NCBI RefSeq assembly: GCF_004402215.1 | Contig: NZ_SOEZ01000079.1 | Coordinates: 1 to 64,000, forward strand | Length of the DNA: 64,000 nt | Origin: Cryobacterium tagatosivorans | GTDB taxonomy: Bacteria > Actinomycetota > Actinomycetes > Actinomycetales > Microbacteriaceae | Reading direction: 5' to 3' | Shown here: positions 1 to 64,000 of the stretch, one piece after another | How the letters are laid out: each line of letters opens with the position of its first letter | Position numbering within the stretch: position 1 is the stretch's first letter | The notes under the pieces: model-generated | Seen by the model: only the letters and a program-made list of their open reading frames with translations | What the model was told of the DNA's origin: nothing | Databases searched by the model: none | Program-made: the position numbers and the translations under genes

Positions 1-1
1 C

Positions 2-109
2 TGGGCAGTCACCCACGCCAGGGACGGCACCCTCACCTGGACCTCGCCCGCCGGCCAGAAATACACGACCGAACCGGCCACCCGGATCGACCCGCCACCC
101 CCGTTCTGA
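2..109 (+). CDS. C-terminal end of a DUF222/HNH endonuclease-type protein (partial)
   Basis: The window opens inside a reading frame that ends at TGA 107-109 and encodes about 35 residues. They run W-A-V-T-H, then T-W-T-S-P-A-G-Q-K-Y, then a Pro-rich end (D-P-P-P-P-F). This resembles the extreme C-terminus of the DUF222 plus HNH nuclease-like proteins that are abundant in Microbacteriaceae, where a T-W-T-S-P-x-G-x-x-Y segment follows the HNH domain. The nuclease core lies outside the window, so activity cannot be judged. Identification rests on a short tail and is moderately sure. Confidence 0.5.
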   Translation, partial: WAVTHARDGTLTWTSPAGQKYTTEPATRIDPPPPF

Positions 110-170
110 CGCCCGGCCCTGCCTTCCGCCGGAGGCCAAGCGAAACCGGCGCTCGCTCCGAACGACTCGC

Positions 171-259
171 ATGACGGGACTTCCATGACCAGGACTTCCA
201 TGACCAGGACTTCCATGACCAGGACACCCATGACCAGGACTCCCATGACCAGGACTCCC
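171..259 (+). repeat. Tandem 15-bp array carrying repeated AGGA-ATG start sites
   Basis: Five in-register 15-bp units start at 185, 200, 215, 230 and 245. They share ATGACCAGGAC followed by TTCC, ACCC or TCCC. A degenerate 14-bp unit (ATGACGGGACTTCC) precedes them at 171, and the gene continues from a sixth ATG at 260. In each unit AGGA lies about five bases before the ATG of the next unit, so every repeat contains both a Shine-Dalgarno-like core and an in-frame start codon. The translated leader is repeats of M-T-R-T-S/P. Confidence 0.9.
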
Positions 260-979
260 ATGACCCCACGTCGAAGACTGACCACCTGGCTGCTCGCCGG
301 ACTGACCGCGCTGGCGGCCCTCACCATGGTGACCGGCTGCGCCGCCAACGACGGTGCCGCCACCGACGGTGGGGCTCCGGAACAATCTCCCGGGCAATCC
401 GGCCACGGGTCCGCCGACGGCCCGACGGTGGCCTTCTACGGGGACTCGTACACGCTCGGCACCGGTGCTTCCGACCCCGCCAGGCGCTGGTCGACCATTG
501 TGTCGGCCCAGCGAGGCTGGAACGAGGTCAACCCCAGCGTCAACGGCCTCGGGTTCGTCAACAATCGGGACGCCCTGCCCGGCCCCGACCTCGTCGACCA
601 GGTGATCAGCGCCGAACCGGACATCGTGATGGTCACCATGGGCCTCAACGACAATTTCTCCATGCCCGACCGCGCAGACGACATCCGTTCCGCCATCACG
701 GACGACCTGACGCGGCTGGCTTCGTCCCTCCCCGACGCCCGGGTGATCGTCGTGGAGCCGTTCTGGTACACCGACGAGCGACCCGCCTCGGTGGAGCGCA
801 TCATCGGTTGGGTGCGCGACGCCGCGGCGAAGGTCGGCGCCGATTACATCCCGGGCGCCTCGCATTGGATCGAGGGACACCCCGAGTGGATGGCCTACGA
901 CGGGCTGCACCCGAACGATGAGGGCTACGCCGCCATGGCCGAACGGATGGACGCCGAGCTGACGAAGCGGGGGCTCTGA
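185..979 (+). CDS. SGNH/GDSL-family hydrolase, lipoprotein
   Basis: Predicted secreted, lipid-anchored esterase or lipase of the SGNH superfamily. The GDS block (F-Y-G-D-S-Y) with the nucleophilic Ser follows the signal peptide, a G-L-N-D-N block lies mid-protein, and the D-G-L-H-P-N block with the catalytic Asp/His is near the C-terminus. The signal peptide is best read from the ATG at 260: a basic M-T-P-R-R-R start, a hydrophobic stretch and the lipobox V-T-G-C. Translation could start at any of six in-frame ATGs in the upstream 15-bp array; the coordinates give the longest form (264 residues), while 260-979 gives 239. The substrate is unknown. It converges on the next gene with an 11-bp gap. 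Confidence 0.85.
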   Translation: MTRTSMTRTSMTRTPMTRTPMTRTPMTPRRRLTTWLLAGLTALAALTMVTGCAANDGAATDGGAPEQSPGQSGHGSADGPTVAFYGDSYTLGTGASDPARRWSTIVSAQRGWNEVNPSVNGLGFVNNRDALPGPDLVDQVISAEPDIVMVTMGLNDNFSMPDRADDIRSAITDDLTRLASSLPDARVIVVEPFWYTDERPASVERIIGWVRDAAAKVGADYIPGASHWIEGHPEWMAYDGLHPNDEGYAAMAERMDAELTKRGL

Positions 980-990
980 GGCGCCGGTTC

Positions 991-1800
991 CTACAGGAAG
1001 TCCGCGAACTCCGTGTCGATGAACGCGCCCAGGTCCACACCGGCCATTGCGAGCACCGCGAACAGGATGCCGTAGATCACGTACACCGTGACCGGGACGA
1101 GCAGGAACCACTCGCGCAGCGACCCGGCGTTGCCGAGCACGGGCAGCGCCAGGTAGCCGCCCCTGGACCACAGGCTGTTCAGCAGGGGGACCTTCCGCCA
1201 CCACCCGGGCGATTTCGGAACCCAGGGCCACAGCAGCGGCAGCCCTCCGGTGGTCAGGAAGTCACTGACGAGGTGCATGCCGTAGCCCAGTGTGAAACAG
1301 ACGACGAACCAGGTTTGCTGCTCGGGGGCGTAGAGAGCGATGAAGGCCGCCACGCCCAGCCCGATAAGCCACGCCACCGGCCACGGCCCGTCGGAGAGTC
1401 CGAGGGCCTTCACGGCGAACGCCACTGAGGCGGCGGTCAGCACGGCCGGGCCGAAGCTGACGGGTTCGTGCCACCAGGCCGGTTGCCACAGGATTAGGCC
1501 GAAGCCCGTGGCCAGGACCCAGGCAGAGAGCAGGGCCAGCAGGCTGTGCAGGCCGTGCCGATGCCCGCCGGAGGCCCGGGAAATGCCGGAGGTGACGAGC
1601 TTGCCGAGAATCGGGACGGACTGGGCGATCGTCGCGGAGCCGTGGTCGGCATCCGCCAGCAGCGCCGCGCCGGCGCAGAGCAGGGCGCCGGCAATGGTGC
1701 CGACCGGGGTGACCGGGAAGAGGCCGAGGCCGTGCCCGGCGGTGGCCGTGACGGCGATCCAGGCGGCGGCGCCGCTCATGGCGTGGTGTCCACCCATCAT
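991..1800 (-). CDS. YdjM/DUF457-family membrane-bound metal-dependent hydrolase
   Basis: A 269-residue multi-pass membrane protein of the YdjM (PF04307) family. Conserved polar motifs sit between hydrophobic segments: an early H-x-H/G-H cluster, a D-A-D-H-G-S motif near residue 50, G-G-H-R-H-G-L-H-S near residue 80, and G-M-H-L-V-S-D-F near residue 180. These resemble the His/Asp metal ligands of the family. E. coli YdjM is a LexA-regulated inner-membrane protein; its reaction is not established. ATG-ATG begins the frame, with AGGAA about 10 nt upstream of the first. It stands alone, convergent with the lipoprotein gene. Confidence 0.8.
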   Translation of the reverse strand: MMGGHHAMSGAAAWIAVTATAGHGLGLFPVTPVGTIAGALLCAGAALLADADHGSATIAQSVPILGKLVTSGISRASGGHRHGLHSLLALLSAWVLATGFGLILWQPAWWHEPVSFGPAVLTAASVAFAVKALGLSDGPWPVAWLIGLGVAAFIALYAPEQQTWFVVCFTLGYGMHLVSDFLTTGGLPLLWPWVPKSPGWWRKVPLLNSLWSRGGYLALPVLGNAGSLREWFLLVPVTVYVIYGILFAVLAMAGVDLGAFIDTEFADFL

Positions 1801-1962
1801 GAGCGCGGTTCCTGTCTTGTTGCACGCCGAATTCGCGAGGGATTCCGGCCGGGGGAGTGTCGCCGGGGGCTCGCGTGTGCGGATGCCGACGGTTCCAACT
1901 GTAGGCGCCGCCGGTGACCTGGCCGAGGTTTGTCAGGCGCGCCGCCAAGTAGGTTGAGAACC

Positions 1963-3099
1963 ATGACCCCAGCAGCAACGATGCTCAGCTCCGTTCTCCG
2001 CCACGCGGGATCCGCCCGTCCCTACGCGACCAGTCTCCCGCTGGCGCTGGAGGAGGTTGCCGTTCCCGAGCCGAGGGCGGGCGAAGTCCTGGTGAAGATC
2101 GAGCGCGCCAGCCTCTGCCACTCCGACCTCTCCGTGATCGACGGTTCCCGCGTGCGTCCGCTGCCGATGGCCCTGGGCCACGAGGCCGCCGGGACGATTG
2201 CCGCCGTCGGCAACGGTGTCGCCGACGTGCGCGTCGGGGACCGCGTCGTGCTCATCTTCGTGCCCGGCTGCGGAGACTGCCGCGCCTGCGACCACGGCCG
2301 GCCGGCGCTCTGCCACCGGGGCGCCGTTTCCAACGCCTCCGGGGATCTGCTGCACGGCGACGCCGTGCTGCGCACGGCCGCGGGGGACCGGCTGAACCAC
2401 CACCTGGGCGTCTCCGCGTTCTCGGAATACGCGGTCGTGGCGCGCGAATCCGTGGTCGTGATCGACGACGACGTCCCCTTCGACGTCGCCGCGATGTTCG
2501 GCTGCGCGGCCCTGACCGGGATCGGCGCCGTGCTCAACACGGCCCGGCTGGGCGAAGGCGAATCGGTGATCGTGTTCGGGCTCGGGGCCGTGGGACTGAT
2601 GGCCGTCATGGCCGCGGCCCAGGTGGCCGGCGCCACCGTGATCGCGATCGACCCGCTTCCGGAGAAGCGGGCGCTCGCCCTGCGCTGCGGCGCCCACGTT
2701 GCCGGTACGCCCGACCAGGCGGCTGCGCTGGTGGCCGAGCACGCGGGCGACGGCATCGACGTGGCGATCGAAGCCGTCGGCAGCTCTCGGGTCATGGAGG
2801 CCTGCCTCGGGCTGCTGACCAGGGGCGGTGCGCTCGTGTCCGTCGGGCTGCCGCACCCGGACCAGACGATCACCGTGCAGGCGCTGCAGTTCGCGGGCGT
2901 GGGCAAACGGCTCCTCGGCTCCTACATGGGCGATTCCGTCCCGGCCAGGGACATCCCGCTGTACCTGCGGATGTGGCAGGACGGCACGCTGCCCGTCGAA
3001 CTCCTGCACACGGACACCCGTCCGCTGGTCGAGATCAACGAGGGACTCGACGCCCTGGCCGAGGGCCGGGTCGTTCGCCGGCTCTTCTCGATGGGGTAA
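1963..3099 (+). CDS. Zinc-dependent alcohol dehydrogenase (MDR family)
   Basis: A medium-chain NAD(P)-dependent dehydrogenase of about 378 residues. Catalytic zinc ligands are seen in L-C-H-S-D (Cys52) and G-H-E (His73/Glu74), with a later Cys in F-G-C-A-A-L-T-G. The structural zinc site is the C-x2-C-x2-C-x7-C cluster at residues 103-117. The Rossmann motif G-L-G-A-V-G lies near residue 200. The arrangement resembles class III-like or mycothiol-dependent formaldehyde dehydrogenases, but the substrate cannot be assigned. ATG 1963 is preferred to a TTG at 1930; ATG 1981 is a possible later start. No partner gene is adjacent. Confidence 0.88.
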   Translation: MTPAATMLSSVLRHAGSARPYATSLPLALEEVAVPEPRAGEVLVKIERASLCHSDLSVIDGSRVRPLPMALGHEAAGTIAAVGNGVADVRVGDRVVLIFVPGCGDCRACDHGRPALCHRGAVSNASGDLLHGDAVLRTAAGDRLNHHLGVSAFSEYAVVARESVVVIDDDVPFDVAAMFGCAALTGIGAVLNTARLGEGESVIVFGLGAVGLMAVMAAAQVAGATVIAIDPLPEKRALALRCGAHVAGTPDQAAALVAEHAGDGIDVAIEAVGSSRVMEACLGLLTRGGALVSVGLPHPDQTITVQALQFAGVGKRLLGSYMGDSVPARDIPLYLRMWQDGTLPVELLHTDTRPLVEINEGLDALAEGRVVRRLFSMG

Positions 3100-3219
3100 G
3101 GCTCCGGCTGGACGGTTGCGGCTCCTCCACAGCGCCCGGGCATTGCCCGGCGCGCACCGAAGCCGCCGGTCGCGGCGGCGGGGCGGTCCGCCCAGCGACG
3201 CTGGTCACCGGAGGTGCTC

Positions 3220-3576
3220 GTGGCTCGCAAAGACGAATTGGGCAAACGCGGGGAGGACTGCGCCGCGGCGTTCCTGACGAACGCGGGCTACCGCGTGATC
3301 GCCCGCAACTGGCGGTGCCCGCAGGGTGAAATCGACCTGGTCGTCGAGGCCGGCGGCGAGGTGGTCTTCGTCGAGGTGAAGACGCGGTCGGGCGTCGGCT
3401 TCGGGCATCCGTTCGAGGCGATCACGGTGGCCAAGCTCGCCCGGTTGCGCCGACTGGCAGCGGCCTGGTGCGAGCAGGCGGACGCGTGGCCGGGCCGCAT
3501 CCGGATCGACGCGATCTCGGTGATCGCCGAGCCCGGCAAGACGCCGGTGGTCGAACATCTCGCCGGGGTGTTCTGA
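3220..3576 (+). CDS. yraN: YraN/UPF0102-family nuclease-fold protein
   Basis: A small 118-residue protein of the UPF0102 family, which has a restriction-endonuclease-like fold. It shows the usual G-x-x-G-E-x-x-A start (L-G-K-R-G-E-D), R-N-W-R-C, the G-E-I-D-L-V motif and V-F-V-E-V-K-T-R, which together carry the E, D and E-x-K residues of the PD-(D/E)xK core. The biochemical role is unproven. GTG 3220 is chosen because GGAGG at 3210-3214 is correctly spaced; an in-frame GTG at 3214 overlaps that site. It heads a cluster with comM and dprA, a conserved arrangement in actinobacteria. Confidence 0.9.
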   Translation: MARKDELGKRGEDCAAAFLTNAGYRVIARNWRCPQGEIDLVVEAGGEVVFVEVKTRSGVGFGHPFEAITVAKLARLRRLAAAWCEQADAWPGRIRIDAISVIAEPGKTPVVEHLAGVF

Positions 3577-3616
3577 TGGGGCGAGTCCAGCCGGGGCGCC
3601 TGGCGAGGCGGGCCTG

Positions 3617-5152
3617 ATGGGTCTCGCCAGAACCCACGCGATGGCCCTTCTCGGTCTCACCGGTGCCCTGGTCGAGGTGGAGGCGGACATCTCCGGCCAA
3701 CTCCCCGGGATGTTCCTGATCGGGCTGCCGGATGCCGCGCTCTCGGAGGCGACGCATCGCGTGCGGACCGCGGCCGCCAACTCCGGCTGCCCCCTCACCC
3801 GCAACCGCCTGACGATCAACCTCTCCCCGGCCGCGCTGCCTAAGCACGGCTCGGGTTTCGACCTGGCCATCGCGGTCGCCTGCCTCGCCGCCGACGGACT
3901 GATCTCGGCCGACTCCGTGGCCGGAGTCGTGCACATCGGCGAGCTGGCCCTCGACGGCAGGCTGCGCCCGACGCCCGGGATACTGCCGGCCGTCGTTGCC
4001 GCCTCGAGGCTGGGCCACCACACCGTCATGGTCCCCGCGGGCAGCGCCGAGGAGGCCTCGCTCGTCCCGGGCATGCGGGTGATCGGCGTCGCGTCGCTGC
4101 GGGACGCGGCGATCTGGCACGGCTCCCGGCTGGAGCCGATCCTCGTGGACGTGATCGCGCCGCCGGCGGAGACGACCGAGCACGTCGACGAGCCCGACCT
4201 CGTCGACGTGCTCGGCAACGACGATGCGGTGCTCGCCCTGCAGATCGCCGCGGCCGGCGGGCACCACGTCTTCATGCTCGGGCCGCCGGGCTCCGGAAAG
4301 ACCATGCTCGCGGCCCGGCTGCCCGGGCTGCTGCCGGACCTGGATGCCGCGGCCTCCCTCGAGGTCAGCTCGATGCGCTCGCTCAGCGGCCACGCGCTCG
4401 GGCGCGCACTGATCACGCGTCCACCGCTGGAGGCCCCGCACCACACCGCCACCGCGGCGGCCATGGTTGGCGGCGGCAGCGGACAGATCCGGCCGGGCGC
4501 GGCGGCGCGGGCATCGCACGGCGTGCTCTTCCTCGACGAGGCGCCCGAGTTCGCGTCCTCGGTGCTCGACGCGCTCCGCCAGCCGCTCGAATCGGGGGTC
4601 ATCATCATCCATCGCGCGAACGCGACCGCCCGCTTCCCTGCCCGGTTCCAACTCGTCATGGCGGCCAACCCGTGCCCCTGCGGCCAGTACGGCGCCGCCG
4701 ACCTGGACTGCACCTGCCCGCCGAGCGCCAGGCGGCGTTACCTCGCCCGCATCTCCGGACCGCTGCTCGACCGGATCGATATCCAGTTGCGAGTGACCCG
4801 CGTCACCGCGGCCCAGTTGCGCCTCGCGGCCGACGCGCCGCGATGCTCCAGCGAGACGGCGCGCGGGCGTGTGATCGCCGCGCGGGCGGCGGCGGCGGAT
4901 CGCCTGTCCGGCACGCCGTGGTCGCTCAACTCGGAGGTCCCCGGACCCTGGCTGCGTGGCCCGCAGTCGCGGCTCGGCGGATCGATCACGGCCACCCTCG
5001 ACCGGGCGCTCGAGCGCGGCGGGATCACCATGCGCGGCTACGACCGCGTCTTGCGCGTCGCCTGGACCATCGCGGACCTCGACGGCGTGCCGCGTCCGGG
5101 CGCCGACCATGTCGGGCAGGCGCTCTACCTGAGGAAAGGAATGACCACATGA
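3617..5152 (+). CDS. comM: ComM/YifB-type AAA+ ATPase (Mg-chelatase-like)
   Basis: A 511-residue AAA+ protein of the YifB/ComM family. In naturally competent bacteria ComM is a hexameric helicase that promotes branch migration during integration of incoming DNA. An N-terminal Lon/ChlI-like domain (residues 20-170) precedes the Walker A motif G-P-P-G-S-G-K-T (222-229) and Walker B L-F-L-D-E-A (about 304-309). A Cys cluster (N-P-C-P-C-G, then C-T-C-P-P) follows near residues 350-370, with the Mg_chelatase C domain at the end. Its stop overlaps the dprA start, so the two are probably translationally coupled. Competence of this organism is not shown by the sequence. Confidence 0.93.
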   Translation: MGLARTHAMALLGLTGALVEVEADISGQLPGMFLIGLPDAALSEATHRVRTAAANSGCPLTRNRLTINLSPAALPKHGSGFDLAIAVACLAADGLISADSVAGVVHIGELALDGRLRPTPGILPAVVAASRLGHHTVMVPAGSAEEASLVPGMRVIGVASLRDAAIWHGSRLEPILVDVIAPPAETTEHVDEPDLVDVLGNDDAVLALQIAAAGGHHVFMLGPPGSGKTMLAARLPGLLPDLDAAASLEVSSMRSLSGHALGRALITRPPLEAPHHTATAAAMVGGGSGQIRPGAAARASHGVLFLDEAPEFASSVLDALRQPLESGVIIIHRANATARFPARFQLVMAANPCPCGQYGAADLDCTCPPSARRRYLARISGPLLDRIDIQLRVTRVTAAQLRLAADAPRCSSETARGRVIAARAAAADRLSGTPWSLNSEVPGPWLRGPQSRLGGSITATLDRALERGGITMRGYDRVLRVAWTIADLDGVPRPGADHVGQALYLRKGMTT

Positions 5153-6510
5153 CACTTTTCGGGCTGGAGGAATCGGTGATCCTGGGTCTGGCGCGCAGCG
5201 TGCACCCTGCCGGCGACGAGTCGGCCGAGGACGAGGCGGCGGAGGCTGCGGAGGCCGAGCCGGGCGCAGCCGCCGGGGCGGGTCCGGAGTCCGCGGAGTC
5301 CGCGGCCGGCGCGGGCGGTGCGGACGCCGCTGCCGACCTGTTCGCCCGCGCCGCCTGGACCGGCATAGCGGAGCCCGGCGACGGGGTCGTGGGCCTGCTG
5401 GTGGCAAGCCTGGGCGCGAGTGCGGCGCTTACGGCGGTCCTCGAGACCTGGACGCCGGAACGGCTGGCGGCCACGATGAGGGAGGGCGGCGTCGTTGCCG
5501 AGGAGCTCGAGGGCGAGCTCGAGCAGGGCCTGCAGCGGTGGCGCCCGCGGCTGTCGTCGGCCGACGTCATCCGTTCCCTGCAGCAGGCGGCGCGGGTGTC
5601 GGCGAGGCTCCTCGTGCCCTCCGACCCGCTCTGGCCCGCCTCGCTCGACGATCTCGGCCAGCACGCCCCGCTCGCGCTCTGGTGGCGCGGCGTCCCGGCG
5701 GCCTTCCACGCGCTCCCTCGCGCGATCGCCCTGGTCGGTGCCAGGGCCGCGACCGGTTACGGCGAGCACGTGGCGATGGATGCCTCCGCCGGGCTCGTCG
5801 ACCGCGGTTTCGCCATCGTGTCCGGCGCCGCCTACGGGATCGACGGCATGGCCCATCGCGCGGCCCTGGCCAGCGACGGCATCACCCTCGCGTTCCTGGC
5901 CGGGGGAGTCGACCGCCACTACCCGAGCGGCCACGACGCCCTGATCAGCCGAATCGCCGAGGTCGGGGCCGTGGTGTCCGAGTTGCCCTGCGGCGCCGCA
6001 CCCACGAAATGGCGCTTCCTCCAGCGCAACAGGCTCATTGCGGCCGCCGGCGCGGCCACGGTCGTGGTCGAGGCCGGCTGGCGTTCCGGCTCGCTGAACA
6101 CGGCGGGCCACGCCGCGGCCCTCGGCCGGCCCCTGGGCGCGGTCCCGGGCCCGGTCACGTCTCCCACCTCGGCCGGATGCCATCGGCTCATCCGCGAATT
6201 CGACGCCGTGTGCGTGACCACCGCGGCCGAGATGGACGAACTGGCCGGCGAAGGGCCCTGGGCCCTGGATCGCACCCTGGCCGAGGGCGCCGCTGGGGAC
6301 GATCCCCGCACGAGCGAGGAGATCCGCGTCCTCGACGCGCTGAGCCCACGGTCCCCGCGGCCCGTGCCCGAGATCGCCCGCCGGGCCGGGATGTCCACGT
6401 CGGCCGTGCTCGGCGCCCTCGGCGCACTCGACCTGGATGGAGTGGTGAGCGAGCGCGAGACGGGCTGGGTGTACGCGAGCCGCCCGGGCAGCGCCGGTGG
6501 TTCGTCGTAG
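5149..6510 (+). CDS. dprA: DNA-processing protein DprA (Smf)
   Basis: A 453-residue DprA homologue, the loader of RecA onto incoming single-stranded DNA. The Rossmann-like core spans roughly residues 160-370, with A-L-V-G-A-R near the start, S-G-A-A-Y-G-I-D (the family usually has S-G-G-A-x-G-I-D), R-N-R-L-I-A, and G-S-L-N-T-A-G-H. A winged-helix domain follows at about 385-450. Between the first 15 residues and the SAM-like helices is a Glu/Ala-rich low-complexity insert (about residues 20-60) that most homologues lack. The ATG overlaps the comM stop (ATGA). Family assignment is secure. Confidence 0.93.
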   Translation: MTLFGLEESVILGLARSVHPAGDESAEDEAAEAAEAEPGAAAGAGPESAESAAGAGGADAAADLFARAAWTGIAEPGDGVVGLLVASLGASAALTAVLETWTPERLAATMREGGVVAEELEGELEQGLQRWRPRLSSADVIRSLQQAARVSARLLVPSDPLWPASLDDLGQHAPLALWWRGVPAAFHALPRAIALVGARAATGYGEHVAMDASAGLVDRGFAIVSGAAYGIDGMAHRAALASDGITLAFLAGGVDRHYPSGHDALISRIAEVGAVVSELPCGAAPTKWRFLQRNRLIAAAGAATVVVEAGWRSGSLNTAGHAAALGRPLGAVPGPVTSPTSAGCHRLIREFDAVCVTTAAEMDELAGEGPWALDRTLAEGAAGDDPRTSEEIRVLDALSPRSPRPVPEIARRAGMSTSAVLGALGALDLDGVVSERETGWVYASRPGSAGGSS

Positions 6511-6546
6511 TGTGGTCGCATCACGCCGCACCATCAAGGGGATTCC

Positions 6547-7470
6547 ATGCCAGACGAAGACTGGGGCCAGTACCCGCCGGCCTCGCACCTGCTGGTGCAC
6601 CTCAGCGACACCCACTTCCTCGGCGCGGAGCGACCACTCTACGGAGCCGTCGACACCGACACGACCGTGCACCGCGCCCTGGAGCAGCTGGAACGATCCG
6701 GGCTGCGCCCCGACGCCATCGTGCTCACCGGCGACATCGCCGACCGAGGGGAGGCCGACGCCTACCGACGCGTGCGGGACCTCGTCGAGGCCGCCGCCGA
6801 TCGCCTCGGCACACGGGCCATCTGGGTCATGGGCAACCACGACGAGCGGGCGGCCTTCCGCACCGAACTCCTGCGCGAACAGGGCTCCGAACAGGGCTCC
6901 GAACAGGGAGCCACCCGGCCGGTGGACGCGGTGTTCGACATCCGGGGCCTCCGGATCATCGTGCTCGACACGAGCGTGCCCGGCTACCACCACGGCGAGG
7001 TCACCGACGAGCAGCTCGCCTGGCTGGCCGGCGTCCTCGCCGAGCCGGCCCCGCACGGCAGCCTCCTCGCCCTGCACCACCCTCCGCTGCCCACCCCGAC
7101 GGCGCTGATGAGCATCCTCGAGCTGCGGGAGCAGCCGCGCCTGGCCCAGGTGATCGCGGGCGGCGACATCCGGTCCATCCTCGGCGGCCACATGCACTCA
7201 GCCACGACCGGGATGTTCGCGGGCATCCCCGTCTCCGTGGCCGCCGCCACGTGCTACACGCTCGACCCGAGCGCGCCACGGCGCGAGCTGTCCGGGGTCG
7301 ACGGGGGCCAGTCATTCAACCTGGTGCGGGTGTACGGCGACCAGGTCGTGCATTCCCACGTGCCGGTCGGCGGGTACGACGTGGTCACGCGCTTCGACGC
7401 CGCATTCCTCGATCGCTTCGCGCACCTCACGCCCGAGGAACGCACCGAGGCGTTCTCCCGGCATGCCTGA
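6547..7470 (+). CDS. Calcineurin-like metallophosphodiesterase (CpdA type)
   Basis: A 307-residue binuclear metallophosphoesterase. Ligand motifs are in order: D-x-H (Asp21/His23), G-D-I-A-D (62-66), G-N-H-D (96-99), L-H-H-P-P, and G-H-M-H. This layout matches class III cyclic-nucleotide phosphodiesterases (CpdA, Rv0805). Cyclic AMP is a plausible but unproven substrate, since many homologues prefer 2',3'-cNMPs or other phosphodiesters. Around residue 111 the chain carries a short E-Q-G-S repeat encoded by three 12-bp DNA units. A GGGGA site precedes ATG 6547. It lies between dprA and xerC on the same strand. Confidence 0.87.
   Translation: MPDEDWGQYPPASHLLVHLSDTHFLGAERPLYGAVDTDTTVHRALEQLERSGLRPDAIVLTGDIADRGEADAYRRVRDLVEAAADRLGTRAIWVMGNHDERAAFRTELLREQGSEQGSEQGATRPVDAVFDIRGLRIIVLDTSVPGYHHGEVTDEQLAWLAGVLAEPAPHGSLLALHHPPLPTPTALMSILELREQPRLAQVIAGGDIRSILGGHMHSATTGMFAGIPVSVAAATCYTLDPSAPRRELSGVDGGQSFNLVRVYGDQVVHSHVPVGGYDVVTRFDAAFLDRFAHLTPEERTEAFSRHA
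6877..6912 (+). repeat. Three tandem 12-bp units inside the phosphodiesterase gene
   Basis: GAACAGGGCTCC occurs at 6877 and 6889, followed by the variant GAACAGGGAGCC at 6901. It encodes E-Q-G-S twice and E-Q-G-A in a probable surface loop between metal-binding blocks. The unit length keeps the frame, so copy number could vary without breaking the protein. Confidence 0.85.
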
Positions 7471-7479
7471 GAGTTGCCG

Positions 7480-8460
7480 GTGACAGCCGGGGCGGGAGGC
7501 GAGGCCGGAGCCGTGCGCCTCGATGCGGCCATCGACGACTTCGTGCTCTACCTCACCGCGGAGCGCGGGTTTTCGCCGCACACCATCCGCGCCTACCGCA
7601 CCGACCTCTCCGGGCTGGCCTCCTTCGCAGAGTCGCGCGGGCACACCACGACGGATGCTCTCGGCCTCGACCTGCTCCGCGACTGGCTCTGGTCGGGCAC
7701 CCAGGCCGGGCTCGCCCGATCGACCATCGCCCGGCATTCGGCCTCCGCGCGCAGCCTCACCGCCTGGCTGGCACGCACCGGCGCCCTCCCCGTCGACCGG
7801 GGCGTGCGGCTGCGTTCGCCGAAGCCCGGCCGCACCCTGCCGCGGGTCATCAATCGTACGCAGATGCAGGAACTGCTCGACTCCCTGGTCCTCCGCGCCG
7901 GACACGGCGAGCCGGCGGCCCTCCGCGACCTGGCGGTGATCGAGCTCCTCTACGCCTCCGGGCTCCGCGTGTCGGAACTCGTCGGCCTCGACGTCGGCGA
8001 CGTCGACCTGGACCGGCTGACCGTCAGGGTCACCGGCAAGGGATCCAAGGAACGCGTGGTTCCCTTCGGCGTGCCGGCGCAGGGCGCGATCGTCGACTAC
8101 CTCCGGCGGGCCCGTCCGGCGCTGGTCGCCGCCGGTTCCCCGGCAGACGACCCGGGGCACGAACCGGCACCGCCCTCCGCCCCCACGGCCCTGTTCCTCG
8201 GCACCAGGCGCACACGCCTCGGCGTGCGGGCCGTCTACCGACTCGTCGCGAGCCTCCTCGTCGAGTTCCCCGGCGCGGGGCCGGCCGGTCCGCACGCCCT
8301 CCGCCACACCGCGGCGACGCACCTGCTCGACGGCGGCGCCGACCTGCGCGCCGTGCAGGAACTGCTCGGTCACGCCAGCCTCGGCACCACGCAGATATAC
8401 ACCCATGTGTCCGCAGAGCGGCTCAAGCAGAGCTATCGCACCGCCCACCCGCGCGCCTGA
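7480..8460 (+). CDS. xerC: Tyrosine recombinase, XerC type
   Basis: A tyrosine site-specific recombinase of about 326 residues. It has an N-terminal SAM-like core-binding domain (residues 12-100) and a catalytic domain with all expected residues: Arg in S-G-L-R-V-S-E-L, Lys in G-K-G-S-K-E-R, H-A-L-R-H (His and Arg), L-G-H-A-S-L, and the nucleophile in Q-I-Y-T-H-V. Position next to the rpsB-tsf region is the usual one for actinobacterial xerC, supporting a chromosome-dimer-resolution role at dif with XerD rather than a phage integrase. The start is GTG 7480 or GTG 7513; the latter removes a low-complexity Gly/Ala leader. Confidence 0.9.
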   Translation: MTAGAGGEAGAVRLDAAIDDFVLYLTAERGFSPHTIRAYRTDLSGLASFAESRGHTTTDALGLDLLRDWLWSGTQAGLARSTIARHSASARSLTAWLARTGALPVDRGVRLRSPKPGRTLPRVINRTQMQELLDSLVLRAGHGEPAALRDLAVIELLYASGLRVSELVGLDVGDVDLDRLTVRVTGKGSKERVVPFGVPAQGAIVDYLRRARPALVAAGSPADDPGHEPAPPSAPTALFLGTRRTRLGVRAVYRLVASLLVEFPGAGPAGPHALRHTAATHLLDGGADLRAVQELLGHASLGTTQIYTHVSAERLKQSYRTAHPRA

Positions 8461-8473
8461 CCCCGGCCCAAAC

Positions 8474-8538
8474 CCCGCGAAACCGCAGTTGTGCGCGTTC
8501 TGAGCCCGTTTTAGGGCGCACAACTGCGGTTTCGCGGG
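8474..8538. repeat. Long intergenic palindrome, family A copy 1
   Basis: The arms 8474-8496 and 8516-8538 are a perfect 23-bp inverted repeat, reading CCCGCGAAACCGCAGTTGTG on the left. The 19-base centre contains a smaller GCCC/GGGC hairpin. It fills the gap between the convergent xerC and M23 genes. A second copy with nearly identical arms lies at 33065-33129. The stem could act as a bidirectional terminator, but there is no T-tract. Confidence 0.92.
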
Positions 8539-8553
8539 ACCGGAGGGGAGGGA

Positions 8554-9096
8554 TCAGGGGGAGAGGGGCAGGAGGACGGCGCGAGGAATCCCGCCGAGCA
8601 GGAGCATCGGCGACACGTACTGGCCGTGCAGGCGCACGCCCAAGTGCAGGCACGCGTCCGCGCAGTGGCCCCCGGATGCCAGTCGCCCCACCAGTTGCCC
8701 GGCAACGACCCGGTCGCCCTCGACAACGACGCCGAGCACCGGCTCGACAGAAGAGACCAGGTCGCCTGCGTGGCTAATCGACAGCACCGGACGACCGGCC
8801 ACGACGCCGGAGAAGGACACCACGCCGTTCGCCGACGCAAACACCGGCGCGCCCGGTCGCGCCGACAGGTCGACGCCCCGGTGCCCGGCGGCGTAGGCGG
8901 ATGCCGGGGCCTCGAACGGCCTCGTCACGGAATGCGGGGGAGGCAGCGGCCACAGCCAGACCGTCGCAGACGTGGGACCGCCGAGCGGCCAGGCCGGGAC
9001 GAGGAGCGCGGCGGCAAGCACGCGGATGGCGAGCACGCGGATTGCAGGCATGCGATCGGCGAACTGCCGGGCGGTGAACACTCGGGAAGGGGACAC
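8554..9096 (-). CDS. M23-family peptidase-like exported protein
   Basis: A secreted or membrane-anchored protein with a LytM/M23 domain. Zinc-site residues are visible as H-R-G-V-D-L (His and Asp) and the final His in C-L-H-L-G. In canonical M23 enzymes the last motif is H-x-H; here the first His is Cys, a change I believe is common in the short actinobacterial members of this family. A hydrophobic segment after basic residues is a probable signal peptide or anchor. GTG 9096 (180 residues) and ATG 9051 (165 residues) are both possible starts; neither has a strong ribosome site. It lies divergently upstream of rpsB, a common actinobacterial neighbourhood. Confidence 0.78.
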   Translation of the reverse strand: MSPSRVFTARQFADRMPAIRVLAIRVLAAALLVPAWPLGGPTSATVWLWPLPPPHSVTRPFEAPASAYAAGHRGVDLSARPGAPVFASANGVVSFSGVVAGRPVLSISHAGDLVSSVEPVLGVVVEGDRVVAGQLVGRLASGGHCADACLHLGVRLHGQYVSPMLLLGGIPRAVLLPLSP

Positions 9097-9225
9097 ACGC
9101 CCACCCTGCTTCCGCGCGGGACGGCCGGACGGTCCCGCGGGCGCATCCGTGCGCCGCCACCGCGGCGTCGTGGATGTGGAGGGCGAGCCCAGCCGGTGTG
9201 GCCGCGAACCGGCCCGGCCTGGTGC

Positions 9226-9231
9226 TAAACT
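9226..9231 (+). promoter_or_regulatory. Candidate rpsB promoter -10 (extended)
   Basis: TAAACT preceded by TG (TGCTAAACT) forms an extended -10. No clear -35 is visible. It implies an rpsB leader of about 180 nt. The 321-base stretch 9097-9417 otherwise holds only this promoter and the leader. Confidence 0.5.
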
Positions 9232-9239
9232 CGTCCAAG

Positions 9240-9256
9240 CAGCGCTTCGTGCGCTG
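9240..9256 (+). promoter_or_regulatory. Hairpin at the 5' end of the rpsB leader
   Basis: CAGCGC-TTCGT-GCGCTG forms a perfect 6-bp stem with a 5-base loop immediately after the inferred transcription start. It may stabilise the ribosomal-protein mRNA or take part in S2 autoregulation; neither is shown by sequence alone. Confidence 0.4.
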
Positions 9257-9417
9257 ACTACGCGTGCCCATTCGGCCTCCACGACCATTCGGTCCCCGCT
9301 TCGCAGGAAGCAGGGGCGGTCGCGTGCCGGGCACCAGGAGTGGCGATCGACCGATTGCCGCGTGAAACCGATTGGCGTTTTGCTGCCCTGCAGCGCGCCG
9401 GACAAGGAGAACGGCTC

Positions 9418-10353
9418 ATGGCCGTCGTAACCATCCGCCAGCTGCTCGACAGCGGCGTGCACTTCGGGCACCAGACCCGCCGTTGGAACCCGAAGATGAA
9501 GCGCTTCATCTTCACCGAGCGTTCCGGCATCTACATCATCGACCTTCAGCAGTCCCTCGGCTTCGTCGACAAGGCCTACGACTTCGTCAAGGAGACCGTC
9601 GCCCACGGCGGCACCATCCTCTTCGTCGGCACCAAGAAGCAGGCGCAGGAATCGATCTCGGAGCAGGCGCAGCGCGTCGGTCAGCCGTACGTCAACCAGC
9701 GCTGGCTCGGTGGCCTCCTCACCAACTTCCAGACCGTGTCGAAGCGTCTCGCTCGCATGAAGGAACTGGAAGAACTCGACTTCGAGGACACCGCCAAGAG
9801 CGGTTTCACGAAGAAGGAAATGCTCATCAAGAAGCGCGAGCTCGTCAAGCTTCACAAGAGCCTCGGCGGTATCCGCAACCTCACGAAGACGCCGTCGGCG
9901 CTGTGGGTTGTCGACACCAACAAGGAGCACCTCGCCATCGACGAGGCGCGCAAGCTCGGCATCCCCGTCATCGCGATCCTCGACACGAACTGCGACCCGG
10001 ACGACGTCCAGTACCCGATCCCGGGCAACGACGACGCCATCCGTTCCGTCGGCCTGCTGACCCGCATCATCGCGGATGCCGCAGCCGAGGGCCTCATCCA
10101 GCGTCACCAGAAGCCCGAAGAGGGCGCAGAGGTTGAGCCCCTCGCCGCGTGGGAAGCCGAACTCCTGGCCGCCCCCGCCGACGCAACGGAGACCACCCCC
10201 GCGCAGTCCTCTGCCGAGACCGCGGAGGTTGCAGCCGAGAAGGTTGCCGCCGAGCAGGTCGCCGGTGAAGAAGCCGCAGCCGCCCCGGTTGCCGCTGAGG
10301 CAGCAACCGAAGAGGTTGCCGCCGCAGACGCACCCGCCGAAGAGACCAAGTAA
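9418..10353 (+). CDS. rpsB: 30S ribosomal protein S2
   Basis: Ribosomal protein S2 of the small subunit, 311 residues. It begins [19 protein letters not shown], the hallmark S2 start, and contains N-P-K-M-K-R-F-I-F. The core ends near residue 235. The remaining 70 residues are an Ala/Glu/Val-rich tail with repeats of A-A-E/V-A, an extension found in many actinobacterial S2 proteins. AAGGAG lies 8 nt before ATG. Followed by tsf after 11 bases, the usual pair. Confidence 0.98.
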
Positions 10354-10364
10354 GGACACCAGGT

Positions 10365-11192
10365 ATGGCAAACGTCACACTCGAAGCAGTCAAGGCCCTG
10401 CGCGAACGCCTCGGCACCGGCATGGTCGACACCAAGAACGCCCTCGTTGAAGCCGATGGCGACATGGAGAAGGCCGTCGAAATCCTCCGGATGAAGGGGG
10501 CGAAAGGCAACGCGAAGCGCGCCGACCGCTCCACCTCCGAGGGACTCGTCGCCGCCAGGGAAATCGGCAACACCGCCACGATGATCGAGCTCGCTTGCGA
10601 GACCGACTTCGTCGCGAAGGGTGACAAGTTCGTCGCCCTGGCCGAGAAGGTCATCGACGCCGTCGCCGCAGCCGGCGCCACCACGGTCGAAGAAGGGCTG
10701 GCCGCACCGGCCAACGGCAAGACTGTCGCCGAGCTCATCAACGACGAGGCCGCCATCATCGGCGAGAAGTTCGAGCTGCGTCGCGTCGCATCCGTCACGG
10801 GTGAGAAGTTCGCGATCTACCTGCACAAGACCAGCAAGGACCTGCCCCCGCAGGTCGGCGTTGTGGTCGGCTACTCGGGTGACGACGCGGAGACTGCTCG
10901 CAGCATTGCGCAGCACATCTCGTTCGCCAACCCCGAGTACCTCTCCCGCGAAGACGTCCCCGCGGACCTCGTCGAGGCCGAGCGCCGGATCGTCACCGAG
11001 ATCTCGAAGAGCGAGGGGAAGCCGGAAGCGGCACTCCCCAAGATCGTCGAGGGTCGCGTGACCGCGTACTTCAAGCAGGTCGCCCTGCTCGAACAGGACT
11101 ACGCCAAGGACAACAAGTTGTCCGTCAGCAAGGTCCTCGCCGATGCCGGAGTGACCGTATCGGGCTTCGCCCGGTTCAAGGTCGGCGCGTAG
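10365..11192 (+). CDS. tsf: Elongation factor Ts
   Basis: EF-Ts, 275 residues, the guanine-nucleotide exchange factor for EF-Tu. The N-terminal UBA-like domain contains V-K-A-L-R-E-R-L-G-T-G-M-V-D and K-A-L/N-A-L-V-E-A-D-G-D; the core has the T-D-F-V-A signature (C-E-T-D-F-V-A-K). Length matches actinobacterial members. Co-transcribed with rpsB and followed by a strong terminator, so the two genes probably form a closed unit. Confidence 0.98.
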   Translation: MANVTLEAVKALRERLGTGMVDTKNALVEADGDMEKAVEILRMKGAKGNAKRADRSTSEGLVAAREIGNTATMIELACETDFVAKGDKFVALAEKVIDAVAAAGATTVEEGLAAPANGKTVAELINDEAAIIGEKFELRRVASVTGEKFAIYLHKTSKDLPPQVGVVVGYSGDDAETARSIAQHISFANPEYLSREDVPADLVEAERRIVTEISKSEGKPEAALPKIVEGRVTAYFKQVALLEQDYAKDNKLSVSKVLADAGVTVSGFARFKVGA

Positions 11193-11202
11193 CTTCACCC
11201 TG

Positions 11203-11240
11203 AAGGAGACCGGGTTGCATTCGCAATCCGGTCTCCTTTT
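11203..11240 (+). terminator. Rho-independent terminator after tsf
   Basis: Arms 11203-11218 and 11223-11238 pair over 16 bases (AAGGAGACCGGGTTGC with one G-T wobble), closed by a 4-base loop. The 3' arm ends in TTTT. It is the only classical stem-plus-T terminator I found in the window. Confidence 0.88.
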
Positions 11241-11324
11241 CTGTGCCCGCACCCACAGGTGCCCGCATCCACAGGTGCACGCACTAGTTTAAGAACCACC
11301 ACGCAACGGAAGGACTCGCACGGC

Positions 11325-12041
11325 ATGTCAGAAACGGGTAAGAAGCGCAGGGTCCTCCTCAAACTCTCCGGGGAGGCGTTCGGGGCAGGAGCCCTCGGCG
11401 TGAACCCCGACGTCGTCAGTTCCCTCGCCCGCGAGATCGCGGCGGCAGCCAAGACCGTCGAGATCGCCATCGTCGTCGGCGGCGGCAACTTCTTCCGCGG
11501 CGCGGAACTCTCCCAGCGTGGCATGGACCGCGGCCGCGCGGACTACATGGGGATGCTCGGCACCGTCATGAACGCCCTCGCCCTGCAGGACTTCCTCGAG
11601 CAGGCCGGCGCGGAAACCCGCGTGCAGTCCGCCATCGCCATGACCCAGGTCGCCGAGCCGTACATCCCGCGCCGCGCCGAACGCCACCTGGAAAAGGGGC
11701 GGGTCGTCATCTTCGGCGCCGGGGCGGGCCTGCCGTACTTCTCCACGGACACTGTCGCCGCCCAGCGCGCCCTGGAAATCGACGCGCAGGTCGTCCTGGT
11801 CGCCAAAAACGGCGTGGACGGCGTGTACTCCGACGACCCGCGCACGAATCCCGACGCGACCAAGATCGCCCACATCACCTACCAGGATGCCCTGCAGCGC
11901 GGCCTCAAGGTCGTCGACTCCACCGCGTTCAGCCTGTGCATGGACAACGGCATGCCGATGCAGGTGTTCGGGATGAAGCCGGACGGCAACGTCACGGCCG
12001 CGATTCTGGGCGCCGATCTGGGAACCCTCGTCTCCAACTAA
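11325..12041 (+). CDS. pyrH: UMP kinase
   Basis: Bacterial UMP kinase of the amino-acid-kinase fold, 238 residues, which phosphorylates UMP to UDP in pyrimidine synthesis. Motifs include L-K-L-S-G-E-A-F near the start, the glycine-rich [10 protein letters not shown], and the C-terminal T-A-x-S-L-C-M-D-N. ATG 11325 is preferred over an upstream in-frame start because GGAAGGA lies at about 11308 and the family starts just before K-R-R-V-L-L-K. Followed by frr and cdsA in the conserved order. Confidence 0.97.
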
Positions 12042-12073
12042 GCTTGATCCAGCCCACCGAAGAAGGAGTCACC

Positions 12074-12628
12074 GTGATTGCGGATGTTCTGTCCGATGCC
12101 ACCCAGCGCATGACGAAGGCCGTCGAAGCCGCCAAAGACGACTTCGCCACCGTGCGGACGGGGCGTGCGAACCCCCAGATGTTCGCGAAGATCCTCGTCA
12201 GCTACTACGGCACGATGACGCCGCTCGAACAGCTGGCCTCGCTGCAGAACCCCGAGGCACGCACCCTGCTCATCACGCCGTACGACAAGGGCGCCCTCCG
12301 CGACATCGAGGTGGCCATCCGCGACACCCCGAACCTCGGAGCCAACGTCGGCAACGACGGGGTCATCATCCGGGCCACCCTGCCCGAGCTGACGGCGGAC
12401 CGACGCAAGGAATACGTCAAGATCGTGCGCACCAAGGCCGAGGACGCGAAGATCTCCGTTCGGAACCTTCGTCGCAAGGCCAAGGACGAACTCGACGCGC
12501 TGAAGAGCGACGTGGGTGAAGACGAGGTCGCTCGTGCCGAGAAGGAACTCGAGTTGATCACCAAGAGCCACGTCGACGGCATCGACGACGCGCTCAAGCG
12601 CAAGGAATCCGAGCTCCTCGAGATCTAG
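12074..12628 (+). CDS. frr: Ribosome recycling factor
   Basis: RRF, 184 residues, which with EF-G splits post-termination ribosomes. The frame starts at GTG 12074 with GAAGGAG about 6 nt upstream. It has the typical V-R-T-G-R-A-N-P and I-T-P-Y-D motifs, R-R-K-E-Y-V-K, and the basic helix-bundle end. Length equals the usual 185. An upstream in-frame extension would run into pyrH and is rejected. Confidence 0.97.
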
Positions 12629-12641
12629 GGGAGTCTTCGTC

Positions 12642-13622
12642 ATGACCCAGGATGCTCCCGGACAGAAGCCGCACAAACGCGGTCGTGGCTCCAACCGCGC
12701 CGAATTCCGGGCGCAGGTCGAAGCGACGAAGGCCGACTTCGAACGCCAGGTGCAGGCCACCCGGGCGCAAATCGACGCCACGAATGTGCGGATCGAGGCG
12801 CGAACGGGCCGGAACCTCGTCCTCGCCGTGCTGATCGGGCTCGTCCTGGGCCTGACGATGCTGTTCAGCCTGATCTTCATCAAGGAACTGTTCATGGTCT
12901 TCGCGGGCGTGATCGTGGCGTTCACCGCGTTCGAACTCGCCCAGGCCCTGCGTCACGCCGGGCGCAACGTTCCCCGGATCCCCGTCGTCGTCGCCGCCGT
13001 CGGCGTCGTCCCCGCGGCGTTCTACTGGGGCGCCGAGGGCCAGTGGCTGGCCACCCTCGCCGGCATCCTCGTCATCGCCCTCTGGCGCGTCGCCCTCCTC
13101 GCCTGGCCGGAGCACCGGGCGAGCCTCCGCAGCGTGCTCGGAGACATCGGCGCCGGATTCCTGATCCAGGCGTATGTCGTGTTCCTGGCCAGCTTCGCGG
13201 TGCTGCTCGCCGCCCAGCCGGGCGGCCAGTGGTGGACCCTCGCCTTCCTCCTCCTGGTGATCACCGCCGACACGGGGGCCTACGCCAGCGGCCTGTCCTT
13301 CGGCAAGCATCCGATGGCCCCGACCATCAGCCCCAAGAAGACCTGGGAAGGCTTCGCCGGTGCCGCGGCCGTCTGCATGGTCGCCGGCGTGCTGCTATCG
13401 CTGTTCATGCTCGGCCAGCCCTGGTGGTTCGGCCTGATCTTCGGGTCGGTCATCCTCGTCGCCGCCACCTTCGGCGACCTGGCCGAATCACTCATCAAGC
13501 GTGACCTCGGCATCAAGGACATGAGCTCGTGGCTGCCCGGTCACGGCGGATTCCTTGACCGGCTCGACTCCATCCTCCCGTCGGCCGCGGCCGCCTACGC
13601 CCTGTTCCTCATCTTCGCCTGA
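12642..13622 (+). CDS. cdsA: Phosphatidate cytidylyltransferase
   Basis: CDP-diacylglycerol synthase, 326 residues, making the common precursor of phospholipids in the membrane. A basic, charged N-terminal 50 residues (cytosolic) precede roughly eight membrane segments. The family signature is complete near the C-terminus: S-x-x-K-R-D, K-D, P-G-H-G-G-x-x-D-R-x-D. GGGGAG lies before ATG 12642. Thirteen bases after frr, so co-transcription is likely. Confidence 0.96.
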   Translation: MTQDAPGQKPHKRGRGSNRAEFRAQVEATKADFERQVQATRAQIDATNVRIEARTGRNLVLAVLIGLVLGLTMLFSLIFIKELFMVFAGVIVAFTAFELAQALRHAGRNVPRIPVVVAAVGVVPAAFYWGAEGQWLATLAGILVIALWRVALLAWPEHRASLRSVLGDIGAGFLIQAYVVFLASFAVLLAAQPGGQWWTLAFLLLVITADTGAYASGLSFGKHPMAPTISPKKTWEGFAGAAAVCMVAGVLLSLFMLGQPWWFGLIFGSVILVAATFGDLAESLIKRDLGIKDMSSWLPGHGGFLDRLDSILPSAAAAYALFLIFA

Positions 13623-13666
13623 GACCGGTTGCGACTGTGACGCGGAGCGTGCGAGAGAATGTACCG

Positions 13667-14212
13667 GTGAGCACCTTTCCACTGACCGACAAGAAAACGC
13701 TCGGCTACAGCATTGAGCAGGTCGACGGTTTCCTCGCCACGGCCAAGAGCGCGTACAGCGCGAAGGGGGACTCCGCGCAGCTCACGGCCGAGTCCATCCG
13801 CCACACGGCCTTCGCCATGCAGAAGGGCGGCTACTCTCCGTCCCACGTCGACGCCGCCCTGGAGCGCCTCGAGGATGCCTTCGCCGCGCGTGAGCGAGAG
13901 AACGCCGTCAAAGACAAGGGCCGCACGGCGATCACCGCTGAGGCAAGCCGGAAGACGCAGGAGATCGTCGACCGGCTCAGCCGCCCGGTGGGGCACCGCT
14001 TCGCGCGCACCAGTTTCCTCACCGTCGGCTACAGCCTGGCCGACGTCGACCGGTTTTCGAACCGGCTCGTCAGGCACTTCGAGGGCGGCAAGGCGCTCAC
14101 CGTCGACGACGTGCGCACCGCCGTCTTCCGCCCCCAGCGGGGCGGCTACCGTGAGGCGCAGGTCGATCTCGTGCTCGACGGCGTGGTCGACCTGATGCTC
14201 GCAGGTCGGTGA
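13667..14212 (+). CDS. Small DivIVA-repeat protein
   Basis: A cytosolic protein of about 181 residues built from four copies of the DivIVA-domain signature G-Y-S-x-x-x-V-D: near residues 13, 54, 120 and 155. Two pairs are separated by a charged helical linker. Such DivIVA-domain proteins occur in Microbacteriaceae beside cdsA; the function is not known, but the motif in true DivIVA mediates membrane-curvature or partner binding. GTG 13667 is chosen because the protein family starts close to the first motif; GTG 13637 would add ten residues. Confidence 0.75.
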   Translation: MSTFPLTDKKTLGYSIEQVDGFLATAKSAYSAKGDSAQLTAESIRHTAFAMQKGGYSPSHVDAALERLEDAFAARERENAVKDKGRTAITAEASRKTQEIVDRLSRPVGHRFARTSFLTVGYSLADVDRFSNRLVRHFEGGKALTVDDVRTAVFRPQRGGYREAQVDLVLDGVVDLMLAGR

Positions 14213-14249
14213 ATCGGCCCGTCATGCCGCCGTTCCGGCCGATCTGGGC

Positions 14250-14255
14250 TAGGCT
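14250..14255 (+). promoter_or_regulatory. Candidate -10, near-leaderless transglycosylase gene
   Basis: TAGGCT ends 9 nt before GTG 14265 and no ribosome site is visible between them, suggesting transcription starts at or next to the start codon. Confidence 0.5.
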
Positions 14256-14264
14256 CGACAAATC

Positions 14265-14927
14265 GTGGGTAGACATCTGAAAGCAATCGAACCTGTTGCG
14301 GCTCCTCTGCCGCCCAGGGCCAGGATGGTCAGACCCCGCTCGCGGAGCCGGTTCACGCTCGGTGTCTTCGCCTTCACGGCGGCCTCCGCCTTCGTCCTGG
14401 TGAGCGTCGTCGACCCGTACTCCGGCGCAACGGCGTCACCGTATTTCCAGCCGGTCGGGGACCGCTTCGCCGGCCACGCTCCGCAGTCCGTGCTCGTCGC
14501 GGGCAGCTACACGAACACCGTTTCCCGCGACAACTTCACCGTGGGCGAGAAGCCCAAACCCAAGGCCAAGCCCACGGCATCCGCCTCCGCCGGCTTCTCC
14601 GCGCCGTCCGCCGCCGTGCCGAACCCGGGCTCCGCCCAGGCGATCGCGCACGGCAAGGTCATTGCCCGCGGTTGGGGCGAAGACCAGTTCAACTGCCTCG
14701 TCGCCCTCTGGAACAAGGAGTCCGGCTGGCGCGTGAACGCCATGAACTCCTCCAGCGGCGCCTACGGCATTCCCCAGGCCCTGCCCGGGTCCAAGATGGG
14801 CTCGGCCGGCTCTGACTGGGCGACCAACGCCGGAACCCAGATCGAGTGGGGCCTCGGCTACATCACCGATCGCTACGGTGCACCTTGCGGCGCCTGGGGC
14901 AAGTCCCAGGCCGACGGCTGGTATTAG
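14265..14927 (+). CDS. Secreted lytic transglycosylase (SLT-like)
   Basis: A 220-residue exported protein. One hydrophobic segment (about residues 30-50) after an Arg-rich start acts as signal or anchor; a Lys/Pro/Ala linker follows (around 85-120). The C-terminal 85 residues match the transglycosylase domain of actinobacterial secreted proteins: N-C-L-V-A-L-W-N-K-E-S-G-W with the catalytic Glu, S-S-G-A-Y-G-I-P-Q-A, and a closing W-G-x-G-Y-I. It should cleave peptidoglycan glycan strands; Cys residues in N-C-L and P-C-G could form a disulfide. Confidence 0.85.
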   Translation: MGRHLKAIEPVAAPLPPRARMVRPRSRSRFTLGVFAFTAASAFVLVSVVDPYSGATASPYFQPVGDRFAGHAPQSVLVAGSYTNTVSRDNFTVGEKPKPKAKPTASASAGFSAPSAAVPNPGSAQAIAHGKVIARGWGEDQFNCLVALWNKESGWRVNAMNSSSGAYGIPQALPGSKMGSAGSDWATNAGTQIEWGLGYITDRYGAPCGAWGKSQADGWY

Positions 14928-14958
14928 GCAGCAGGGACGGCCCGCGAAACCGTCCCCA

Positions 14959-14964
14959 TAGACT
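14959..14964 (+). promoter_or_regulatory. Candidate -10, leaderless small zinc-ribbon gene
   Basis: TAGACT followed by GGTCTC and then ATG 14971: spacer of 6 nt and no Shine-Dalgarno sequence. Confidence 0.55.
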
Positions 14965-14970
14965 GGTCTC

Positions 14971-15270
14971 ATGCCTCGTAGTAACCGCCCCAGGGGCCAC
15001 AAGCCCGGCGCAGACGGTGGCGATGACACCGACCTGTCGAGCCTGCTGTCGGGCTGGCGGCGCACGGAGGTCCGGCGCGACGGCCAGTGGCACGTCCAGC
15101 CGGTGCCGGCCGCCCAGGCTCTGAAGAACTACGTCTGCCCCGGCTGCGGCCTCCAGGTCGTGCCCGGAGTGGCGCACATCGTCGCCTGGCGCGGCGACGG
15201 GGTCCTCGGCGACGGAGCCGACATCGCCGCCCGGCGACACTGGCATTCACATTGCTGGAAGATCAAATGA
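14971..15270 (+). CDS. Small conserved actinobacterial zinc-ribbon-like protein
   Basis: A 99-residue protein found across actinobacteria, often mislabelled ATP/GTP-binding protein. The first 30 residues are basic and low complexity; the core has W-R-R-T-E, then C-P-G-C, a G-V-A-H-I-V-A-W stretch, and R-R-H-W-H-x-H-C. The two Cys pairs and His suggest a single zinc site. No nucleotide-binding motif is visible, so I do not accept the GTP-binding label. Function unknown. It is probably leaderless. Confidence 0.8.
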   Translation: MPRSNRPRGHKPGADGGDDTDLSSLLSGWRRTEVRRDGQWHVQPVPAAQALKNYVCPGCGLQVVPGVAHIVAWRGDGVLGDGADIAARRHWHSHCWKIK

Positions 15271-15292
15271 CCAGGCCGCCGAAGGATGACGC

Positions 15293-16057
15293 ATGAGCAC
15301 GAACGCAGCAAGCACCGGCGAAGACAGCACGAACACCGTCGAGATCCGAGGCGGGATCCAGCTGCCGGCCACCCGGGAGCACATCGAGCTGCACACGAGT
15401 GACGGCCTGACCCTCGTCGGCGAACTCGCCACGCCCGTCGACCGCCCGCCGGTGGCCACCCTCGTCACCCTGCATCCGCTCCCGACGCACGGTGGGTTCA
15501 TGGATTCGCACATCCTGCGGAAGGCCGCCGGACGGCTGCCGGCCCTGGCCGGCCTGGCGGTGCTGCGCTTCAACACCCGCGGCACGACCTCGCCGAGGGG
15601 CACGAGCGGGGGCAGCTTCGGCAGCGGCGAGACCGAGCGCGAAGACGTGGCCGCCGCCATGGCGTTCGTGGCGGAGCGCGGCCTGCCCGATCCCTGGCTG
15701 GTCGGCTGGTCGTTCGGGACCGAGCTCGCGGTCAAGTACGGCCTCGAGCACCCGATCCGCGGGGCCATCCTGCTCTCGCCGCCGCTGCATCGCGCGACGG
15801 ATGCCGAACTGGCGGCCTGGGCGGGGAACGAACGACAGCTGGTGGCCATCATCCCGGAGCACGACGACTACCTGCGGCCGGAGGAGGCCCGGGAACGCTT
15901 CGCGTCCGTTCCGACCACCCGCTTCATCGCCGTCGACGGTGGGAAGCACCTGTGGGTGGGGGAGACCCAGACCCGACGGATCCTGGACGAGATCGTCGCG
16001 GTTGTGAACCCGGACGCCCTGCCCCTGCCCACCGAATGGGCCGGCGCGCCGGGCTAG
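15293..16057 (+). CDS. Alpha/beta hydrolase
   Basis: A 254-residue cytosolic alpha/beta-hydrolase. The oxyanion region H-P-L-P-T-H-G is followed by R-F-N-T-R-G-T, the nucleophile elbow G-W-S-F-G (Ser), an acid in P-E-H-D-D-Y, and a catalytic His in G-G-K-H-L-W. The pattern resembles the KANL3/Tex30- and YfhR-like small serine hydrolases. The substrate is unknown. Its stop lies one base from the stop of the convergent permease gene. Confidence 0.8.
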   Translation: MSTNAASTGEDSTNTVEIRGGIQLPATREHIELHTSDGLTLVGELATPVDRPPVATLVTLHPLPTHGGFMDSHILRKAAGRLPALAGLAVLRFNTRGTTSPRGTSGGSFGSGETEREDVAAAMAFVAERGLPDPWLVGWSFGTELAVKYGLEHPIRGAILLSPPLHRATDAELAAWAGNERQLVAIIPEHDDYLRPEEARERFASVPTTRFIAVDGGKHLWVGETQTRRILDEIVAVVNPDALPLPTEWAGAPG

Positions 16058-16058
16058 G

Positions 16059-17108
16059 TCAGAGCTCGTTCTGCCTCGGGATGACGACCTGCTTGATGAT
16101 CATCAGGGCGGACGCCGCCACGGGGATCGCGATCAGCGCGCCCAGGAGGCCCAGCAGCGAGCCGCCGGCCAGCGCCGCGATCACGACGACGGCGCCCGGC
16201 ACCGCCACGGCGCGGCTCATGATGTGCGGGCTGAGCACGTATGCCTCCACCTGCATGTAGATCAGGTAGTAAATGGCCGCGGCGATGACGGTCTCCGTCG
16301 AGCTGCCGATGCCCGGGATCAGGCAGGTCAGCACGATGATCACCGATCCGGTGATCGTCCCGACGAGCGGGATCAGCGAGAACAGGAACGCGATGAACGC
16401 GAGCAGGGCCGGGAACGGCGCCCCGATGATCGACAGGAAGATGAAGCTGAGCACGCCGTTGCAGGCGGCGAGGGCGGCCTGGCCGACGACGTAGCGGCCG
16501 ACGGCGGTCGTGATCTGGTCGCTCAGGTCGGCGAAGCGTTCCCGCTTGGAGGCGGGCACGAGCTGGTACACACCGCGCTTCATGCTGTTGAGCGACGCGG
16601 TGAAGTAGAGGGTGAGGATGACGATGATCAGGGCGCCGAACAGGCCGCTGATGATCGCGAGGCCGGACTGGATGGCCGTCGTGGTGATGGTCGTGAGGTT
16701 CGTGCCGAGGAAATCGGTGGCCGACTTCACCACCGCGTCGACGTCGAGCCCGGGGAACTGCTTCTGGATGTCCGCCAGGAAGGTGGCGGTGTTGACCGCC
16801 TTGACCAGGTCGGGGATGGCCCGGGAGAGCGCGGACACCTGGTCGACGATGATCGGGACCACGGCGAAGACCAGCCCGGTGAGCACGCCGACGACACCCG
16901 CGACGACCGTGAGGATCGCCGCCCAGCGGGGGAACTTGCGCTTCTGCAGCCAGGACACCGCCGGGTCGAGGCCGAGCGCGATGAACAGCGCCGCACCGAT
17001 GTAGACGATGATCGTCTGCAGCGACACCACCGACGTGATGATGAGCAGGCCCAGGCCGACGCCCAGCGTACCGATCAGGCCGACGCGAAACGCGTTCTGG
17101 ATCTTCAC
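16059..17108 (-). CDS. AI-2E/PerM-family permease
   Basis: A 349-residue multi-pass membrane protein of the AI-2E transporter (PF01594) family. Hydrophobic segments at about 10-30, 32-50 and 65-90 are followed by a large amphipathic stretch (95-150), then five more segments including the conserved I-P-L-V-G-T-I region and P-x-I-M-S-R-A-V. The family includes autoinducer exporters and Na+/H+ antiporters; the substrate here is unknown. GTG 17108 has GGGGGA upstream. It is 24 bases downstream of the coiled-coil gene and probably co-transcribed with it. Confidence 0.87.
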   Translation of the reverse strand: MKIQNAFRVGLIGTLGVGLGLLIITSVVSLQTIIVYIGAALFIALGLDPAVSWLQKRKFPRWAAILTVVAGVVGVLTGLVFAVVPIIVDQVSALSRAIPDLVKAVNTATFLADIQKQFPGLDVDAVVKSATDFLGTNLTTITTTAIQSGLAIISGLFGALIIVILTLYFTASLNSMKRGVYQLVPASKRERFADLSDQITTAVGRYVVGQAALAACNGVLSFIFLSIIGAPFPALLAFIAFLFSLIPLVGTITGSVIIVLTCLIPGIGSSTETVIAAAIYYLIYMQVEAYVLSPHIMSRAVAVPGAVVVIAALAGGSLLGLLGALIAIPVAASALMIIKQVVIPRQNEL

Positions 17109-17132
17109 GCGGATTCCCCCAAAATCTCGGAC

Positions 17133-18746
17133 CTACTTGTCGGCGTTGTTGACTCTCTCCGCCTGAGTGAGCACGCTGCGGAGGCTCTCGAAGTAGCCGG
17201 CCACCGCGTCGCGCTCAATCCTAATCTGGGAGAGGCGGTCTTCCGCGTCGGAGACCAGCAGGCGTGTCCGCTTGGTCGTGTCCCTGGTGAGGGCCTTGGC
17301 CTTCGCCTCGGCGTCGCGAACGATGCGGTCCGCGTCGGCCTGAGCCTGCTTCCGCTGGGCCGCGGCTTCCTCGCGGGCGCCCGTGTCGAGCGTTTCGTTG
17401 ATCGCACGCAGTTCGAGGGTGCGGGCTGTGGTGTCGGCGAGCTGGGTGTCGGCCTCGGCCTGGAACGTGTTCAGCAGCAGCACCGCCTCCTGGTGACGGG
17501 ACAGGTGCTCCTGCTCCGCCTCGTCCCGCCTGGCCTTCAGCTCCAGTTCGAGGTCGGCCCTGGTCTGGTCGATCTCGCGCCGCAGCTTGGCTGCCTCGCG
17601 TTCGCCCTTCTTCCGCCCGGCCGTCAGCTTGTTCTCGAGGTCGATCCTGGCCTGCTCGGCTTCGGCGACGAAGTCCGCCGTGGCCTGCTCGTTCTCGCGG
17701 GCCAGGTCCGCCCTGGCCTGCTCCAGCTCCGACGCCAGGTCTGCCCTGGCCTTGTCGATCCTGCGCGCGGCCGCGGCTCGTTCGGCGTCCAGCTCGCGGC
17801 CCAGGTCCGTGTGCGCCTGCTCATGCTCGATCTGGCGGGCGGTCCGGTCCGCCTCCACCTCACGGGCGAGGTCGGTTCGGGTCTGCTCGACCTGCTCCGC
17901 CAGCGACGCCCGGGTCGTTTCGGCATCGTGGGCCAGCTCGATCCGCGACTGCTCGCCGTCGCGGGCGAGGTCGAGGCGTGCCTGTTCGGTCTCGGCGGCC
18001 AGGTCGATCCGGGCCTGCTCGGTCTCACGTGCCAGGTCGGCCCGCTCCTGGTCGAGCTCGTGCGCCACCTCAGCGCGGGTGAGTTCGGTCTCTGCGGTCA
18101 GCCCGGCGGCGACCTCGCGCGCCACGGTCGCCTCGCGCTGCGCGACAACGCGCACCTCGGCGGCCTCCCGCTCGGCCTCGGAGCGCAACGCGGCGGCTTC
18201 ACGCTTGACCGTAGCCCGCACTTCAGCGGCCTCGGTGGCTACGGCCCCGCGGATCGCGGCGGCCGCCTGCACGGCGTCCTGGCTGAGCGACGCGGCTTCT
18301 GCCCGGGCGGCGGCGAGCAGAGCGTCGGCCTCGGCCTGCGCGTCGTCGAGCATGCGCCCGGCCCGCACCGTCGCATCGGAGAGCGTGCTCTCGGCGCGCT
18401 CGGTGGCTTCCCGGACCAGTTCCTCGACCTCGCCGGCAGCGGAGGAGCGCAGCTTCTCCGCGTCGATGTCGGCCTGGGCGATCACGCGGGTCGACTGTTC
18501 CTCGGCGACGCGCAGGGTGTTCTCGAGCTTCGTGCCCAGCCCGGAGAACGTGGGGCTGCCCACTTCTTCGATCTCGGCGCTCAGGTCATCGATCCGGGCG
18601 GTGAGCCGCTTGATTTCCTTGCCGGCCTCCGCGCCCTGGGTGTTGGCCTGGATGAGGTCGCGACGCAGGCCCTGGATGGCCTTGTCGACCTCGTCCTTGT
18701 CGTACCCGCGAAAAACCTGGGTGAATTCAGCGTCGTCTACCGCCAC
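17133..18746 (-). CDS. DivIVA-type, hendecad-repeat coiled-coil protein (FilP/Scy-like)
   Basis: A 537-residue, almost entirely helical protein. Residues 1-35 (E-F-T-Q-V-F-R-G-Y-D-K-D-E-V-D) are a DivIVA-like N-terminal module. Residues 40-225 are Ala/Glu/Arg coiled coil. Residues 227-369 are thirteen uninterrupted 11-residue repeats of the type L-A-R-E-x-E-Q-A-R-x-D. The rest is further coiled coil ending near 530. There is no membrane segment. This is the build of actinobacterial cytoskeletal scaffolds such as FilP and Scy that work with DivIVA in polar growth; that role is inferred. GTG start has AAGGAGGAG upstream. Confidence 0.75.
   Translation of the reverse strand: MAVDDAEFTQVFRGYDKDEVDKAIQGLRRDLIQANTQGAEAGKEIKRLTARIDDLSAEIEEVGSPTFSGLGTKLENTLRVAEEQSTRVIAQADIDAEKLRSSAAGEVEELVREATERAESTLSDATVRAGRMLDDAQAEADALLAAARAEAASLSQDAVQAAAAIRGAVATEAAEVRATVKREAAALRSEAEREAAEVRVVAQREATVAREVAAGLTAETELTRAEVAHELDQERADLARETEQARIDLAAETEQARLDLARDGEQSRIELAHDAETTRASLAEQVEQTRTDLAREVEADRTARQIEHEQAHTDLGRELDAERAAAARRIDKARADLASELEQARADLARENEQATADFVAEAEQARIDLENKLTAGRKKGEREAAKLRREIDQTRADLELELKARRDEAEQEHLSRHQEAVLLLNTFQAEADTQLADTTARTLELRAINETLDTGAREEAAAQRKQAQADADRIVRDAEAKAKALTRDTTKRTRLLVSDAEDRLSQIRIERDAVAGYFESLRSVLTQAERVNNADK
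17640..18068 (-). repeat. Thirteen 33-bp coding units (11-residue repeats)
   Basis: The stretch encoding residues 227-369 of the coiled-coil protein is 13 consecutive 33-bp units with no insertion. The best conserved positions give L-A-x-E-x-E-Q-A-R-x-D. DNA identity between units is high enough (recurrent ctggcctgctc and gccaggtc on the plus strand) to suggest growth by tandem duplication. Confidence 0.85.
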
Positions 18747-18812
18747 GGCTATCTCCTCCTTGTCGGGCTCGCATGCAGGCCCGATCGGTCGAATGCGGGG
18801 GGAGCCTCTCTG

Positions 18813-18818
18813 ATTTTA
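18813..18818 (-). promoter_or_regulatory. Candidate -10 for the coiled-coil gene
   Basis: TAAAAT on the minus strand, 66 bases upstream of the GTG start. No good -35 is seen. The 316-base divergent gap 18747-19062 otherwise shows no gene; TATCGT near 18966 is a weak candidate for the opposite direction. Confidence 0.4.
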
Positions 18819-19062
18819 GTGCATGCCGGGCGCTCCGGGCCCCTCCCATCTTCAGGGGCCCGCATCCCGGCCCCATCCCGACCCCGAATCCCGTCACCCC
18901 TCCCGTGCCAGGAGGGGCCAGCGAGGCTTCCGGAGACTATTAGGCGCCTCTCAGGGGCATCAAGTATCGTAGAACGACTGTGTCTGTTGCCATCCGGACG
19001 CGAAAAGCGTCGTGCACACCCAGCGCGGCACTCGCCGGTCGGCAACATTAGGAAGGTTCTAC

Positions 19063-20925
19063 GTGCGTTTCGTTCTTGCCATCGTGGCATTCGTTCTCGC
19101 GGCCGTGATGATCATGCTCGGCATCGCGCAGCGAACGGTTTTTCTGGAACCGGCATCCACCAGCCTCAGCGTGACCGTCGAGGGCGGCGACCGGTATGCG
19201 GTCATCACCTCGAAGGCGCTCCGGGCCAACCCGGGCAACCAGACGATCACGGTCTCCGGACCGGGCACCGTTTTCCTGGCCTACGGCCGGTCCGCGGATG
19301 TCGACGCCTGGCTCTCCGAGGAGGCGCACGCGGAAATCGGGTTCGCACGCACGACCGGCAAGCTGACCAGCACGAGCGCCGGCGAAGCGGACCCGGCGGC
19401 GAGCCCCACCGCCACCCCGACCGCAGTCCCCACCCCGTCGGCCACCGCGGCGCCCGACGCCCCGGCCGCGGATGCCGAGCCCGCCGTCGCCGGCGCGAAC
19501 CCGGCCGGGTCCGACCTCTGGCTCGAGGAGTTCACCGCCGACCGCGACCTCAAGACCCGGATCAACGTTCCGGCCGGAATCTCGGTGATCGTCGCCAGCG
19601 ACGGCACCCAGCCGGCCCCCACGAAGATCACCCTGGACTGGCCCGCCGACAATGCGACGCCGCTGGCCGGACCGCTGATCGCCGGGGGAGCGGTCCTGCT
19701 CCTGATCGGACTCATCCTGTACCTGCTCGCGCTGATGCACATGCGCCGCTCCCGGGGCCCGCGCCGCAACCTGCCGAAGGGCCCGCGGATGCCGCGCCTT
19801 CCCCGCGCCCCGCGGCCGAAGTCGATCAAGGCCAATGAGATCACCGGCCCCCGACGCTCGATCACCCGGTCATTCCTCGCGGTCGTGCCCGTTGTCCTCG
19901 TGTCGAGCCTCGCGCTCAGCGGCTGCTCGGCCGATTTCTGGCCGAGCACGTCCTCGAAGCCGAGCGCCGCGGCCAGCCCCACCGCGGGTGCCTCCGATGC
20001 GCCGAAACAAGCCGAGGATGTCCCCCCGCCCGCAGTCACCGTGCCCCAGCTCGAGCGCATCGTGCGCAAGATCGCCGTGCTCACCAGGGACGCGGACGTC
20101 GCCCTGGACGCCGAGGCCCTCGCGACCAGGTTCACCGGCCCGGCGCTCGAACAACGGCTGGCGAACTACACGATCCGGACCAAGATCAAGAAGTTCGCGG
20201 CGCTGCCGGCGCTGCCGGCGTCGCCGCTCACGCTGACCCTGCCGCAGCAGTCATCGGCCTGGCCGCGCGTGGTGATGACCGTGATCCTGGACAAGGACAA
20301 CCCGACCGTCGCGCCGACGGCCATCGTGCTCCGGCAGGAGAACCCCCGCGCCAACTACCTCGTCGAATACGCCGTCCAGCTCGAGGCCGCAGCGCAGGTG
20401 CCCGGCGTGGCTCCGGCCGTGATCGGCGCGCCCCTCATCGCCCCCGACTCCAAGCTGCTTCTGATGCCGCCGGAGCAGATCGCGGCAGCCTACGCCGACG
20501 TCCTGCTGAAGGGCGAGGCGAGCGAGTTCTTCGACCTCTTCGAGGCCAAGGGAGACACGTTCCGCACCCAGGTCGGCCTGGAGAAGAAGACCGAGAAGAA
20601 GGCCAAGCTGCCCAAGACGGCCTCGATCGCGTTCGGCACCGCGGTCGGCACCGGCAAGACCATCGCCCTGGCGACCAACGACTCCGGGAGCATCGTCGCC
20701 GTGAGCATCAAGGAGACGGAGACCGTCAAGCCCGTCGATGCCGGCGCGACCGTCAGCCCCGAGGGTGCGAGCAAGGCCCTGTCCGGCGTCTCGGCGACGG
20801 CCAAGGGCATCCAGAGCATCTACGGCGATCAGCTCCTCTTCCATGTGCCTGCCGCCGGTTCTACCGACAAAATCGTTCTCCTTGGCTTCGCCCAGGGACT
20901 GATCTCATCAGCGGAGCTCAAATGA
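19063..20925 (+). CDS. Envelope protein with internal lipobox, unknown function
   Basis: A 620-residue protein I cannot assign to a named family. TM1 is residues 1-20. Residues 25-200 are an exported region with a Pro/Ala/Thr-rich low-complexity part (about 103-150). TM2 is about 201-226, followed by an Arg/Lys/Pro-rich cytosolic loop (227-268). A second hydrophobic stretch (269-287) ends in L-A-L-S-G-C (Cys288), a good lipobox. An exported C-terminal domain (about 320-620) has V-P-Q-L-E-R-I near its start. It may be a fusion of a membrane protein and a lipoprotein. GTG 19063 is set by AGGAAGG at 19050. Its stop overlaps the next start. Confidence 0.7.
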   Translation: MRFVLAIVAFVLAAVMIMLGIAQRTVFLEPASTSLSVTVEGGDRYAVITSKALRANPGNQTITVSGPGTVFLAYGRSADVDAWLSEEAHAEIGFARTTGKLTSTSAGEADPAASPTATPTAVPTPSATAAPDAPAADAEPAVAGANPAGSDLWLEEFTADRDLKTRINVPAGISVIVASDGTQPAPTKITLDWPADNATPLAGPLIAGGAVLLLIGLILYLLALMHMRRSRGPRRNLPKGPRMPRLPRAPRPKSIKANEITGPRRSITRSFLAVVPVVLVSSLALSGCSADFWPSTSSKPSAAASPTAGASDAPKQAEDVPPPAVTVPQLERIVRKIAVLTRDADVALDAEALATRFTGPALEQRLANYTIRTKIKKFAALPALPASPLTLTLPQQSSAWPRVVMTVILDKDNPTVAPTAIVLRQENPRANYLVEYAVQLEAAAQVPGVAPAVIGAPLIAPDSKLLLMPPEQIAAAYADVLLKGEASEFFDLFEAKGDTFRTQVGLEKKTEKKAKLPKTASIAFGTAVGTGKTIALATNDSGSIVAVSIKETETVKPVDAGATVSPEGASKALSGVSATAKGIQSIYGDQLLFHVPAAGSTDKIVLLGFAQGLISSAELK

Positions 20926-21887
20926 CCAACGTCCCACCATCCGGCGTCAACCTGCGCGGGGCCGTCGACCTGTCCTCGCTCGTGAACCGCCCGGCCGCTC
21001 CGGCCCCCGGCGCACCGGCCGTGCCCGCCGCCGGCGGTCCGGTGCCCGTGCCCAGTCTCGTCCTCGAGGGCACCGACGCGAATTTCGGTGAGGTGCTCGA
21101 GCTGTCGATGACCGTCCCCGTCATCGTCGACCTGTGGGCCGAGTGGTGCGAGCCCTGCAAGCAGCTCACCCCCGTGCTCGAGAAGCTCATCGCGGAGTAC
21201 GACGGCAGGTTCGTCCTGGCCAAGGTCGACGTTGATTCGAACCCGCAGCTGTCCCAGGCCTTCGCGGCGCAGTCGATCCCCACGGTCGCAGCCGTGATCG
21301 GCGGCCAGCCCGTGCAGCTCTTCAGCGGAGCGATCCCCGAGGCGCAAGTGCGCGAGGTGTTCGTGCGGGTTCTCGAACTCGCCGCCCAGCACGGCGTGAC
21401 CGGGACCGCCAGCGCCCCGGAGGGAGCCGGGGTCCAGGACACGGCCGCCGAGACCGTCCCGGCCGAACCGGAACTCCCGCCGCACCACCGCGAGGCCTAC
21501 GAGGCCATTGAACGCGGCGACTACGACCTGGCCATCACCGAATACGGCACGGCCCTGGCCAAGGACCCCCGCGACCAGATGGCCGTCGCCGGGCTCGCCC
21601 AGGTTCGCCTGCTGGCGCGGCTCCAGGGAAGGTCGATCGCCGAGATCCGGTCCGCCGCCGCGGCCGCGCCCGACGATCTCGACGCCCAGCTCCTCGTCGC
21701 CGACCTCGACCTGTCGGGCGGACACGTCGAAGACGCCTTCGACCGCCTGCTGACGCTTTTCCCCGCCCAGGACGCGGCCGGCAAGAACACCATCCGCGAG
21801 CGCATCCTCGAGCTCTTCCAGGTCGTCGGCCTCGAGGACCCCCGGGTGCCGCCGACTCGCTCCCGGCTCACCGCGCTGCTCTACTAA
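20922..21887 (+). CDS. Thioredoxin-domain protein with TPR tail (YbbN/CnoX-like)
   Basis: A 321-residue protein. After a Pro/Ala-rich 45-residue leader, a thioredoxin fold (about 50-155) carries W-C-E-P-C (Cys76/Cys79) and the cis-Pro in S-I-P-T. The C-terminal half (185-321) is helical, with TPR-like units (A-I-E-R-G-D-Y-D-L-A-I-T-E-Y). This matches YbbN/CnoX, a redox-linked holdase that hands clients to GroEL, except that E. coli CnoX has lost the CxxC that is kept here. No signal peptide is visible, so it is probably cytosolic. ATG overlaps the upstream stop (ATGA). Confidence 0.85.
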   Translation: MTNVPPSGVNLRGAVDLSSLVNRPAAPAPGAPAVPAAGGPVPVPSLVLEGTDANFGEVLELSMTVPVIVDLWAEWCEPCKQLTPVLEKLIAEYDGRFVLAKVDVDSNPQLSQAFAAQSIPTVAAVIGGQPVQLFSGAIPEAQVREVFVRVLELAAQHGVTGTASAPEGAGVQDTAAETVPAEPELPPHHREAYEAIERGDYDLAITEYGTALAKDPRDQMAVAGLAQVRLLARLQGRSIAEIRSAAAAAPDDLDAQLLVADLDLSGGHVEDAFDRLLTLFPAQDAAGKNTIRERILELFQVVGLEDPRVPPTRSRLTALLY

Positions 21888-21912
21888 GCCCCCCGCGAGG
21901 TCGCCGCCGAAC

Positions 21913-21959
21913 TGCGGAGAAAGTACCTTCGATCTGATATTGAGGGTACTTTTTCCGCA
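21913..21959. repeat. Intergenic palindrome, family B copy 1
   Basis: TGCGGAGAAAGTACC (21913-21927) pairs with GGTACTTTTTCCGCA (21945-21959) with one mismatch, and a wobble pair extends the stem inward by three. It lies between the convergent thioredoxin-TPR gene and glgB. The core GCGGA-N-AAAGTACCTT recurs at 29059. Confidence 0.88.
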
Positions 21960-21989
21960 ACTGGGCCCGAAGCGACCGCCCGCGATAAA

Positions 21990-24233
21990 TTACGGACGGC
22001 GGAGCTTCAGCCAGAGTCCGGCCAGCGGGGGCAGCGTCAGCGTCGCGGATGCCGGCCGGCCGGCCCACGGTTCGTCGGTCGCAGTGACGCCGCCGAGATT
22101 GCCGACTCCGGAGCCGCCGAAGTCGGCGGCATCCGTGTTGAGGATCTCTTCCCACTCACCGGCGAAGGGCAGGCCGATGCGGTGGTCGTTATGCGGATGC
22201 CCGGCGAAGTTGAAGATGCAGGCCACGGGGTTGCCGTCGTTGTCCCAGCGCAGGAACGAGACCACGTTCTGGGTCGCCCCGCCGCCGTCGAGCATCTCGA
22301 GGCCGCCGGCGTCGTTGTCACGAGCCCAGAGGCTGGAGGTGGCCCGGTACACCCGGTTGAGCTGGCCGACGAGGTTGAACAGGCCGCGATGGGCGGGCTG
22401 GTCGAGCATCCACCAGTCCAGGCCCCTGGCCTCGCTCCACTCCGAGCGCTGGCCGAATTCCTGCCCCATGAACAGGAGCTGCTTGCCGGGGTGAGCCCAC
22501 ATGAACGACAGGTAGGCGCGCACATTGGCGAGCTGCTGCCAGGAATCTCCGGGCATCTTCGAGACCAACGAGCCCTTGCCGTGCACGACCTCGTCGTGGC
22601 TGATCGGCAGCAGGAAGTTCTCGCTGAAGGCGTAGACGAAGGAGAAGGTGATCTCGTTGTGGTGGTACGAACGGTACATCGGGTCGACGTGCATGTACTC
22701 GAGCGTGTCGTGCATCCAGCCCATGTTCCATTTGAAGCCGAAGCCGAGCCCGCCGGTCGAGGTGGGCGCCGTGACGCCGCCCCAGTTCGTTGACTCCTCT
22801 GCGATCATGACCGTGCCGGGGTTGCGCTTGTACGCGGTCGCCGTCACCTCCTGCAACAGGCTGATCGCCTCCAGGTTCTCGTTTCCGCCGTGGATGTTCG
22901 GCAGCCAGGCCCCGTCCTCCCTGGAGTAGTCGAGGTAGAGCATCGAGGCGACGGCGTCGACCCGCAGGCCGTCGATGTGGAACTCCTCCAGCCAGTACAG
23001 CGCATTGGCGACGAGGAAGTTGCGCACCTGCTTCTGGCCGAAGTCGAAGACGTAGGTGCCCCAGTCCATCTGCTCGCCGCGCCGGGGGTCGGGGTGTTCG
23101 TAGAGCGCCTGCCCGTCGAACCGCGCCAACGCGAAGTCGTCCTTGGGGAAGTGGCCGGGCACCCAGTCCATGATCACGCCGATGCCGGCCTGGTGCAGCC
23201 GGTCGATCAGGTAGCGCAGGTCGTCCGGGTGGCCGAACCGGCTCGTCGGCGCGTAATAGCCGGTGACCTGGTAGCCCCAGGAGCCACCGAACGGATGCTC
23301 CGACAGCGGCATGAACTCGACGTGCGTGTAGGCCAGCTCGTGCAGGTACCCGATGAGCTCGTCCGCCAGGTCCCGGTAGCCGAGCCCCGGTCGCCAGGAA
23401 CCCACGTGCATCTCGTAGATGCTCATCGGCTGGTCGTGCGGGTCGGTGGCCGACCGCGTTCGCAGCCACTCGTCATCCGCCCACTGGTAGTCGGACGTGC
23501 CGATCACGGACGCCGTCTTCGGCGGAACCTCCGTGTAGCGGGCCATCGGGTCGGCCTTCCGCACCCAGTCGCCCGACTGCGCGAGCATCTCGAACTTGTA
23601 GTTGGCGCCGGGGTCGAGGCCGGGGATGAACAGCTCCCACACCCCGGTACTGCCCATGTTGCGCATGGCGTGGGTCGCGCCGCTCCAGCCGTTGAAGTCG
23701 CCGATGACCCGCGCGGCCTGCGCGTGCGGCGCCCAGACGGAGAAGGATGTCCCACTCGTGCTGCCGAGGACGCCCGCGTGCTCGCGGTGGTGGGCGCCGA
23801 GCACGTCCCAGAGCCGCTCGTGGCGACCCTCGCCGATCAGGTGCAGGTCGAGTTCGCCGAGCGTGGGCAGGTAGCGGTAAGGGTCGTCGGCGATCCAGTT
23901 GGGCGCGCCCTCGTAGAGGGTCTCCAGGGTGTAGTCCTGCAGGCCGAGGGTGCTGACGCCCTGCCAGATGCCCTGGTCGAGGTGCGTGAGCTCGATGTGG
24001 GCGCCGCTGGCGAGGACCGCGAAGACCTCGGTCGCGAGCGGCCGGAGGGCACGGATGACGACGAGCGGGTCCTGCACGCCGGCCGCGTTGACGAGGTGCT
24101 GGCCGAGGACCTCGTGCGGGTTGTAGTAGCGCCCTTCGGCGACCGCCCGGAGAACGTGGGCCGGGACGGCTGGGACGCTCGCGTGCGAGCCGTTCGCCGG
24201 TCCGTCGACCGGTCCGTCTGCCGCGTGCCTCAT
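21990..24233 (-). CDS. glgB: 1,4-alpha-glucan branching enzyme
   Basis: GlgB (GH13), 747 residues, which makes alpha-1,6 branches. The N-terminal N1 region and CBM48-like domain (about 20-230) precede the (beta/alpha)8 barrel with D-G-L-R-V-D-A-V-A (nucleophile Asp), A-E-E-S (acid/base Glu) and S-H-D-E-V. The C-terminal beta domain ends with L-K-L-R-R. Length fits the actinobacterial long form. Lies 46 bases after glgE on the same strand: a glgE-glgB operon. In the GlgE pathway GlgB branches the maltosyl-extended chains. Confidence 0.96.
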   Translation of the reverse strand: MRHAADGPVDGPANGSHASVPAVPAHVLRAVAEGRYYNPHEVLGQHLVNAAGVQDPLVVIRALRPLATEVFAVLASGAHIELTHLDQGIWQGVSTLGLQDYTLETLYEGAPNWIADDPYRYLPTLGELDLHLIGEGRHERLWDVLGAHHREHAGVLGSTSGTSFSVWAPHAQAARVIGDFNGWSGATHAMRNMGSTGVWELFIPGLDPGANYKFEMLAQSGDWVRKADPMARYTEVPPKTASVIGTSDYQWADDEWLRTRSATDPHDQPMSIYEMHVGSWRPGLGYRDLADELIGYLHELAYTHVEFMPLSEHPFGGSWGYQVTGYYAPTSRFGHPDDLRYLIDRLHQAGIGVIMDWVPGHFPKDDFALARFDGQALYEHPDPRRGEQMDWGTYVFDFGQKQVRNFLVANALYWLEEFHIDGLRVDAVASMLYLDYSREDGAWLPNIHGGNENLEAISLLQEVTATAYKRNPGTVMIAEESTNWGGVTAPTSTGGLGFGFKWNMGWMHDTLEYMHVDPMYRSYHHNEITFSFVYAFSENFLLPISHDEVVHGKGSLVSKMPGDSWQQLANVRAYLSFMWAHPGKQLLFMGQEFGQRSEWSEARGLDWWMLDQPAHRGLFNLVGQLNRVYRATSSLWARDNDAGGLEMLDGGGATQNVVSFLRWDNDGNPVACIFNFAGHPHNDHRIGLPFAGEWEEILNTDAADFGGSGVGNLGGVTATDEPWAGRPASATLTLPPLAGLWLKLRRP

Positions 24234-24279
24234 CCGTGCCGTCCGTTCGTTCGTGGTGACTGGTTCATGAGCGTAGCCT

Positions 24280-26334
24280 TCATGCGCGCGGACCCGTCAC
24301 GTGCAGGATGTGCACCGGTTCGGTGAACGCGTCGAGCCGCACGTAGTTGTCGGCGGACCAGGTCCACTCGGCGCCGGAGACGAGGTCGCGCACCGTGAAG
24401 CCCTCGCCGCGTTTGAGGCCGAACTGGGTGACATCGAGGTGCACCAGGGTCTCGCGGACCGAGTGCGGGTCGACGTTGGCGACGATGATGAGGGTGTCCG
24501 GCCGGCCGGTGCCGGTGAAGGCCGCGTCCAGGTGCTTGCTGAAGACGAGCACCGACTCGTCGTCGCTCTTGTGGATGTGCAGGTTGCGCAGCTGCCGCAG
24601 CGCGGGGTGCTCGGCACGGATGCCCGTGAGCCTGGTCAGGAAGGGCGCGAGCGACTTGCCGGCCTCCTCGGCCTGCGCGAAGTTGCGCGGACGGAACTCG
24701 TACTTCTCGTTGTCGATGTTCTCCTCGGCGCCGGGCCTGGCAACGCTCTCGTACAGCTCGAAGCCCGAGTAGACCCCCCAGGTCGGTGCGGCGGTCGCGG
24801 CCAGCGCCGCCCTGATCTTGAAGGCGGCCGGTCCGCCGAACTGCAGGAACTCCGACAGGATGTCGGGGGTGTTCACGAACAGGTTCGGCCGGAGGAAGTC
24901 GGCAGTGTCGTGTGCGAGGCCGCCGAAGAACTCCTCGAGTTCCAGCTTCGTGTTGCGCCAGGTGAAGTAGGTGTACGACTGCTGGAAACCCGCCTTGGCC
25001 AGTCCCTGGAGCAGTGCCGGACGGGTGAAGGCCTCGGCCAGGAAGACGACCTCCGGGTACTCGGCGTTGATCTCGTTGATCACCCACTCCCAGAAGTCGA
25101 GCGGTTTGGTGTGCGGGTTGTCGACGCGGAAGATGCTCACCCCGAGGCCGATCCAGTAGCGCAGGATTCGCAGCGACTCGGCGCGGATGCCCGCCGGATC
25201 GTTGTCGAAGTTGATCGGGTAGATGTCCTGGTACTTCTTGGGCGGATTCTCGGCGTAGGCGATTGTGCCGTCCGGCAGGGTGGTGAACCACTCCGGGTGT
25301 GCCGCCACCCAGGGGTGGTCGGGGGAGGCCTGCAGGGCGAAGTCGAGCGCGATCTCGATTCCCGCCTTGCTCGCCTGCCCCAGGAAGTACCGGAAGTCCG
25401 CGACGGTGCCGAGGTCGGGGTGGATCGCGTCGTGGCCGCCGTCGGCGGACCCGATCGCCCACGGCGAGCCGGGGTCGTTCGGCCCGGCATCAAGCGTGTT
25501 GTTCGGGCCCTTGCGATAGGCCCGGCCGATCGGGTGGATCGGCGGCAGGTAGACCACGTCGAAGCCCATCGCCGCGACCTGGGGCAGCCGCCTGGCCGCG
25601 GTCCGGAAGGTGCCGCTCTTCCAGGAGCCGTCCGGGAGCCGTTTGGCGCCCTCGGAGCGAGGGAAGAACTCGTACCAGGAGCCCACGCCGGCCCGAGCCC
25701 GCTCGACGACCACGGTGCGGGGCTCTGACACGCTCTCGAGGCTGCTGATCGGACGAAGCGCGATCGCCGCGTTGAGTTTGTCGTCGCTGATCACGGCCAG
25801 GCGGGTGTCGACCGGCAGCCCCCGGTCGGCCAGCGTCTTCGCCGCGGCCAGGACCAGTCGGCGTTCGGCGATCGGCCGCGCCTTGTCGAGGCCGGCCGCG
25901 TCCAGCAGCCGGGCGCCGATCGTGAACATCAGCTCGACGTCGATGCCCGCCGGGATCTTGATCGCGGCGTTGTGCTCCCACGACGCCCAGTCGTCGGCGT
26001 AGGCGCGCACGCGGTACACCCAGCGTCCCTGGTCGCCCAGCTGCACGAGGGTTTCCCACCGATCCGTTCCCGGCGCCTTCAGGCTCATCGGGTGGCGGGT
26101 CTCCGTGCCGTCAGGGGCGGTGAGCAGCAGGGTGACGCCGATCAGGTCGTGGCCTTCGCGGAAGGCGGTCGCGCGGAACGGTACAACCTCGCCGGCGAAC
26201 GCCTTCGCGGGCCAGAGATCGTCGTTCAGCTGCGGCGACAGGTCGAGGATCGGAATCCGGCCGATCTTCGGGGGCGCCCCGGCCAGCCTGGTCGAAGCGT
26301 GCGGGTCGGGGAGTGTCTTTGCTGTCTTAGCCAC
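24280..26334 (-). CDS. glgE: Alpha-1,4-glucan:maltose-1-phosphate maltosyltransferase
   Basis: GlgE (GH13_3), 684 residues, which transfers maltose from maltose 1-phosphate to growing alpha-glucan. A beta-sandwich N domain (about 20-120) precedes the barrel, with R-V-D-N-P-H (nucleophile Asp), F-L-A-E-A-F (acid/base Glu) and the typical P-x-x-Y-Q-D-I-Y-P-I segment. GTG 26334 is preferred: the family starts just before P-x-I-G-R-I-P-I, and TACGGT is 6 nt upstream, so the gene looks leaderless. TreS and Pep2, the usual source of maltose 1-phosphate, are not in this window. Confidence 0.95.
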   Translation of the reverse strand: MAKTAKTLPDPHASTRLAGAPPKIGRIPILDLSPQLNDDLWPAKAFAGEVVPFRATAFREGHDLIGVTLLLTAPDGTETRHPMSLKAPGTDRWETLVQLGDQGRWVYRVRAYADDWASWEHNAAIKIPAGIDVELMFTIGARLLDAAGLDKARPIAERRLVLAAAKTLADRGLPVDTRLAVISDDKLNAAIALRPISSLESVSEPRTVVVERARAGVGSWYEFFPRSEGAKRLPDGSWKSGTFRTAARRLPQVAAMGFDVVYLPPIHPIGRAYRKGPNNTLDAGPNDPGSPWAIGSADGGHDAIHPDLGTVADFRYFLGQASKAGIEIALDFALQASPDHPWVAAHPEWFTTLPDGTIAYAENPPKKYQDIYPINFDNDPAGIRAESLRILRYWIGLGVSIFRVDNPHTKPLDFWEWVINEINAEYPEVVFLAEAFTRPALLQGLAKAGFQQSYTYFTWRNTKLELEEFFGGLAHDTADFLRPNLFVNTPDILSEFLQFGGPAAFKIRAALAATAAPTWGVYSGFELYESVARPGAEENIDNEKYEFRPRNFAQAEEAGKSLAPFLTRLTGIRAEHPALRQLRNLHIHKSDDESVLVFSKHLDAAFTGTGRPDTLIIVANVDPHSVRETLVHLDVTQFGLKRGEGFTVRDLVSGAEWTWSADNYVRLDAFTEPVHILHVTGPRA

Positions 26335-26340
26335 CAGTCG

Positions 26341-26346
26341 ACCGTA
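26341..26346 (-). promoter_or_regulatory. Candidate -10, leaderless glgE
   Basis: TACGGT on the minus strand, spacer of 6 nt to GTG 26334. It shares an 82-base divergent gap with the glgP promoter. Confidence 0.5.
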
Positions 26347-26403
26347 GCGCGAATTGATTCGGCGGCGCTGCACTGATTTCCCCATTCGACACATTGCGCA
26401 CCA

Positions 26404-26409
26404 TAGGGT
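26404..26409 (+). promoter_or_regulatory. Candidate -10, leaderless glgP
   Basis: TAGGGT is followed by 7 nt and GTG 26417, with no ribosome-binding sequence. Confidence 0.5.
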
Positions 26410-26416
26410 TGACCTC

Positions 26417-29005
26417 GTGAAGGCGATCCGCAAATTTACCATCCGTGCCGTCCTGCCCGAGCCGCTCGCCGCGCTCGACGAGCTGGCCGGGAACCTGCGC
26501 TGGTCGTGGCATGAACCGACCCGGCGGCTGTTCGAACACATCGCGCCGGAGCTGTGGCGCGGCAGCGGCAACGACCCCGTCGCGCTCCTCGGCGCCGTCG
26601 ATCCCGCCCGGCTGGCCGCGCTCGCCGCGGACGCCGGTTACGTCACCCGGGTCAACGCCCTCCGTGACGACCTGCGCCGGTATCTCGAACAGCCCCGCTG
26701 GTACCAGCGCCTCGAGGGTGACAAGCCCGCCGCCATCGCCTACTTCTCACCGGAGTTCGGTATCGCGGCCGCACTTCCGCAGTACTCCGGCGGCCTCGGC
26801 ATCCTGGCCGGCGACCACCTGAAGAGCGCCTCCGACCTGGGCCTGCCGCTGGTGGGCGTCGGCCTGTTCTACCGGGCGGGGTATTTCAGCCAGGCCATCT
26901 CCGCCGACGGCTGGCAGATGGAACGGTACCCGCTGCTCGACCCCGACGGCCTGCCGCTGTCGGTCCTGCGCCGCCCGGACGGCTCCGACGTGCAGGTCTC
27001 GCTGGCGTTGCCCGACGGCCGCACGCTCAACGCCCGGGTCTGGCAGGCGAGGGTCGGCCGCATCCGCCTGCTCATGCTCGACACCGACATCCCCGAGAAC
27101 CCCGACGACCTGCGCCTGGTCACCGACCGCCTCTACGGCGGCGGCGGCGAGCACCGCCTGCTGCAGGAACTCCTGCTCGGCATCGGCGGGGCCCGCGCCG
27201 TGAAGCTGTGGAGCGCCCTCAGCGGCAACCCGGAGCCCGAGGTGTTCCACACCAACGAGGGCCATGCCGGGTTCCTCGGCCTGGAGCGCATTTCCAGCCT
27301 CATCGGCGAGGGCCTGAGCTTCAACGAGGCGTTGCAGGTGGCGCGGGCCGGCACCGTCTTCACGACCCACACGCCCGTCGCGGCCGGCATCGACCGGTTC
27401 GAGCGGGACCTGATCCGTCGGTACTTCGAAACGGATCTCCTGCCCGGCGTCGCGGTCGACGACCTGCTCGCCCTCGGCGCAGAGAACTACGAGGGCGGTT
27501 CCCCCGACGTCTTCAACATGGCCATCATGGGCCTTCGGCTCGGCCAGCACGCTAACGGGGTCTCGAAGCTGCACGGCGAGGTCAGCCGCCGCATGTTCAA
27601 GGGCCTCTGGCCCGGCTTCGACGCGGCCGACGTGCCCATCGACTCGATCACCAACGGTGTGCACGCCCCGACCTGGACCGACCCGGAGCTGCTCGAGCTC
27701 GCGCAGGACCGCCTGGGCGCAAGCGACACCTCGACCGCCGACTGGGCCTCCGCGGCCGTCACCGACCACGACCTGTGGTCCGTGCGGGGCCGGATGCGCC
27801 TGCAGTTCGTCGAGGACGCGAGAAGGCGCCTGCTGGCGGCCTGGCGCGAACAGAACCCGGGCGGCATCCCCCCGGCCTGGATCGGCCAGGTGTTCGACCC
27901 GAACGTGCTCACGATCGGCTTCGCCCGCCGGGTGCCGACCTACAAGCGCCTGACCCTCATGCTGCACGACCCCGAACGGCTGCGCGCCCTCCTGCTGCAC
28001 CCCGAGCACCCGATCCAGATCGTCATCGCCGGCAAGTCGCATCCCGCCGACGACGAGGGCAAACGCCTGATCCAGCAGATCGTGAAGTTCGCCGCCGACC
28101 CGGAGTTGCGCACGCGCATCGCCTTCCTGCCCGACTACAATATCGCGATGGCCCAGCTGATGTACCCGGGAACCGACGTCTGGCTGAACAACCCGCTGCG
28201 GCCGCTGGAGGCCTGCGGCACCTCGGGGATGAAGGCCGCCCTGAACGGCGGGCTGAACCTGTCGATCCTCGACGGCTGGTGGCCGGAGTACTTCGACGGC
28301 GTCAACGGCTGGGCGATCCCGTCCGCGGACGCCGCCGGCGACCCGGCGGAACGCGACCGGCTCGAGGCGAACGCGCTCTATGACCTGATCGAACACCAGG
28401 TCGCCCCGCCGTTCTACGAGCGCAACGGCGACGGCGTCCCGGAACGCTGGGTCCGGGCCATCCGTCACACCCTGGCGACCCTGTCGCCCGAGCTGAGCGC
28501 CGACCGGATGGTGCGCGAATACGTGGAGCGCCTGTATCGGCCGGCCGCCCGCTACGAGGCGTTGCTCTCGGGCAACGACTACCGTGCCGCCCGGGAACTC
28601 GCCGCCTGGAAGAGCAGGATCATCGCGGCCTGGCCGGGAGTGGCCGTCGCCCACGTCGAGTCGGGCGGGGTGGTCTCCGTGCCGCAGGTCGGCGATGACC
28701 TGCACCTGCGCGCCCACGTCCAGCTGAACGGCCTCGCCGCCGGGGACGTCACCGTCGAGGTGGTCTACGGCAAGAGCCTGGTCGGCGACGACCTCAGCGA
28801 CGTGGAGATCCAGGCACTCGAGCCGGACGGCGCGCCCGACCCGGACGACGTCACGGGTTCGTCCACGGGCGGCGTCCCGACCCTGTTCACCGGCACGGTC
28901 GAGCTCGACCGGGCCGGCGCGTTCGGGTACACGGTGCGGGTCGTGCCGATGAACGACCTGCTGATCAGCTCGGCCGAGATGGGCCTGGTCGCCATCGCGG
29001 GCTAG
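26417..29005 (+). CDS. glgP: Alpha-glucan (glycogen) phosphorylase, DUF3417 type
   Basis: Glucan phosphorylase of the DUF3417-containing clade, 862 residues, releasing glucose 1-phosphate from alpha-1,4-glucan ends. The DUF3417 domain (about 10-120, with L-R-W-S-W-H) precedes the GT35 core: Y-F-S-P-E-F-G, S-G-G-L-G-I-L-A-G-D-H, H-T-N-E-G-H, and the PLP region G-T-S-G-M-K-A-A with the cofactor Lys. A beta-rich C-terminal domain of about 120 residues follows. It is divergent from glgE, so glucan elongation and breakdown genes share one 82-base promoter region. Confidence 0.95.
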   Translation: MKAIRKFTIRAVLPEPLAALDELAGNLRWSWHEPTRRLFEHIAPELWRGSGNDPVALLGAVDPARLAALAADAGYVTRVNALRDDLRRYLEQPRWYQRLEGDKPAAIAYFSPEFGIAAALPQYSGGLGILAGDHLKSASDLGLPLVGVGLFYRAGYFSQAISADGWQMERYPLLDPDGLPLSVLRRPDGSDVQVSLALPDGRTLNARVWQARVGRIRLLMLDTDIPENPDDLRLVTDRLYGGGGEHRLLQELLLGIGGARAVKLWSALSGNPEPEVFHTNEGHAGFLGLERISSLIGEGLSFNEALQVARAGTVFTTHTPVAAGIDRFERDLIRRYFETDLLPGVAVDDLLALGAENYEGGSPDVFNMAIMGLRLGQHANGVSKLHGEVSRRMFKGLWPGFDAADVPIDSITNGVHAPTWTDPELLELAQDRLGASDTSTADWASAAVTDHDLWSVRGRMRLQFVEDARRRLLAAWREQNPGGIPPAWIGQVFDPNVLTIGFARRVPTYKRLTLMLHDPERLRALLLHPEHPIQIVIAGKSHPADDEGKRLIQQIVKFAADPELRTRIAFLPDYNIAMAQLMYPGTDVWLNNPLRPLEACGTSGMKAALNGGLNLSILDGWWPEYFDGVNGWAIPSADAAGDPAERDRLEANALYDLIEHQVAPPFYERNGDGVPERWVRAIRHTLATLSPELSADRMVREYVERLYRPAARYEALLSGNDYRAARELAAWKSRIIAAWPGVAVAHVESGGVVSVPQVGDDLHLRAHVQLNGLAAGDVTVEVVYGKSLVGDDLSDVEIQALEPDGAPDPDDVTGSSTGGVPTLFTGTVELDRAGAFGYTVRVVPMNDLLISSAEMGLVAIAG

Positions 29006-29050
29006 CCGCACCAGCGCCCCGGCGCTCGCCCCTCTGCGCCAGCCCTGCCA

Positions 29051-29112
29051 GTTGACTTGCGGACAAAGTACCTTACGTTGGCGCGAGGAAGGTACTTTGT
29101 CCGCGACTCAAC
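29051..29112. repeat. Intergenic palindrome, family B copy 2
   Basis: Arms 29051-29074 and 29089-29112 pair over 24 bases with two imperfect positions; the inner 16 bp (GCGGACAAAGTACCTT) are perfect. The loop is 14 bases. It occupies the gap between glgP and the convergent ybaK-like gene and shares its core with 21913-21959. Confidence 0.9.
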
Positions 29113-29144
29113 CTGCGCCAGGCGCGGGCGCGCGGGCTCGATTC

Positions 29145-29635
29145 TCAGGCGCAGGCGATCGGCGCGAAGCTCGCGGATGCCGCCAGCGCGAGGTCGCGCG
29201 GGGCCAGCTCGATGTCGAAGCCACGGCGCCCGCCCGAGACGAAGATCGTGTCGTGGAGCAGGGCGCTCTCGTCGATCACCGTGGCCAGGGCGACCTTCTG
29301 GCCGACCGGGCTGATCCCGCCGAGGACGTAGCCCGTCTTCCGTTCGGCGCGTGCCGGGTCGGCCATGGCCGCCTTCTTCGCACCGACGGCCTGGGCCAGC
29401 GCCTTGAGGTCGAGCTGCCCGGCGACCGGGACGACCCCGACCACGAGAGCGCCGTCGGCGTCGGCGAGCAGGGTCTTGAACACCCGCGCCGCGTCCAGGC
29501 CCAGTTCGCGCGCGGCCTCAAGCCCGTAGCTCGCCGCTGCCGGATCGTGGGAATACGGATGCGGCGTGAACGCGATCCCGGCGCGCGCGAGCGCGAGGGT
29601 CGCCGGGGTGCCGGGCGCGGCATCCGGCTTGCGGC

Positions 29636-29639
<4 letters not shown>
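29145..29639 (-). CDS. ybaK: YbaK/EbsC-type Cys-tRNA(Pro) deacylase
   Basis: A 164-residue trans-editing enzyme of the YbaK family, which hydrolyses Cys-tRNA(Pro) formed by prolyl-tRNA synthetase. Seen: F-K-T-L-L (K-T motif), the K-K-A-A-M segment, T-G-Y-V-L-G-G-I-S-P-V-G-Q-K, and F-V-S-G-G-R-R-G-F-D-I-E-L near the end. Length fits the single-domain family. Its ATG overlaps the glgX stop (29636-29639), so it is translationally coupled to glgX, an unexpected pairing of tRNA editing with glucan debranching. Confidence 0.92.
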
Positions 29640-31693
<2,054 letters not shown>

Positions 31694-31700
31694 GAGTTCT

Positions 31701-31706
31701 AGAGTA
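31701..31706 (-). promoter_or_regulatory. Candidate -10, leaderless glgX
   Basis: TACTCT on the minus strand, spacer of 7 nt to ATG 31693. Weaker match than the TAGACT sites. Confidence 0.35.
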
Positions 31707-31833
31707 ATGAGTGAACGGGCCTGCTCCGACCACAGGGGGCCGGGTCACCGTTCCGCGCCCACAGGCCACGCGCGGGCCGGCCACAGGGCGCGACCAGCAC
31801 AAGCGCACGACAGGGAAAAGGGAAGGAAGCGTC

Positions 31834-33051
31834 ATGACCGTCCAGCGCGACAAGGTCCACCAGGGCCAGGTCTATCTCGACCATGCGGCGACGACGCCCA
31901 TGCTCTCGGCCGCCATCGAGGCGTACGCCGACGCGATGAGGGTCGTGGGCAACCCCGCGTCGATCCACAGCCATGGCCAGAATGCCAAACGGATGCTCGA
32001 GGAGGCCCGCGAGCACGTCGCCCGGAGTGTGGGCTGCGACCCGATCGAGGTCGTCTTCACCGGGGGAGGCACCGAGGCGATCAACCTCGCCATCAAGGGT
32101 CTCTTCTGGGCCCGGGCTCCGCGCACCAGGATCCTCGCCCCGGGCGGCGAGCACCACGCCACCCTGGACACCGTCGAATGGCTCGAGCGGCACGAGGGCG
32201 CCGTCGTCGAGTGGCTCCCGCTGGATGCGCTCGGCCGGGTGGACCTCGCCGCCGTCGACCGGGCGATTTCGGCCAACCCGGCGGATATCGCACTGATCAC
32301 GATGCTCGCGGCCAACAACGAGGTCGGCACGCTCCAGCCGGTCGCGCAGGTCGCCGCGCTCGCCGCGGCCCACGGCATCCCCGTGCACGTCGACGCGGTG
32401 TCCGCCTACGGCCACGTCCCGATCGACTTCGGCGCGCTCGGCCGGGCCGGGGTGTCGGCGCTCAGCGTGTCCGCGCACAAGATCGGCGGGCCGGTGGGCA
32501 TCGGCGCCCTCGTGCTGTCCCGGCGGGCAACGGTCGTGCCGCTGATCCACGGCGGCGGGCAGCAGCGGCAGGTGCGCAGCGGCACCCAGGACGTGGCCGC
32601 CGCGGTGTCGTTCGCCGTCGCGGCATCCGCGATCGTGGCCGACCTGCCCGGCGAGGGCGCACGGCTCGCAGCCCTCCGCGACCGGGTGATCGCCGGCGTA
32701 CGAGCGGCCGTGCCGGAGGCGGTGCTGAACGGCGACCCCGACCCGGCCGGCCGGCTCCCCGGCAACGCGCACTTCACCTTCCCCGGCTGCGAGGGCGACT
32801 CCCTCCTGTTCCTGCTGGACGCCGCCGGGGTGTCCGTCTCGACCGGGTCCGCCTGCCAGGCCGGGATCCCCGAGCCGTCGCACGTGCTCCGGGCGATGGG
32901 CCGCAGCGAGCCGGAGGCCAGGGGAGCGCTGCGCATCACCCTCGGCCGCACCTCCACGGATGCCGACGTCGACGCGTTCCTCCGCGCGCTTCCCGCAGCC
33001 TGGGCGCAGGCCGCCCGCGCGGGCCTGGCCGACCGCGAGCCCGCCCGCTGA
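31834..33051 (+). CDS. Cysteine desulfurase (NifS/IscS family)
   Basis: A 405-residue PLP-dependent class V aminotransferase-fold enzyme that takes sulfur from L-cysteine. Y-L-D-H-A-A-T-T-P begins the domain; the cofactor Lys is in V-S-A-H-K-I-G-G-P, and the persulfide-forming Cys is in S-T-G-S-A-C-Q-A-G, on a loop of group I type. GGAAGGA precedes ATG 31834. The gene lies 116 bases upstream of mnmA, a common actinobacterial pair in which it probably supplies sulfur for tRNA 2-thiolation as well as other sulfur acceptors. Confidence 0.94.
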   Translation: MTVQRDKVHQGQVYLDHAATTPMLSAAIEAYADAMRVVGNPASIHSHGQNAKRMLEEAREHVARSVGCDPIEVVFTGGGTEAINLAIKGLFWARAPRTRILAPGGEHHATLDTVEWLERHEGAVVEWLPLDALGRVDLAAVDRAISANPADIALITMLAANNEVGTLQPVAQVAALAAAHGIPVHVDAVSAYGHVPIDFGALGRAGVSALSVSAHKIGGPVGIGALVLSRRATVVPLIHGGGQQRQVRSGTQDVAAAVSFAVAASAIVADLPGEGARLAALRDRVIAGVRAAVPEAVLNGDPDPAGRLPGNAHFTFPGCEGDSLLFLLDAAGVSVSTGSACQAGIPEPSHVLRAMGRSEPEARGALRITLGRTSTDADVDAFLRALPAAWAQAARAGLADREPAR

Positions 33052-33064
33052 CGCCGCGCAGTCC

Positions 33065-33129
33065 CCCGCGAAACTGCAGTTGTGCGTGCCTCAGCGCCTC
33101 CGAAGCGCGCACAACTGCGGTTTCGCGGG
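33065..33129. repeat. Long intergenic palindrome, family A copy 2
   Basis: Arms 33065-33086 and 33108-33129 pair over 22 bp with one mismatch (CTGCAG against CTGCGG). The arms are almost identical to those at 8474-8538 while the loop is unrelated. It lies between the co-directional cysteine desulfurase and mnmA genes, 26 bases upstream of the mnmA -10. Confidence 0.92.
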
Positions 33130-33155
33130 ACGGGGGAGCCGCCAGCGGCGTCGTT

Positions 33156-33161
33156 TAGACT
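33156..33161 (+). promoter_or_regulatory. Candidate -10, leaderless mnmA
   Basis: TAGACT, then GGTCGG, then ATG 33168. Same hexamer and 6-nt spacer as at 14959. Confidence 0.55.
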
Positions 33162-33167
33162 GGTCGG

Positions 33168-36546
<3,379 letters not shown>

Positions 36547-36570
36547 CCTCGGCCGACAGACGAATGAGTA

Positions 36571-36588
36571 TCCCCCACAATCGGGGGT
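36571..36588 (+). terminator. Possible short hairpin after ligA
   Basis: CCCCC (36572-36576) and GGGGG (36583-36587) close a 6-base loop 25 bases after the ligA stop. There is no T-tract, so terminator function is only possible. Confidence 0.3.
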
Positions 36589-36620
36589 GGACCGGCTCCC
36601 TACCGCTGTTTTCCTGTCAC

Positions 36621-36626
36621 TAGGCT
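36621..36626 (+). promoter_or_regulatory. Candidate -10 for the DUF1023 gene
   Basis: TAGGCT 46 bases before ATG 36673; no convincing -35. Confidence 0.3.
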
Positions 36627-36672
36627 GTGATCCTGAGACCCGAATGAGGCCCGAAAAGGCCTCCCGACGGTC

Positions 36673-38043
36673 ATGCGGGAGGGGACGTACCCGGCATTGC
36701 TGTTTGACGTCGCAGCGGTTTTGACAGCCTCGCTCACACTCGGCAGGGTGAGCGAGCTCAGCGGCGTGCCCGAATTCCAGACGACGTCGATCGCCGAGCG
36801 CCTGCCCAGCCGGGTCTCGGATGTCCCCGCGGGCGGCGAGGCAGCCCCGCTGTGGCTCAACCTTTCGGCGAGCCCGGGGACATCCGTCGACGTCGCCTCG
36901 CTGCAGACCCTGAGCGGGGCCGGGCTCCTGGTCGGGATGTCCCGCCTTTCCCTGGGCGACCTGTCCACCTTCGCCGCCGCCCATCCGGCGCAGATCGACG
37001 CCCTGCTGTCGTCGCCGCCGGCGTCCACCGCGGTCACCGAATGGTGGAGCGGCCTCGGCGCCGAGAGCCGGACGACCCTGGCCAGGGCCGTGCCCCGGCT
37101 CGTGGGCAACCTCGACGGCGTGCCGGCGCGGCAGCGCGCCACGGCCAACCTGCGCTACCTCGGCCGGACGCTGTCCGACGTCCGGGCGGACCTGGCCGAC
37201 GCGACCGGGCCGGAGCGCACCCGCCTCGAGGGCGAACTGGCCGTGCTCCGCCAGGTCAAGGAGGCGCTGCGGCCGAGCGAGGGCGGGCCGCTGAGGTCGC
37301 TGATCCTGCTGGACACGCTGGCCGGCGGCCGGGCGGCTATCGCGCTGGGCGACCCGGACACCGCCGACTACCTGAGCTACCTGGTCCCGGGCATGAACTA
37401 CGGCGTGCGCGAGCAGCTGGTCAACTGGGCCACGACCGCCGACGACCTCTACCGGGAGCAGGCGAAGGTGCTCGCGCGGAGGACGGCGCACGGCGAGCCC
37501 CGACCCACCGTCGCGACGATCGCCTGGATCGGCTACGAGACGCCCGACCTCTTCTCCGTCGGGGGACTGGACCGGGCCGAAGCCGGCGCCGACTTCCTCG
37601 AGGACTCCTGGCTGGGCGTGCGCTCGGCCCGCGGCGCGGAGCAACCCTTCCTCTCGGTCTTCGGCCACTCCTACGGCACGACGGTGTCGCTCACCGCCCT
37701 CGCCCGCGGGTCGGTCGGCGTCGACGCGTTCGTCATGGTCGGGTCGCCGGGCAGCGGCATCCAGTCGGTGGCCGAGCTGTCCGTGGCCCATGGCAACGTC
37801 TTCGTCGGCGAGGCCGACTGGGATCCCGCCGTCAACAGCGCCTTCTTCGGCAGCGACCCCGGTGCCGCGGCCTACGGCGCGCACACCCTCGGCGTGGACG
37901 GCGCCAGGGACCGCGTGACCGGAAAATGGCTGAACGGATCGCTCGGCCACAACGCGTACTTCACCCCGGGAAGCGAGTCCCTGCACAACATGGCCCTGAT
38001 CGGTACGGACAACGCGAAACTGGCCACCAACGGCTCCGAATAG
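36673..38043 (+). CDS. DUF1023 alpha/beta hydrolase
   Basis: A protein of about 456 residues of the actinobacterial DUF1023 (PF06259) alpha/beta-hydrolase family. The family marker W-W-S-G-L with L-V-G-N-L-D-G-V-P-A lies near residues 117-145. The catalytic domain occupies the C-terminal half, with G-H-S-Y-G-T (nucleophile Ser), an acid in G-E-A-D-W-D and a probable His in S-L-H-N-M. The N-terminus is short and hydrophobic (possible signal peptide), but no good ribosome site supports ATG 36673; GTG 36748 is an alternative. Substrate unknown. Transcribed towards gatC, with its own promoter before gatC. Confidence 0.78.
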   Translation: MREGTYPALLFDVAAVLTASLTLGRVSELSGVPEFQTTSIAERLPSRVSDVPAGGEAAPLWLNLSASPGTSVDVASLQTLSGAGLLVGMSRLSLGDLSTFAAAHPAQIDALLSSPPASTAVTEWWSGLGAESRTTLARAVPRLVGNLDGVPARQRATANLRYLGRTLSDVRADLADATGPERTRLEGELAVLRQVKEALRPSEGGPLRSLILLDTLAGGRAAIALGDPDTADYLSYLVPGMNYGVREQLVNWATTADDLYREQAKVLARRTAHGEPRPTVATIAWIGYETPDLFSVGGLDRAEAGADFLEDSWLGVRSARGAEQPFLSVFGHSYGTTVSLTALARGSVGVDAFVMVGSPGSGIQSVAELSVAHGNVFVGEADWDPAVNSAFFGSDPGAAAYGAHTLGVDGARDRVTGKWLNGSLGHNAYFTPGSESLHNMALIGTDNAKLATNGSE

Positions 38044-38046
38044 AAT
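38041..38046 (+). promoter_or_regulatory. Candidate -10 for gatCAB
   Basis: TAGAAT overlaps the upstream stop codon; the implied leader is about 28 nt and contains GGAG 4 nt before gatC ATG. Unlike many genes here this one would be leadered. Confidence 0.45.
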
Positions 38047-38080
38047 TGAGGCATCCACCTCGACGACCGTACGGAGTTTC

Positions 38081-38377
38081 ATGTCTGGAATCACGGCCGA
38101 GCAGGTTGCCCATTTGGCCAGCCTCGCCCGGATCGACCTCAGCCCGGAAGAGATCGCCAGTCTCACAATCGACCTGGGTCAGATCGTGGAGTCGGTGAAG
38201 AAGGTCCAGGAAGTGGCCACCCCCGACGTCCCCGCGACGAGCCACCCGATGCCCCTGACCAACGTCTTCCGCGACGACGTCGTCGTCCCGTCGCTGACGG
38301 TCGAACAGGCGCTCTCCGGAGCCCCCGACCGCGACGGCGACAAGTTCCGGGTGCCCCCGATCCTGGAAGAGGACTGA
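38081..38377 (+). CDS. gatC: Aspartyl/glutamyl-tRNA amidotransferase subunit C
   Basis: GatC, 98 residues, the small subunit that stabilises GatA in the GatCAB complex. The [12 protein letters not shown] start and the final R-V-P-P-I-L-E-E are typical. GatCAB converts Glu-tRNA(Gln) and Asp-tRNA(Asn) to the amidated forms. Two bases separate it from gatA. Confidence 0.96.
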
Positions 38378-38379
38378 CC

Positions 38380-39927
38380 ATGACCGATCTCATCAAGCTC
38401 TCCGCCGCCGACCTGGGCGGTCTCCTCGCCGACGGCTCGGTCAGTTCGGTCGAGGTGACCCGCGCGCACCTCGACCACATCGCTGCCGTCGACACCGACC
38501 TGCACGCGTTCCTGCACGTGGCAGCGGATGCCGCCCTCGCCACGGCCGACCGGGTCGACGCCCGTCGCGCCGCCGGTGAACGGCTCGGCCTGCTCGCCGG
38601 CGTGCCGATCGCCATCAAGGACGTGCTCGCCACCCGCGACATGCCCTCAACGGCCGGCTCGAAGATCCTCGAGGGCTGGATCCCGCCCTACGACGCCACC
38701 GTCGTCAAACGGCTGCGCGACGCGCACCTGATCCCGCTCGGCAAGACCAACATGGACGAGTTCGCGATGGGCTCCTCCACCGAGCACTCCGCGTACGGCC
38801 CGACCCGCAACCCCTGGGACCAGGAACGGATCCCCGGCGGGTCCGGCGGCGGCTCGGCCGCCGCGGTCGCCGCCTTCGAGGCCCCGATCGCCCTCGGCAG
38901 CGACACCGGCGGATCGATCCGCCAGCCCGCGGCCGTCACCGGTTCCGTCGGGGTCAAGCCCACCTACGGCGGCGTCTCCCGCTACGGCGCGATCGCCCTC
39001 GCGTCCTCCCTCGACCAGGTCGGGCCGGTCTCACGCACGGTCTATGACGCGGCGCTCCTGCACGACGTCATCGGCGGCCACGACCCGCTCGACTCGACCT
39101 CCCTGACCGACCCGTGGCCGTCGATGGCCGCCGCAGCGCGGGCCGGCCTCGCCGACGGAGCCCTCAAGGGCATCCGCATCGGCGTCGTCAAGGAACTGCA
39201 TGGAGACGGCTTCCAGGCCGGCGTCAAGCAGCGCTTCACCGAAACCCTCGCCCTGCTCGCCGCGGCGGGCGCGGAGATCACCGAGGTGAGCGCGCCGAAC
39301 TTCGAGTACTCGGTCGCCGCGTACTACCTGATCCTCCCCGCCGAGGCCTCCAGCAACCTGGCCAGGTTCGACTCGGTGCGCTTCGGGCTCCGGGAGAACC
39401 CCACCGACGGACCGGTCACGATCGAACGCGTCATGGCCGCCACCCGCGACGCCGGCTTCGGCCCCGAGGTCAAGCGCCGGATCATCCTGGGCACCTACGC
39501 GCTCAGCACCGGCTACTACGACGCCTACTACGGCAGCGCGCAGAAGGTGCGCACCCTGATCCAGCGCGACTTCGACGCGGCCTTCGAGAAGGTCGACCTG
39601 CTCGTGTCGCCCAGCGCCCCGACGACCGCGTTCAAGTTCGGCGAGAAGCTGGCCGACCCGATGGCCATGTACCTCAACGACATCACCACCATCCCGGCCA
39701 ACCTCGCCGGGATCCCCGGGATGAGCCTGCCGATGGGCCTCGCGCCCGAGGACGGCCTGCCGGTCGGACTCCAGGTCATGGCGCCGGCAAAGCAGGACGC
39801 CCGGCTCTATACCTTCGGTGCCGCGGTCGAGCAGCTGCTCGAAACGCACTGGGGCCACACGCTGCTCAGCCGCGCACCCGCGCTGGCGCCGCTGGAAATG
39901 TTCGCGAGCGAAGAAGGGGTCCTCTGA
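38380..39927 (+). CDS. gatA: Aspartyl/glutamyl-tRNA amidotransferase subunit A
   Basis: GatA, 515 residues, the glutaminase subunit of the amidase-signature family. The catalytic Lys is in I-A-I-K-D-V; the Ser-cis-Ser and nucleophile lie in G-S-G-G-G-S-A-A-A and [13 protein letters not shown] and G-M-S-L-P-M are also conserved. Length is normal. Its TGA shares one base with the gatB ATG. Confidence 0.97.
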
Positions 39928-41432
39928 TGAAGAAGGCTGAATTGATGGACTTCGACAAGGCCCTCGAACTCTACGAGCCGGTCCTCGGCTTCGAGGTGCA
40001 CGTCGAACTCAACACGAAGACGAAGATGTTCTGCGGCTGCGCCAACGAATTCGGTCAGGGCGCGAACACGAACACCTGCCCCACCTGCCTCGGCCTGCCC
40101 GGCGGGCTTCCGCAGGTGAACCGGAAGGCGATCGAGTCGAGCATTCGCCTCGGCCTGGCCCTCGGCTGCGACATCGCCGAGACGTCCCGGTTCGCCCGGA
40201 AGAACTACTTCTACCCGGACACCGCGAAGAACTTCCAGACCTCGCAGTACGACGAGCCGATCGCCTTCAACGGCTCGCTCACCATCGAACTCGAGAGCGG
40301 CCGCCAGGTCACCGTCGAGATCGAGCGCGCCCACATGGAGGACGACGCCGGCAAGCTCACCCACAAGGGCGGCGCGACCGGCCGCATCCAGGGCGCCGAC
40401 TACTCGCTCGTCGACTACAACCGCGGCGGCGTGCCGCTGGTCGAGATCGTCACGCAGATGATCGAGGGCGGCGAGGCCGACTCGCCGGAGATCGGCAAGA
40501 CCTACGTCGCCGCGATCCGCGAGATCGTCAAGGCCCTGGGCGTGTCCAACGCCCGGATGGAGGAAGGCAACGTGCGCTGCGACGCGAACGTGTCCCTGCG
40601 CCCGCGCGGCTCGAACATCCTGGGCACGCGCACCGAGACCAAGAACGTCAACTCGCTGCGCTCGGTCGAGCGGGCCGTGCGTTACGAGATCCAGCGCCAG
40701 GCCGCGCTGCTCTCCGCCGGCGGAACCATCACCCAGGAGACCCGCCACTGGCACGAGGACACCGGCCGGACCTCCGCCGGGCGCCCCAAGTCCGACGCCG
40801 ACGACTACCGCTACTTCCCCGAGCCCGACCTCGTGCCCGTCGCGCCGTCGCGGGAATGGGTCGAAGAGCTCCGGGCGACCCTGCCGGAGCCGCCGGCCGC
40901 GCGCCGCAAGCGCCTGCAGGCCGCCTGGGGCCTGGCGAACCTGGAATTCCAGGATGTCGTCAACTCCGACCTGCTCGACGCCGTCGAGGCGACCGTCGCC
41001 GCCGGCGCCACCCCGCAGGCCGCACGCAAGTGGTGGACCGGCGAGGTCGCCCGCCTGGCGAACGTCGCCGGCGTGGCCGCCGACTCGCTCGTCCGGCCGC
41101 ACCAGCTGGCCGCGCTGATCGAACTCGTCGAGGCCGGCACGCTGACCGACCGCCTCGCCCGCCAGGTGCTCGAAGGCGTCATCGCCGGCGAGGGCACCCC
41201 GCTCGAGGTCGTCGAGAGCCGCGGCCTCGCCGTTGTCTCCGACGACGGACCGCTGATCGCGGCGATCGACGAGGCCCTGGCCTCGCAGCCCGACGTCCTG
41301 GCGAAGATCCGCGACGGCAAGGTGCAGGCCGCCGGGGCCGTCATCGGTGCCGTGATGAAGGCGATGAGAGGCCAGGCCGACGCGGCCCGCGTGCGCGAAC
41401 TCGTGCTCGAACGCGCCGGAACGGCGGAGTAG
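39927..41432 (+). CDS. gatB: Aspartyl/glutamyl-tRNA amidotransferase subunit B
   Basis: GatB, 501 residues, which phosphorylates and amidates the misacylated t[11 protein letters not shown] opens the catalytic domain; zinc-binding Cys are in C-G-C-A-N and [15 protein letters not shown] and D-Y-N-R-G-G-V-P-L follow. The helical YqeY-like tail (about 380-500) is complete. One-base overlap with gatA confirms the start. Confidence 0.97.
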
Positions 41433-41436
41433 GGGC

Positions 41437-42519
41437 GTGCCTGCCGGGCGAGCGGCGCGCGAGGCCGACATCCGTCGCTGGCGGCGGTACCTGGCCGACG
41501 AACAGGCCGAGGCCGCGGTGTACCGTGACCTCGCCGGGCGCCGGTCCGGCGAAGAACGGGAGATCCTGCTCGCCCTGGCCGAGGCCGAGGGGCGGCACGA
41601 GGCGCACTGGCGGAACCTCCTCGGTGACGACGTCGGCGCGCCGCGCAAGGGCGCCGTGCGCACCCGGCTGCTCGGCTTCCTCGCCCGCCGGTTCGGTTCG
41701 GTTTTCGTGCTCGCGCTGGCGCAGCGGGCCGAATCCGGCTCGCCCTACGGGACCGACGCGGACGCGACCGACGCCATGGCCGCCGACGAGCGCATCCATG
41801 AGGAAGTCGTGCGCGGCCTCGCCGCCCGGGGGCGCCAGCGCCTCTCCGGGTCGTTCCGCGCGGCGGTCTTCGGCGTCAACGACGGTCTGGTCAGCAACCT
41901 CGCGCTCGTGCTGGGCATCGGCGCCGCGGGGATGCCGGCCGCCACCATCCTGTTCACCGGCGTCGCCGGTCTGCTGGCCGGCGCGCTCTCGATGGCGGCC
42001 GGCGAATTCGTGTCGGTGCGGTCGCAGCGTGAGCTGCTCGAGGCCTCCAGCCCGAACCCGTCGAACAAAAGCGACCTCGGCCACCTCGACATCTCCGCGA
42101 ACGAACTGACCCTGGTCTACCGGGCACAGGGGATGAGCCCGGAGAAGGCCGAGATCCACGCCCGCGAGGTGCTGCGCACGCTGACGATCGCCACCGGGCC
42201 GGTGGACCTGGGCGCCCCGCCGAGTGAACCCGTCGACGAGCACGAAGCCGTCGGAACGGCCGTCGGCGCGGCCCTCTCCAGCTTCTGTTTCTTCGCCTCC
42301 GGTGCGCTCCTGCCGGTGCTTCCCTACCTGTTCGGGCTGAGCGGAGCCGCGGCGATGGTGGTCGCGACCGTGCTCGTGGGCCTGGCCCTGCTGGCCACAG
42401 GGGCCATCGTGGGACTGCTTTCGGGCGGTCCGCCGCTGCGCCGGGCGCTCCGCCAGCTGTCGATCGGCCTGGGCGCCGCCGCGGTCACCTACGCGCTCGG
42501 GCTGCTCGTCGGAGGGTAG
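41437..42519 (+). CDS. Ferritin-like domain fused to VIT1/CCC1-type metal transporter
   Basis: A 360-residue protein. The first 130 residues are a rubrerythrin/ferritin-like helix pair with E-x-x-x-x-x-Y (E-Q-A-E-A-A-V-Y) and E-x-x-H (A-E-G-R-H-E-A-H-W) motifs. The C-terminal half is a VIT1-type membrane domain of five segments with the signature G-V-N-D-G-L-V-S-N. This build resembles MbfA, a membrane ferritin that exports iron. Iron or manganese export is inferred. GTG start four bases after gatB; it may ride on the gatCAB transcript. The stop codon lies in a hairpin shared with the convergent gene. Confidence 0.83.
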   Translation: MPAGRAAREADIRRWRRYLADEQAEAAVYRDLAGRRSGEEREILLALAEAEGRHEAHWRNLLGDDVGAPRKGAVRTRLLGFLARRFGSVFVLALAQRAESGSPYGTDADATDAMAADERIHEEVVRGLAARGRQRLSGSFRAAVFGVNDGLVSNLALVLGIGAAGMPAATILFTGVAGLLAGALSMAAGEFVSVRSQRELLEASSPNPSNKSDLGHLDISANELTLVYRAQGMSPEKAEIHAREVLRTLTIATGPVDLGAPPSEPVDEHEAVGTAVGAALSSFCFFASGALLPVLPYLFGLSGAAAMVVATVLVGLALLATGAIVGLLSGGPPLRRALRQLSIGLGAAAVTYALGLLVGG

Positions 42520-42537
42520 CCGGAACGACGGGCTACC
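42515..42537. terminator. Hairpin spanning both stop codons of convergent genes
   Basis: GGTAGCC (42515-42521) and GGCTACC (42531-42537) form a perfect 7-bp stem with a 9-base loop. Each arm contains the TAG stop of one of the two convergent genes. A possible bidirectional terminator without T-tract. Confidence 0.45.
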
Positions 42538-43324
42538 GCCGCGCGGGCCGCACGACCAGTGCGAGGCCGGTGCCGGGGCACCAGACGACCTCGTGCCCGT
42601 CGTCCAGCCGCACGGCCGCGGCCGTGTCGTCACCGCCGCGCAGCGTTTCGGCGAGGCCGGCCAGGCGCAGGAGCGCGCCGGTCGCCAGGTGCACGTCGGT
42701 CGAGAGCACGACCCGTCCGGACGCGTTGACGAGCGTCACCGGGGCGCCGACGGCGGCCAGCCGGGGGAGGAGGGCGCGCTCCACGTCCTCGACGTACAGG
42801 TCGGCGCCCACCACGCCGACCACCGTCTCGTCGAAGCAGACCGGCAGGGTGAGCGTGAGCGTGTAGTCGTCGGTGCAGAGGTAGTCCACGTACGGACCCG
42901 TGATGTGGCGGGTGCCCGTGCCCACGGGCACCCGCCACCACTCCAGGGCCGTGTAGTCGCGGAAGTTCTCGTCGGTACTGTCCTCGACGGCGTCGAGCCG
43001 GCGCACGCTGGGGGCGGCGGATCCCACGCCGAACGTGTTGCGGTCGCCGAGCCACCAGGCCAGGTGCCACTCGGCGTCCCGGAGAAAACCGGGGGCGGAG
43101 ACGAAACCGGCGCCGATGACGGACCCGTGCGGCCTGGCGAACTCGCGGAGGACCAGGCCCTCCACGACCGAGTCGAGCTCCGCGCGGTTGACCTCCCCAC
43201 CGCGTGATCGGACGAAGTCCTGGACCACGCCGCGCCAGTCCTCGAGGCGCAGGAACACGGAGCTGACGTGCTCGCTCACCGCCGCAATGCTGTCGGCGAT
43301 GGAGGTGCGGGTCAGGGCATCCAC
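42533..43324 (-). CDS. Free-standing cache-domain (PDC-like) protein
   Basis: A soluble protein of about 263 residues. No signal peptide or membrane segment is visible. The middle (about 90-235) reads as a double-cache ligand-binding fold: a W-W-x-G helix-strand, R-D-Y-T-A-L-E-W-W near the ligand pocket, G-P-Y-V-D, and the closing strands V-V-G-V-V-G-A-D-L-Y, typical of dCache_1. No kinase, cyclase, chemotaxis or DNA-binding domain is attached. It starts at GTG 43324 with GGAG well placed, 4 bases after the GntR gene, so it is co-transcribed with that regulator. A role as ligand sensor for the adjacent transporter is inference. Confidence 0.72.
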   Translation of the reverse strand: MDALTRTSIADSIAAVSEHVSSVFLRLEDWRGVVQDFVRSRGGEVNRAELDSVVEGLVLREFARPHGSVIGAGFVSAPGFLRDAEWHLAWWLGDRNTFGVGSAAPSVRRLDAVEDSTDENFRDYTALEWWRVPVGTGTRHITGPYVDYLCTDDYTLTLTLPVCFDETVVGVVGADLYVEDVERALLPRLAAVGAPVTLVNASGRVVLSTDVHLATGALLRLAGLAETLRGGDDTAAAVRLDDGHEVVWCPGTGLALVVRPARR

Positions 43325-43328
43325 AGTG

Positions 43329-44081
43329 TCACTCCGTCTTCTCAAGGGCGGCCTTGGCTTCGATCAGCCACTCGATCGCCTCGGTGATCTGGCGCACGGA
43401 GAGCCGTCTGGCCCGTTCGCCGTCCTGGGCCTCGATCGCAGCAACCATACCGCGTTGCGCCTCCCGGCACCGGTCGCGGTAGTCGGGGTTGCGCAGGCAC
43501 AGCCAGAGCAGCGGGCCGAACTCGGCCTGAAGCCGGAGTTCCTCGCGAACGAGCCGTGCCGACTGGCTCAGGGCGGAGACCTCCAGCCGAAACGTTCCCT
43601 GCGCCCGCCGCGCAGCGCCCTCGTCGGTTGGGTCGGCCGACTCGACAATGCGGCGGAGATTGTCGACGTCGGTATCGGTGGCGCGATCCGCGGCGAGTTC
43701 CGCCGTCATCGCCCCGATCGCGGCGTAGTGCGCGCCCAGGTCGCGGAGCTGCACCCGCGAGAGACCGAGGAGGCGCTCGTCCTGCAGGCGACCGTGCCCG
43801 GCGCCGGCGTAGGTCACGAAACTCCCGCCGCCCCGCCCGCGCTTGGTCTCGACCAGGCCCTTGTGGCGCAACGTGTCCAGCGCCTCTCGCGCGGTGACCG
43901 TGGCGACGCCGAACTTGCGCGCCAGGAGGGACTCGGTCGGCAGGCGTTCACCATCGGCCAGGATACCGAGCACGATCGCGTCGGTCAGCCGCTGCGCCAC
44001 CAGCTCGGCCCGGCCGGCGCCCTCGAGCGGGCCGAAGACGGCCGCGTGGGCGACCGTGCGGGGACGAATGGACTGGGGCAT
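43329..44081 (-). CDS. GntR/FadR-family transcriptional regulator
   Basis: A 250-residue regulator with an N-terminal winged helix (about 25-85: L-P-T-E-S-L-L-A-R-x-F-G-V, T-A-R-E-A-L-D-x-L) and a C-terminal helical FCD ligand domain (about 110-235, including an R-x-Q-A-E and later His/Asp residues). It is divergent from the pot-like transporter and probably controls it and itself. The effector is unknown; polyamines or their breakdown products are plausible. ATG 44081 is supported by AGGAAAG. Confidence 0.85.
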   Translation of the reverse strand: MPQSIRPRTVAHAAVFGPLEGAGRAELVAQRLTDAIVLGILADGERLPTESLLARKFGVATVTAREALDTLRHKGLVETKRGRGGGSFVTYAGAGHGRLQDERLLGLSRVQLRDLGAHYAAIGAMTAELAADRATDTDVDNLRRIVESADPTDEGAARRAQGTFRLEVSALSQSARLVREELRLQAEFGPLLWLCLRNPDYRDRCREAQRGMVAAIEAQDGERARRLSVRQITEAIEWLIEAKAALEKTE

Positions 44082-44098
44082 ATTGGATACTTTCCTGC

Positions 44099-44111
44099 GT
44101 TGTGACACGAC
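44099..44111. promoter_or_regulatory. Possible GntR operator
   Basis: GTTGTG-A-CACGAC is an imperfect palindrome (one mismatch) in the divergent gap. It abuts TACGGT (44110-44115, minus strand), a likely -10 of the regulator gene. Confidence 0.3.
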
Positions 44112-44149
44112 CGTAACATCCGCGGGTGCCGAAAAGACATCTAACTCCA

Positions 44150-44155
44150 TATGAT
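44150..44155 (+). promoter_or_regulatory. Candidate -10 for the polyamine-type transporter operon
   Basis: TATGAT, with GTGCCG at 44126-44131 as a poor -35. The implied leader of about 20 nt includes AGGAGG before GTG 44183. Confidence 0.4.
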
Positions 44156-44182
44156 TTACCTCAGAGCGAGCTAGGAGGCCAC

Positions 44183-45229
44183 GTGAGCGCGGAAAACCCC
44201 GCCATCCGGTTGACCGGATTGACCAAGGTCTTCGGTACGGTCACCGCCGTCGACCATGTGGACCTCGACATTGCCGAGGGGGAGTTCTTCTCGATGCTGG
44301 GGCCGTCCGGCTCGGGCAAGACGACCGTGCTGCGCCTCATCGCGGGCTTCGAGCAGCCGACCGCCGGCACGATCTCGCTGTTCGGGCAGGACGTGACCGA
44401 GCGTGCCCCCTTCGACCGCGACGTCAACACCGTCTTCCAGGATTACGCCCTCTTCCCGCACATGACCGTGCTCGAGAACGTCGCGTACGGGCTGCGGGTG
44501 CGGGGAGTCTCCAGGCGGGACCGCCTGGCGCGGGCGCGGGACGCGCTCGAAACCGTTCGCCTGGGCGGTTTCGGCGACCGCAAACCCAGCCAGCTCTCCG
44601 GCGGGCAGCGGCAGCGCGTGGCCCTCGCCCGGGCCACGGTCGTTCGGCCCAAGGCGCTCCTCCTCGACGAGCCGCTCGGCGCGCTCGACCTCAAGCTGCG
44701 GGAACAGATGCAGGTCGAGCTCAAGGAACTCCAGCGGGAGCTCGGCATCACCTTCATCTTCGTCACCCACGACCAGGAGGAAGCCCTCACCCTCAGCGAC
44801 CGGATCGCGGTGTTCAACGAGGGGAAGATCGAGCAGCTCGGCACCCCGGCGGAGATCTACGACCGCCCGGTGTCGCCCTTCGTCGCCGCGTTCGTGGGCA
44901 CCTCCAACGTCTTCGACGACGAGGTGTCCCGTCGCCTGGTCGGCCACGGCGGCCTGCACTCCCTGCGGCCGGAGAAGATCTCGATCGGCCCGGAGCTCTC
45001 GCCGCCCGCGACGGATCGCACGGCCCTGGGCACGCTGGCCGAGGTCATCTACGTCGGCAGCAGCACACGACTGATCGTGGACCTCGACGTGGGCAAACGC
45101 ATCACGGTCCTCGAGCAGAACGACGCCCACCGGGTGGGCGAAGACCAGCGCGGCTCCCGCGTCAGTGTCGGGTTCCAGGACGTCGACGTCGTCGACCTCG
45201 AATCCGCAACCGCAACCGCACAACAGTAG
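44183..45229 (+). CDS. potA: Polyamine-type ABC transporter ATPase
   Basis: A PotA-like ATPase of 348 residues. Walker A is G-P-S-G-S-G-K-T; the Q-loop F-Q-D-Y-A-L-F-P-H is typical of the Pot/CysA group; signature L-S-G-G-Q-R-Q-R; Walker B L-L-L-D-E-P-L-G-A-L-D. The C-terminal TOBE-like region (about 240-345) is shorter than E. coli PotA. It is first in the operon A-D-B-C. Substrate may be putrescine, spermidine or a related cation. Confidence 0.88.
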   Translation: MSAENPAIRLTGLTKVFGTVTAVDHVDLDIAEGEFFSMLGPSGSGKTTVLRLIAGFEQPTAGTISLFGQDVTERAPFDRDVNTVFQDYALFPHMTVLENVAYGLRVRGVSRRDRLARARDALETVRLGGFGDRKPSQLSGGQRQRVALARATVVRPKALLLDEPLGALDLKLREQMQVELKELQRELGITFIFVTHDQEEALTLSDRIAVFNEGKIEQLGTPAEIYDRPVSPFVAAFVGTSNVFDDEVSRRLVGHGGLHSLRPEKISIGPELSPPATDRTALGTLAEVIYVGSSTRLIVDLDVGKRITVLEQNDAHRVGEDQRGSRVSVGFQDVDVVDLESATATAQQ

Positions 45230-45245
45230 AAGGATGGAGAATGCA

Positions 45246-46451
45246 ATGAACCGCTACACAGAAAACCGCCGGGGGCGCCGGTCCCAGGCGCTGCTCACGG
45301 GCCTGGCACTTGCCTCGGTTGCTCTACTCACTGCTTGCGGAACCACGCAGGGATCGGGCGGCGGCAGCAGCGAAGGCCCCAAGGCGGCCACCGAACTCGG
45401 GAAGACCGAGGGCGCCGTGTCGATCCTGGCCTGGCCGGGCTACGTCGAAGACGGCAGCAACGACCCGGCGGTCGACTGGGTGAGCGCCTTCGAAGACGAG
45501 ACCGGCTGCACGGTGACCAGCAAGACCTACGGCACCAGCGACGAGGCGTTCAACCTGATGAAGACCGGGGAGTACGACGTCGTCGCAGCCTCGGGCGACG
45601 CGTCCCTGCGCCTGGTCGCCGCCGGCGACGTCGCGCCGGTCAACACGGACCTGATCCCGAACTACGAGGGAATCTACGACTTCCTCAAGATGCAGTCCTG
45701 GAACAGCGTCGACGGCGTCTCCTACGGCATCCCGCACGGCTACGGCGCCAACCTCCTCATGTACAACACGGAGGCTGTGAAGCCCGCGCCGACGTCCTGG
45801 GACGTCGTGTTCGACAAGTCCTCCGCCTACAAGGGCAAGGTGACCGCCTACGACTCGCCGATCTACATCGCGGACGCCGCGGTCTACCTGATGGCCCACC
45901 AGCCCGACCTGGGCATCAAGAACCCGTACGCCCTCGATGAGACCCAGCTGAAAGCAGCCGTCGACCTGCTCAAGGAGCAGCGCGTCAACATCGGCGAGTA
46001 CTGGTCCGACTACCTCAAGGAGATCCAGGCGTTCGAGACCGGCGACACCGTCGTCGGGACGACCTGGCAGGTCATCCGCAACTCCCTCGCCGCGGGCACC
46101 AAGGCCGAGGTGATCGTGCCAGAGGAGGGCGTGACCGGCTGGTCGGACACCTGGATGATCGCGTCGGAGGCGAAGAACCCGAACTGCGCGTACAAGTGGC
46201 TCGACTACATCGCCAGCCCGGAGGCGAACGCACAGGCCACCGAGTACTTCGGCGAGGCGCCGTCGAACCAGGCAGCCTGCGACTTCCGCTCCGAAGGATC
46301 CTGCGAGTCGTTCCACGCCGGTGACGCCGACTACGCGTCGAAGATCTGGTACTGGTCCACCCCGATCGCCGAGTGCCTCGACGGTCGCACCGATGTCGAG
46401 TGCACCGACTACTCGGCCTGGACCACCGCCTGGCAGGAAATCAAGGGCTAG
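45246..46451 (+). CDS. potD: Polyamine-type ABC transporter substrate-binding lipoprotein
   Basis: A 401-residue PotD/PotF-type binding protein. The signal peptide ends in L-L-T-A-C (Cys31). A Gly/Ser linker follows, then the family start G-A-V-S-I-L-A-W-P-G-Y. G-I-P-H-G-Y-G is the characteristic Pot hinge segment, and T-W-Q-V is near the second lobe. Four extra Cys residues in the C-terminal 70 residues could form disulfides. ATG 45246 is chosen over an upstream ATG at 45234 because GGAG is better spaced. Confidence 0.88.
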   Translation: MNRYTENRRGRRSQALLTGLALASVALLTACGTTQGSGGGSSEGPKAATELGKTEGAVSILAWPGYVEDGSNDPAVDWVSAFEDETGCTVTSKTYGTSDEAFNLMKTGEYDVVAASGDASLRLVAAGDVAPVNTDLIPNYEGIYDFLKMQSWNSVDGVSYGIPHGYGANLLMYNTEAVKPAPTSWDVVFDKSSAYKGKVTAYDSPIYIADAAVYLMAHQPDLGIKNPYALDETQLKAAVDLLKEQRVNIGEYWSDYLKEIQAFETGDTVVGTTWQVIRNSLAAGTKAEVIVPEEGVTGWSDTWMIASEAKNPNCAYKWLDYIASPEANAQATEYFGEAPSNQAACDFRSEGSCESFHAGDADYASKIWYWSTPIAECLDGRTDVECTDYSAWTTAWQEIKG

Positions 46452-46493
46452 CCAGGCCCGACCAGGCCCAGCCGGACGGAAGGACGAAGGACA

Positions 46494-47420
46494 ATGACGG
46501 TCGACGCGAGCGCGCCACCCGGCAACCGGATGACGGTTCCGCCGCCCAGGGACACCCTGGGCCGGCGGGGCTCCGTCTTCCTGAGCCTGCATCCGCGCCT
46601 GCGGCTGACCCTGCTGCTCTCCGCCCCCCTGTTCTGGCTGGGCCTGGTCTACATCGCCGCCCTGGCGGCGCTGCTGATCACCGCCCTCTGGACGGTCGAC
46701 ACGTTCACCGGGCAGATCTCCCAGACCTGGACCCTCGACAACATCATCACCGTGCTGACCGGGTCGCTCTACCAGACGGTCACGGTCCGGACGGTCGGCG
46801 TCGCGTTGCTCGTCACGATCGTCGACATCGTGATCGCCCTGCCGATCGCGTTCTACATGGCCAAGGTGGCGAGCCCCCGGGCCCAGCGCATCCTCGTCAT
46901 CGCCGTGCTGATGCCCCTGTGGGCGAGCTACCTCGTCAAGGCGTACGCCTGGCGGTCGGTGCTGTCCCAGGACGGCATCCTGCAATGGCTGCTCGCCCCC
47001 TTCGGCGGGGAGACGCCCGGGTACGGACTGCCGGCGACGATCATCACCCTGTCGTACCTGTGGCTGCCGTACGTGATCCTGCCGATCTACGCCGGCCTGG
47101 AACGCGTGCCCGATTCGCTGCTCGAGGCCTCGGGCGACCTCGGCGGCAAGACCGGTGCGACCCTGCGGCTGGTCGTCCTCCCGATGATCTGGCCCGCCAT
47201 CATCGCCGGCTCGATCTTCAGCTTCGCGCTGTCGCTGGGCGACTACATCACCGTGAACATCGTCGGCGGGGCCAACCAGCTGCTGGGCAACCTCGTCTAC
47301 ACGAACGTCGGCGCCGCCAACAACCTGCCGCTGGCCGCGGCGATCGCCCTGATCCCGATCGTCATCATCTTCGGCTACCTCGCCGTGGTGCGCCGCACGG
47401 GCGCCCTGGAAAACCTGTAG
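46494..47420 (+). CDS. potB: Polyamine-type ABC transporter permease 1
   Basis: A 308-residue inner-membrane permease of the PotB type with six predicted segments. The EAA-like cytosolic loop is E-A-S-G-D-L-G-G-K-T-G-A-T-L-R. S-Y-L-V-K-A-Y-A-W is a PotB feature. Follows the binding protein after 42 bases with a GGAAGGA site. Confidence 0.9.
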   Translation: MTVDASAPPGNRMTVPPPRDTLGRRGSVFLSLHPRLRLTLLLSAPLFWLGLVYIAALAALLITALWTVDTFTGQISQTWTLDNIITVLTGSLYQTVTVRTVGVALLVTIVDIVIALPIAFYMAKVASPRAQRILVIAVLMPLWASYLVKAYAWRSVLSQDGILQWLLAPFGGETPGYGLPATIITLSYLWLPYVILPIYAGLERVPDSLLEASGDLGGKTGATLRLVVLPMIWPAIIAGSIFSFALSLGDYITVNIVGGANQLLGNLVYTNVGAANNLPLAAAIALIPIVIIFGYLAVVRRTGALENL

Positions 47421-47428
47421 GAGACCCG

Positions 47429-48229
47429 ATGAGACTGAGTCGAGCGGCGCGGGGCATCCTGGCCATCATGACGGGGCTCGTGCTCGCGGCCATCTACCTG
47501 CCCCTGTTCGTGGTCTTCGTGAACTCGTTCAGCACGAGCACGAGCCTCAGCTGGCCGCCGCCCGGTTTCACCCTCGAGTGGTGGTCGCGGGCCTTCCGCA
47601 GCGAGGGCGCGCTGGACGCGCTGGTGACCAGCGTGCAGGTCGCCAGCGTCGCCACGCTCATCTCCCTCGTGCTCGGAACGCTCATCTCCCTGGCCCTGCA
47701 GCGGTACACCTTCTTCGGCCGGGAAGCGGTGAGCCTGCTGGTGATCCTGCCGATCGCCCTGCCGGGCATCATCACCGGTATCGCGCTGAACAACGCGTTC
47801 CGCACCATCCTGGGGATCCAGCTGTCGATCCTCACGGTGATCGTCGCCCACGCCACCTTCTGCATCGTCACGGTCTTCAACAACGTGATCGCCCGGCTGC
47901 GGCGGCAGGGCACCAACTTCGAGGAGGCCTCCGCCGACCTGGGCGCCGGGCTCTGGACCACGTTCCGGCTGGTGACCTTCCCCCAGCTGCGCTCCGCGCT
48001 CTTCGCCGGCGGCCTGCTGGCCTTCGCGCTCAGCTTCGACGAGATCATCGTGACGACCTTCACGGCGGGCGCCGGGGTGAAGACCCTGCCGCTCTGGATC
48101 CTGGACAACCTGTTCCGGCCGAACCAGGCGCCGATCGTCAACGTGATCGCCGTGGTGCTCGTGCTCGTCTCGATCATCCCGATCTACATCGCCCAGCGCA
48201 TCGCCGGGGCGGAGAAGATCGTTCGCTGA
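47429..48229 (+). CDS. potC: Polyamine-type ABC transporter permease 2
   Basis: A 266-residue PotC-type permease with six segments; it has V-N-S-F-S, the EAA-loop E-A-S-A-D-L-G-A-G, and F-D-E-I-I-V-T-T-F. It pairs with PotB to form the pore. ATG 47429 lies 8 bases after the potB stop, after GGAGA. Confidence 0.9.
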   Translation: MRLSRAARGILAIMTGLVLAAIYLPLFVVFVNSFSTSTSLSWPPPGFTLEWWSRAFRSEGALDALVTSVQVASVATLISLVLGTLISLALQRYTFFGREAVSLLVILPIALPGIITGIALNNAFRTILGIQLSILTVIVAHATFCIVTVFNNVIARLRRQGTNFEEASADLGAGLWTTFRLVTFPQLRSALFAGGLLAFALSFDEIIVTTFTAGAGVKTLPLWILDNLFRPNQAPIVNVIAVVLVLVSIIPIYIAQRIAGAEKIVR

Positions 48230-48273
48230 GACCGGTCGTCGCCTCGGGGCGTGTGGCTCGCTCCCCGGTGGGT

Positions 48274-48279
48274 TAGGGT
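48274..48279 (+). promoter_or_regulatory. Candidate -10, leaderless dinB
   Basis: TAGGGT, 7-nt spacer, ATG 48287. No SOS box (LexA site) was recognised near it. Confidence 0.5.
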
Positions 48280-48286
48280 CATCCTG

Positions 48287-49507
48287 ATGAGCAGGCAAGA
48301 CGGCAGCAACCGCGAGGTCACGACCACCCCGGTCGACGATTCCACCGCGACCATTCTCCACGTCGACCTGGACGCGTTCTTCGCCTCGGTCGAACTTCTC
48401 GACCACCCCGAACTCGTCGACAAACCGGTCGTCGTCGGCCACCGCTCCGGCCGCTCCGTCGTGACCGCGGCCAACTATGTCGCCCGGCGGTACGGCGTGA
48501 ACTCGGCCATGCCGATGGCGCTCGCGCTGCGCCGCTGCCCCGACGCCGTCGTGCTGGAGCCGCACATGGGCCGCTACCAGGACTTCTCCCGCCAGGTCAT
48601 GGCCATCTTCAACGACGTGACCCCGCTGGTGGAACCGCTCGGGATCGACGAGGCGTTCCTCGACGTGGCCGGGGCCCGGCGCATCCACGGCTCGCCCGCC
48701 GTGATCGGCGCGCTCATCCGGCTGCGGGTGCAGGCCGAGACCGGGCTCACCTGCTCGGTCGGCGCCGCGTCCACCAAGTTCGTTGCGAAGCTCGCCTCCG
48801 GCCGGGCCAAGCCCAACGGCCTGCTTCTCATCCCCGCCGATGACACGATCGCCTTCCTGCATCCGCTGCCGGTCGGCGCGCTGTGGGGCGTCGGGGCGAC
48901 GACCGAACAGACCCTGGCCCGGCTGGGGCTGAAGCGGATCGGCGATATCGCGAACACCCCGCTGGCCGTGCTGCAGGCCGGGATCGGGGAGGCCGCCGGC
49001 CGCAAACTGCATGACCTCGCCTGGGGCAGGGATCCGCGCCGGGTCAGCCTCGACCGCGAGGAGAAGAGCGTCGGCCATGAGGTCACCTTCGAACACGACG
49101 TGACGGATGTCGCCCGCCTGCGCAGCGAAATCCTCAGGCAGGCGGACGCGGTGGCCGCCCGGCTGCGCGGCGCCGGCCTCGTAGGCCGCACCGTCGTCCT
49201 GAAGGTGCGCTACGCCGACTTCAGCACGGTCACCCGCTCCCGCACCCTGGCCGAACCCACCAACGTCGGCCGGCGCATCTACGAGGAGGCCGCCCTGGTC
49301 TTCGACGCCCTTGCGGCTTCCGGCATCCGGGTTCGGCTCATCGGCGTGCGGATGGAGCAGCTGGGCACAGGGGACGGCGCCGGGCTCGGGCTGTGGGATC
49401 CCGATGACGACTGGCGCGAGGCGGAACTCGCCGTCGACACGGTGACGGCGCGATTCGGCCGCGGCGCGGTGAAACCGGCCTCGCACCTCAAACCCGACAG
49501 GGGGTAA
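48287..49507 (+). CDS. dinB: DNA polymerase IV
   Basis: Y-family translesion polymerase, 406 residues. Catalytic carboxylates are in H-V-D-L-D-A-F-F-A-S-V-E and I-D-E-A-F-L-D-V; A-N-Y-V-A-R-R-Y-G-V and S-V-G-A-A-S-T-K-F-V-A-K-L-A-S are conserved. Palm, thumb (W-G-V-G) and little-finger domains are complete. The end lacks an obvious beta-clamp motif of the Q-L-x-L-F type (nearest is L-G-L-W), so clamp binding is unclear. Start at ATG 48287. Confidence 0.93.
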   Translation: MSRQDGSNREVTTTPVDDSTATILHVDLDAFFASVELLDHPELVDKPVVVGHRSGRSVVTAANYVARRYGVNSAMPMALALRRCPDAVVLEPHMGRYQDFSRQVMAIFNDVTPLVEPLGIDEAFLDVAGARRIHGSPAVIGALIRLRVQAETGLTCSVGAASTKFVAKLASGRAKPNGLLLIPADDTIAFLHPLPVGALWGVGATTEQTLARLGLKRIGDIANTPLAVLQAGIGEAAGRKLHDLAWGRDPRRVSLDREEKSVGHEVTFEHDVTDVARLRSEILRQADAVAARLRGAGLVGRTVVLKVRYADFSTVTRSRTLAEPTNVGRRIYEEAALVFDALAASGIRVRLIGVRMEQLGTGDGAGLGLWDPDDDWREAELAVDTVTARFGRGAVKPASHLKPDRG

Positions 49508-49510
49508 CCT
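49505..49510 (+). promoter_or_regulatory. Candidate -10, leaderless GerW-like gene
   Basis: TAACCT overlaps the dinB stop; a 7-nt spacer leads to ATG 49518. Confidence 0.4.
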
Positions 49511-49517
49511 GAGCGGC

Positions 49518-49847
49518 ATGACCAACCTTGTGCTCAAGCTTGCAGAGAATGCCCGGTCCGTCGGCGTGAGATCGGCCTACGGCGACCCGATCCAGGTGGA
49601 GGGCGTCACGCTCGTCCCGGTCGCGCTCGTCCAGTACGGTTTCGGCGGCGGCGACGCGGGGGAGTCCGAAGGCGGGGCGGCCGGCGGGGGCGGCGGCGGG
49701 ATGTCCGTCCCGATCGGCGCGTACGTCAAGTCCGGCAACACCGTGCGCTTCGACCCGAACATCGTGTCGTTGCTCGTGGTGGCGATCCCGTTCATCTGGG
49801 TCGCCGGCCACGCGCTGTCCCGGGTGATCCGCGCCCTGAAGAAGTAG
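49518..49847 (+). CDS. GerW/YtfJ-like small protein with C-terminal membrane segment
   Basis: A 109-residue protein. Residues 1-45 match the GerW (spore_YtfJ, PF09579) core: Y-G-D-P-I, V-E-G-V-T-L-V-P-V-A, and Y-G-F-G-G-G. A Gly/Ser loop and P-I-G-A-Y-V follow, and the last 30 residues hold a hydrophobic segment. In Bacilli the family is a spore germination protein; actinobacterial copies occur in non-sporulating species and have no known role. Confidence 0.78.
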   Translation: MTNLVLKLAENARSVGVRSAYGDPIQVEGVTLVPVALVQYGFGGGDAGESEGGAAGGGGGGMSVPIGAYVKSGNTVRFDPNIVSLLVVAIPFIWVAGHALSRVIRALKK

Positions 49848-49871
49848 CGCCCTCAAGGAGTAGCTGGGCGC
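49847..49871. terminator. Possible bidirectional hairpin between convergent genes
   Basis: GCGCCC (49847-49852) and GGGCGC (49866-49871) form a 6-bp stem with a 13-base loop between the GerW-like gene and nhaA. No T-tract. Confidence 0.3.
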
Positions 49872-49882
49872 GCGGCACCCGC

Positions 49883-51256
49883 TCAGGCCGGGAACACGTC
49901 CGGCACCCCGTCGTGGTCGGCGTCGGTCTTCTCCTTCTCCTCGACCCGGCGGTAGTGGCGGTTCCGCGCCCGCAGCAGCACCGTGGCCAGCAGCGCCGCC
50001 AGCAGCGAGCCCGAGAGGATGGCCACCTTCGCGTGGTCATCCTCCACGCTCCCGTGGCCGAACGCGAGTTCGCTGATCAGCAGGGACACGGTGAACCCGA
50101 CCCCGGCCAGCACGGCCACGCCGACGATGTCCACCCAGGCGAGATCGGGATCGAGCGACGCCCTGGTCGTCTTCGTCACCAGCCAGGTGGCCAGCAGCAC
50201 CCCGACCGGTTTGCCGACCACGAGGGCCACGACGATCCCGATCGCCACCGGATCGGTCAGCGCATCCACCAGGCCCTGGCCGCCGCCGATGGCCACACCC
50301 GCGGAGAAGAACGCGAAGATCGGCACCGCCACCCCCGCCGACAGCGGCCGGAAACGGTGCTCGAACGACTCGGCGAGGCCCGGGCCGTCGCCCACGCGAC
50401 CGTCACGGTCGCGGTGGAGCACGGGTACCGTGAAGCCCAGCAGCACGCCGGCGACGGTGGCATGGATGCCGGAGCCGTGCACGAGCGCCCACGCCATGAC
50501 GCCCAGCGGCAGGAGGATCAGCCACGCCGCGAACGCCCGGGTCACGAAGAAGTTCGCGTATCGGTGCGCCAGGAACGCGTAGAGGGCCAGGGGCAGCACG
50601 GCGAGCAGCAGCGGGATGACCTGGATGTCGGTGGAGTAGAACAGCGCGATGATCACGATGGCCAGGAGGTCATCCACGACGGCCAGGGTCAGCAGGAAGA
50701 TGCGCAGGGCGCTGGGCAGGTGGGAACCGATGACCGCCAGCACAGCGACGGCGAAGGCGATGTCGGTGGCCGTCGGGATCGCCCAGCCGCGCACGGCCCC
50801 CGCGCCGCCGCCGAAGTTGACGGCCGCGAAGATGAGTGCGGGGATGATGACGCCGCCGAGCGCGGCGGCAACGGGCACGATGGCGCGGCTGAAGACGCGG
50901 AGTTCGCCGGCGACGAATTCGCGCTTGAGTTCCAGCCCGGCGAGGAAAAAGAAGATGGCCAGGAGGCCGTCGGCAGCCCAGGCGCCCAGGCTGAGCTTGA
51001 GGTGCCACGGCTCGTAGCCGACCTCGAAGTCGCGGACGGCGAAGTAGAAGTCGGCGGCCGGAGTGTTCGCGAGGACGAGCGCGACGACGGTGGCGGCCAG
51101 CAGCAGCGCACCGCCCACGGTCTCCTTGCGCAGGATGGACGCGACGCGCAGGTACTCCGGGTAACTGCTGCGGCTGAGGATCCACGCCCGGGCCGGGGAC
51201 GGGGGAGTGGCCGATGGTGGAGTCGAAGCCGGATCGGTCGACGCTGGTTCAGTCAC
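49883..51256 (-). CDS. nhaA: Na+/H+ antiporter NhaA
   Basis: A 457-residue NhaA with about 12 membrane segments. The ion-binding Asp pair is visible in [18 protein letters not shown] (helix IV), [10 protein letters not shown] and H-A-T-V-A-G are conserved. The first 35 residues are a Pro/Ser/Thr-rich cytosolic leader and the C-terminal tail is charged. GTG 51256 start. It exports Na+ or Li+ in exchange for protons at alkaline pH. Confidence 0.94.
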
Positions 51257-51363
51257 TCGGGACGTCCTCTGGTTCCGGCGCAGGTCCCGAAACCAGGTTC
51301 CGGGCGCGCTCTATCAAATGCCGACCAGACTTCCCGGCTCACCGGTACCCAGCGTACACGTGG

Positions 51364-51507
51364 CTATGACCGCCGGCGCGGCCGCCGGGGCCACCGCCAC
51401 GGTCCGCGCACGGGCAGTCCCCGCTGCATCCGTCGTCGGCGGAGGATGAACGATCGCATCAGCACGAGAAGGACCACGGCGAGGACCAGGGGAACGGCGA
51501 GAGTCAT
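51364..51507 (-). CDS. Possible 47-residue single-pass membrane peptide
   Basis: ATG 51507 opens a short frame: a hydrophobic segment (T-L-A-V-P-L-V-L-A-V-V-L-L-V-L-M) followed by a strongly basic Arg/Trp/Pro tail. The topology (N-out, basic tail in) is what small actinobacterial membrane proteins show. The ribosome site is weak (GCGCCGG) and the tail could be a GC-bias artefact. It lies in the 461-base gap between nhaA and ykoE, transcribed towards nhaA. Confidence 0.3.
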   Translation of the reverse strand: MTLAVPLVLAVVLLVLMRSFILRRRRMQRGLPVRGPWRWPRRPRRRS

Positions 51508-51565
51508 CCGGCGCGACCGGGTTCGCCGACGCCGGGGGACTCCATCCTGCGAGTCTAGGCGGGTC

Positions 51566-51571
51566 TATAAT
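51566..51571 (+). promoter_or_regulatory. Promoter -10 of the TPP-riboswitch operon
   Basis: A perfect TATAAT; transcription would start near 51578, at the 5' edge of the riboswitch. No good -35. Confidence 0.65.
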
Positions 51572-51578
51572 CGAAACG

Positions 51579-51668
51579 AACACGGGAGTCCGGTTGACCG
51601 GGCTGAGAGGAAGCTACTGAGGCTTCGACCGTCGAACCTGATCTGGATCATGCCAGCGCAGGGAGGCA
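51579..51668 (+). ncRNA. TPP riboswitch (THI element)
   Basis: The conserved pyrimidine-sensing part G-G-G-C-T-G-A-G-A (about 51600-51608) and the pyrophosphate-sensing part (CGAACCTGATCTGGATCATG then CCAGCGCAGGGA, about 51633-51663) are in correct order, with a variable stem between them. It should bind thiamine pyrophosphate and repress the downstream uptake genes. Confidence 0.93.
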
Positions 51669-51682
51669 AACAATCTCGTACC

Positions 51683-51713
51683 CGTGCCCTGTATTCACCT
51701 ACGGAAGGGCACG
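51683..51713 (+). promoter_or_regulatory. Hairpin sequestering the ykoE ribosome site
   Basis: CGTGCCC (51683-51689) pairs perfectly with GGGCACG (51707-51713), and the 3' arm covers the end of the Shine-Dalgarno GGAAGGG (51703-51709) just before GTG 51718. No T-tract follows. This suggests translational rather than transcriptional control by the riboswitch. Confidence 0.6.
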
Positions 51714-51717
51714 ACCA

Positions 51718-52356
51718 GTGCACGCAACAAACACCATCGTCACGTCCAAGCCGCCGAAGACGGCCCGGAAGCCGAGGAACCTGCGGTGGCGGGTCGTCGA
51801 CATCGTCGTCGCCAGCGTCATCGGTGTCGCCAGCGGACTCATCTTCTTCGCCTGGAACACCGCCTACGTCCCCCTCAGCGCCCCGCTCGAGCCCCTCCTC
51901 CCGGGCCTGCAGGCCCTCCTCGGCGGCGGATGGCTCTTCGCCGGGGTGCTCGGCGGCCTGATCATTCGCAAGCCCGGCGCCGCGCTCTACACCGAGTTGC
52001 TCGCGGCGGTCGTGTCGACGCTCATCGGCAACCAGTGGGGACCGCTGACGCTCGTCTCCGGGCTGGCGCAGGGTCTCGGCGCGGAAATCGTCTTCGCGGC
52101 GTTCCTCTATGCCAACTACCGCGCCTACGTCGCCGTCCTGGCGGGCGCCGGGGCGGGCCTTGCCCTCGCGATCAACGACCTCGTGCTCTGGTACCCCGGT
52201 TCGGCCGCCGCCTTCGCGACGATCTACACCGTCTCCGCCGTCGTCTCCGGCGCCCTGATCGCCGGGCTGCTCTCCTGGCTGGCCATGCGAGGCCTCGCGA
52301 AGACGGGAGCGCTCGGCCGGTTCGCCGCCGGTCGCGAGATCCGCGCCGACGTCTGA
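51718..52356 (+). CDS. ykoE: YkoE-type substrate component of a thiamine-precursor ECF transporter
   Basis: A 212-residue membrane protein with about five to six segments after a basic 25-residue leader. The family features R-W-R-V-V-D-I-V-V, F-F-A-W-N and G-G-L-I-I-R-K-P-G-A-A are present. In Bacillus YkoEDC is a TPP-regulated transporter thought to carry hydroxymethylpyrimidine or thiamine. The TPP riboswitch directly upstream supports that assignment. GTG start. Confidence 0.9.
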   Translation: MHATNTIVTSKPPKTARKPRNLRWRVVDIVVASVIGVASGLIFFAWNTAYVPLSAPLEPLLPGLQALLGGGWLFAGVLGGLIIRKPGAALYTELLAAVVSTLIGNQWGPLTLVSGLAQGLGAEIVFAAFLYANYRAYVAVLAGAGAGLALAINDLVLWYPGSAAAFATIYTVSAVVSGALIAGLLSWLAMRGLAKTGALGRFAAGREIRADV

Positions 52357-52365
52357 CACCGCCCG

Positions 52366-53868
52366 ATGACGTCGCCGGCAGCATCGCACCTCCGCGTTGC
52401 GGGGGCGTCGATCGACGCCTCCGGCTGGGGCTGGCGTCATGCCGGGCGGCGCGCGTGGGCGGTGCGGGACCTCGACCTCCGGATCGAACCGGGCGAGCGA
52501 GTGCTGCTGCTCGGTACGTCGGGGGCGGGCAAGTCCACCCTCGTGCACGCCCTGGCCGGGGTGCTCGGCGCGGCAGACGAGGGCGAAGAACAGGGCCGGC
52601 TCCTGGTCAACGGGACGACGCCGGCGGACGCCCGCGGGCAGGTGGGACTGCTCATGCAGGACCCGGATTCCCAGGTGATCCTCGCGCGGGTCGGTGACGA
52701 CGTCGCGTTCGGCTGCGAGAACCTCGGGGTGCCGAGGGACGAGACCTGGCGCCGGGTTCGCGAGTCGCTGGCGATGGTCGGCCTCGACCTGCCCCTGGGC
52801 CACCCCACGTCGGCGCTGTCCGGCGGGCAGAAACAGCGCCTCGCCCTGGCCGGCGTCCTGGCCATGCGGCCGGGGCTGTTGCTCCTCGACGAGCCCACGG
52901 CCAACCTCGACCCGGCCGGCGTCCTCGAGGTTCGGGAGTCGGTGGCGCGGGTCCTGGAGCACACGGAGGCCACCTTCGTCGTGATCGAGCATCGGGTGGG
53001 GGTGTGGCAGCAGCTGGTCAACCGCGTCATCGTGCTCGATCCGGCCGGGGGAGTGCTGGCCGACGGCCGGCCGGCCGATGTCCTGTCGGCGGAGGGGGAG
53101 CGGTTGTCGACCTCCGGGGTCTGGGTTCCGGGCATCCGGCACCAGCTCCCCTCGCGGCACCGGAGTGCATCCGGTCGGCTGCTTGGTACGGAGGAGCTCG
53201 CGATCGCGCGCAGCCGGGAACTCGTCGTCGCCCGTGACATCGAAGTCGAGGTCCTGGCGGGGGCCGCGCTGGCGATCACCGGTCCCAACGGGGTGGGGAA
53301 GTCCACCCTGGCCCTGACCCTGGCCGGCCTGCTGAAGCCGGCCGCCGGGCGCGTTCTCGCGGACCCGCGGCTGGCGGCCGGAGCCGGCGGCGAACCGATC
53401 CGCTGGAAGTCGCGCCAGCTGCTCACCCGCATCGGCACGGTCTTCCAGGACCCCGAGCACCAGTTCGTCGCCGGCACGGTCCGGGCGGAGCTGGCCGTGG
53501 GCCCGCGCGCCCTCGGCCTGCCGGAGCCGGTGATCACGGCCCGGGTGGACACCCTGCTGCAGCGGTTGCGGATCGACCACCTCGCGCAGGCGAACCCCTT
53601 CACCCTGTCCGGCGGCGAGAAGCGTCGGCTGTCGGTCGGCACGGTCCTGGCGACCCAGCCTGGGGTGCTCGTGCTCGACGAGCCGACGTTCGGCCAGGAC
53701 TTCCGAACCTGGCGGGAGATCGTGGCCCTGCTCGCCGAGCTCATCGACGAGGGCACCGCCGTCGTCGCGGTGTCGCACGACGCGGAGTTCGTGGCGGCCC
53801 TGGCCGACCGCGAGTACCGCCTGGCGGCCGGCCTGGACCACCGGTCAGGCAGCCTGGTGACCCGATGA
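52366..53868 (+). CDS. ykoD: YkoD-type double ATPase of the ECF transporter
   Basis: A 500-residue protein with two fused ABC ATPase domains. First: Walker A G-T-S-G-A-G-K-S-T, signature L-S-G-G-Q-K-Q-R, Walker B L-L-L-L-D-E-P-T. Second: G-P-N-G-V-G-K-S-T, L-S-G-G-E-K-R-R, V-L-V-L-D-E-P-T. Both Q-loops (M-Q-D-P, F-Q-D-P) are intact, so both sites may hydrolyse ATP. Its stop overlaps the ykoC ATG. Confidence 0.92.
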   Translation: MTSPAASHLRVAGASIDASGWGWRHAGRRAWAVRDLDLRIEPGERVLLLGTSGAGKSTLVHALAGVLGAADEGEEQGRLLVNGTTPADARGQVGLLMQDPDSQVILARVGDDVAFGCENLGVPRDETWRRVRESLAMVGLDLPLGHPTSALSGGQKQRLALAGVLAMRPGLLLLDEPTANLDPAGVLEVRESVARVLEHTEATFVVIEHRVGVWQQLVNRVIVLDPAGGVLADGRPADVLSAEGERLSTSGVWVPGIRHQLPSRHRSASGRLLGTEELAIARSRELVVARDIEVEVLAGAALAITGPNGVGKSTLALTLAGLLKPAAGRVLADPRLAAGAGGEPIRWKSRQLLTRIGTVFQDPEHQFVAGTVRAELAVGPRALGLPEPVITARVDTLLQRLRIDHLAQANPFTLSGGEKRRLSVGTVLATQPGVLVLDEPTFGQDFRTWREIVALLAELIDEGTAVVAVSHDAEFVAALADREYRLAAGLDHRSGSLVTR

Positions 53869-54650
53869 CCCAGACCGCGACGGCCACCCCCGGGAACCGG
53901 GGGATCCTCCGGGTGAACCCGGTGGCGAAACTGGCCGCGGCGCTCCTCCTCGCGGGGGTCCTCGTCCTGACCATCGACTGGGTGTCGGCCCTCGTCGCCT
54001 TGGCCTGCGAGCTGGTCCTGTTCTTCTGGGCCGGGCTGTCCCCGCGGACCTTCTTCCTGCGCACCCTCCCGGTGTGGCTCGCCGCCCCGGCCGCCGCCCT
54101 CACCACCCTGCTCTACGGGCAGTCGGCGGGCGCCGAGTACTGGCAATTCGGCCTGATCCACATCACCGACGGGTCGATCGACCTGGCCGTCGCCACCCTG
54201 CTCCGCGTGCTGGCGATCGGGCTCCCGTCCGTGGTGCTCTTCGTCACCGTCGACCCGACCGACCTCGCCGACGGACTGGGCCAGGTCGTCAGGCTGCCGG
54301 CTCGATTCGTGCTGGGCGGACTGGCGGGCCTGCGCCTGATCGGCCTGCTGCTCGAGGACTGGCGCGCCCTCGAGCGCGCCCGGCGCGCCAGGGGCATCGC
54401 CGATCGCGGGGTCATCCGGCGCCTGGCCGGCCAGGCCTTCGCGCTCCTCGTGCTCTCCATCCGGCGCGGCAGCAAGCTGGCCACGGCGATGGAGGCGCGG
54501 GGATTCGGCGCGCCGATCGCCCGCAGCTGGGCCCGGCCGTCGACCTTCGGCGCTCGTGAGGTGGCGCTGATCGGGCTGGGGCTGTTCGTCGGCGCCCTGG
54601 CCGTCACCGTGTCAGTCGCGACCGGAAGCTGGAACTTTGTCCTCGGCTGA
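53865..54650 (+). CDS. ykoC: YkoC-type transmembrane (T) component
   Basis: A 261-residue EcfT-like protein with about five to six membrane segments. The two coupling motifs that contact the ATPases are seen as A-R-R-A-R-G-I and A-M-E-A-R-G-F. ATGA overlap with ykoD. It completes the YkoEDC transporter. Confidence 0.91.
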   Translation: MTQTATATPGNRGILRVNPVAKLAAALLLAGVLVLTIDWVSALVALACELVLFFWAGLSPRTFFLRTLPVWLAAPAAALTTLLYGQSAGAEYWQFGLIHITDGSIDLAVATLLRVLAIGLPSVVLFVTVDPTDLADGLGQVVRLPARFVLGGLAGLRLIGLLLEDWRALERARRARGIADRGVIRRLAGQAFALLVLSIRRGSKLATAMEARGFGAPIARSWARPSTFGAREVALIGLGLFVGALAVTVSVATGSWNFVLG

Positions 54651-55242
54651 GGCGCCCGTCGAGGCCGTGCTCCGCGCGGTCGCCGGAGCCGGGCCGGCGC
54701 CCGTCGTGCTCATCGATGGTCCGAGCGGGGCGGGCAAGAGCACCCTGGCCGACCGGCTGGTGTCATCGTGGCCCGGGTCGCGCGCGCCGACCCTCGTGCG
54801 CCTGGACGACATCTACCCCGGGTGGCAGGGGCTGGATGCCGCCGTCCGGCAGGTCACCGGGTGTCTGCTGGCCCCGCGGAAGGCCGGACTGCCCGCCGCC
54901 TGGCAGCGCTACGACTGGGACCGGGGAGAGCCCGCGGAGTGGCACCCGGTGGATCCCGCCGGCCCGCTGATCGTGGAGGGCTGCGGGGCGCTGGCCGCCG
55001 CGCACGCCCCGCTCAGCGACATCCGGATCTGGCTCGACGCCGATGAGGCGATTCGGAAGGCCAGGGCGCTGGCGCGGGACGGCGAGGTGTTCCGCACGCA
55101 TTGGGACGAGTGGCAGGCCGAATGGGACGACTACCGGGCCCGGGAGAACCCCGAACGCTGGGCGACGCTGCGGCTGGGCGCCGGGCATGCCGCACTCAAC
55201 TCCGCCGCGCCGGTCCAGCGGGAATCGCCCCCGCCGGACTAA
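54637..55242 (+). CDS. P-loop kinase-like protein in the TPP operon
   Basis: A 201-residue uridine-kinase-like P-loop protein. Walker A is G-P-S-G-A-G-K-S-T near residue 28; R-L-D-D-I-Y-P-G-W is the next strand; Y-D-W-D-R and V-E-G-C-G follow as in phosphoribulokinase/uridine-kinase folds. The acceptor is unknown; linkage to ykoEDC raises the chance of a vitamin-related substrate, but similar genes occur elsewhere. TTG 54637 overlaps the ykoC end; GTG 54667 is an alternative. Confidence 0.72.
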   Translation: MSSAEAPVEAVLRAVAGAGPAPVVLIDGPSGAGKSTLADRLVSSWPGSRAPTLVRLDDIYPGWQGLDAAVRQVTGCLLAPRKAGLPAAWQRYDWDRGEPAEWHPVDPAGPLIVEGCGALAAAHAPLSDIRIWLDADEAIRKARALARDGEVFRTHWDEWQAEWDDYRARENPERWATLRLGAGHAALNSAAPVQRESPPPD

Positions 55243-55245
55243 GTT
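55240..55245 (+). promoter_or_regulatory. Candidate -10, leaderless small gene at 55252
   Basis: TAAGTT overlaps the upstream stop; 6-nt spacer to ATG 55252. Confidence 0.35.
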
Positions 55246-55251
55246 GGTGCC

Positions 55252-55512
55252 ATGACCAGTCCTGATGCAGAAAACGTTGTCTACACCGCCGAGTTCATCG
55301 ACGGCCCCCTCGAGGGGCAGACCGACACTCGGGTCCTCCTGCACGGGAAGCACGATGAGCGGATCAGCATGATGGCCGCCGTCGGTGGCATGGAATCGCT
55401 GTTCTGGTACGACGAGGTCGACAGCCGCGACGTGCAGGGGCGGACGCACGTTCGCTATCGCTTCGACGCCGGCGACAGCGACCCCTTCGAGTCGACCGAG
55501 GAAACCGACTAA
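55252..55512 (+). CDS. Small conserved hypothetical protein
   Basis: An 86-residue acidic cytosolic protein that resembles short uncharacterised actinobacterial proteins. Features: Y-T-A-E-F-I-D-G-P-L-E-G near the start, a central G-G-M-E-S-L-F-W-Y, and R-Y-R-F-D near the end, reading as a small beta-rich fold. The last ten residues are Asp/Glu/Ser-rich. No motif suggests a function. Confidence 0.7.
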   Translation: MTSPDAENVVYTAEFIDGPLEGQTDTRVLLHGKHDERISMMAAVGGMESLFWYDEVDSRDVQGRTHVRYRFDAGDSDPFESTEETD

Positions 55513-55533
55513 CCCGACTAACCCCCTCCACCT

Positions 55534-55599
55534 ATCGCCGAACTGTGAAGCGGCACGTTCCCGCGTCCCGCGAAGGTGCCGAACTCACGGTTCGGCGAT
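55534..55599. repeat. Intergenic palindrome, singleton (family C)
   Basis: ATCGCCGAACTGTGA (from 55534) pairs with TCACGGTTCGGCGAT (to 55599) with one mismatch, and the stem continues inward with a GGCAC/GTGCC block after an indel. It lies between the convergent small gene and the carboxypeptidase gene. Same architecture as families A and B but unrelated sequence. Confidence 0.82.
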
Positions 55600-55627
55600 G
55601 GGTATCCCCGAGTCGGGCCCGGGCCGC

Positions 55628-56923
55628 TCAGTCCCGTGAAGCGATCAGCGCCGCGATCACAGGCACCGGATGGAGCAGGCGCCAGCCGAGTCCGGGGTCG
55701 CTGATCGCCCGGTCGAGCACGAGCGGCGACGACACGCTGGGGCCGGCCACGTCGGTGGAGACGCGTCCGACGACCTTGCCGGTGCGCCCGGTCGAGAACG
55801 AGTCGAGCTTCACCGTCGCGCCCTCTGACGACGCCGCCTGCCAGGCGACCCGGGTCTTCGCGACCCGCACCACACCGGATGCCGTGTCACCCCAGGGCGA
55901 TTTGAACCGCACGTAGGCGTCGCCCTGGGCCAGGAGGGGGAGTTCGCCCACGCCGGCCTGCGCGCTCGTCATCAGGGCGGTCAGGTCGGTCGTCAGCGTG
56001 TCGTAGTCCGGCTCGCCCAGGAAGGCCCCGGCGAAGGTGAAGGTGGAATCTCCCGCGTCGACCTGGGCGGTGAACAGGAAGCAGACGCCGGCGGCATCCG
56101 TGTAGCTGCGCGAGATGCCCGTGATGCCCAGGTCGGGCAGGTACGCCGTGGTGTTGTCCACGCCGCGCCGGCCGGCGAGGGACGACGCCGGGGCGGCGAT
56201 GATCTCCGTGATGACCGGATCGCCCGAGGCGATCGCGGCCAGGCGGGCCAGGTCGGTGGCGGTGCCGGCGGTGGCCGAGTCCAGGCCCGTGGCGTCGGCC
56301 ATGTGCGTGCTGTCGAGACCGTTCTTCGCCAGCCACGCGTTCGCGGCGTCCAGGTACGCGGGCACCGAGCCGTACGCCCAGCGGGCGAGGGTGTCGGCGT
56401 GGTTGTTGCTCGAGCCCAGGATCAAGGACTCCAGGAGTTCCCGCTCGGTCCAGCTCTCACCGGGGAAAACGACGACGGTCCGGGCGAAGGTCGCGCTGTA
56501 GTCGATGTAGTCCTGGTAGTCCGCGGCGGAGATGGTCACCTCCGGCCCGGTCTCCCCTGCGGCGAGGGGCTTGGCGTCGAGGACAACGAGCGCGGTGACG
56601 ATCTTGGCCACCGAAGCCATCGGGAGCGCGTCGGGCGTGCCGGAGGCCCCGATCGGATCAACGGCCGTGGAGTCGACGGCAGTGGCGTCGATCGCCGCGG
56701 GTTCGGCGCCGGGGGCCGACGTGCCGACGGCCAGGACCGCGCTCGCGCCAGCGGCCGGAAGCACGGGTGGCGTGGGCGCCGAGGCCGCCGCGGGCGTCGA
56801 CAGGGTCGCGCTGACCGAGGGAAGGGGCCCCAGGAGGGTTGCCGGCCCGTAGACGCCGACGGCCAGGATCACCAGCGTGCCGGTTGTGACACCGATGAAG
56901 CGGCCGGGCCGGAATCTGCTCAT
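55628..56923 (-). CDS. D-alanyl-D-alanine carboxypeptidase homologue (PBP5 type)
   Basis: A 431-residue penicillin-binding-protein homologue (peptidase S11). One membrane segment (about 10-35) and an Ala/Pro linker (40-100) precede the catalytic domain. S-V-A-K (Ser104, Lys107) and S-S-N (171-173) are intact. At the place of the third motif K-T-G the chain reads G-I-T-G-I-S-R-S-Y-T, so the K-T-G triad appears replaced by S-R-S (271-273). Either the active site is altered or the protein is a regulatory pseudoenzyme; an alignment is needed to be certain. It is monocistronic. Confidence 0.8.
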   Translation of the reverse strand: MSRFRPGRFIGVTTGTLVILAVGVYGPATLLGPLPSVSATLSTPAAASAPTPPVLPAAGASAVLAVGTSAPGAEPAAIDATAVDSTAVDPIGASGTPDALPMASVAKIVTALVVLDAKPLAAGETGPEVTISAADYQDYIDYSATFARTVVVFPGESWTERELLESLILGSSNNHADTLARWAYGSVPAYLDAANAWLAKNGLDSTHMADATGLDSATAGTATDLARLAAIASGDPVITEIIAAPASSLAGRRGVDNTTAYLPDLGITGISRSYTDAAGVCFLFTAQVDAGDSTFTFAGAFLGEPDYDTLTTDLTALMTSAQAGVGELPLLAQGDAYVRFKSPWGDTASGVVRVAKTRVAWQAASSEGATVKLDSFSTGRTGKVVGRVSTDVAGPSVSSPLVLDRAISDPGLGWRLLHPVPVIAALIASRD

Positions 56924-56947
56924 GGGCTCAGGCTAACCCGGGGGTCG

Positions 56948-57298
56948 TCAACCCCAGCCGAGCTCGTGCAGCCTGTCGTCATCTATCCCGAAGAAGTGCG
57001 CGATCTCGTGCACGAGGGTCACGTGCACCTGGTCGCGGAGTTCGTCGAGGTCGGCGCACAGGTCGAGCAGCGGTTCGCGGTAGATGACGATCCGGTCGGG
57101 CATCTCGCCGAAGCCGTACTGCCCTCGTTCGGTCAGCGACACTCCGTCGTACAGCCCCAGCGTGTCGAGAGTGCCGTTTTCGGGCCGGTCTTCGACGACG
57201 AAAACTACGTTTTCCAGCCCGTCGAGCATGTCGTCGGGCAGCAGGTCGAGCTCGTCGATGACGAGACGCTCGAATTCCTCCGGGGTGAGCTGCGCCAT
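56948..57298 (-). CDS. Minimal zincin-like metallopeptidase
   Basis: A 116-residue protein of the PF06262 (DUF1025) minimal metallopeptidase family. The zinc motif H-E-I-A-H-F-F-G-I-D with the following D-D-x-R-L-H-E-L-G supplies two His, the Glu base and a downstream ligand. F-V-V-E-D-R-P, G-L-Y-D-G and I-V-I-Y-R-E-P-L are other family marks. Cytosolic; natural substrate unknown. ATG 57298. Confidence 0.88.
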   Translation of the reverse strand: MAQLTPEEFERLVIDELDLLPDDMLDGLENVVFVVEDRPENGTLDTLGLYDGVSLTERGQYGFGEMPDRIVIYREPLLDLCADLDELRDQVHVTLVHEIAHFFGIDDDRLHELGWG

Positions 57299-57321
57299 CC
57301 GTCCAGCATCCCACGCCACAC

Positions 57322-58488
57322 TCAGTCGCCCTTCACATTGACCAGCTGCCGGAGCGTGTGTCGCACCTCCACCAGGTCGGCGGAGTCCCGCATGACCCGG
57401 TCGATGGGCTTGTAGGCCTGCGGGATTTCGTCGATGAACGCCGCTGTGTCCCGGAACTCGATCCCGGCCATCGCCTCGCGCAGCTGCCGGAACGTGAACG
57501 TCTTGCGGGCGGCCGTGCGGGAGTACTCCCGGCCGGCCCCGTGTGGTGACGAGTTGAGCGAGAGCGGGTTTCCCCTGCCGACGACGACGTAGGATGCCGT
57601 ACCCATCGAGCCCGGAATCAGGCCGGGCTTGCCCGTGCTCGCCTCGATGGCGCCCTTCCGGCTCACCCAGACGTCCTTGCCGAAGTGGCGCTCGCGCTCG
57701 GTGAAGTTGTGATGGCAGTTGATGCGCTCCTCCTCGACGACGGGGACGCCGGTCCACCGTTCGAACTGCGCCACGACGCGGTCCATCATCTCCTCGCGGT
57801 TGAGGAGGGCGAACTGCTGGGCCCAGCGCATCTCGGCGATGTACCGGTCGAACTCCGGCGTGCCCTCGACCAGGTAGGCGAGATCGGGGTGGGGCAGCTT
57901 GATCCGGTTCACGGATGCGTAGTGCCGGGCGATGCCGATGTGATGCTGCGCCAGCTGGTAGCCCACGCCCCTCGAGCCGGAGTGCAGGAACAACCAGGCA
58001 CGGTCCTGCTCGTCCAGGCTGACCTCGATGAAGTGGTTCCCGCTGCCGAGCGATCCCAGCTGCAGCCGCCAGTTCGGCGAGTAGACGGCCGGATCGAAGT
58101 GCGCCGCGGCCGCCGCGCGCTCGAGCTCCCGGGTGCGCGCGGCGGCCGACGGGGTGAGGAGGTCGTTGTAGTGGCCGGCCGACAGCGGGATCGCCCGCTC
58201 GATGGCCTCGCGCAACGGCCGCCGGTCCCGCGGGAGGTCGCCGGCGCTCAGCTGCGTGCGCACGGCGATCATGCCGCAGCCGATGTCCACGCCCACCGCG
58301 GCCGGGATGATGGCGCCGAGCGTCGGGATGACGGACCCGACCGTTGCGCCCATGCCGGGATGCGCGTCGGGCATCAGCGCGAGGTGAGGGAAGATGAACG
58401 GCAGCGAGGCCGTCCTGATCGCCTGCTCCCGGGAGTCCGGGTCAAGGATCGAGGCCCAGTTCAGGAGCTTCGGTGTGATTTCTTCCAT
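57322..58488 (-). CDS. rtcB: RNA-splicing ligase RtcB
   Basis: RtcB, 388 residues, which joins 2',3'-cyclic phosphate (or 3'-phosphate) and 5'-OH RNA ends using GTP and Mn2+. Metal ligands: D-x-x-C in G-V-D-I-G-C-G (Asp68, Cys71), G-N-H-F, H-H/H-N in C-H-H-N-F-T. The GMP-accepting His is in S-P-H-G-A-G-R. This short clade lacks the N-terminal part of archaeal RtcB. ATG 58488 is preferred over an upstream start. No rtcA or rtcR is nearby. tRNA-His lies 70 bases upstream on the same strand. Confidence 0.92.
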   Translation of the reverse strand: MEEITPKLLNWASILDPDSREQAIRTASLPFIFPHLALMPDAHPGMGATVGSVIPTLGAIIPAAVGVDIGCGMIAVRTQLSAGDLPRDRRPLREAIERAIPLSAGHYNDLLTPSAAARTRELERAAAAAHFDPAVYSPNWRLQLGSLGSGNHFIEVSLDEQDRAWLFLHSGSRGVGYQLAQHHIGIARHYASVNRIKLPHPDLAYLVEGTPEFDRYIAEMRWAQQFALLNREEMMDRVVAQFERWTGVPVVEEERINCHHNFTERERHFGKDVWVSRKGAIEASTGKPGLIPGSMGTASYVVVGRGNPLSLNSSPHGAGREYSRTAARKTFTFRQLREAMAGIEFRDTAAFIDEIPQAYKPIDRVMRDSADLVEVRHTLRQLVNVKGD

Positions 58489-58558
58489 GCCGGCATCCCT
58501 CTTCGGAGGCAGCCTACGCCTGTCCCGAGGGGAGCGCCGATAAGGCAAAGAAAAGCAT

Positions 58559-58634
58559 TGGGGTGAGTAACGGGGCTTGAACCCGCGACCTCCTGGACCA
58601 CAACCAGGCGCTCTACCAGCTGAGCTATACCCAC
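58559..58634 (-). tRNA. tRNA-His (GTG)
   Basis: Minus-strand cloverleaf. Acceptor GTGGGTA/TACTCAC; anticodon stem CCTGG/CCAGG with loop TTGTGGT, giving anticodon GTG; T-arm GCGGGTTCAAGCCCCGT. Base 58635 is the G-1 expected of tRNA-His, facing C73. CCA is encoded (58559-58561). Confidence 0.97.
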
Positions 58635-58642
58635 CATGTGTG

Positions 58643-58672
58643 CTTACATCGCATGCGACGTAGGCAACTCAA
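58643..58672 (-). promoter_or_regulatory. Promoter of tRNA-His
   Basis: Minus-strand TTGAGT (58672-58667) and TGTAAG (58648-58643) are 18 bases apart, placing the start a few bases before the tRNA. Confidence 0.45.
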
Positions 58673-58680
58673 GAATTCTA

Positions 58681-59301
58681 TTACACCTTCGGGCCAAAGT
58701 TGGACACGGCGTGTGCCGAATGCACTTTCGCCTGGTCGCTCGTGGGTCCGGGGTCGGCCACGAAGACGCTCCGGCGGTAGTAGGCGAGTTCGCGGATCGA
58801 TTCGAGGATGTCGGCGAGGGCGCGGTGGCCGCCGTCTTTCGCTGGGGCGTTGAAGTAGGCGCGCGGGTACCAGCGGCGGGCCAACTCCTTGATCGACGAC
58901 ACGTCGACGTTGCGGTAGTGCAGCTGCTTGTCCAGGCGCGGCATGTACCGGGTGAGGAAGGCGCGGTCGGTGCCGATGGAGTTGCCGGCGAGTGGTGCCT
59001 TCTGCTCGGCGGGGATGTACTTCAGGATGTATTCGAGCACCTGGTACTCGGCCTCGGCGACGCTGACCCCGTCCGGGATCTCGGTGATCAGGCCCGACGA
59101 GGTGTGCATCTCGCGCACGAAATCGCCCATGTTCTCCAGGGCGGACGCGTCCGGCTTGATCACGATGTCGAGGCCAGGGCCGATGAGGTTGAGGTCGAAG
59201 TCCGTGATCACGACCGCGATTTCCACCAGCTCGTCGTTTTCGAGGTCGAGACCGGTCATTTCACAGTCAATCCATACCAACCGGTCACCGCTAATTGTCA
59301 T
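58681..59301 (-). CDS. orn: Oligoribonuclease
   Basis: Orn, 206 residues, a DEDDh 3'-5' exonuclease that degrades RNA dinucleotides, including pGpG. D-C-E-M-T-G-L (first D-E), E-M-H-x-S-S-G-L, Y-R-N-V-D-V-S-S-I and H-R-A-L-A-D-I (His and last Asp) are intact. A C-terminal tail of about 25 residues is actinobacterial. Probably leaderless: TAGACT lies 6 nt before ATG. Confidence 0.96.
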
Positions 59302-59307
59302 GGGTCG

Positions 59308-59313
59308 AGTCTA
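59308..59313 (-). promoter_or_regulatory. Candidate -10, leaderless orn
   Basis: Minus-strand TAGACT, 6-nt spacer (CGACCC), ATG 59301. Confidence 0.55.
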
Positions 59314-59377
59314 CCGGTGGGCGGTGACACGGCCGGCCGAGGCTGCGGCCCCGGCGATCGGCGGGGGGCGGGCTCCG

Positions 59378-59383
59378 TAGACT
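59378..59383 (+). promoter_or_regulatory. Candidate -10, leaderless small membrane protein
   Basis: TAGACT, 7-nt spacer, ATG 59391. It is divergent from the orn promoter, 65 bases apart. Confidence 0.5.
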
Positions 59384-59390
59384 GGGACCG

Positions 59391-59609
59391 ATGCCAACGA
59401 CACTCGCGGTTCTCCTGATCATCAACGCGGCCTGGGCCTTCATCGTTTGGCCGCAATTCTTCCGGCGGGTCCGGCGCGACGAGCGCGCCCGCGACGCCTC
59501 CGGCAAGCCGACGAAGTTCCTGATCGTCCACGCCGTGCTCATCGGCATCTCCCTGCTGCTGGCGGCCGTCTCGGTCGTCGTGGCGACGATCGCCCTGATC
59601 ACGGGCTGA
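59391..59609 (+). CDS. Two-pass small membrane protein (SCO4848-like)
   Basis: A 72-residue protein with two hydrophobic segments (about 3-20 and 45-70) joined by a charged loop (R-R-V-R-R-D-E-R-A-R-D). A-W-A-F-I-V-W-P near the first segment and P-T-K-F-L-I-V-H-A before the second resemble the SCO4848 family of actinobacteria, which has no known role. Assignment is tentative. Confidence 0.68.
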   Translation: MPTTLAVLLIINAAWAFIVWPQFFRRVRRDERARDASGKPTKFLIVHAVLIGISLLLAAVSVVVATIALITG

Positions 59610-59623
59610 CCCGAAGGCCGACG

Positions 59624-59884
59624 ATGGAATTGATCCTGTTCTCCTCCGCATTCTGCGAGCCGTGCATGCAGACCCGCGCGGTGCTGGCCGAGGCGGCGCG
59701 ACTCGTGCCGCAGGCGACCGTGCGGGAACTGGATGTGGCCAGGGACGCCCGGGAGGCCGAGGCGGAGGGGATCCGGATCACGCCGACCGTGATCGTGAAG
59801 AACGCCGCCGGAGCCGAGGTGTTCCGCGCCCGCGGGGTGCCCACGCTCGCGCAGGTGCTGGTGGCCGCCGCGAAGGCGCTCTGA
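59624..59884 (+). CDS. Thioredoxin-fold small protein
   Basis: An 86-residue thioredoxin/glutaredoxin-like protein: L-I-L-F-S-S-A-F-C-E-P-C at the N-terminus (redox Cys pair) and I-T-P-T-V with the cis-Pro. No signal peptide. Possibly co-transcribed with the preceding membrane protein (14-base gap). Partner unknown. Confidence 0.83.
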   Translation: MELILFSSAFCEPCMQTRAVLAEAARLVPQATVRELDVARDAREAEAEGIRITPTVIVKNAAGAEVFRARGVPTLAQVLVAAAKAL

Positions 59885-59948
59885 GCGGCCGCGTCGACCG
59901 GTGACCGGCCCGCGACGTCGCCTGCGGTATCGTTGAACCGCGTTTCCC

Positions 59949-60024
59949 GCCCCCGTAGCTCAGTGGATAGAGCAGCGGCCTTCTAATCCGCTTGTCGTAG
60001 GTTCGATTCCTACCGGGGGCACCA
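59949..60024 (+). tRNA. tRNA-Arg (TCT)
   Basis: Acceptor GCCCCCG/CGGGGGC; D-arm CTCAGTGGATAGAG; anticodon loop CTTCTAA with anticodon TCT; T-arm GTAGGTTCGATTCCTAC; encoded CCA (60022-60024). The C-T mismatch at the base of the anticodon stem is known in actinobacterial tRNA-Arg(TCT). Confidence 0.96.
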
Positions 60025-60113
60025 CGTCCAGCCCAGCGCGGGCATCCGACGCGGGCACAGGGTCGAATCACTCAGGCTGGTAGTCAGACGAGACGAAGGG
60101 TGCGTGGCCGCTC

Positions 60114-60674
60114 ATGGCCTATCCGCTGGTCACAGGACGCCTGAGCATCGCGCCGCTGGCCGAGGAAGACGCCGCGGCGTTCGCCCGGTACCGGCAGCAA
60201 CCGGAGGTGGCCCGGTACCAGTCCTGGTCGACCGCTTTCTCCGAGGCGGATGCCGCGCGCCTCATCGCTGCCCGGCCGCCGGGCGACCTGCCCGGCCCAG
60301 GGGAGTGGCTGCAGCTGGGCGTGCGGGTCCGGGGCGGCGTGCAACTCCTCGGCGATGTCGCCGTCCACTGCGTCGCCGAACAACCGGACACGTTCGAGCT
60401 TGGCGTCACCTTCGCGGGCGAACACCAGGGCCGCGGCTACGCGACGGAGGCCCTGCTGGCCGTGCTCGGCGGCCTCTTCACCGAGCACGGCGCGCATCGG
60501 GTGATCGCCCGCTGCGACGCGAGGAACGACGCCATCGCCGCGGTGCTGCGGAAGGGCGGCCTGCGTAAGGAGTCGCGGGAGATCGAGGCGGACTGGTTCA
60601 AGGGGGAGTGGACGACGCTCGACACGTACGCCCTGCTCGCGCGTGAATGGGCCCCGCGCGCAACGGCCACCTGA
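60114..60674 (+). CDS. GNAT-family N-acetyltransferase (RimJ/RimL type)
   Basis: A 186-residue acetyltransferase. T-G-R-L-S-I-A-P-L at the start and E-x-A-R-Y-Q-S-W are typical; motif A binding acetyl-CoA is H-Q-G-R-G-Y-A-T-E. The V-I-A-R-C-D-A-R-N-D-A-I motif B follows. Substrate unknown; the RimJ/L-like class acetylates protein N-termini or small amines. Confidence 0.86.
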   Translation: MAYPLVTGRLSIAPLAEEDAAAFARYRQQPEVARYQSWSTAFSEADAARLIAARPPGDLPGPGEWLQLGVRVRGGVQLLGDVAVHCVAEQPDTFELGVTFAGEHQGRGYATEALLAVLGGLFTEHGAHRVIARCDARNDAIAAVLRKGGLRKESREIEADWFKGEWTTLDTYALLAREWAPRATAT

Positions 60675-60717
60675 GCCCGGAGACCTCCGGCTGGCCCGGT
60701 CGTCTCGTCCGGCTTGA

Positions 60718-60723
60718 TAGATT
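60718..60723 (+). promoter_or_regulatory. Candidate -10, leaderless nadE
   Basis: TAGATT, 6-nt spacer, ATG 60730. Confidence 0.5.
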
Positions 60724-60729
60724 CGGTTC

Positions 60730-61551
60730 ATGCGAGAACTTCAGGCGCGGATCATCGCGGAACTGCACGTGGCCCCGACCATCGACCCGGCCTTCGAAGT
60801 GAGCCGCCGGGTCGGCTTCCTCAAGGAATACCTGCTGCGAACCGGGTCGAGGGGGCTGGTGCTGGGAATCAGCGGCGGCCAGGATTCGTCGCTGGCCGGG
60901 CGCCTGTGCCAGCTGGCGGTCGACGAACTCGGCGCCGAGGGGCATTCCGCGTCGTTCACGGCCGTGCGCCTGCCCTATGCCGTGCAGCGCGACGAGGTGG
61001 ACGCCCAGCTGGCGTTGGAATTCATCCGCCCGCAGACCGTGCTCACCTTCAACATCGAGCGCGCGGTCGACGGCTTCGAGGCGGAGTTCCAGCACAGCAC
61101 CGGTGAGGAGCTGACCGACTTCAACAAGGGCAACGTCAAGGCGCGGGCCCGGATGATCGCGCAGTACGCCCTCGCCGGGACGCGCGGCCTCCTGGTCGTC
61201 GGGACCGACCACGCGGCCGAAGCGGTCACCGGATTCTTCACGAAGTACGGCGACGGGGGAACGGACATCCTGCCCCTGGCCGGCCTGACCAAGCGCCAGG
61301 GCCGTTCCCTCCTCGTCCACCTCGGAGCTCCGGAGCGGCTGTACCTGAAGCCGCCGACCGCCGACCTGCTCGATGACCAGCCCGGCCAGACCGACGAAGC
61401 GAACCTGGGCCTGCGGTACGAAGACATCGACGATTACCTCGAGGGAAAAGCCGTCGACGAGGGCGTCGCGGAGGCGCTGGAGGCGCGCTTCCTCAGCACC
61501 GAACACAAGAGGACCGTTCCCGCCTCGCCGTTCGACGCGTGGTGGCGCTGA
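60730..61551 (+). CDS. nadE: NAD+ synthetase (ammonia-dependent)
   Basis: NadE, 273 residues, converting nicotinic acid adenine dinucleotide to NAD+. The PP-loop is [15 protein letters not shown], the long T-D-H-A-A-E loop and the C-terminal H-K-R (E-H-K-R-T) are conserved. There is no glutaminase domain, so ammonia is the N donor. Confidence 0.95.
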
Positions 61552-61566
61552 GCCGCGTGGGTCTGC

Positions 61567-61622
61567 TGCCGGCCGACTAGTGCCGGCCGACTACTGCCGG
61601 CCGACTACTGCCGGCCGACTAC
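61567..61622. repeat. Four tandem 14-bp units overlapping a stop codon
   Basis: TGCCGGCCGACTAG/C is repeated at 61567, 61581, 61595 and 61609. The last unit includes the stop codon (minus strand TAG) of the following minus-strand gene. The array fills the convergent gap after nadE. Confidence 0.92.
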
Positions 61623-62569
61623 TGCTGCGAAGGCGTTGCGACCGGTCCGGTGGGATTATAGGGCTCCGCCTGACGAACCTCGAGCGCCTCGACGTCATCG
61701 AGCAGCTGCTGGGTCTCCGACGGCGTCGACGGTGTCGCCGGTGTGTAGCCGAGCGGCGCGTAGCTGATCGGCGCACGGCCGGCCTGGGCCGCGTCGGCCT
61801 GGACAGCGGCGGCCTGCCGGGCGTCGGCCTGCCTGGCGTTGTCCTTCGCCGCGTCGGCATGGTCGGTGTCGCGGTCGCGGTCGCGGTCGCGGTCGTTGAC
61901 GTTGGCATTGACGTTGGCATTGACCGCGGGTTCGGCCTGCATCGTCGCCTGGTGCGTCGGTTCGAACGACCGGGGCGCGCCGGCCGATTCGGACTCGAGC
62001 CGGGTGAAGTCGTCGTGGTGCTGCTGCGCCACCCAGGCGTCACGCTCGGCGAGGAGGCTCTTCTCCGAGCTCGTGTCCTGCAGTTTCCAGCGGTCGATGT
62101 CGCCCTGGAAGATCTTGCGGGCCCGCGACGGCTTGTTCTGCCAGTCGACCAGACGGTCGCGGAACTCGGCCACGGCGGGCTCGAGCTGATAGCCGAACGT
62201 TGCCGAGGTGCGCTTGAGGTCGGCAAGTTGGTGGGCGGCCCAGTTGGCGGCGATGCCGGCACCGCGAATCGGCAGCAGGCGCAACTGGATGTCGGCGTGA
62301 CCGACGGCGCGGTCGGCCATGACCTGCTCCTGCGTTGTCAGCGAGTTCCAGACCGAGGCGTCGGCAGCCGCGTCGACCAGGGTGCTGATCACCGCGGACT
62401 TGAGCTCGCGATCGCGCTGGTCGAGCAGACCCCTGACGGCGCCGCGGGAGATCCACGCGGCCAGCACGCTGGCGACGATGAGCGCCACGACGAGCACGAC
62501 GGCGCCGAAGACGACGGGCTGGTTACTGATGGCCGTGAGCCAGGATACGAAGTTATTCCACCACTGCAT
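61619..62569 (-). CDS. Membrane-anchored protein with repeat-rich tail, unknown function
   Basis: A 316-residue protein. One membrane segment (about 18-40) near the N-terminus is followed by a helical cytosolic domain (45-195), then a low-complexity tail: a N-V-N-A block, an R-D repeat (R-D-R-D-R-D-R-D), an Ala/Gln/Asp-rich region and a Pro/Thr-rich end. I do not recognise the family. Start at ATG 62569 with TACAGT 7 nt upstream. Confidence 0.72.
   Translation of the reverse strand: MQWWNNFVSWLTAISNQPVVFGAVVLVVALIVASVLAAWISRGAVRGLLDQRDRELKSAVISTLVDAAADASVWNSLTTQEQVMADRAVGHADIQLRLLPIRGAGIAANWAAHQLADLKRTSATFGYQLEPAVAEFRDRLVDWQNKPSRARKIFQGDIDRWKLQDTSSEKSLLAERDAWVAQQHHDDFTRLESESAGAPRSFEPTHQATMQAEPAVNANVNANVNDRDRDRDRDTDHADAAKDNARQADARQAAAVQADAAQAGRAPISYAPLGYTPATPSTPSETQQLLDDVEALEVRQAEPYNPTGPVATPSQQ
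61871..61924 (+). repeat. Hexamer and 12-mer repeats in the tail-coding region
   Basis: GCGGTC is repeated four times at 61871-61894 (encoding R-D on the minus strand), and GTTGGCATTGAC twice at 61901-61924 (encoding N-V-N-A). Both are in-frame with the protein above. Confidence 0.9.
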
Positions 62570-62576
62570 GTGCCGA

Positions 62577-62582
62577 ACTGTA
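62577..62582 (-). promoter_or_regulatory. Candidate -10, leaderless repeat-tail protein
   Basis: Minus-strand TACAGT, 7-nt spacer, ATG 62569. Confidence 0.35.
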
Positions 62583-62650
62583 CCGGGCGCCGGAGCGGTT
62601 CCCGCGGAAGGTGCGCGGCGTGCCCCGAAGTGGTGCCAGGCGAATGCGGG

Positions 62651-62700
62651 CTCAGCGGAAGTAAGGGGCTCAGTGGAAGCAGTCGCTCAGCGGAAGCAGT
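62651..62700. repeat. 17/18-bp repeats that duplicate a gene end
   Basis: CTCAGCGGAAG occurs at 62651, 62669 (CTCAGTGGAAG) and 62686. On the minus strand each unit contains CTTCC-CGC/CAC-TGA, the last codons plus stop of the small gene at 62687-62905. The two downstream copies look like duplications of its 3' end. Confidence 0.88.
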
Positions 62701-62905
62701 CCGCCGCGTCGTCGATCCGCCAGAACTCGCCCAGGTCGATGCTGCGCGCTGCCTGGACGATGCGGCGCGCGGCGAAACGCTCCCCGCGGGCATCCGCTCG
62801 GCGTTCGATGTGGCCGAGGACGGCTCCTGAACGACCGGTCACCCGCCACAGGCCGTCTTTGACCGGGATGAGGCTCGGGCCGCGGGTTGCGGTTATCGTG
62901 CTCAT
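62687..62905 (-). CDS. Small conserved hypothetical protein
   Basis: A 72-residue basic cytosolic protein: P-V-K-D-G-L-W-R-V-T near residue 15, then G-H-I-E-R-R-A-D, and F-W-R-I-D-D-A at the end. Reads as a small beta-alpha fold; no function suggested. GGAGG six bases before ATG 62905 supports a real gene. It lies downstream of the EamA gene on the same strand. Confidence 0.62.
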   Translation of the reverse strand: MSTITATRGPSLIPVKDGLWRVTGRSGAVLGHIERRADARGERFAARRIVQAARSIDLGEFWRIDDAADCFR

Positions 62906-62979
62906 GGAATCCTCCGAACTGTCAGCCGGCCGCTGGGGTTTTTCCCAGGTTATGGCCGGCCGCCGACATTCGTCCCGGG

Positions 62980-63936
62980 TCAGCGGGGCAGGCTGTTCGC
63001 CAGGGCGAGGTCCTGGCTCGCCAGGTCCAGGTCCACCGCCTTGTTGGAGCGTGCCGTTTGCGCGACGACGATGCCGACGAGCACGAGCACGGCTCCGGCG
63101 GCCTGCACCCCGGTGAGCGATTCGCCCAGCCAGAGGAACGCGAACGCGAACGCGAAGATCACCTCGGACGCCGAAACAACCCCGGCGCCCGTGGCGTTGA
63201 GCCGGCTGAGCGCCATGTAGGAGAGCAGGTACGGCGCGAAGGAGCCGAACACACCGTTCCAGAGCAGGATGCCCCACAGTGGAACGGTCACCGCGTCCAG
63301 GTTGCCGCCGAGCGACGTCTGCTGGGCCAGGATCGCGGGGTCGAGCTGCCACCACGCGCTGAACAGGAGCCAGAACGCGCTGGCGAAGAGCATCGACCAG
63401 AACGCCACCGCGAGGGGGGAACTCGTGGCGACCTGGCGTTCACCGAGCAGGAAATACACGGCCAGGCAGATTGCCGCCAGGATCCCGGCCACGACGCCGG
63501 GGGCGGACAGCCGGCTCGCCCACACCTCGGCGACGATGGCCATCCCGACCAGCACGCAGACGATGGCCACCCAGATCCTTGATTTCACCTTCTCCTTGAA
63601 GACGAAACGAACCACCAGGGCGATGAGCAGCACGCCGGAGTACTCGAGCATGAGCGCGATTCCGACCGGCAGCAGGCTGATCGCGACGGCGTAGAACCAC
63701 TGGATCAAGGCGACCCCGGCCACGCCGAGCAGGGCCATCACGGCCAGCTGCCTGCGGTCGATGCGGAACGCGGCTCGGTTCGTGGCGAGCAGCAACCCAC
63801 CGGCGAGGATGGCGATGATGGTGACCCGGGCGAAGGTGAGCTGCGCGGGGGAGAGGCCGGCCTCGACAATGACCTTTGTGGTGCTTCCGTTCAGTCCGAA
63901 CAGCAGGGAGGCGAGCAGCGCGAAGAGGTAGCCCAC
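62980..63936 (-). CDS. EamA-family (DMT) transporter
   Basis: A 318-residue protein with ten predicted membrane segments in two EamA repeats (about 3-135 and 145-300). It has F-G-L-N-G near the start and the second-repeat W-L-G-E-S-L-T-G-V-Q motif. The family exports amino acids or other metabolites; substrate unknown. GTG 63936 lies 4 bases after the stop of the gene entering from the right, so the two are probably one operon. Confidence 0.87.
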   Translation of the reverse strand: MGYLFALLASLLFGLNGSTTKVIVEAGLSPAQLTFARVTIIAILAGGLLLATNRAAFRIDRRQLAVMALLGVAGVALIQWFYAVAISLLPVGIALMLEYSGVLLIALVVRFVFKEKVKSRIWVAIVCVLVGMAIVAEVWASRLSAPGVVAGILAAICLAVYFLLGERQVATSSPLAVAFWSMLFASAFWLLFSAWWQLDPAILAQQTSLGGNLDAVTVPLWGILLWNGVFGSFAPYLLSYMALSRLNATGAGVVSASEVIFAFAFAFLWLGESLTGVQAAGAVLVLVGIVVAQTARSNKAVDLDLASQDLALANSLPR

Positions 63937-63940
63937 CCCG

Positions 63941-64000
63941 TTATCCGAGTGACGTGCCGTGCACGGCGTGTGGTTCGATGGCGGCGATCTCGTCGTTCGT
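63941..64000 (-). CDS. C-terminal end of a probable aldo/keto reductase (partial)
   Basis: The last 19 codons of a minus-strand gene: T-N-D-E-I-A-A-I-E-P-H-A-V-H-G-T then S-L-G and TAA. The D-E-I-A-A-I-E helix followed by H-A-V-x-G resembles the C-terminus of actinobacterial aldo/keto reductases. Too short for certainty. Confidence 0.4.
   Translation of the reverse strand, partial: TNDEIAAIEPHAVHGTSLG

Follow-up and report, generated by a model that had tools for sequence, protein, structure and literature searches.

Organization of the locus

The window (the whole stretch of 64,000 nucleotides that was analyzed) codes for a protein that we refer to as the fused open reading frame (ORF), since its two halves are separate genes in many other bacteria. 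Its features are compiled in Table 1. Hydropathy analysis delineates three main hydrophobic segments (about residues 1–24, 200–227 and 266–290); three further short stretches exceed the threshold, all of them within folded domains. The loop between the second and the third segment contains 12 Lys/Arg and a single Asp/Glu, giving a net charge of +11 (+13 if the loop is cut at the hydropathy-derived ends). It is followed by residues 269–288 (RSFLAVVPVVLVSSLALSGC), in which residue 269 corresponds to position 19867 and the codon of Cys288, the sole Cys of the protein, to 19924–19926. The first-pass annotation had claimed two membrane segments, a very basic loop and then a lipoprotein signal at residues 269–288; this is exactly what we find, and the coordinates agree.

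No Pfam domain scored above its cut-off in the fused ORF (DUF6232 was matched at an E-value of 0.016). The genome is Cryobacterium-like: among the named relatives in the scan, which possibly lacked the window's own records, C. psychrotolerans is the closest (84%). Two other regions of the window, both on the minus strand, may be mentioned. At 16059–18746 an AI-2E family transporter adjoins a long protein that looks like a coiled coil and has a DivIVA N-terminus, and at 21990–26571 glgB and glgE are convergent to the fused-ORF operon.

Table 1. Features of the fused ORF and its surroundings (positions in the window)
Feature	Position	Strand	Basis
Shine-Dalgarno-like AGGAAGG ahead of the GTG start	19050..19056	+	sequence
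Fused ORF, 620 codons plus stop	19063..20925	+	reading frame, GTG start at 19063
Membrane segment 1, residues 2–25	19066..19137	+	helix in structure model; hydropathy
N-half ectodomain, predicted beta-sandwich	19153..19650	+	model pLDDT 86.7; weak jelly-roll/TNF-like matches
Membrane segment 2, residues 202–230	19666..19752	+	helix in structure model; hydropathy
Basic loop, residues 231–268, predicted cytosolic	19753..19866	+	charge count
In-frame ATG (Met243), candidate internal start, 45 codons ahead of Cys288	19789..19791	+	GAAGG at 19776–19780
Internal lipoprotein signal peptide, residues 269–287, Lsp cut predicted after 287	19867..19923	+	
Lipobox L-S-G-C, Cys288 the predicted diacylated first mature residue	19915..19926	+	Cys in 153/161 homologs
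Predicted mature lipoprotein, residues 288–620, distant SCO2278-family homolog	19924..20922	+	
NTF2-like domain 1, residues 323–442, weak fold match	20029..20388	+	
NTF2-like domain 2, residues 459–617, weak fold match	20437..20913	+	
Thioredoxin-TPR gene, CEPC motif	20922..21887	+	start overlaps the fused ORF stop as ATGA, 20922–20925

Internal lipoprotein signal

Residues 269–288 have the attributes of a lipoprotein signal: a basic n-region, an uncharged h-region and a lipobox ending in Cys. The L-S-G-C288 motif agrees with the consensus Leu-Ala/Ser-Gly/Ala-Cys (positions −3 to +1) given in the part of a review (PMC9360617) that deals with the lipobox. The departure is in the placement, as the signal occupies residues 269–287 instead of the N-terminus. 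Signal peptides located mid-protein are usually taken for one more membrane segment.

To see how often such a signal arises, we used a strict pattern made up of a basic n-region, a hydrophobic uncharged stretch and a lipobox. It matched 3 of the 319 stop-to-stop segments of at least 100 residues in the window. Two of these matches resemble ordinary N-terminal signals, and the one in the fused ORF is the only internal one. Just 4 of 5000 shuffles of the fused protein matched; together with the conservation of the Cys described below, this rules out a chance lipobox.

Conservation within the Microbacteriaceae

A homolog is present in all 57 genomes of the genus and in 149 of the 150 genomes of the family, covering 85/85 sampled genera; we take this family (f1) to be the Microbacteriaceae from the names of relatives. 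We read 143 of the 150 family genomes, the exceptions being G463 (no match), G469, G537, G567, G584, G590 and G555. Leaving out one locus with a broken frame (L090 in G483) gives 142, and 19 more genomes of the genus bring the set to 161. All of these loci read as single frames (87/89 in the first set and 74/74 further ones), and profiles built from the named loci detect both halves in every one of the 161. Two more cases were left out of the counts: G555, recovered as two pieces (L125 and L126), and L124, which comes from an 83% complete genome (G008) and is broken into three frames.

Of the 161 homologs, 153 have a Cys at the lipobox column, and in 136 of these 153 it is the sole Cys of the protein. 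The surrounding signal is conserved as well. The lipobox pattern fits 151/153 Cys-bearing homologs, the net charge of the n-region (15 residues up to the last Lys/Arg) is at least +2 in 152/153, and the spacing from the last Lys/Arg to the Cys is 14–24 residues (median 18). In the named set, consisting of the 72 of 80 loci that passed the reading filter plus the window (73 in total), Cys is found in 69, the remaining four being from Leifsonia or uncultured Leifsonia.

Several family members are unusual. At L090 (1975–3375 and the preceding frame) about 20 codons of the C-half are repeated after the second membrane segment and the frame is changed. We considered a natural re-split and rejected it in favor of a probable assembly fault, because the frame change adjoins the repeat and because in the sister genome G555 the gene is divided between two contigs. 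N-halves are longer in L092, L094 and L096, with 416–469 residues ahead of the Cys compared to 243–336 in the other 47 rows listed. The 0.9 Mb reduced genome G466 retains the fused gene (L087), which has six Cys residues and an odd lipobox, TSIAC.

Split homologs outside the family

Across the order, own family included, the C-half profile finds matches in 181 of 198 genomes. We examined 60 loci outside the family, of which 59 are from the order and one is from another order of the class. The first-pass annotation had proposed checking whether homologs are split into two genes, and here the answer is clear. In 47 of the 60 loci, representing 16 families, the two halves are encoded by distinct genes lying side by side, and the C-half on its own is an ordinary lipoprotein, with the lipobox Cys at residue 17–44 of the gene product in 47/47 (taking as the start of the C-gene the start codon closest to the N-gene stop). 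The two halves share one frame in another 12 loci, and in L203 the N-half was not detected. The N-gene stop and the lipoprotein start overlap by 4 nt (ATGA/GTGA-type) in 38 of the 47 split loci; the offset is −1 in six and different in three. This gene junction corresponds in position to the basic loop of the fused ORF.

The third gene, thioredoxin-TPR, lies downstream on the same strand in 58/60 loci, the two exceptions being L201 (contig end) and L217 (match upstream). The split operon is colinear with the locus in the window, with both halves homologous and the same third gene. It differs in that the halves are encoded and translated separately, in most cases with the 4-nt stop/start overlap, and in that the C-gene has an N-terminal signal of its own. 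We know of no name for this operon.

According to a rival reading, translation of the lipoprotein begins within the loop, at an internal start codon that is a relic of the former gene start, either in addition to the fused chain or in place of it. In the window, Met243 is preceded by GAAGG (Table 1), and 68 of 87 homologs have an in-frame ATG 14–70 codons ahead of the Cys. However, a start codon combined with a Shine-Dalgarno-like word occurs in only 20/87, ten of them with ATG, the window being among these ten. Moreover, in three fused proteins from outside the family (L177, L202 and L375) the sole start codon 14–45 codons ahead of the Cys is a GTG with no Shine-Dalgarno-like word. Such starts are too few for internal initiation to be a general explanation, and as a general mechanism it was ruled out. 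In addition, the fused chain would persist anyway. Internal initiation may occur in the window as an addition to the fused chain; as an account of the lipoprotein we consider it very improbable.

Fusion history

Outside the family we collected 18 loci with fused frames, plus L375, which represents a second genome of the L202 genus and is likewise fused. Phylogenetic analysis was based on both halves (93 rows, 511 columns); the resulting tree is unrooted and comes from a quick search, with warnings for 30 rows of odd letter make-up and three long rows. On this tree the fused state needs three changes, which we read as three fusions. One of them corresponds to a clade that includes the own family together with families f2 and f79 (SH-aLRT 98), and the other two are single rows, L177 (f80) and L202 (f88). 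We infer that the split state is ancestral, because the row from the other order (L217) is split and the C-half relatives in family f5, presumably Streptomyces according to the name of the NCBIfam model, stand alone.

The hydrophobic signal is kept in every fused protein examined. The lipobox was also kept after fusion in f79 (6/6), L177 and L202, and is absent from all ten fused proteins of f2. In f79 the fused ORF of L142, L150 and L157 is followed by a second N-half relative, a short paralog. In L377 this short paralog (L377:4486-5265) is placed after the thioredoxin-TPR gene.

Loss of the lipobox and Ala-X-Ala sites

Eight of the 161 Microbacteriaceae homologs do not have the Cys, and these losses need six changes on a tree that is unrooted, was computed with no mixture model and has long branches that meet (L087/L113 and L108/L122). 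We asked what replaces the Cys. An Ala-X-Ala motif at positions −5 to +12 of the Cys column is present in 8/8 Cys-less versus 22/153 Cys-bearing homologs (Fisher's test, 6e-7, uncorrected for kinship). For windows that end at +12 and start either at the Cys column or immediately behind it, the counts are 6/8 and 18/153 (p 1.4e-4). In Leifsonia the replacement is plain, with AGAAFA/DG in four of four sequences. Ala-X-Ala is a loose motif and the outcome depends on the window chosen. Once kinship is corrected for, six independent pairs remain, of which 3–4 are concordant and none is discordant (p 0.125–0.25), which agrees with the trend but by itself is not significant.

The fused proteins of f2 show a similar tendency. 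Ala-X-Ala occurs within 12 residues past the hydrophobic core in 9/10 of them (the exception, L143, has no such site), compared to 0/8 lipobox-bearing fused loci outside the family in the same window (Fisher's test, 4e-4, uncorrected for kinship). A wider window that includes the core end gives 9/10 versus 6/8, that is, no difference. Sites of this kind resemble those of signal peptidase I (SPase I), and their presence where the lipobox has been lost fits selection that favors cleavage over a third anchor. A third segment serving solely to anchor the protein in the membrane would not be expected to have the Cys or an SPase-I-like replacement.

These data bear on the simplest alternative, namely, that the third segment stays uncut, so that the product is a three-TM protein with a tethered C-domain and an incidental or structural Cys. 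The segment is hydrophobic enough to span the membrane, and direct subunit fusions are common. Yet the Cys has been retained almost throughout the family despite usually being the only one in the protein, and the equivalent segment is the signal of a free lipoprotein in all split relatives. Cys losses are accompanied by Ala-X-Ala sites, within the limits of window and kinship given above. The other two membrane segments serve as internal controls: a lipobox is found at the end of TM1 in 2/85 homologs and at the end of TM2 in 0/87. Taken together, this makes an uncut three-TM protein unlikely. Another possibility is that Cys288 is lipidated by Lgt and the chain is left uncut, resulting in a lipidated three-TM protein. 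Lgt recognizes the lipobox, and normal lipoprotein maturation passes through an uncut lipidated intermediate. This alternative leaves the SPase-I-like sites of the Cys-less lineages unexplained, and we give it the least credence of all the readings considered here.

Structure models and relationship to SCO2278

In the N-half model (pLDDT 86.7), two TM helices flank a beta-sandwich, for which the matches are weak and TNF/C1q-like; a Pro/Thr/Ala-rich insert in the ectodomain (about residues 110–145) is modeled with lower confidence. The top VIA-align row for this half is CDC50 (Z 8.2), in which merely 64 residues are aligned, and we draw nothing from this match. The C-half model (pLDDT 88.7) consists of two alpha/beta units, each with weak fold similarity to NTF2-like domains. 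Unit 1 (residues 323–442) resembles the intermembrane region of PARC6/ARC6 with Z up to 7.7, the best match having an rmsd of 2.5 over 109 residues, and unit 2 (residues 459–617) resembles DotI, TraM and CagV (Z 5.0–5.6). Foldseek returned no match for the C-half at an E-value of 0.001 or better (best 0.019). The fold similarity to these NTF2-like proteins comes with no functional link to the lipoprotein half.

The C-half aligns to positions 30–317 of 320 of the NCBIfam model NF053531 (SCO2278) with an E-value of 1.2e-7 (4.2e-8 in a whole-genome search with this model), and the score of 30.9 bits is below the curated cut-off of 210. Homology to the SCO2278 family thus extends along the mature domain. 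The SCO2278 lipoproteins differ in being stand-alone, with no N-half within the fetched flanks of L026–L035. More broadly, the SCO2278 model matches at as many as four places per f5 genome (L026–L035, L050–L055; four in G227), again with no N-half in the fetched flanks. SCO2278 appears as a hypothetical protein in a figure legend of PMC5733086.

Thioredoxin-TPR gene

The first-pass annotation had also suggested that the fused gene is coupled to a thioredoxin-TPR chaperone gene, which could serve the folding of the fused protein. The coupling is real, as seen from the ATGA overlap, and is conserved in the outside loci (58/60); the role in folding found no support. Inspection of the thioredoxin-TPR sequence by eye revealed no evident signal peptide at the protein start. 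Furthermore, in 136 of the 153 Cys-bearing homologs there is no disulfide to make, because the sole Cys is the one that would be lipidated; for these single-Cys proteins a disulfide helper is ruled out. Since the thioredoxin-TPR protein has no evident signal peptide and most homologs have no spare Cys, disulfide help in folding is unlikely. The gene product may instead be a chaperone or a regulatory link on the cytosolic side.

Proposed maturation of the fused protein

The first-pass annotation had proposed that one translation product would yield both a membrane protein and a separate lipoprotein if Lgt and Lsp act on the signal. This polyprotein reading gains support from the comparative tests: split genes in 16 families, a signal kept through three fusions, lipobox loss accompanied by Ala-X-Ala, and the presence of the enzymes. 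Both Lsp (PF01252) and Lgt (PF01790) are found in the genome above their cut-offs. A second, partial Lsp match (positions 88–139 of 142) is located at G000:C49:12016-12159, in an open frame of 146 residues.

The following sequence of events can be proposed. Two overlapping co-translated genes, one for a two-TM envelope protein and the other for a lipoprotein, would have merged with the signal peptide of the lipoprotein retained. In the fused chain, TM1 would insert outward and TM2 back inward, the basic loop remaining cytosolic. Sec would treat the third segment like an ordinary signal peptide. Lgt would then add diacylglycerol to Cys288, and Lsp would cut ahead of it. One product would be the two-TM protein (residues 1–287, calculated mass 29.7 kDa), with the spent signal helix attached unless trimmed. 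The other would be the lipoprotein (residues 288–620, 34.6 kDa) on the outer side of the same membrane, in a one-to-one ratio with the first. In the Cys-less lineages SPase I would cut instead, and the C-domain would be freed.

Judging from sequence comparisons, we consider it highly probable that the fused ORF codes for a natural bacterial polyprotein and that processing by Lgt/Lsp (or SPase I) splits it into a two-TM protein and a lipoprotein at the cell surface. The conserved adjacency of the two halves suggests that they form one complex. On balance, we also favor a broader proposal, with less assurance: that signal peptidases act as polyprotein-maturation proteases in bacteria, the gene pairs of a membrane complex having been fused three times with the second signal kept, Lsp and SPase I having been swapped several times, and fusion locking a membrane protein and its surface partner into one-to-one delivery.

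Precedents and implications

Cellular polyproteins are rare in bacteria. A precedent comes from Bradyrhizobium: FbcH, a cytochrome b/c1 precursor encoded by one ORF, has an internal signal peptide and is cleaved to give two membrane subunits. The fused ORF is similar in being a single bacterial ORF with an internal signal and two products (predicted here). Also as expected for an FbcH-type protein, its halves are separate genes elsewhere (47/60), the second with its own signal. In contrast, FbcH involves signal peptidase I and cytochrome subunits, whereas the fused ORF has a lipobox for Lgt/Lsp and its family, unlike FbcH, displays several switches to SPase-I-like sites. Relative to the FbcH precedent, the novelty lies in the lipobox, in the three fusions and in the switches from one peptidase type to another. 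A literature search that covered few subscription journals returned nothing on an internal lipobox or on a lipoprotein polyprotein like the fused ORF.

The split, fused-lipobox and fused Ala-X-Ala forms constitute a natural series, which makes the question directly testable. If the polyprotein reading is true, the annotation of such ORFs as three-TM proteins would be wrong, and Lsp inhibitors would affect more than N-terminal signals. Other annotated multi-TM proteins with a lipobox in mid-protein may be of the same kind. As for the family itself, the whole of it seems to use the lipoprotein pathway for cutting one chain into two.
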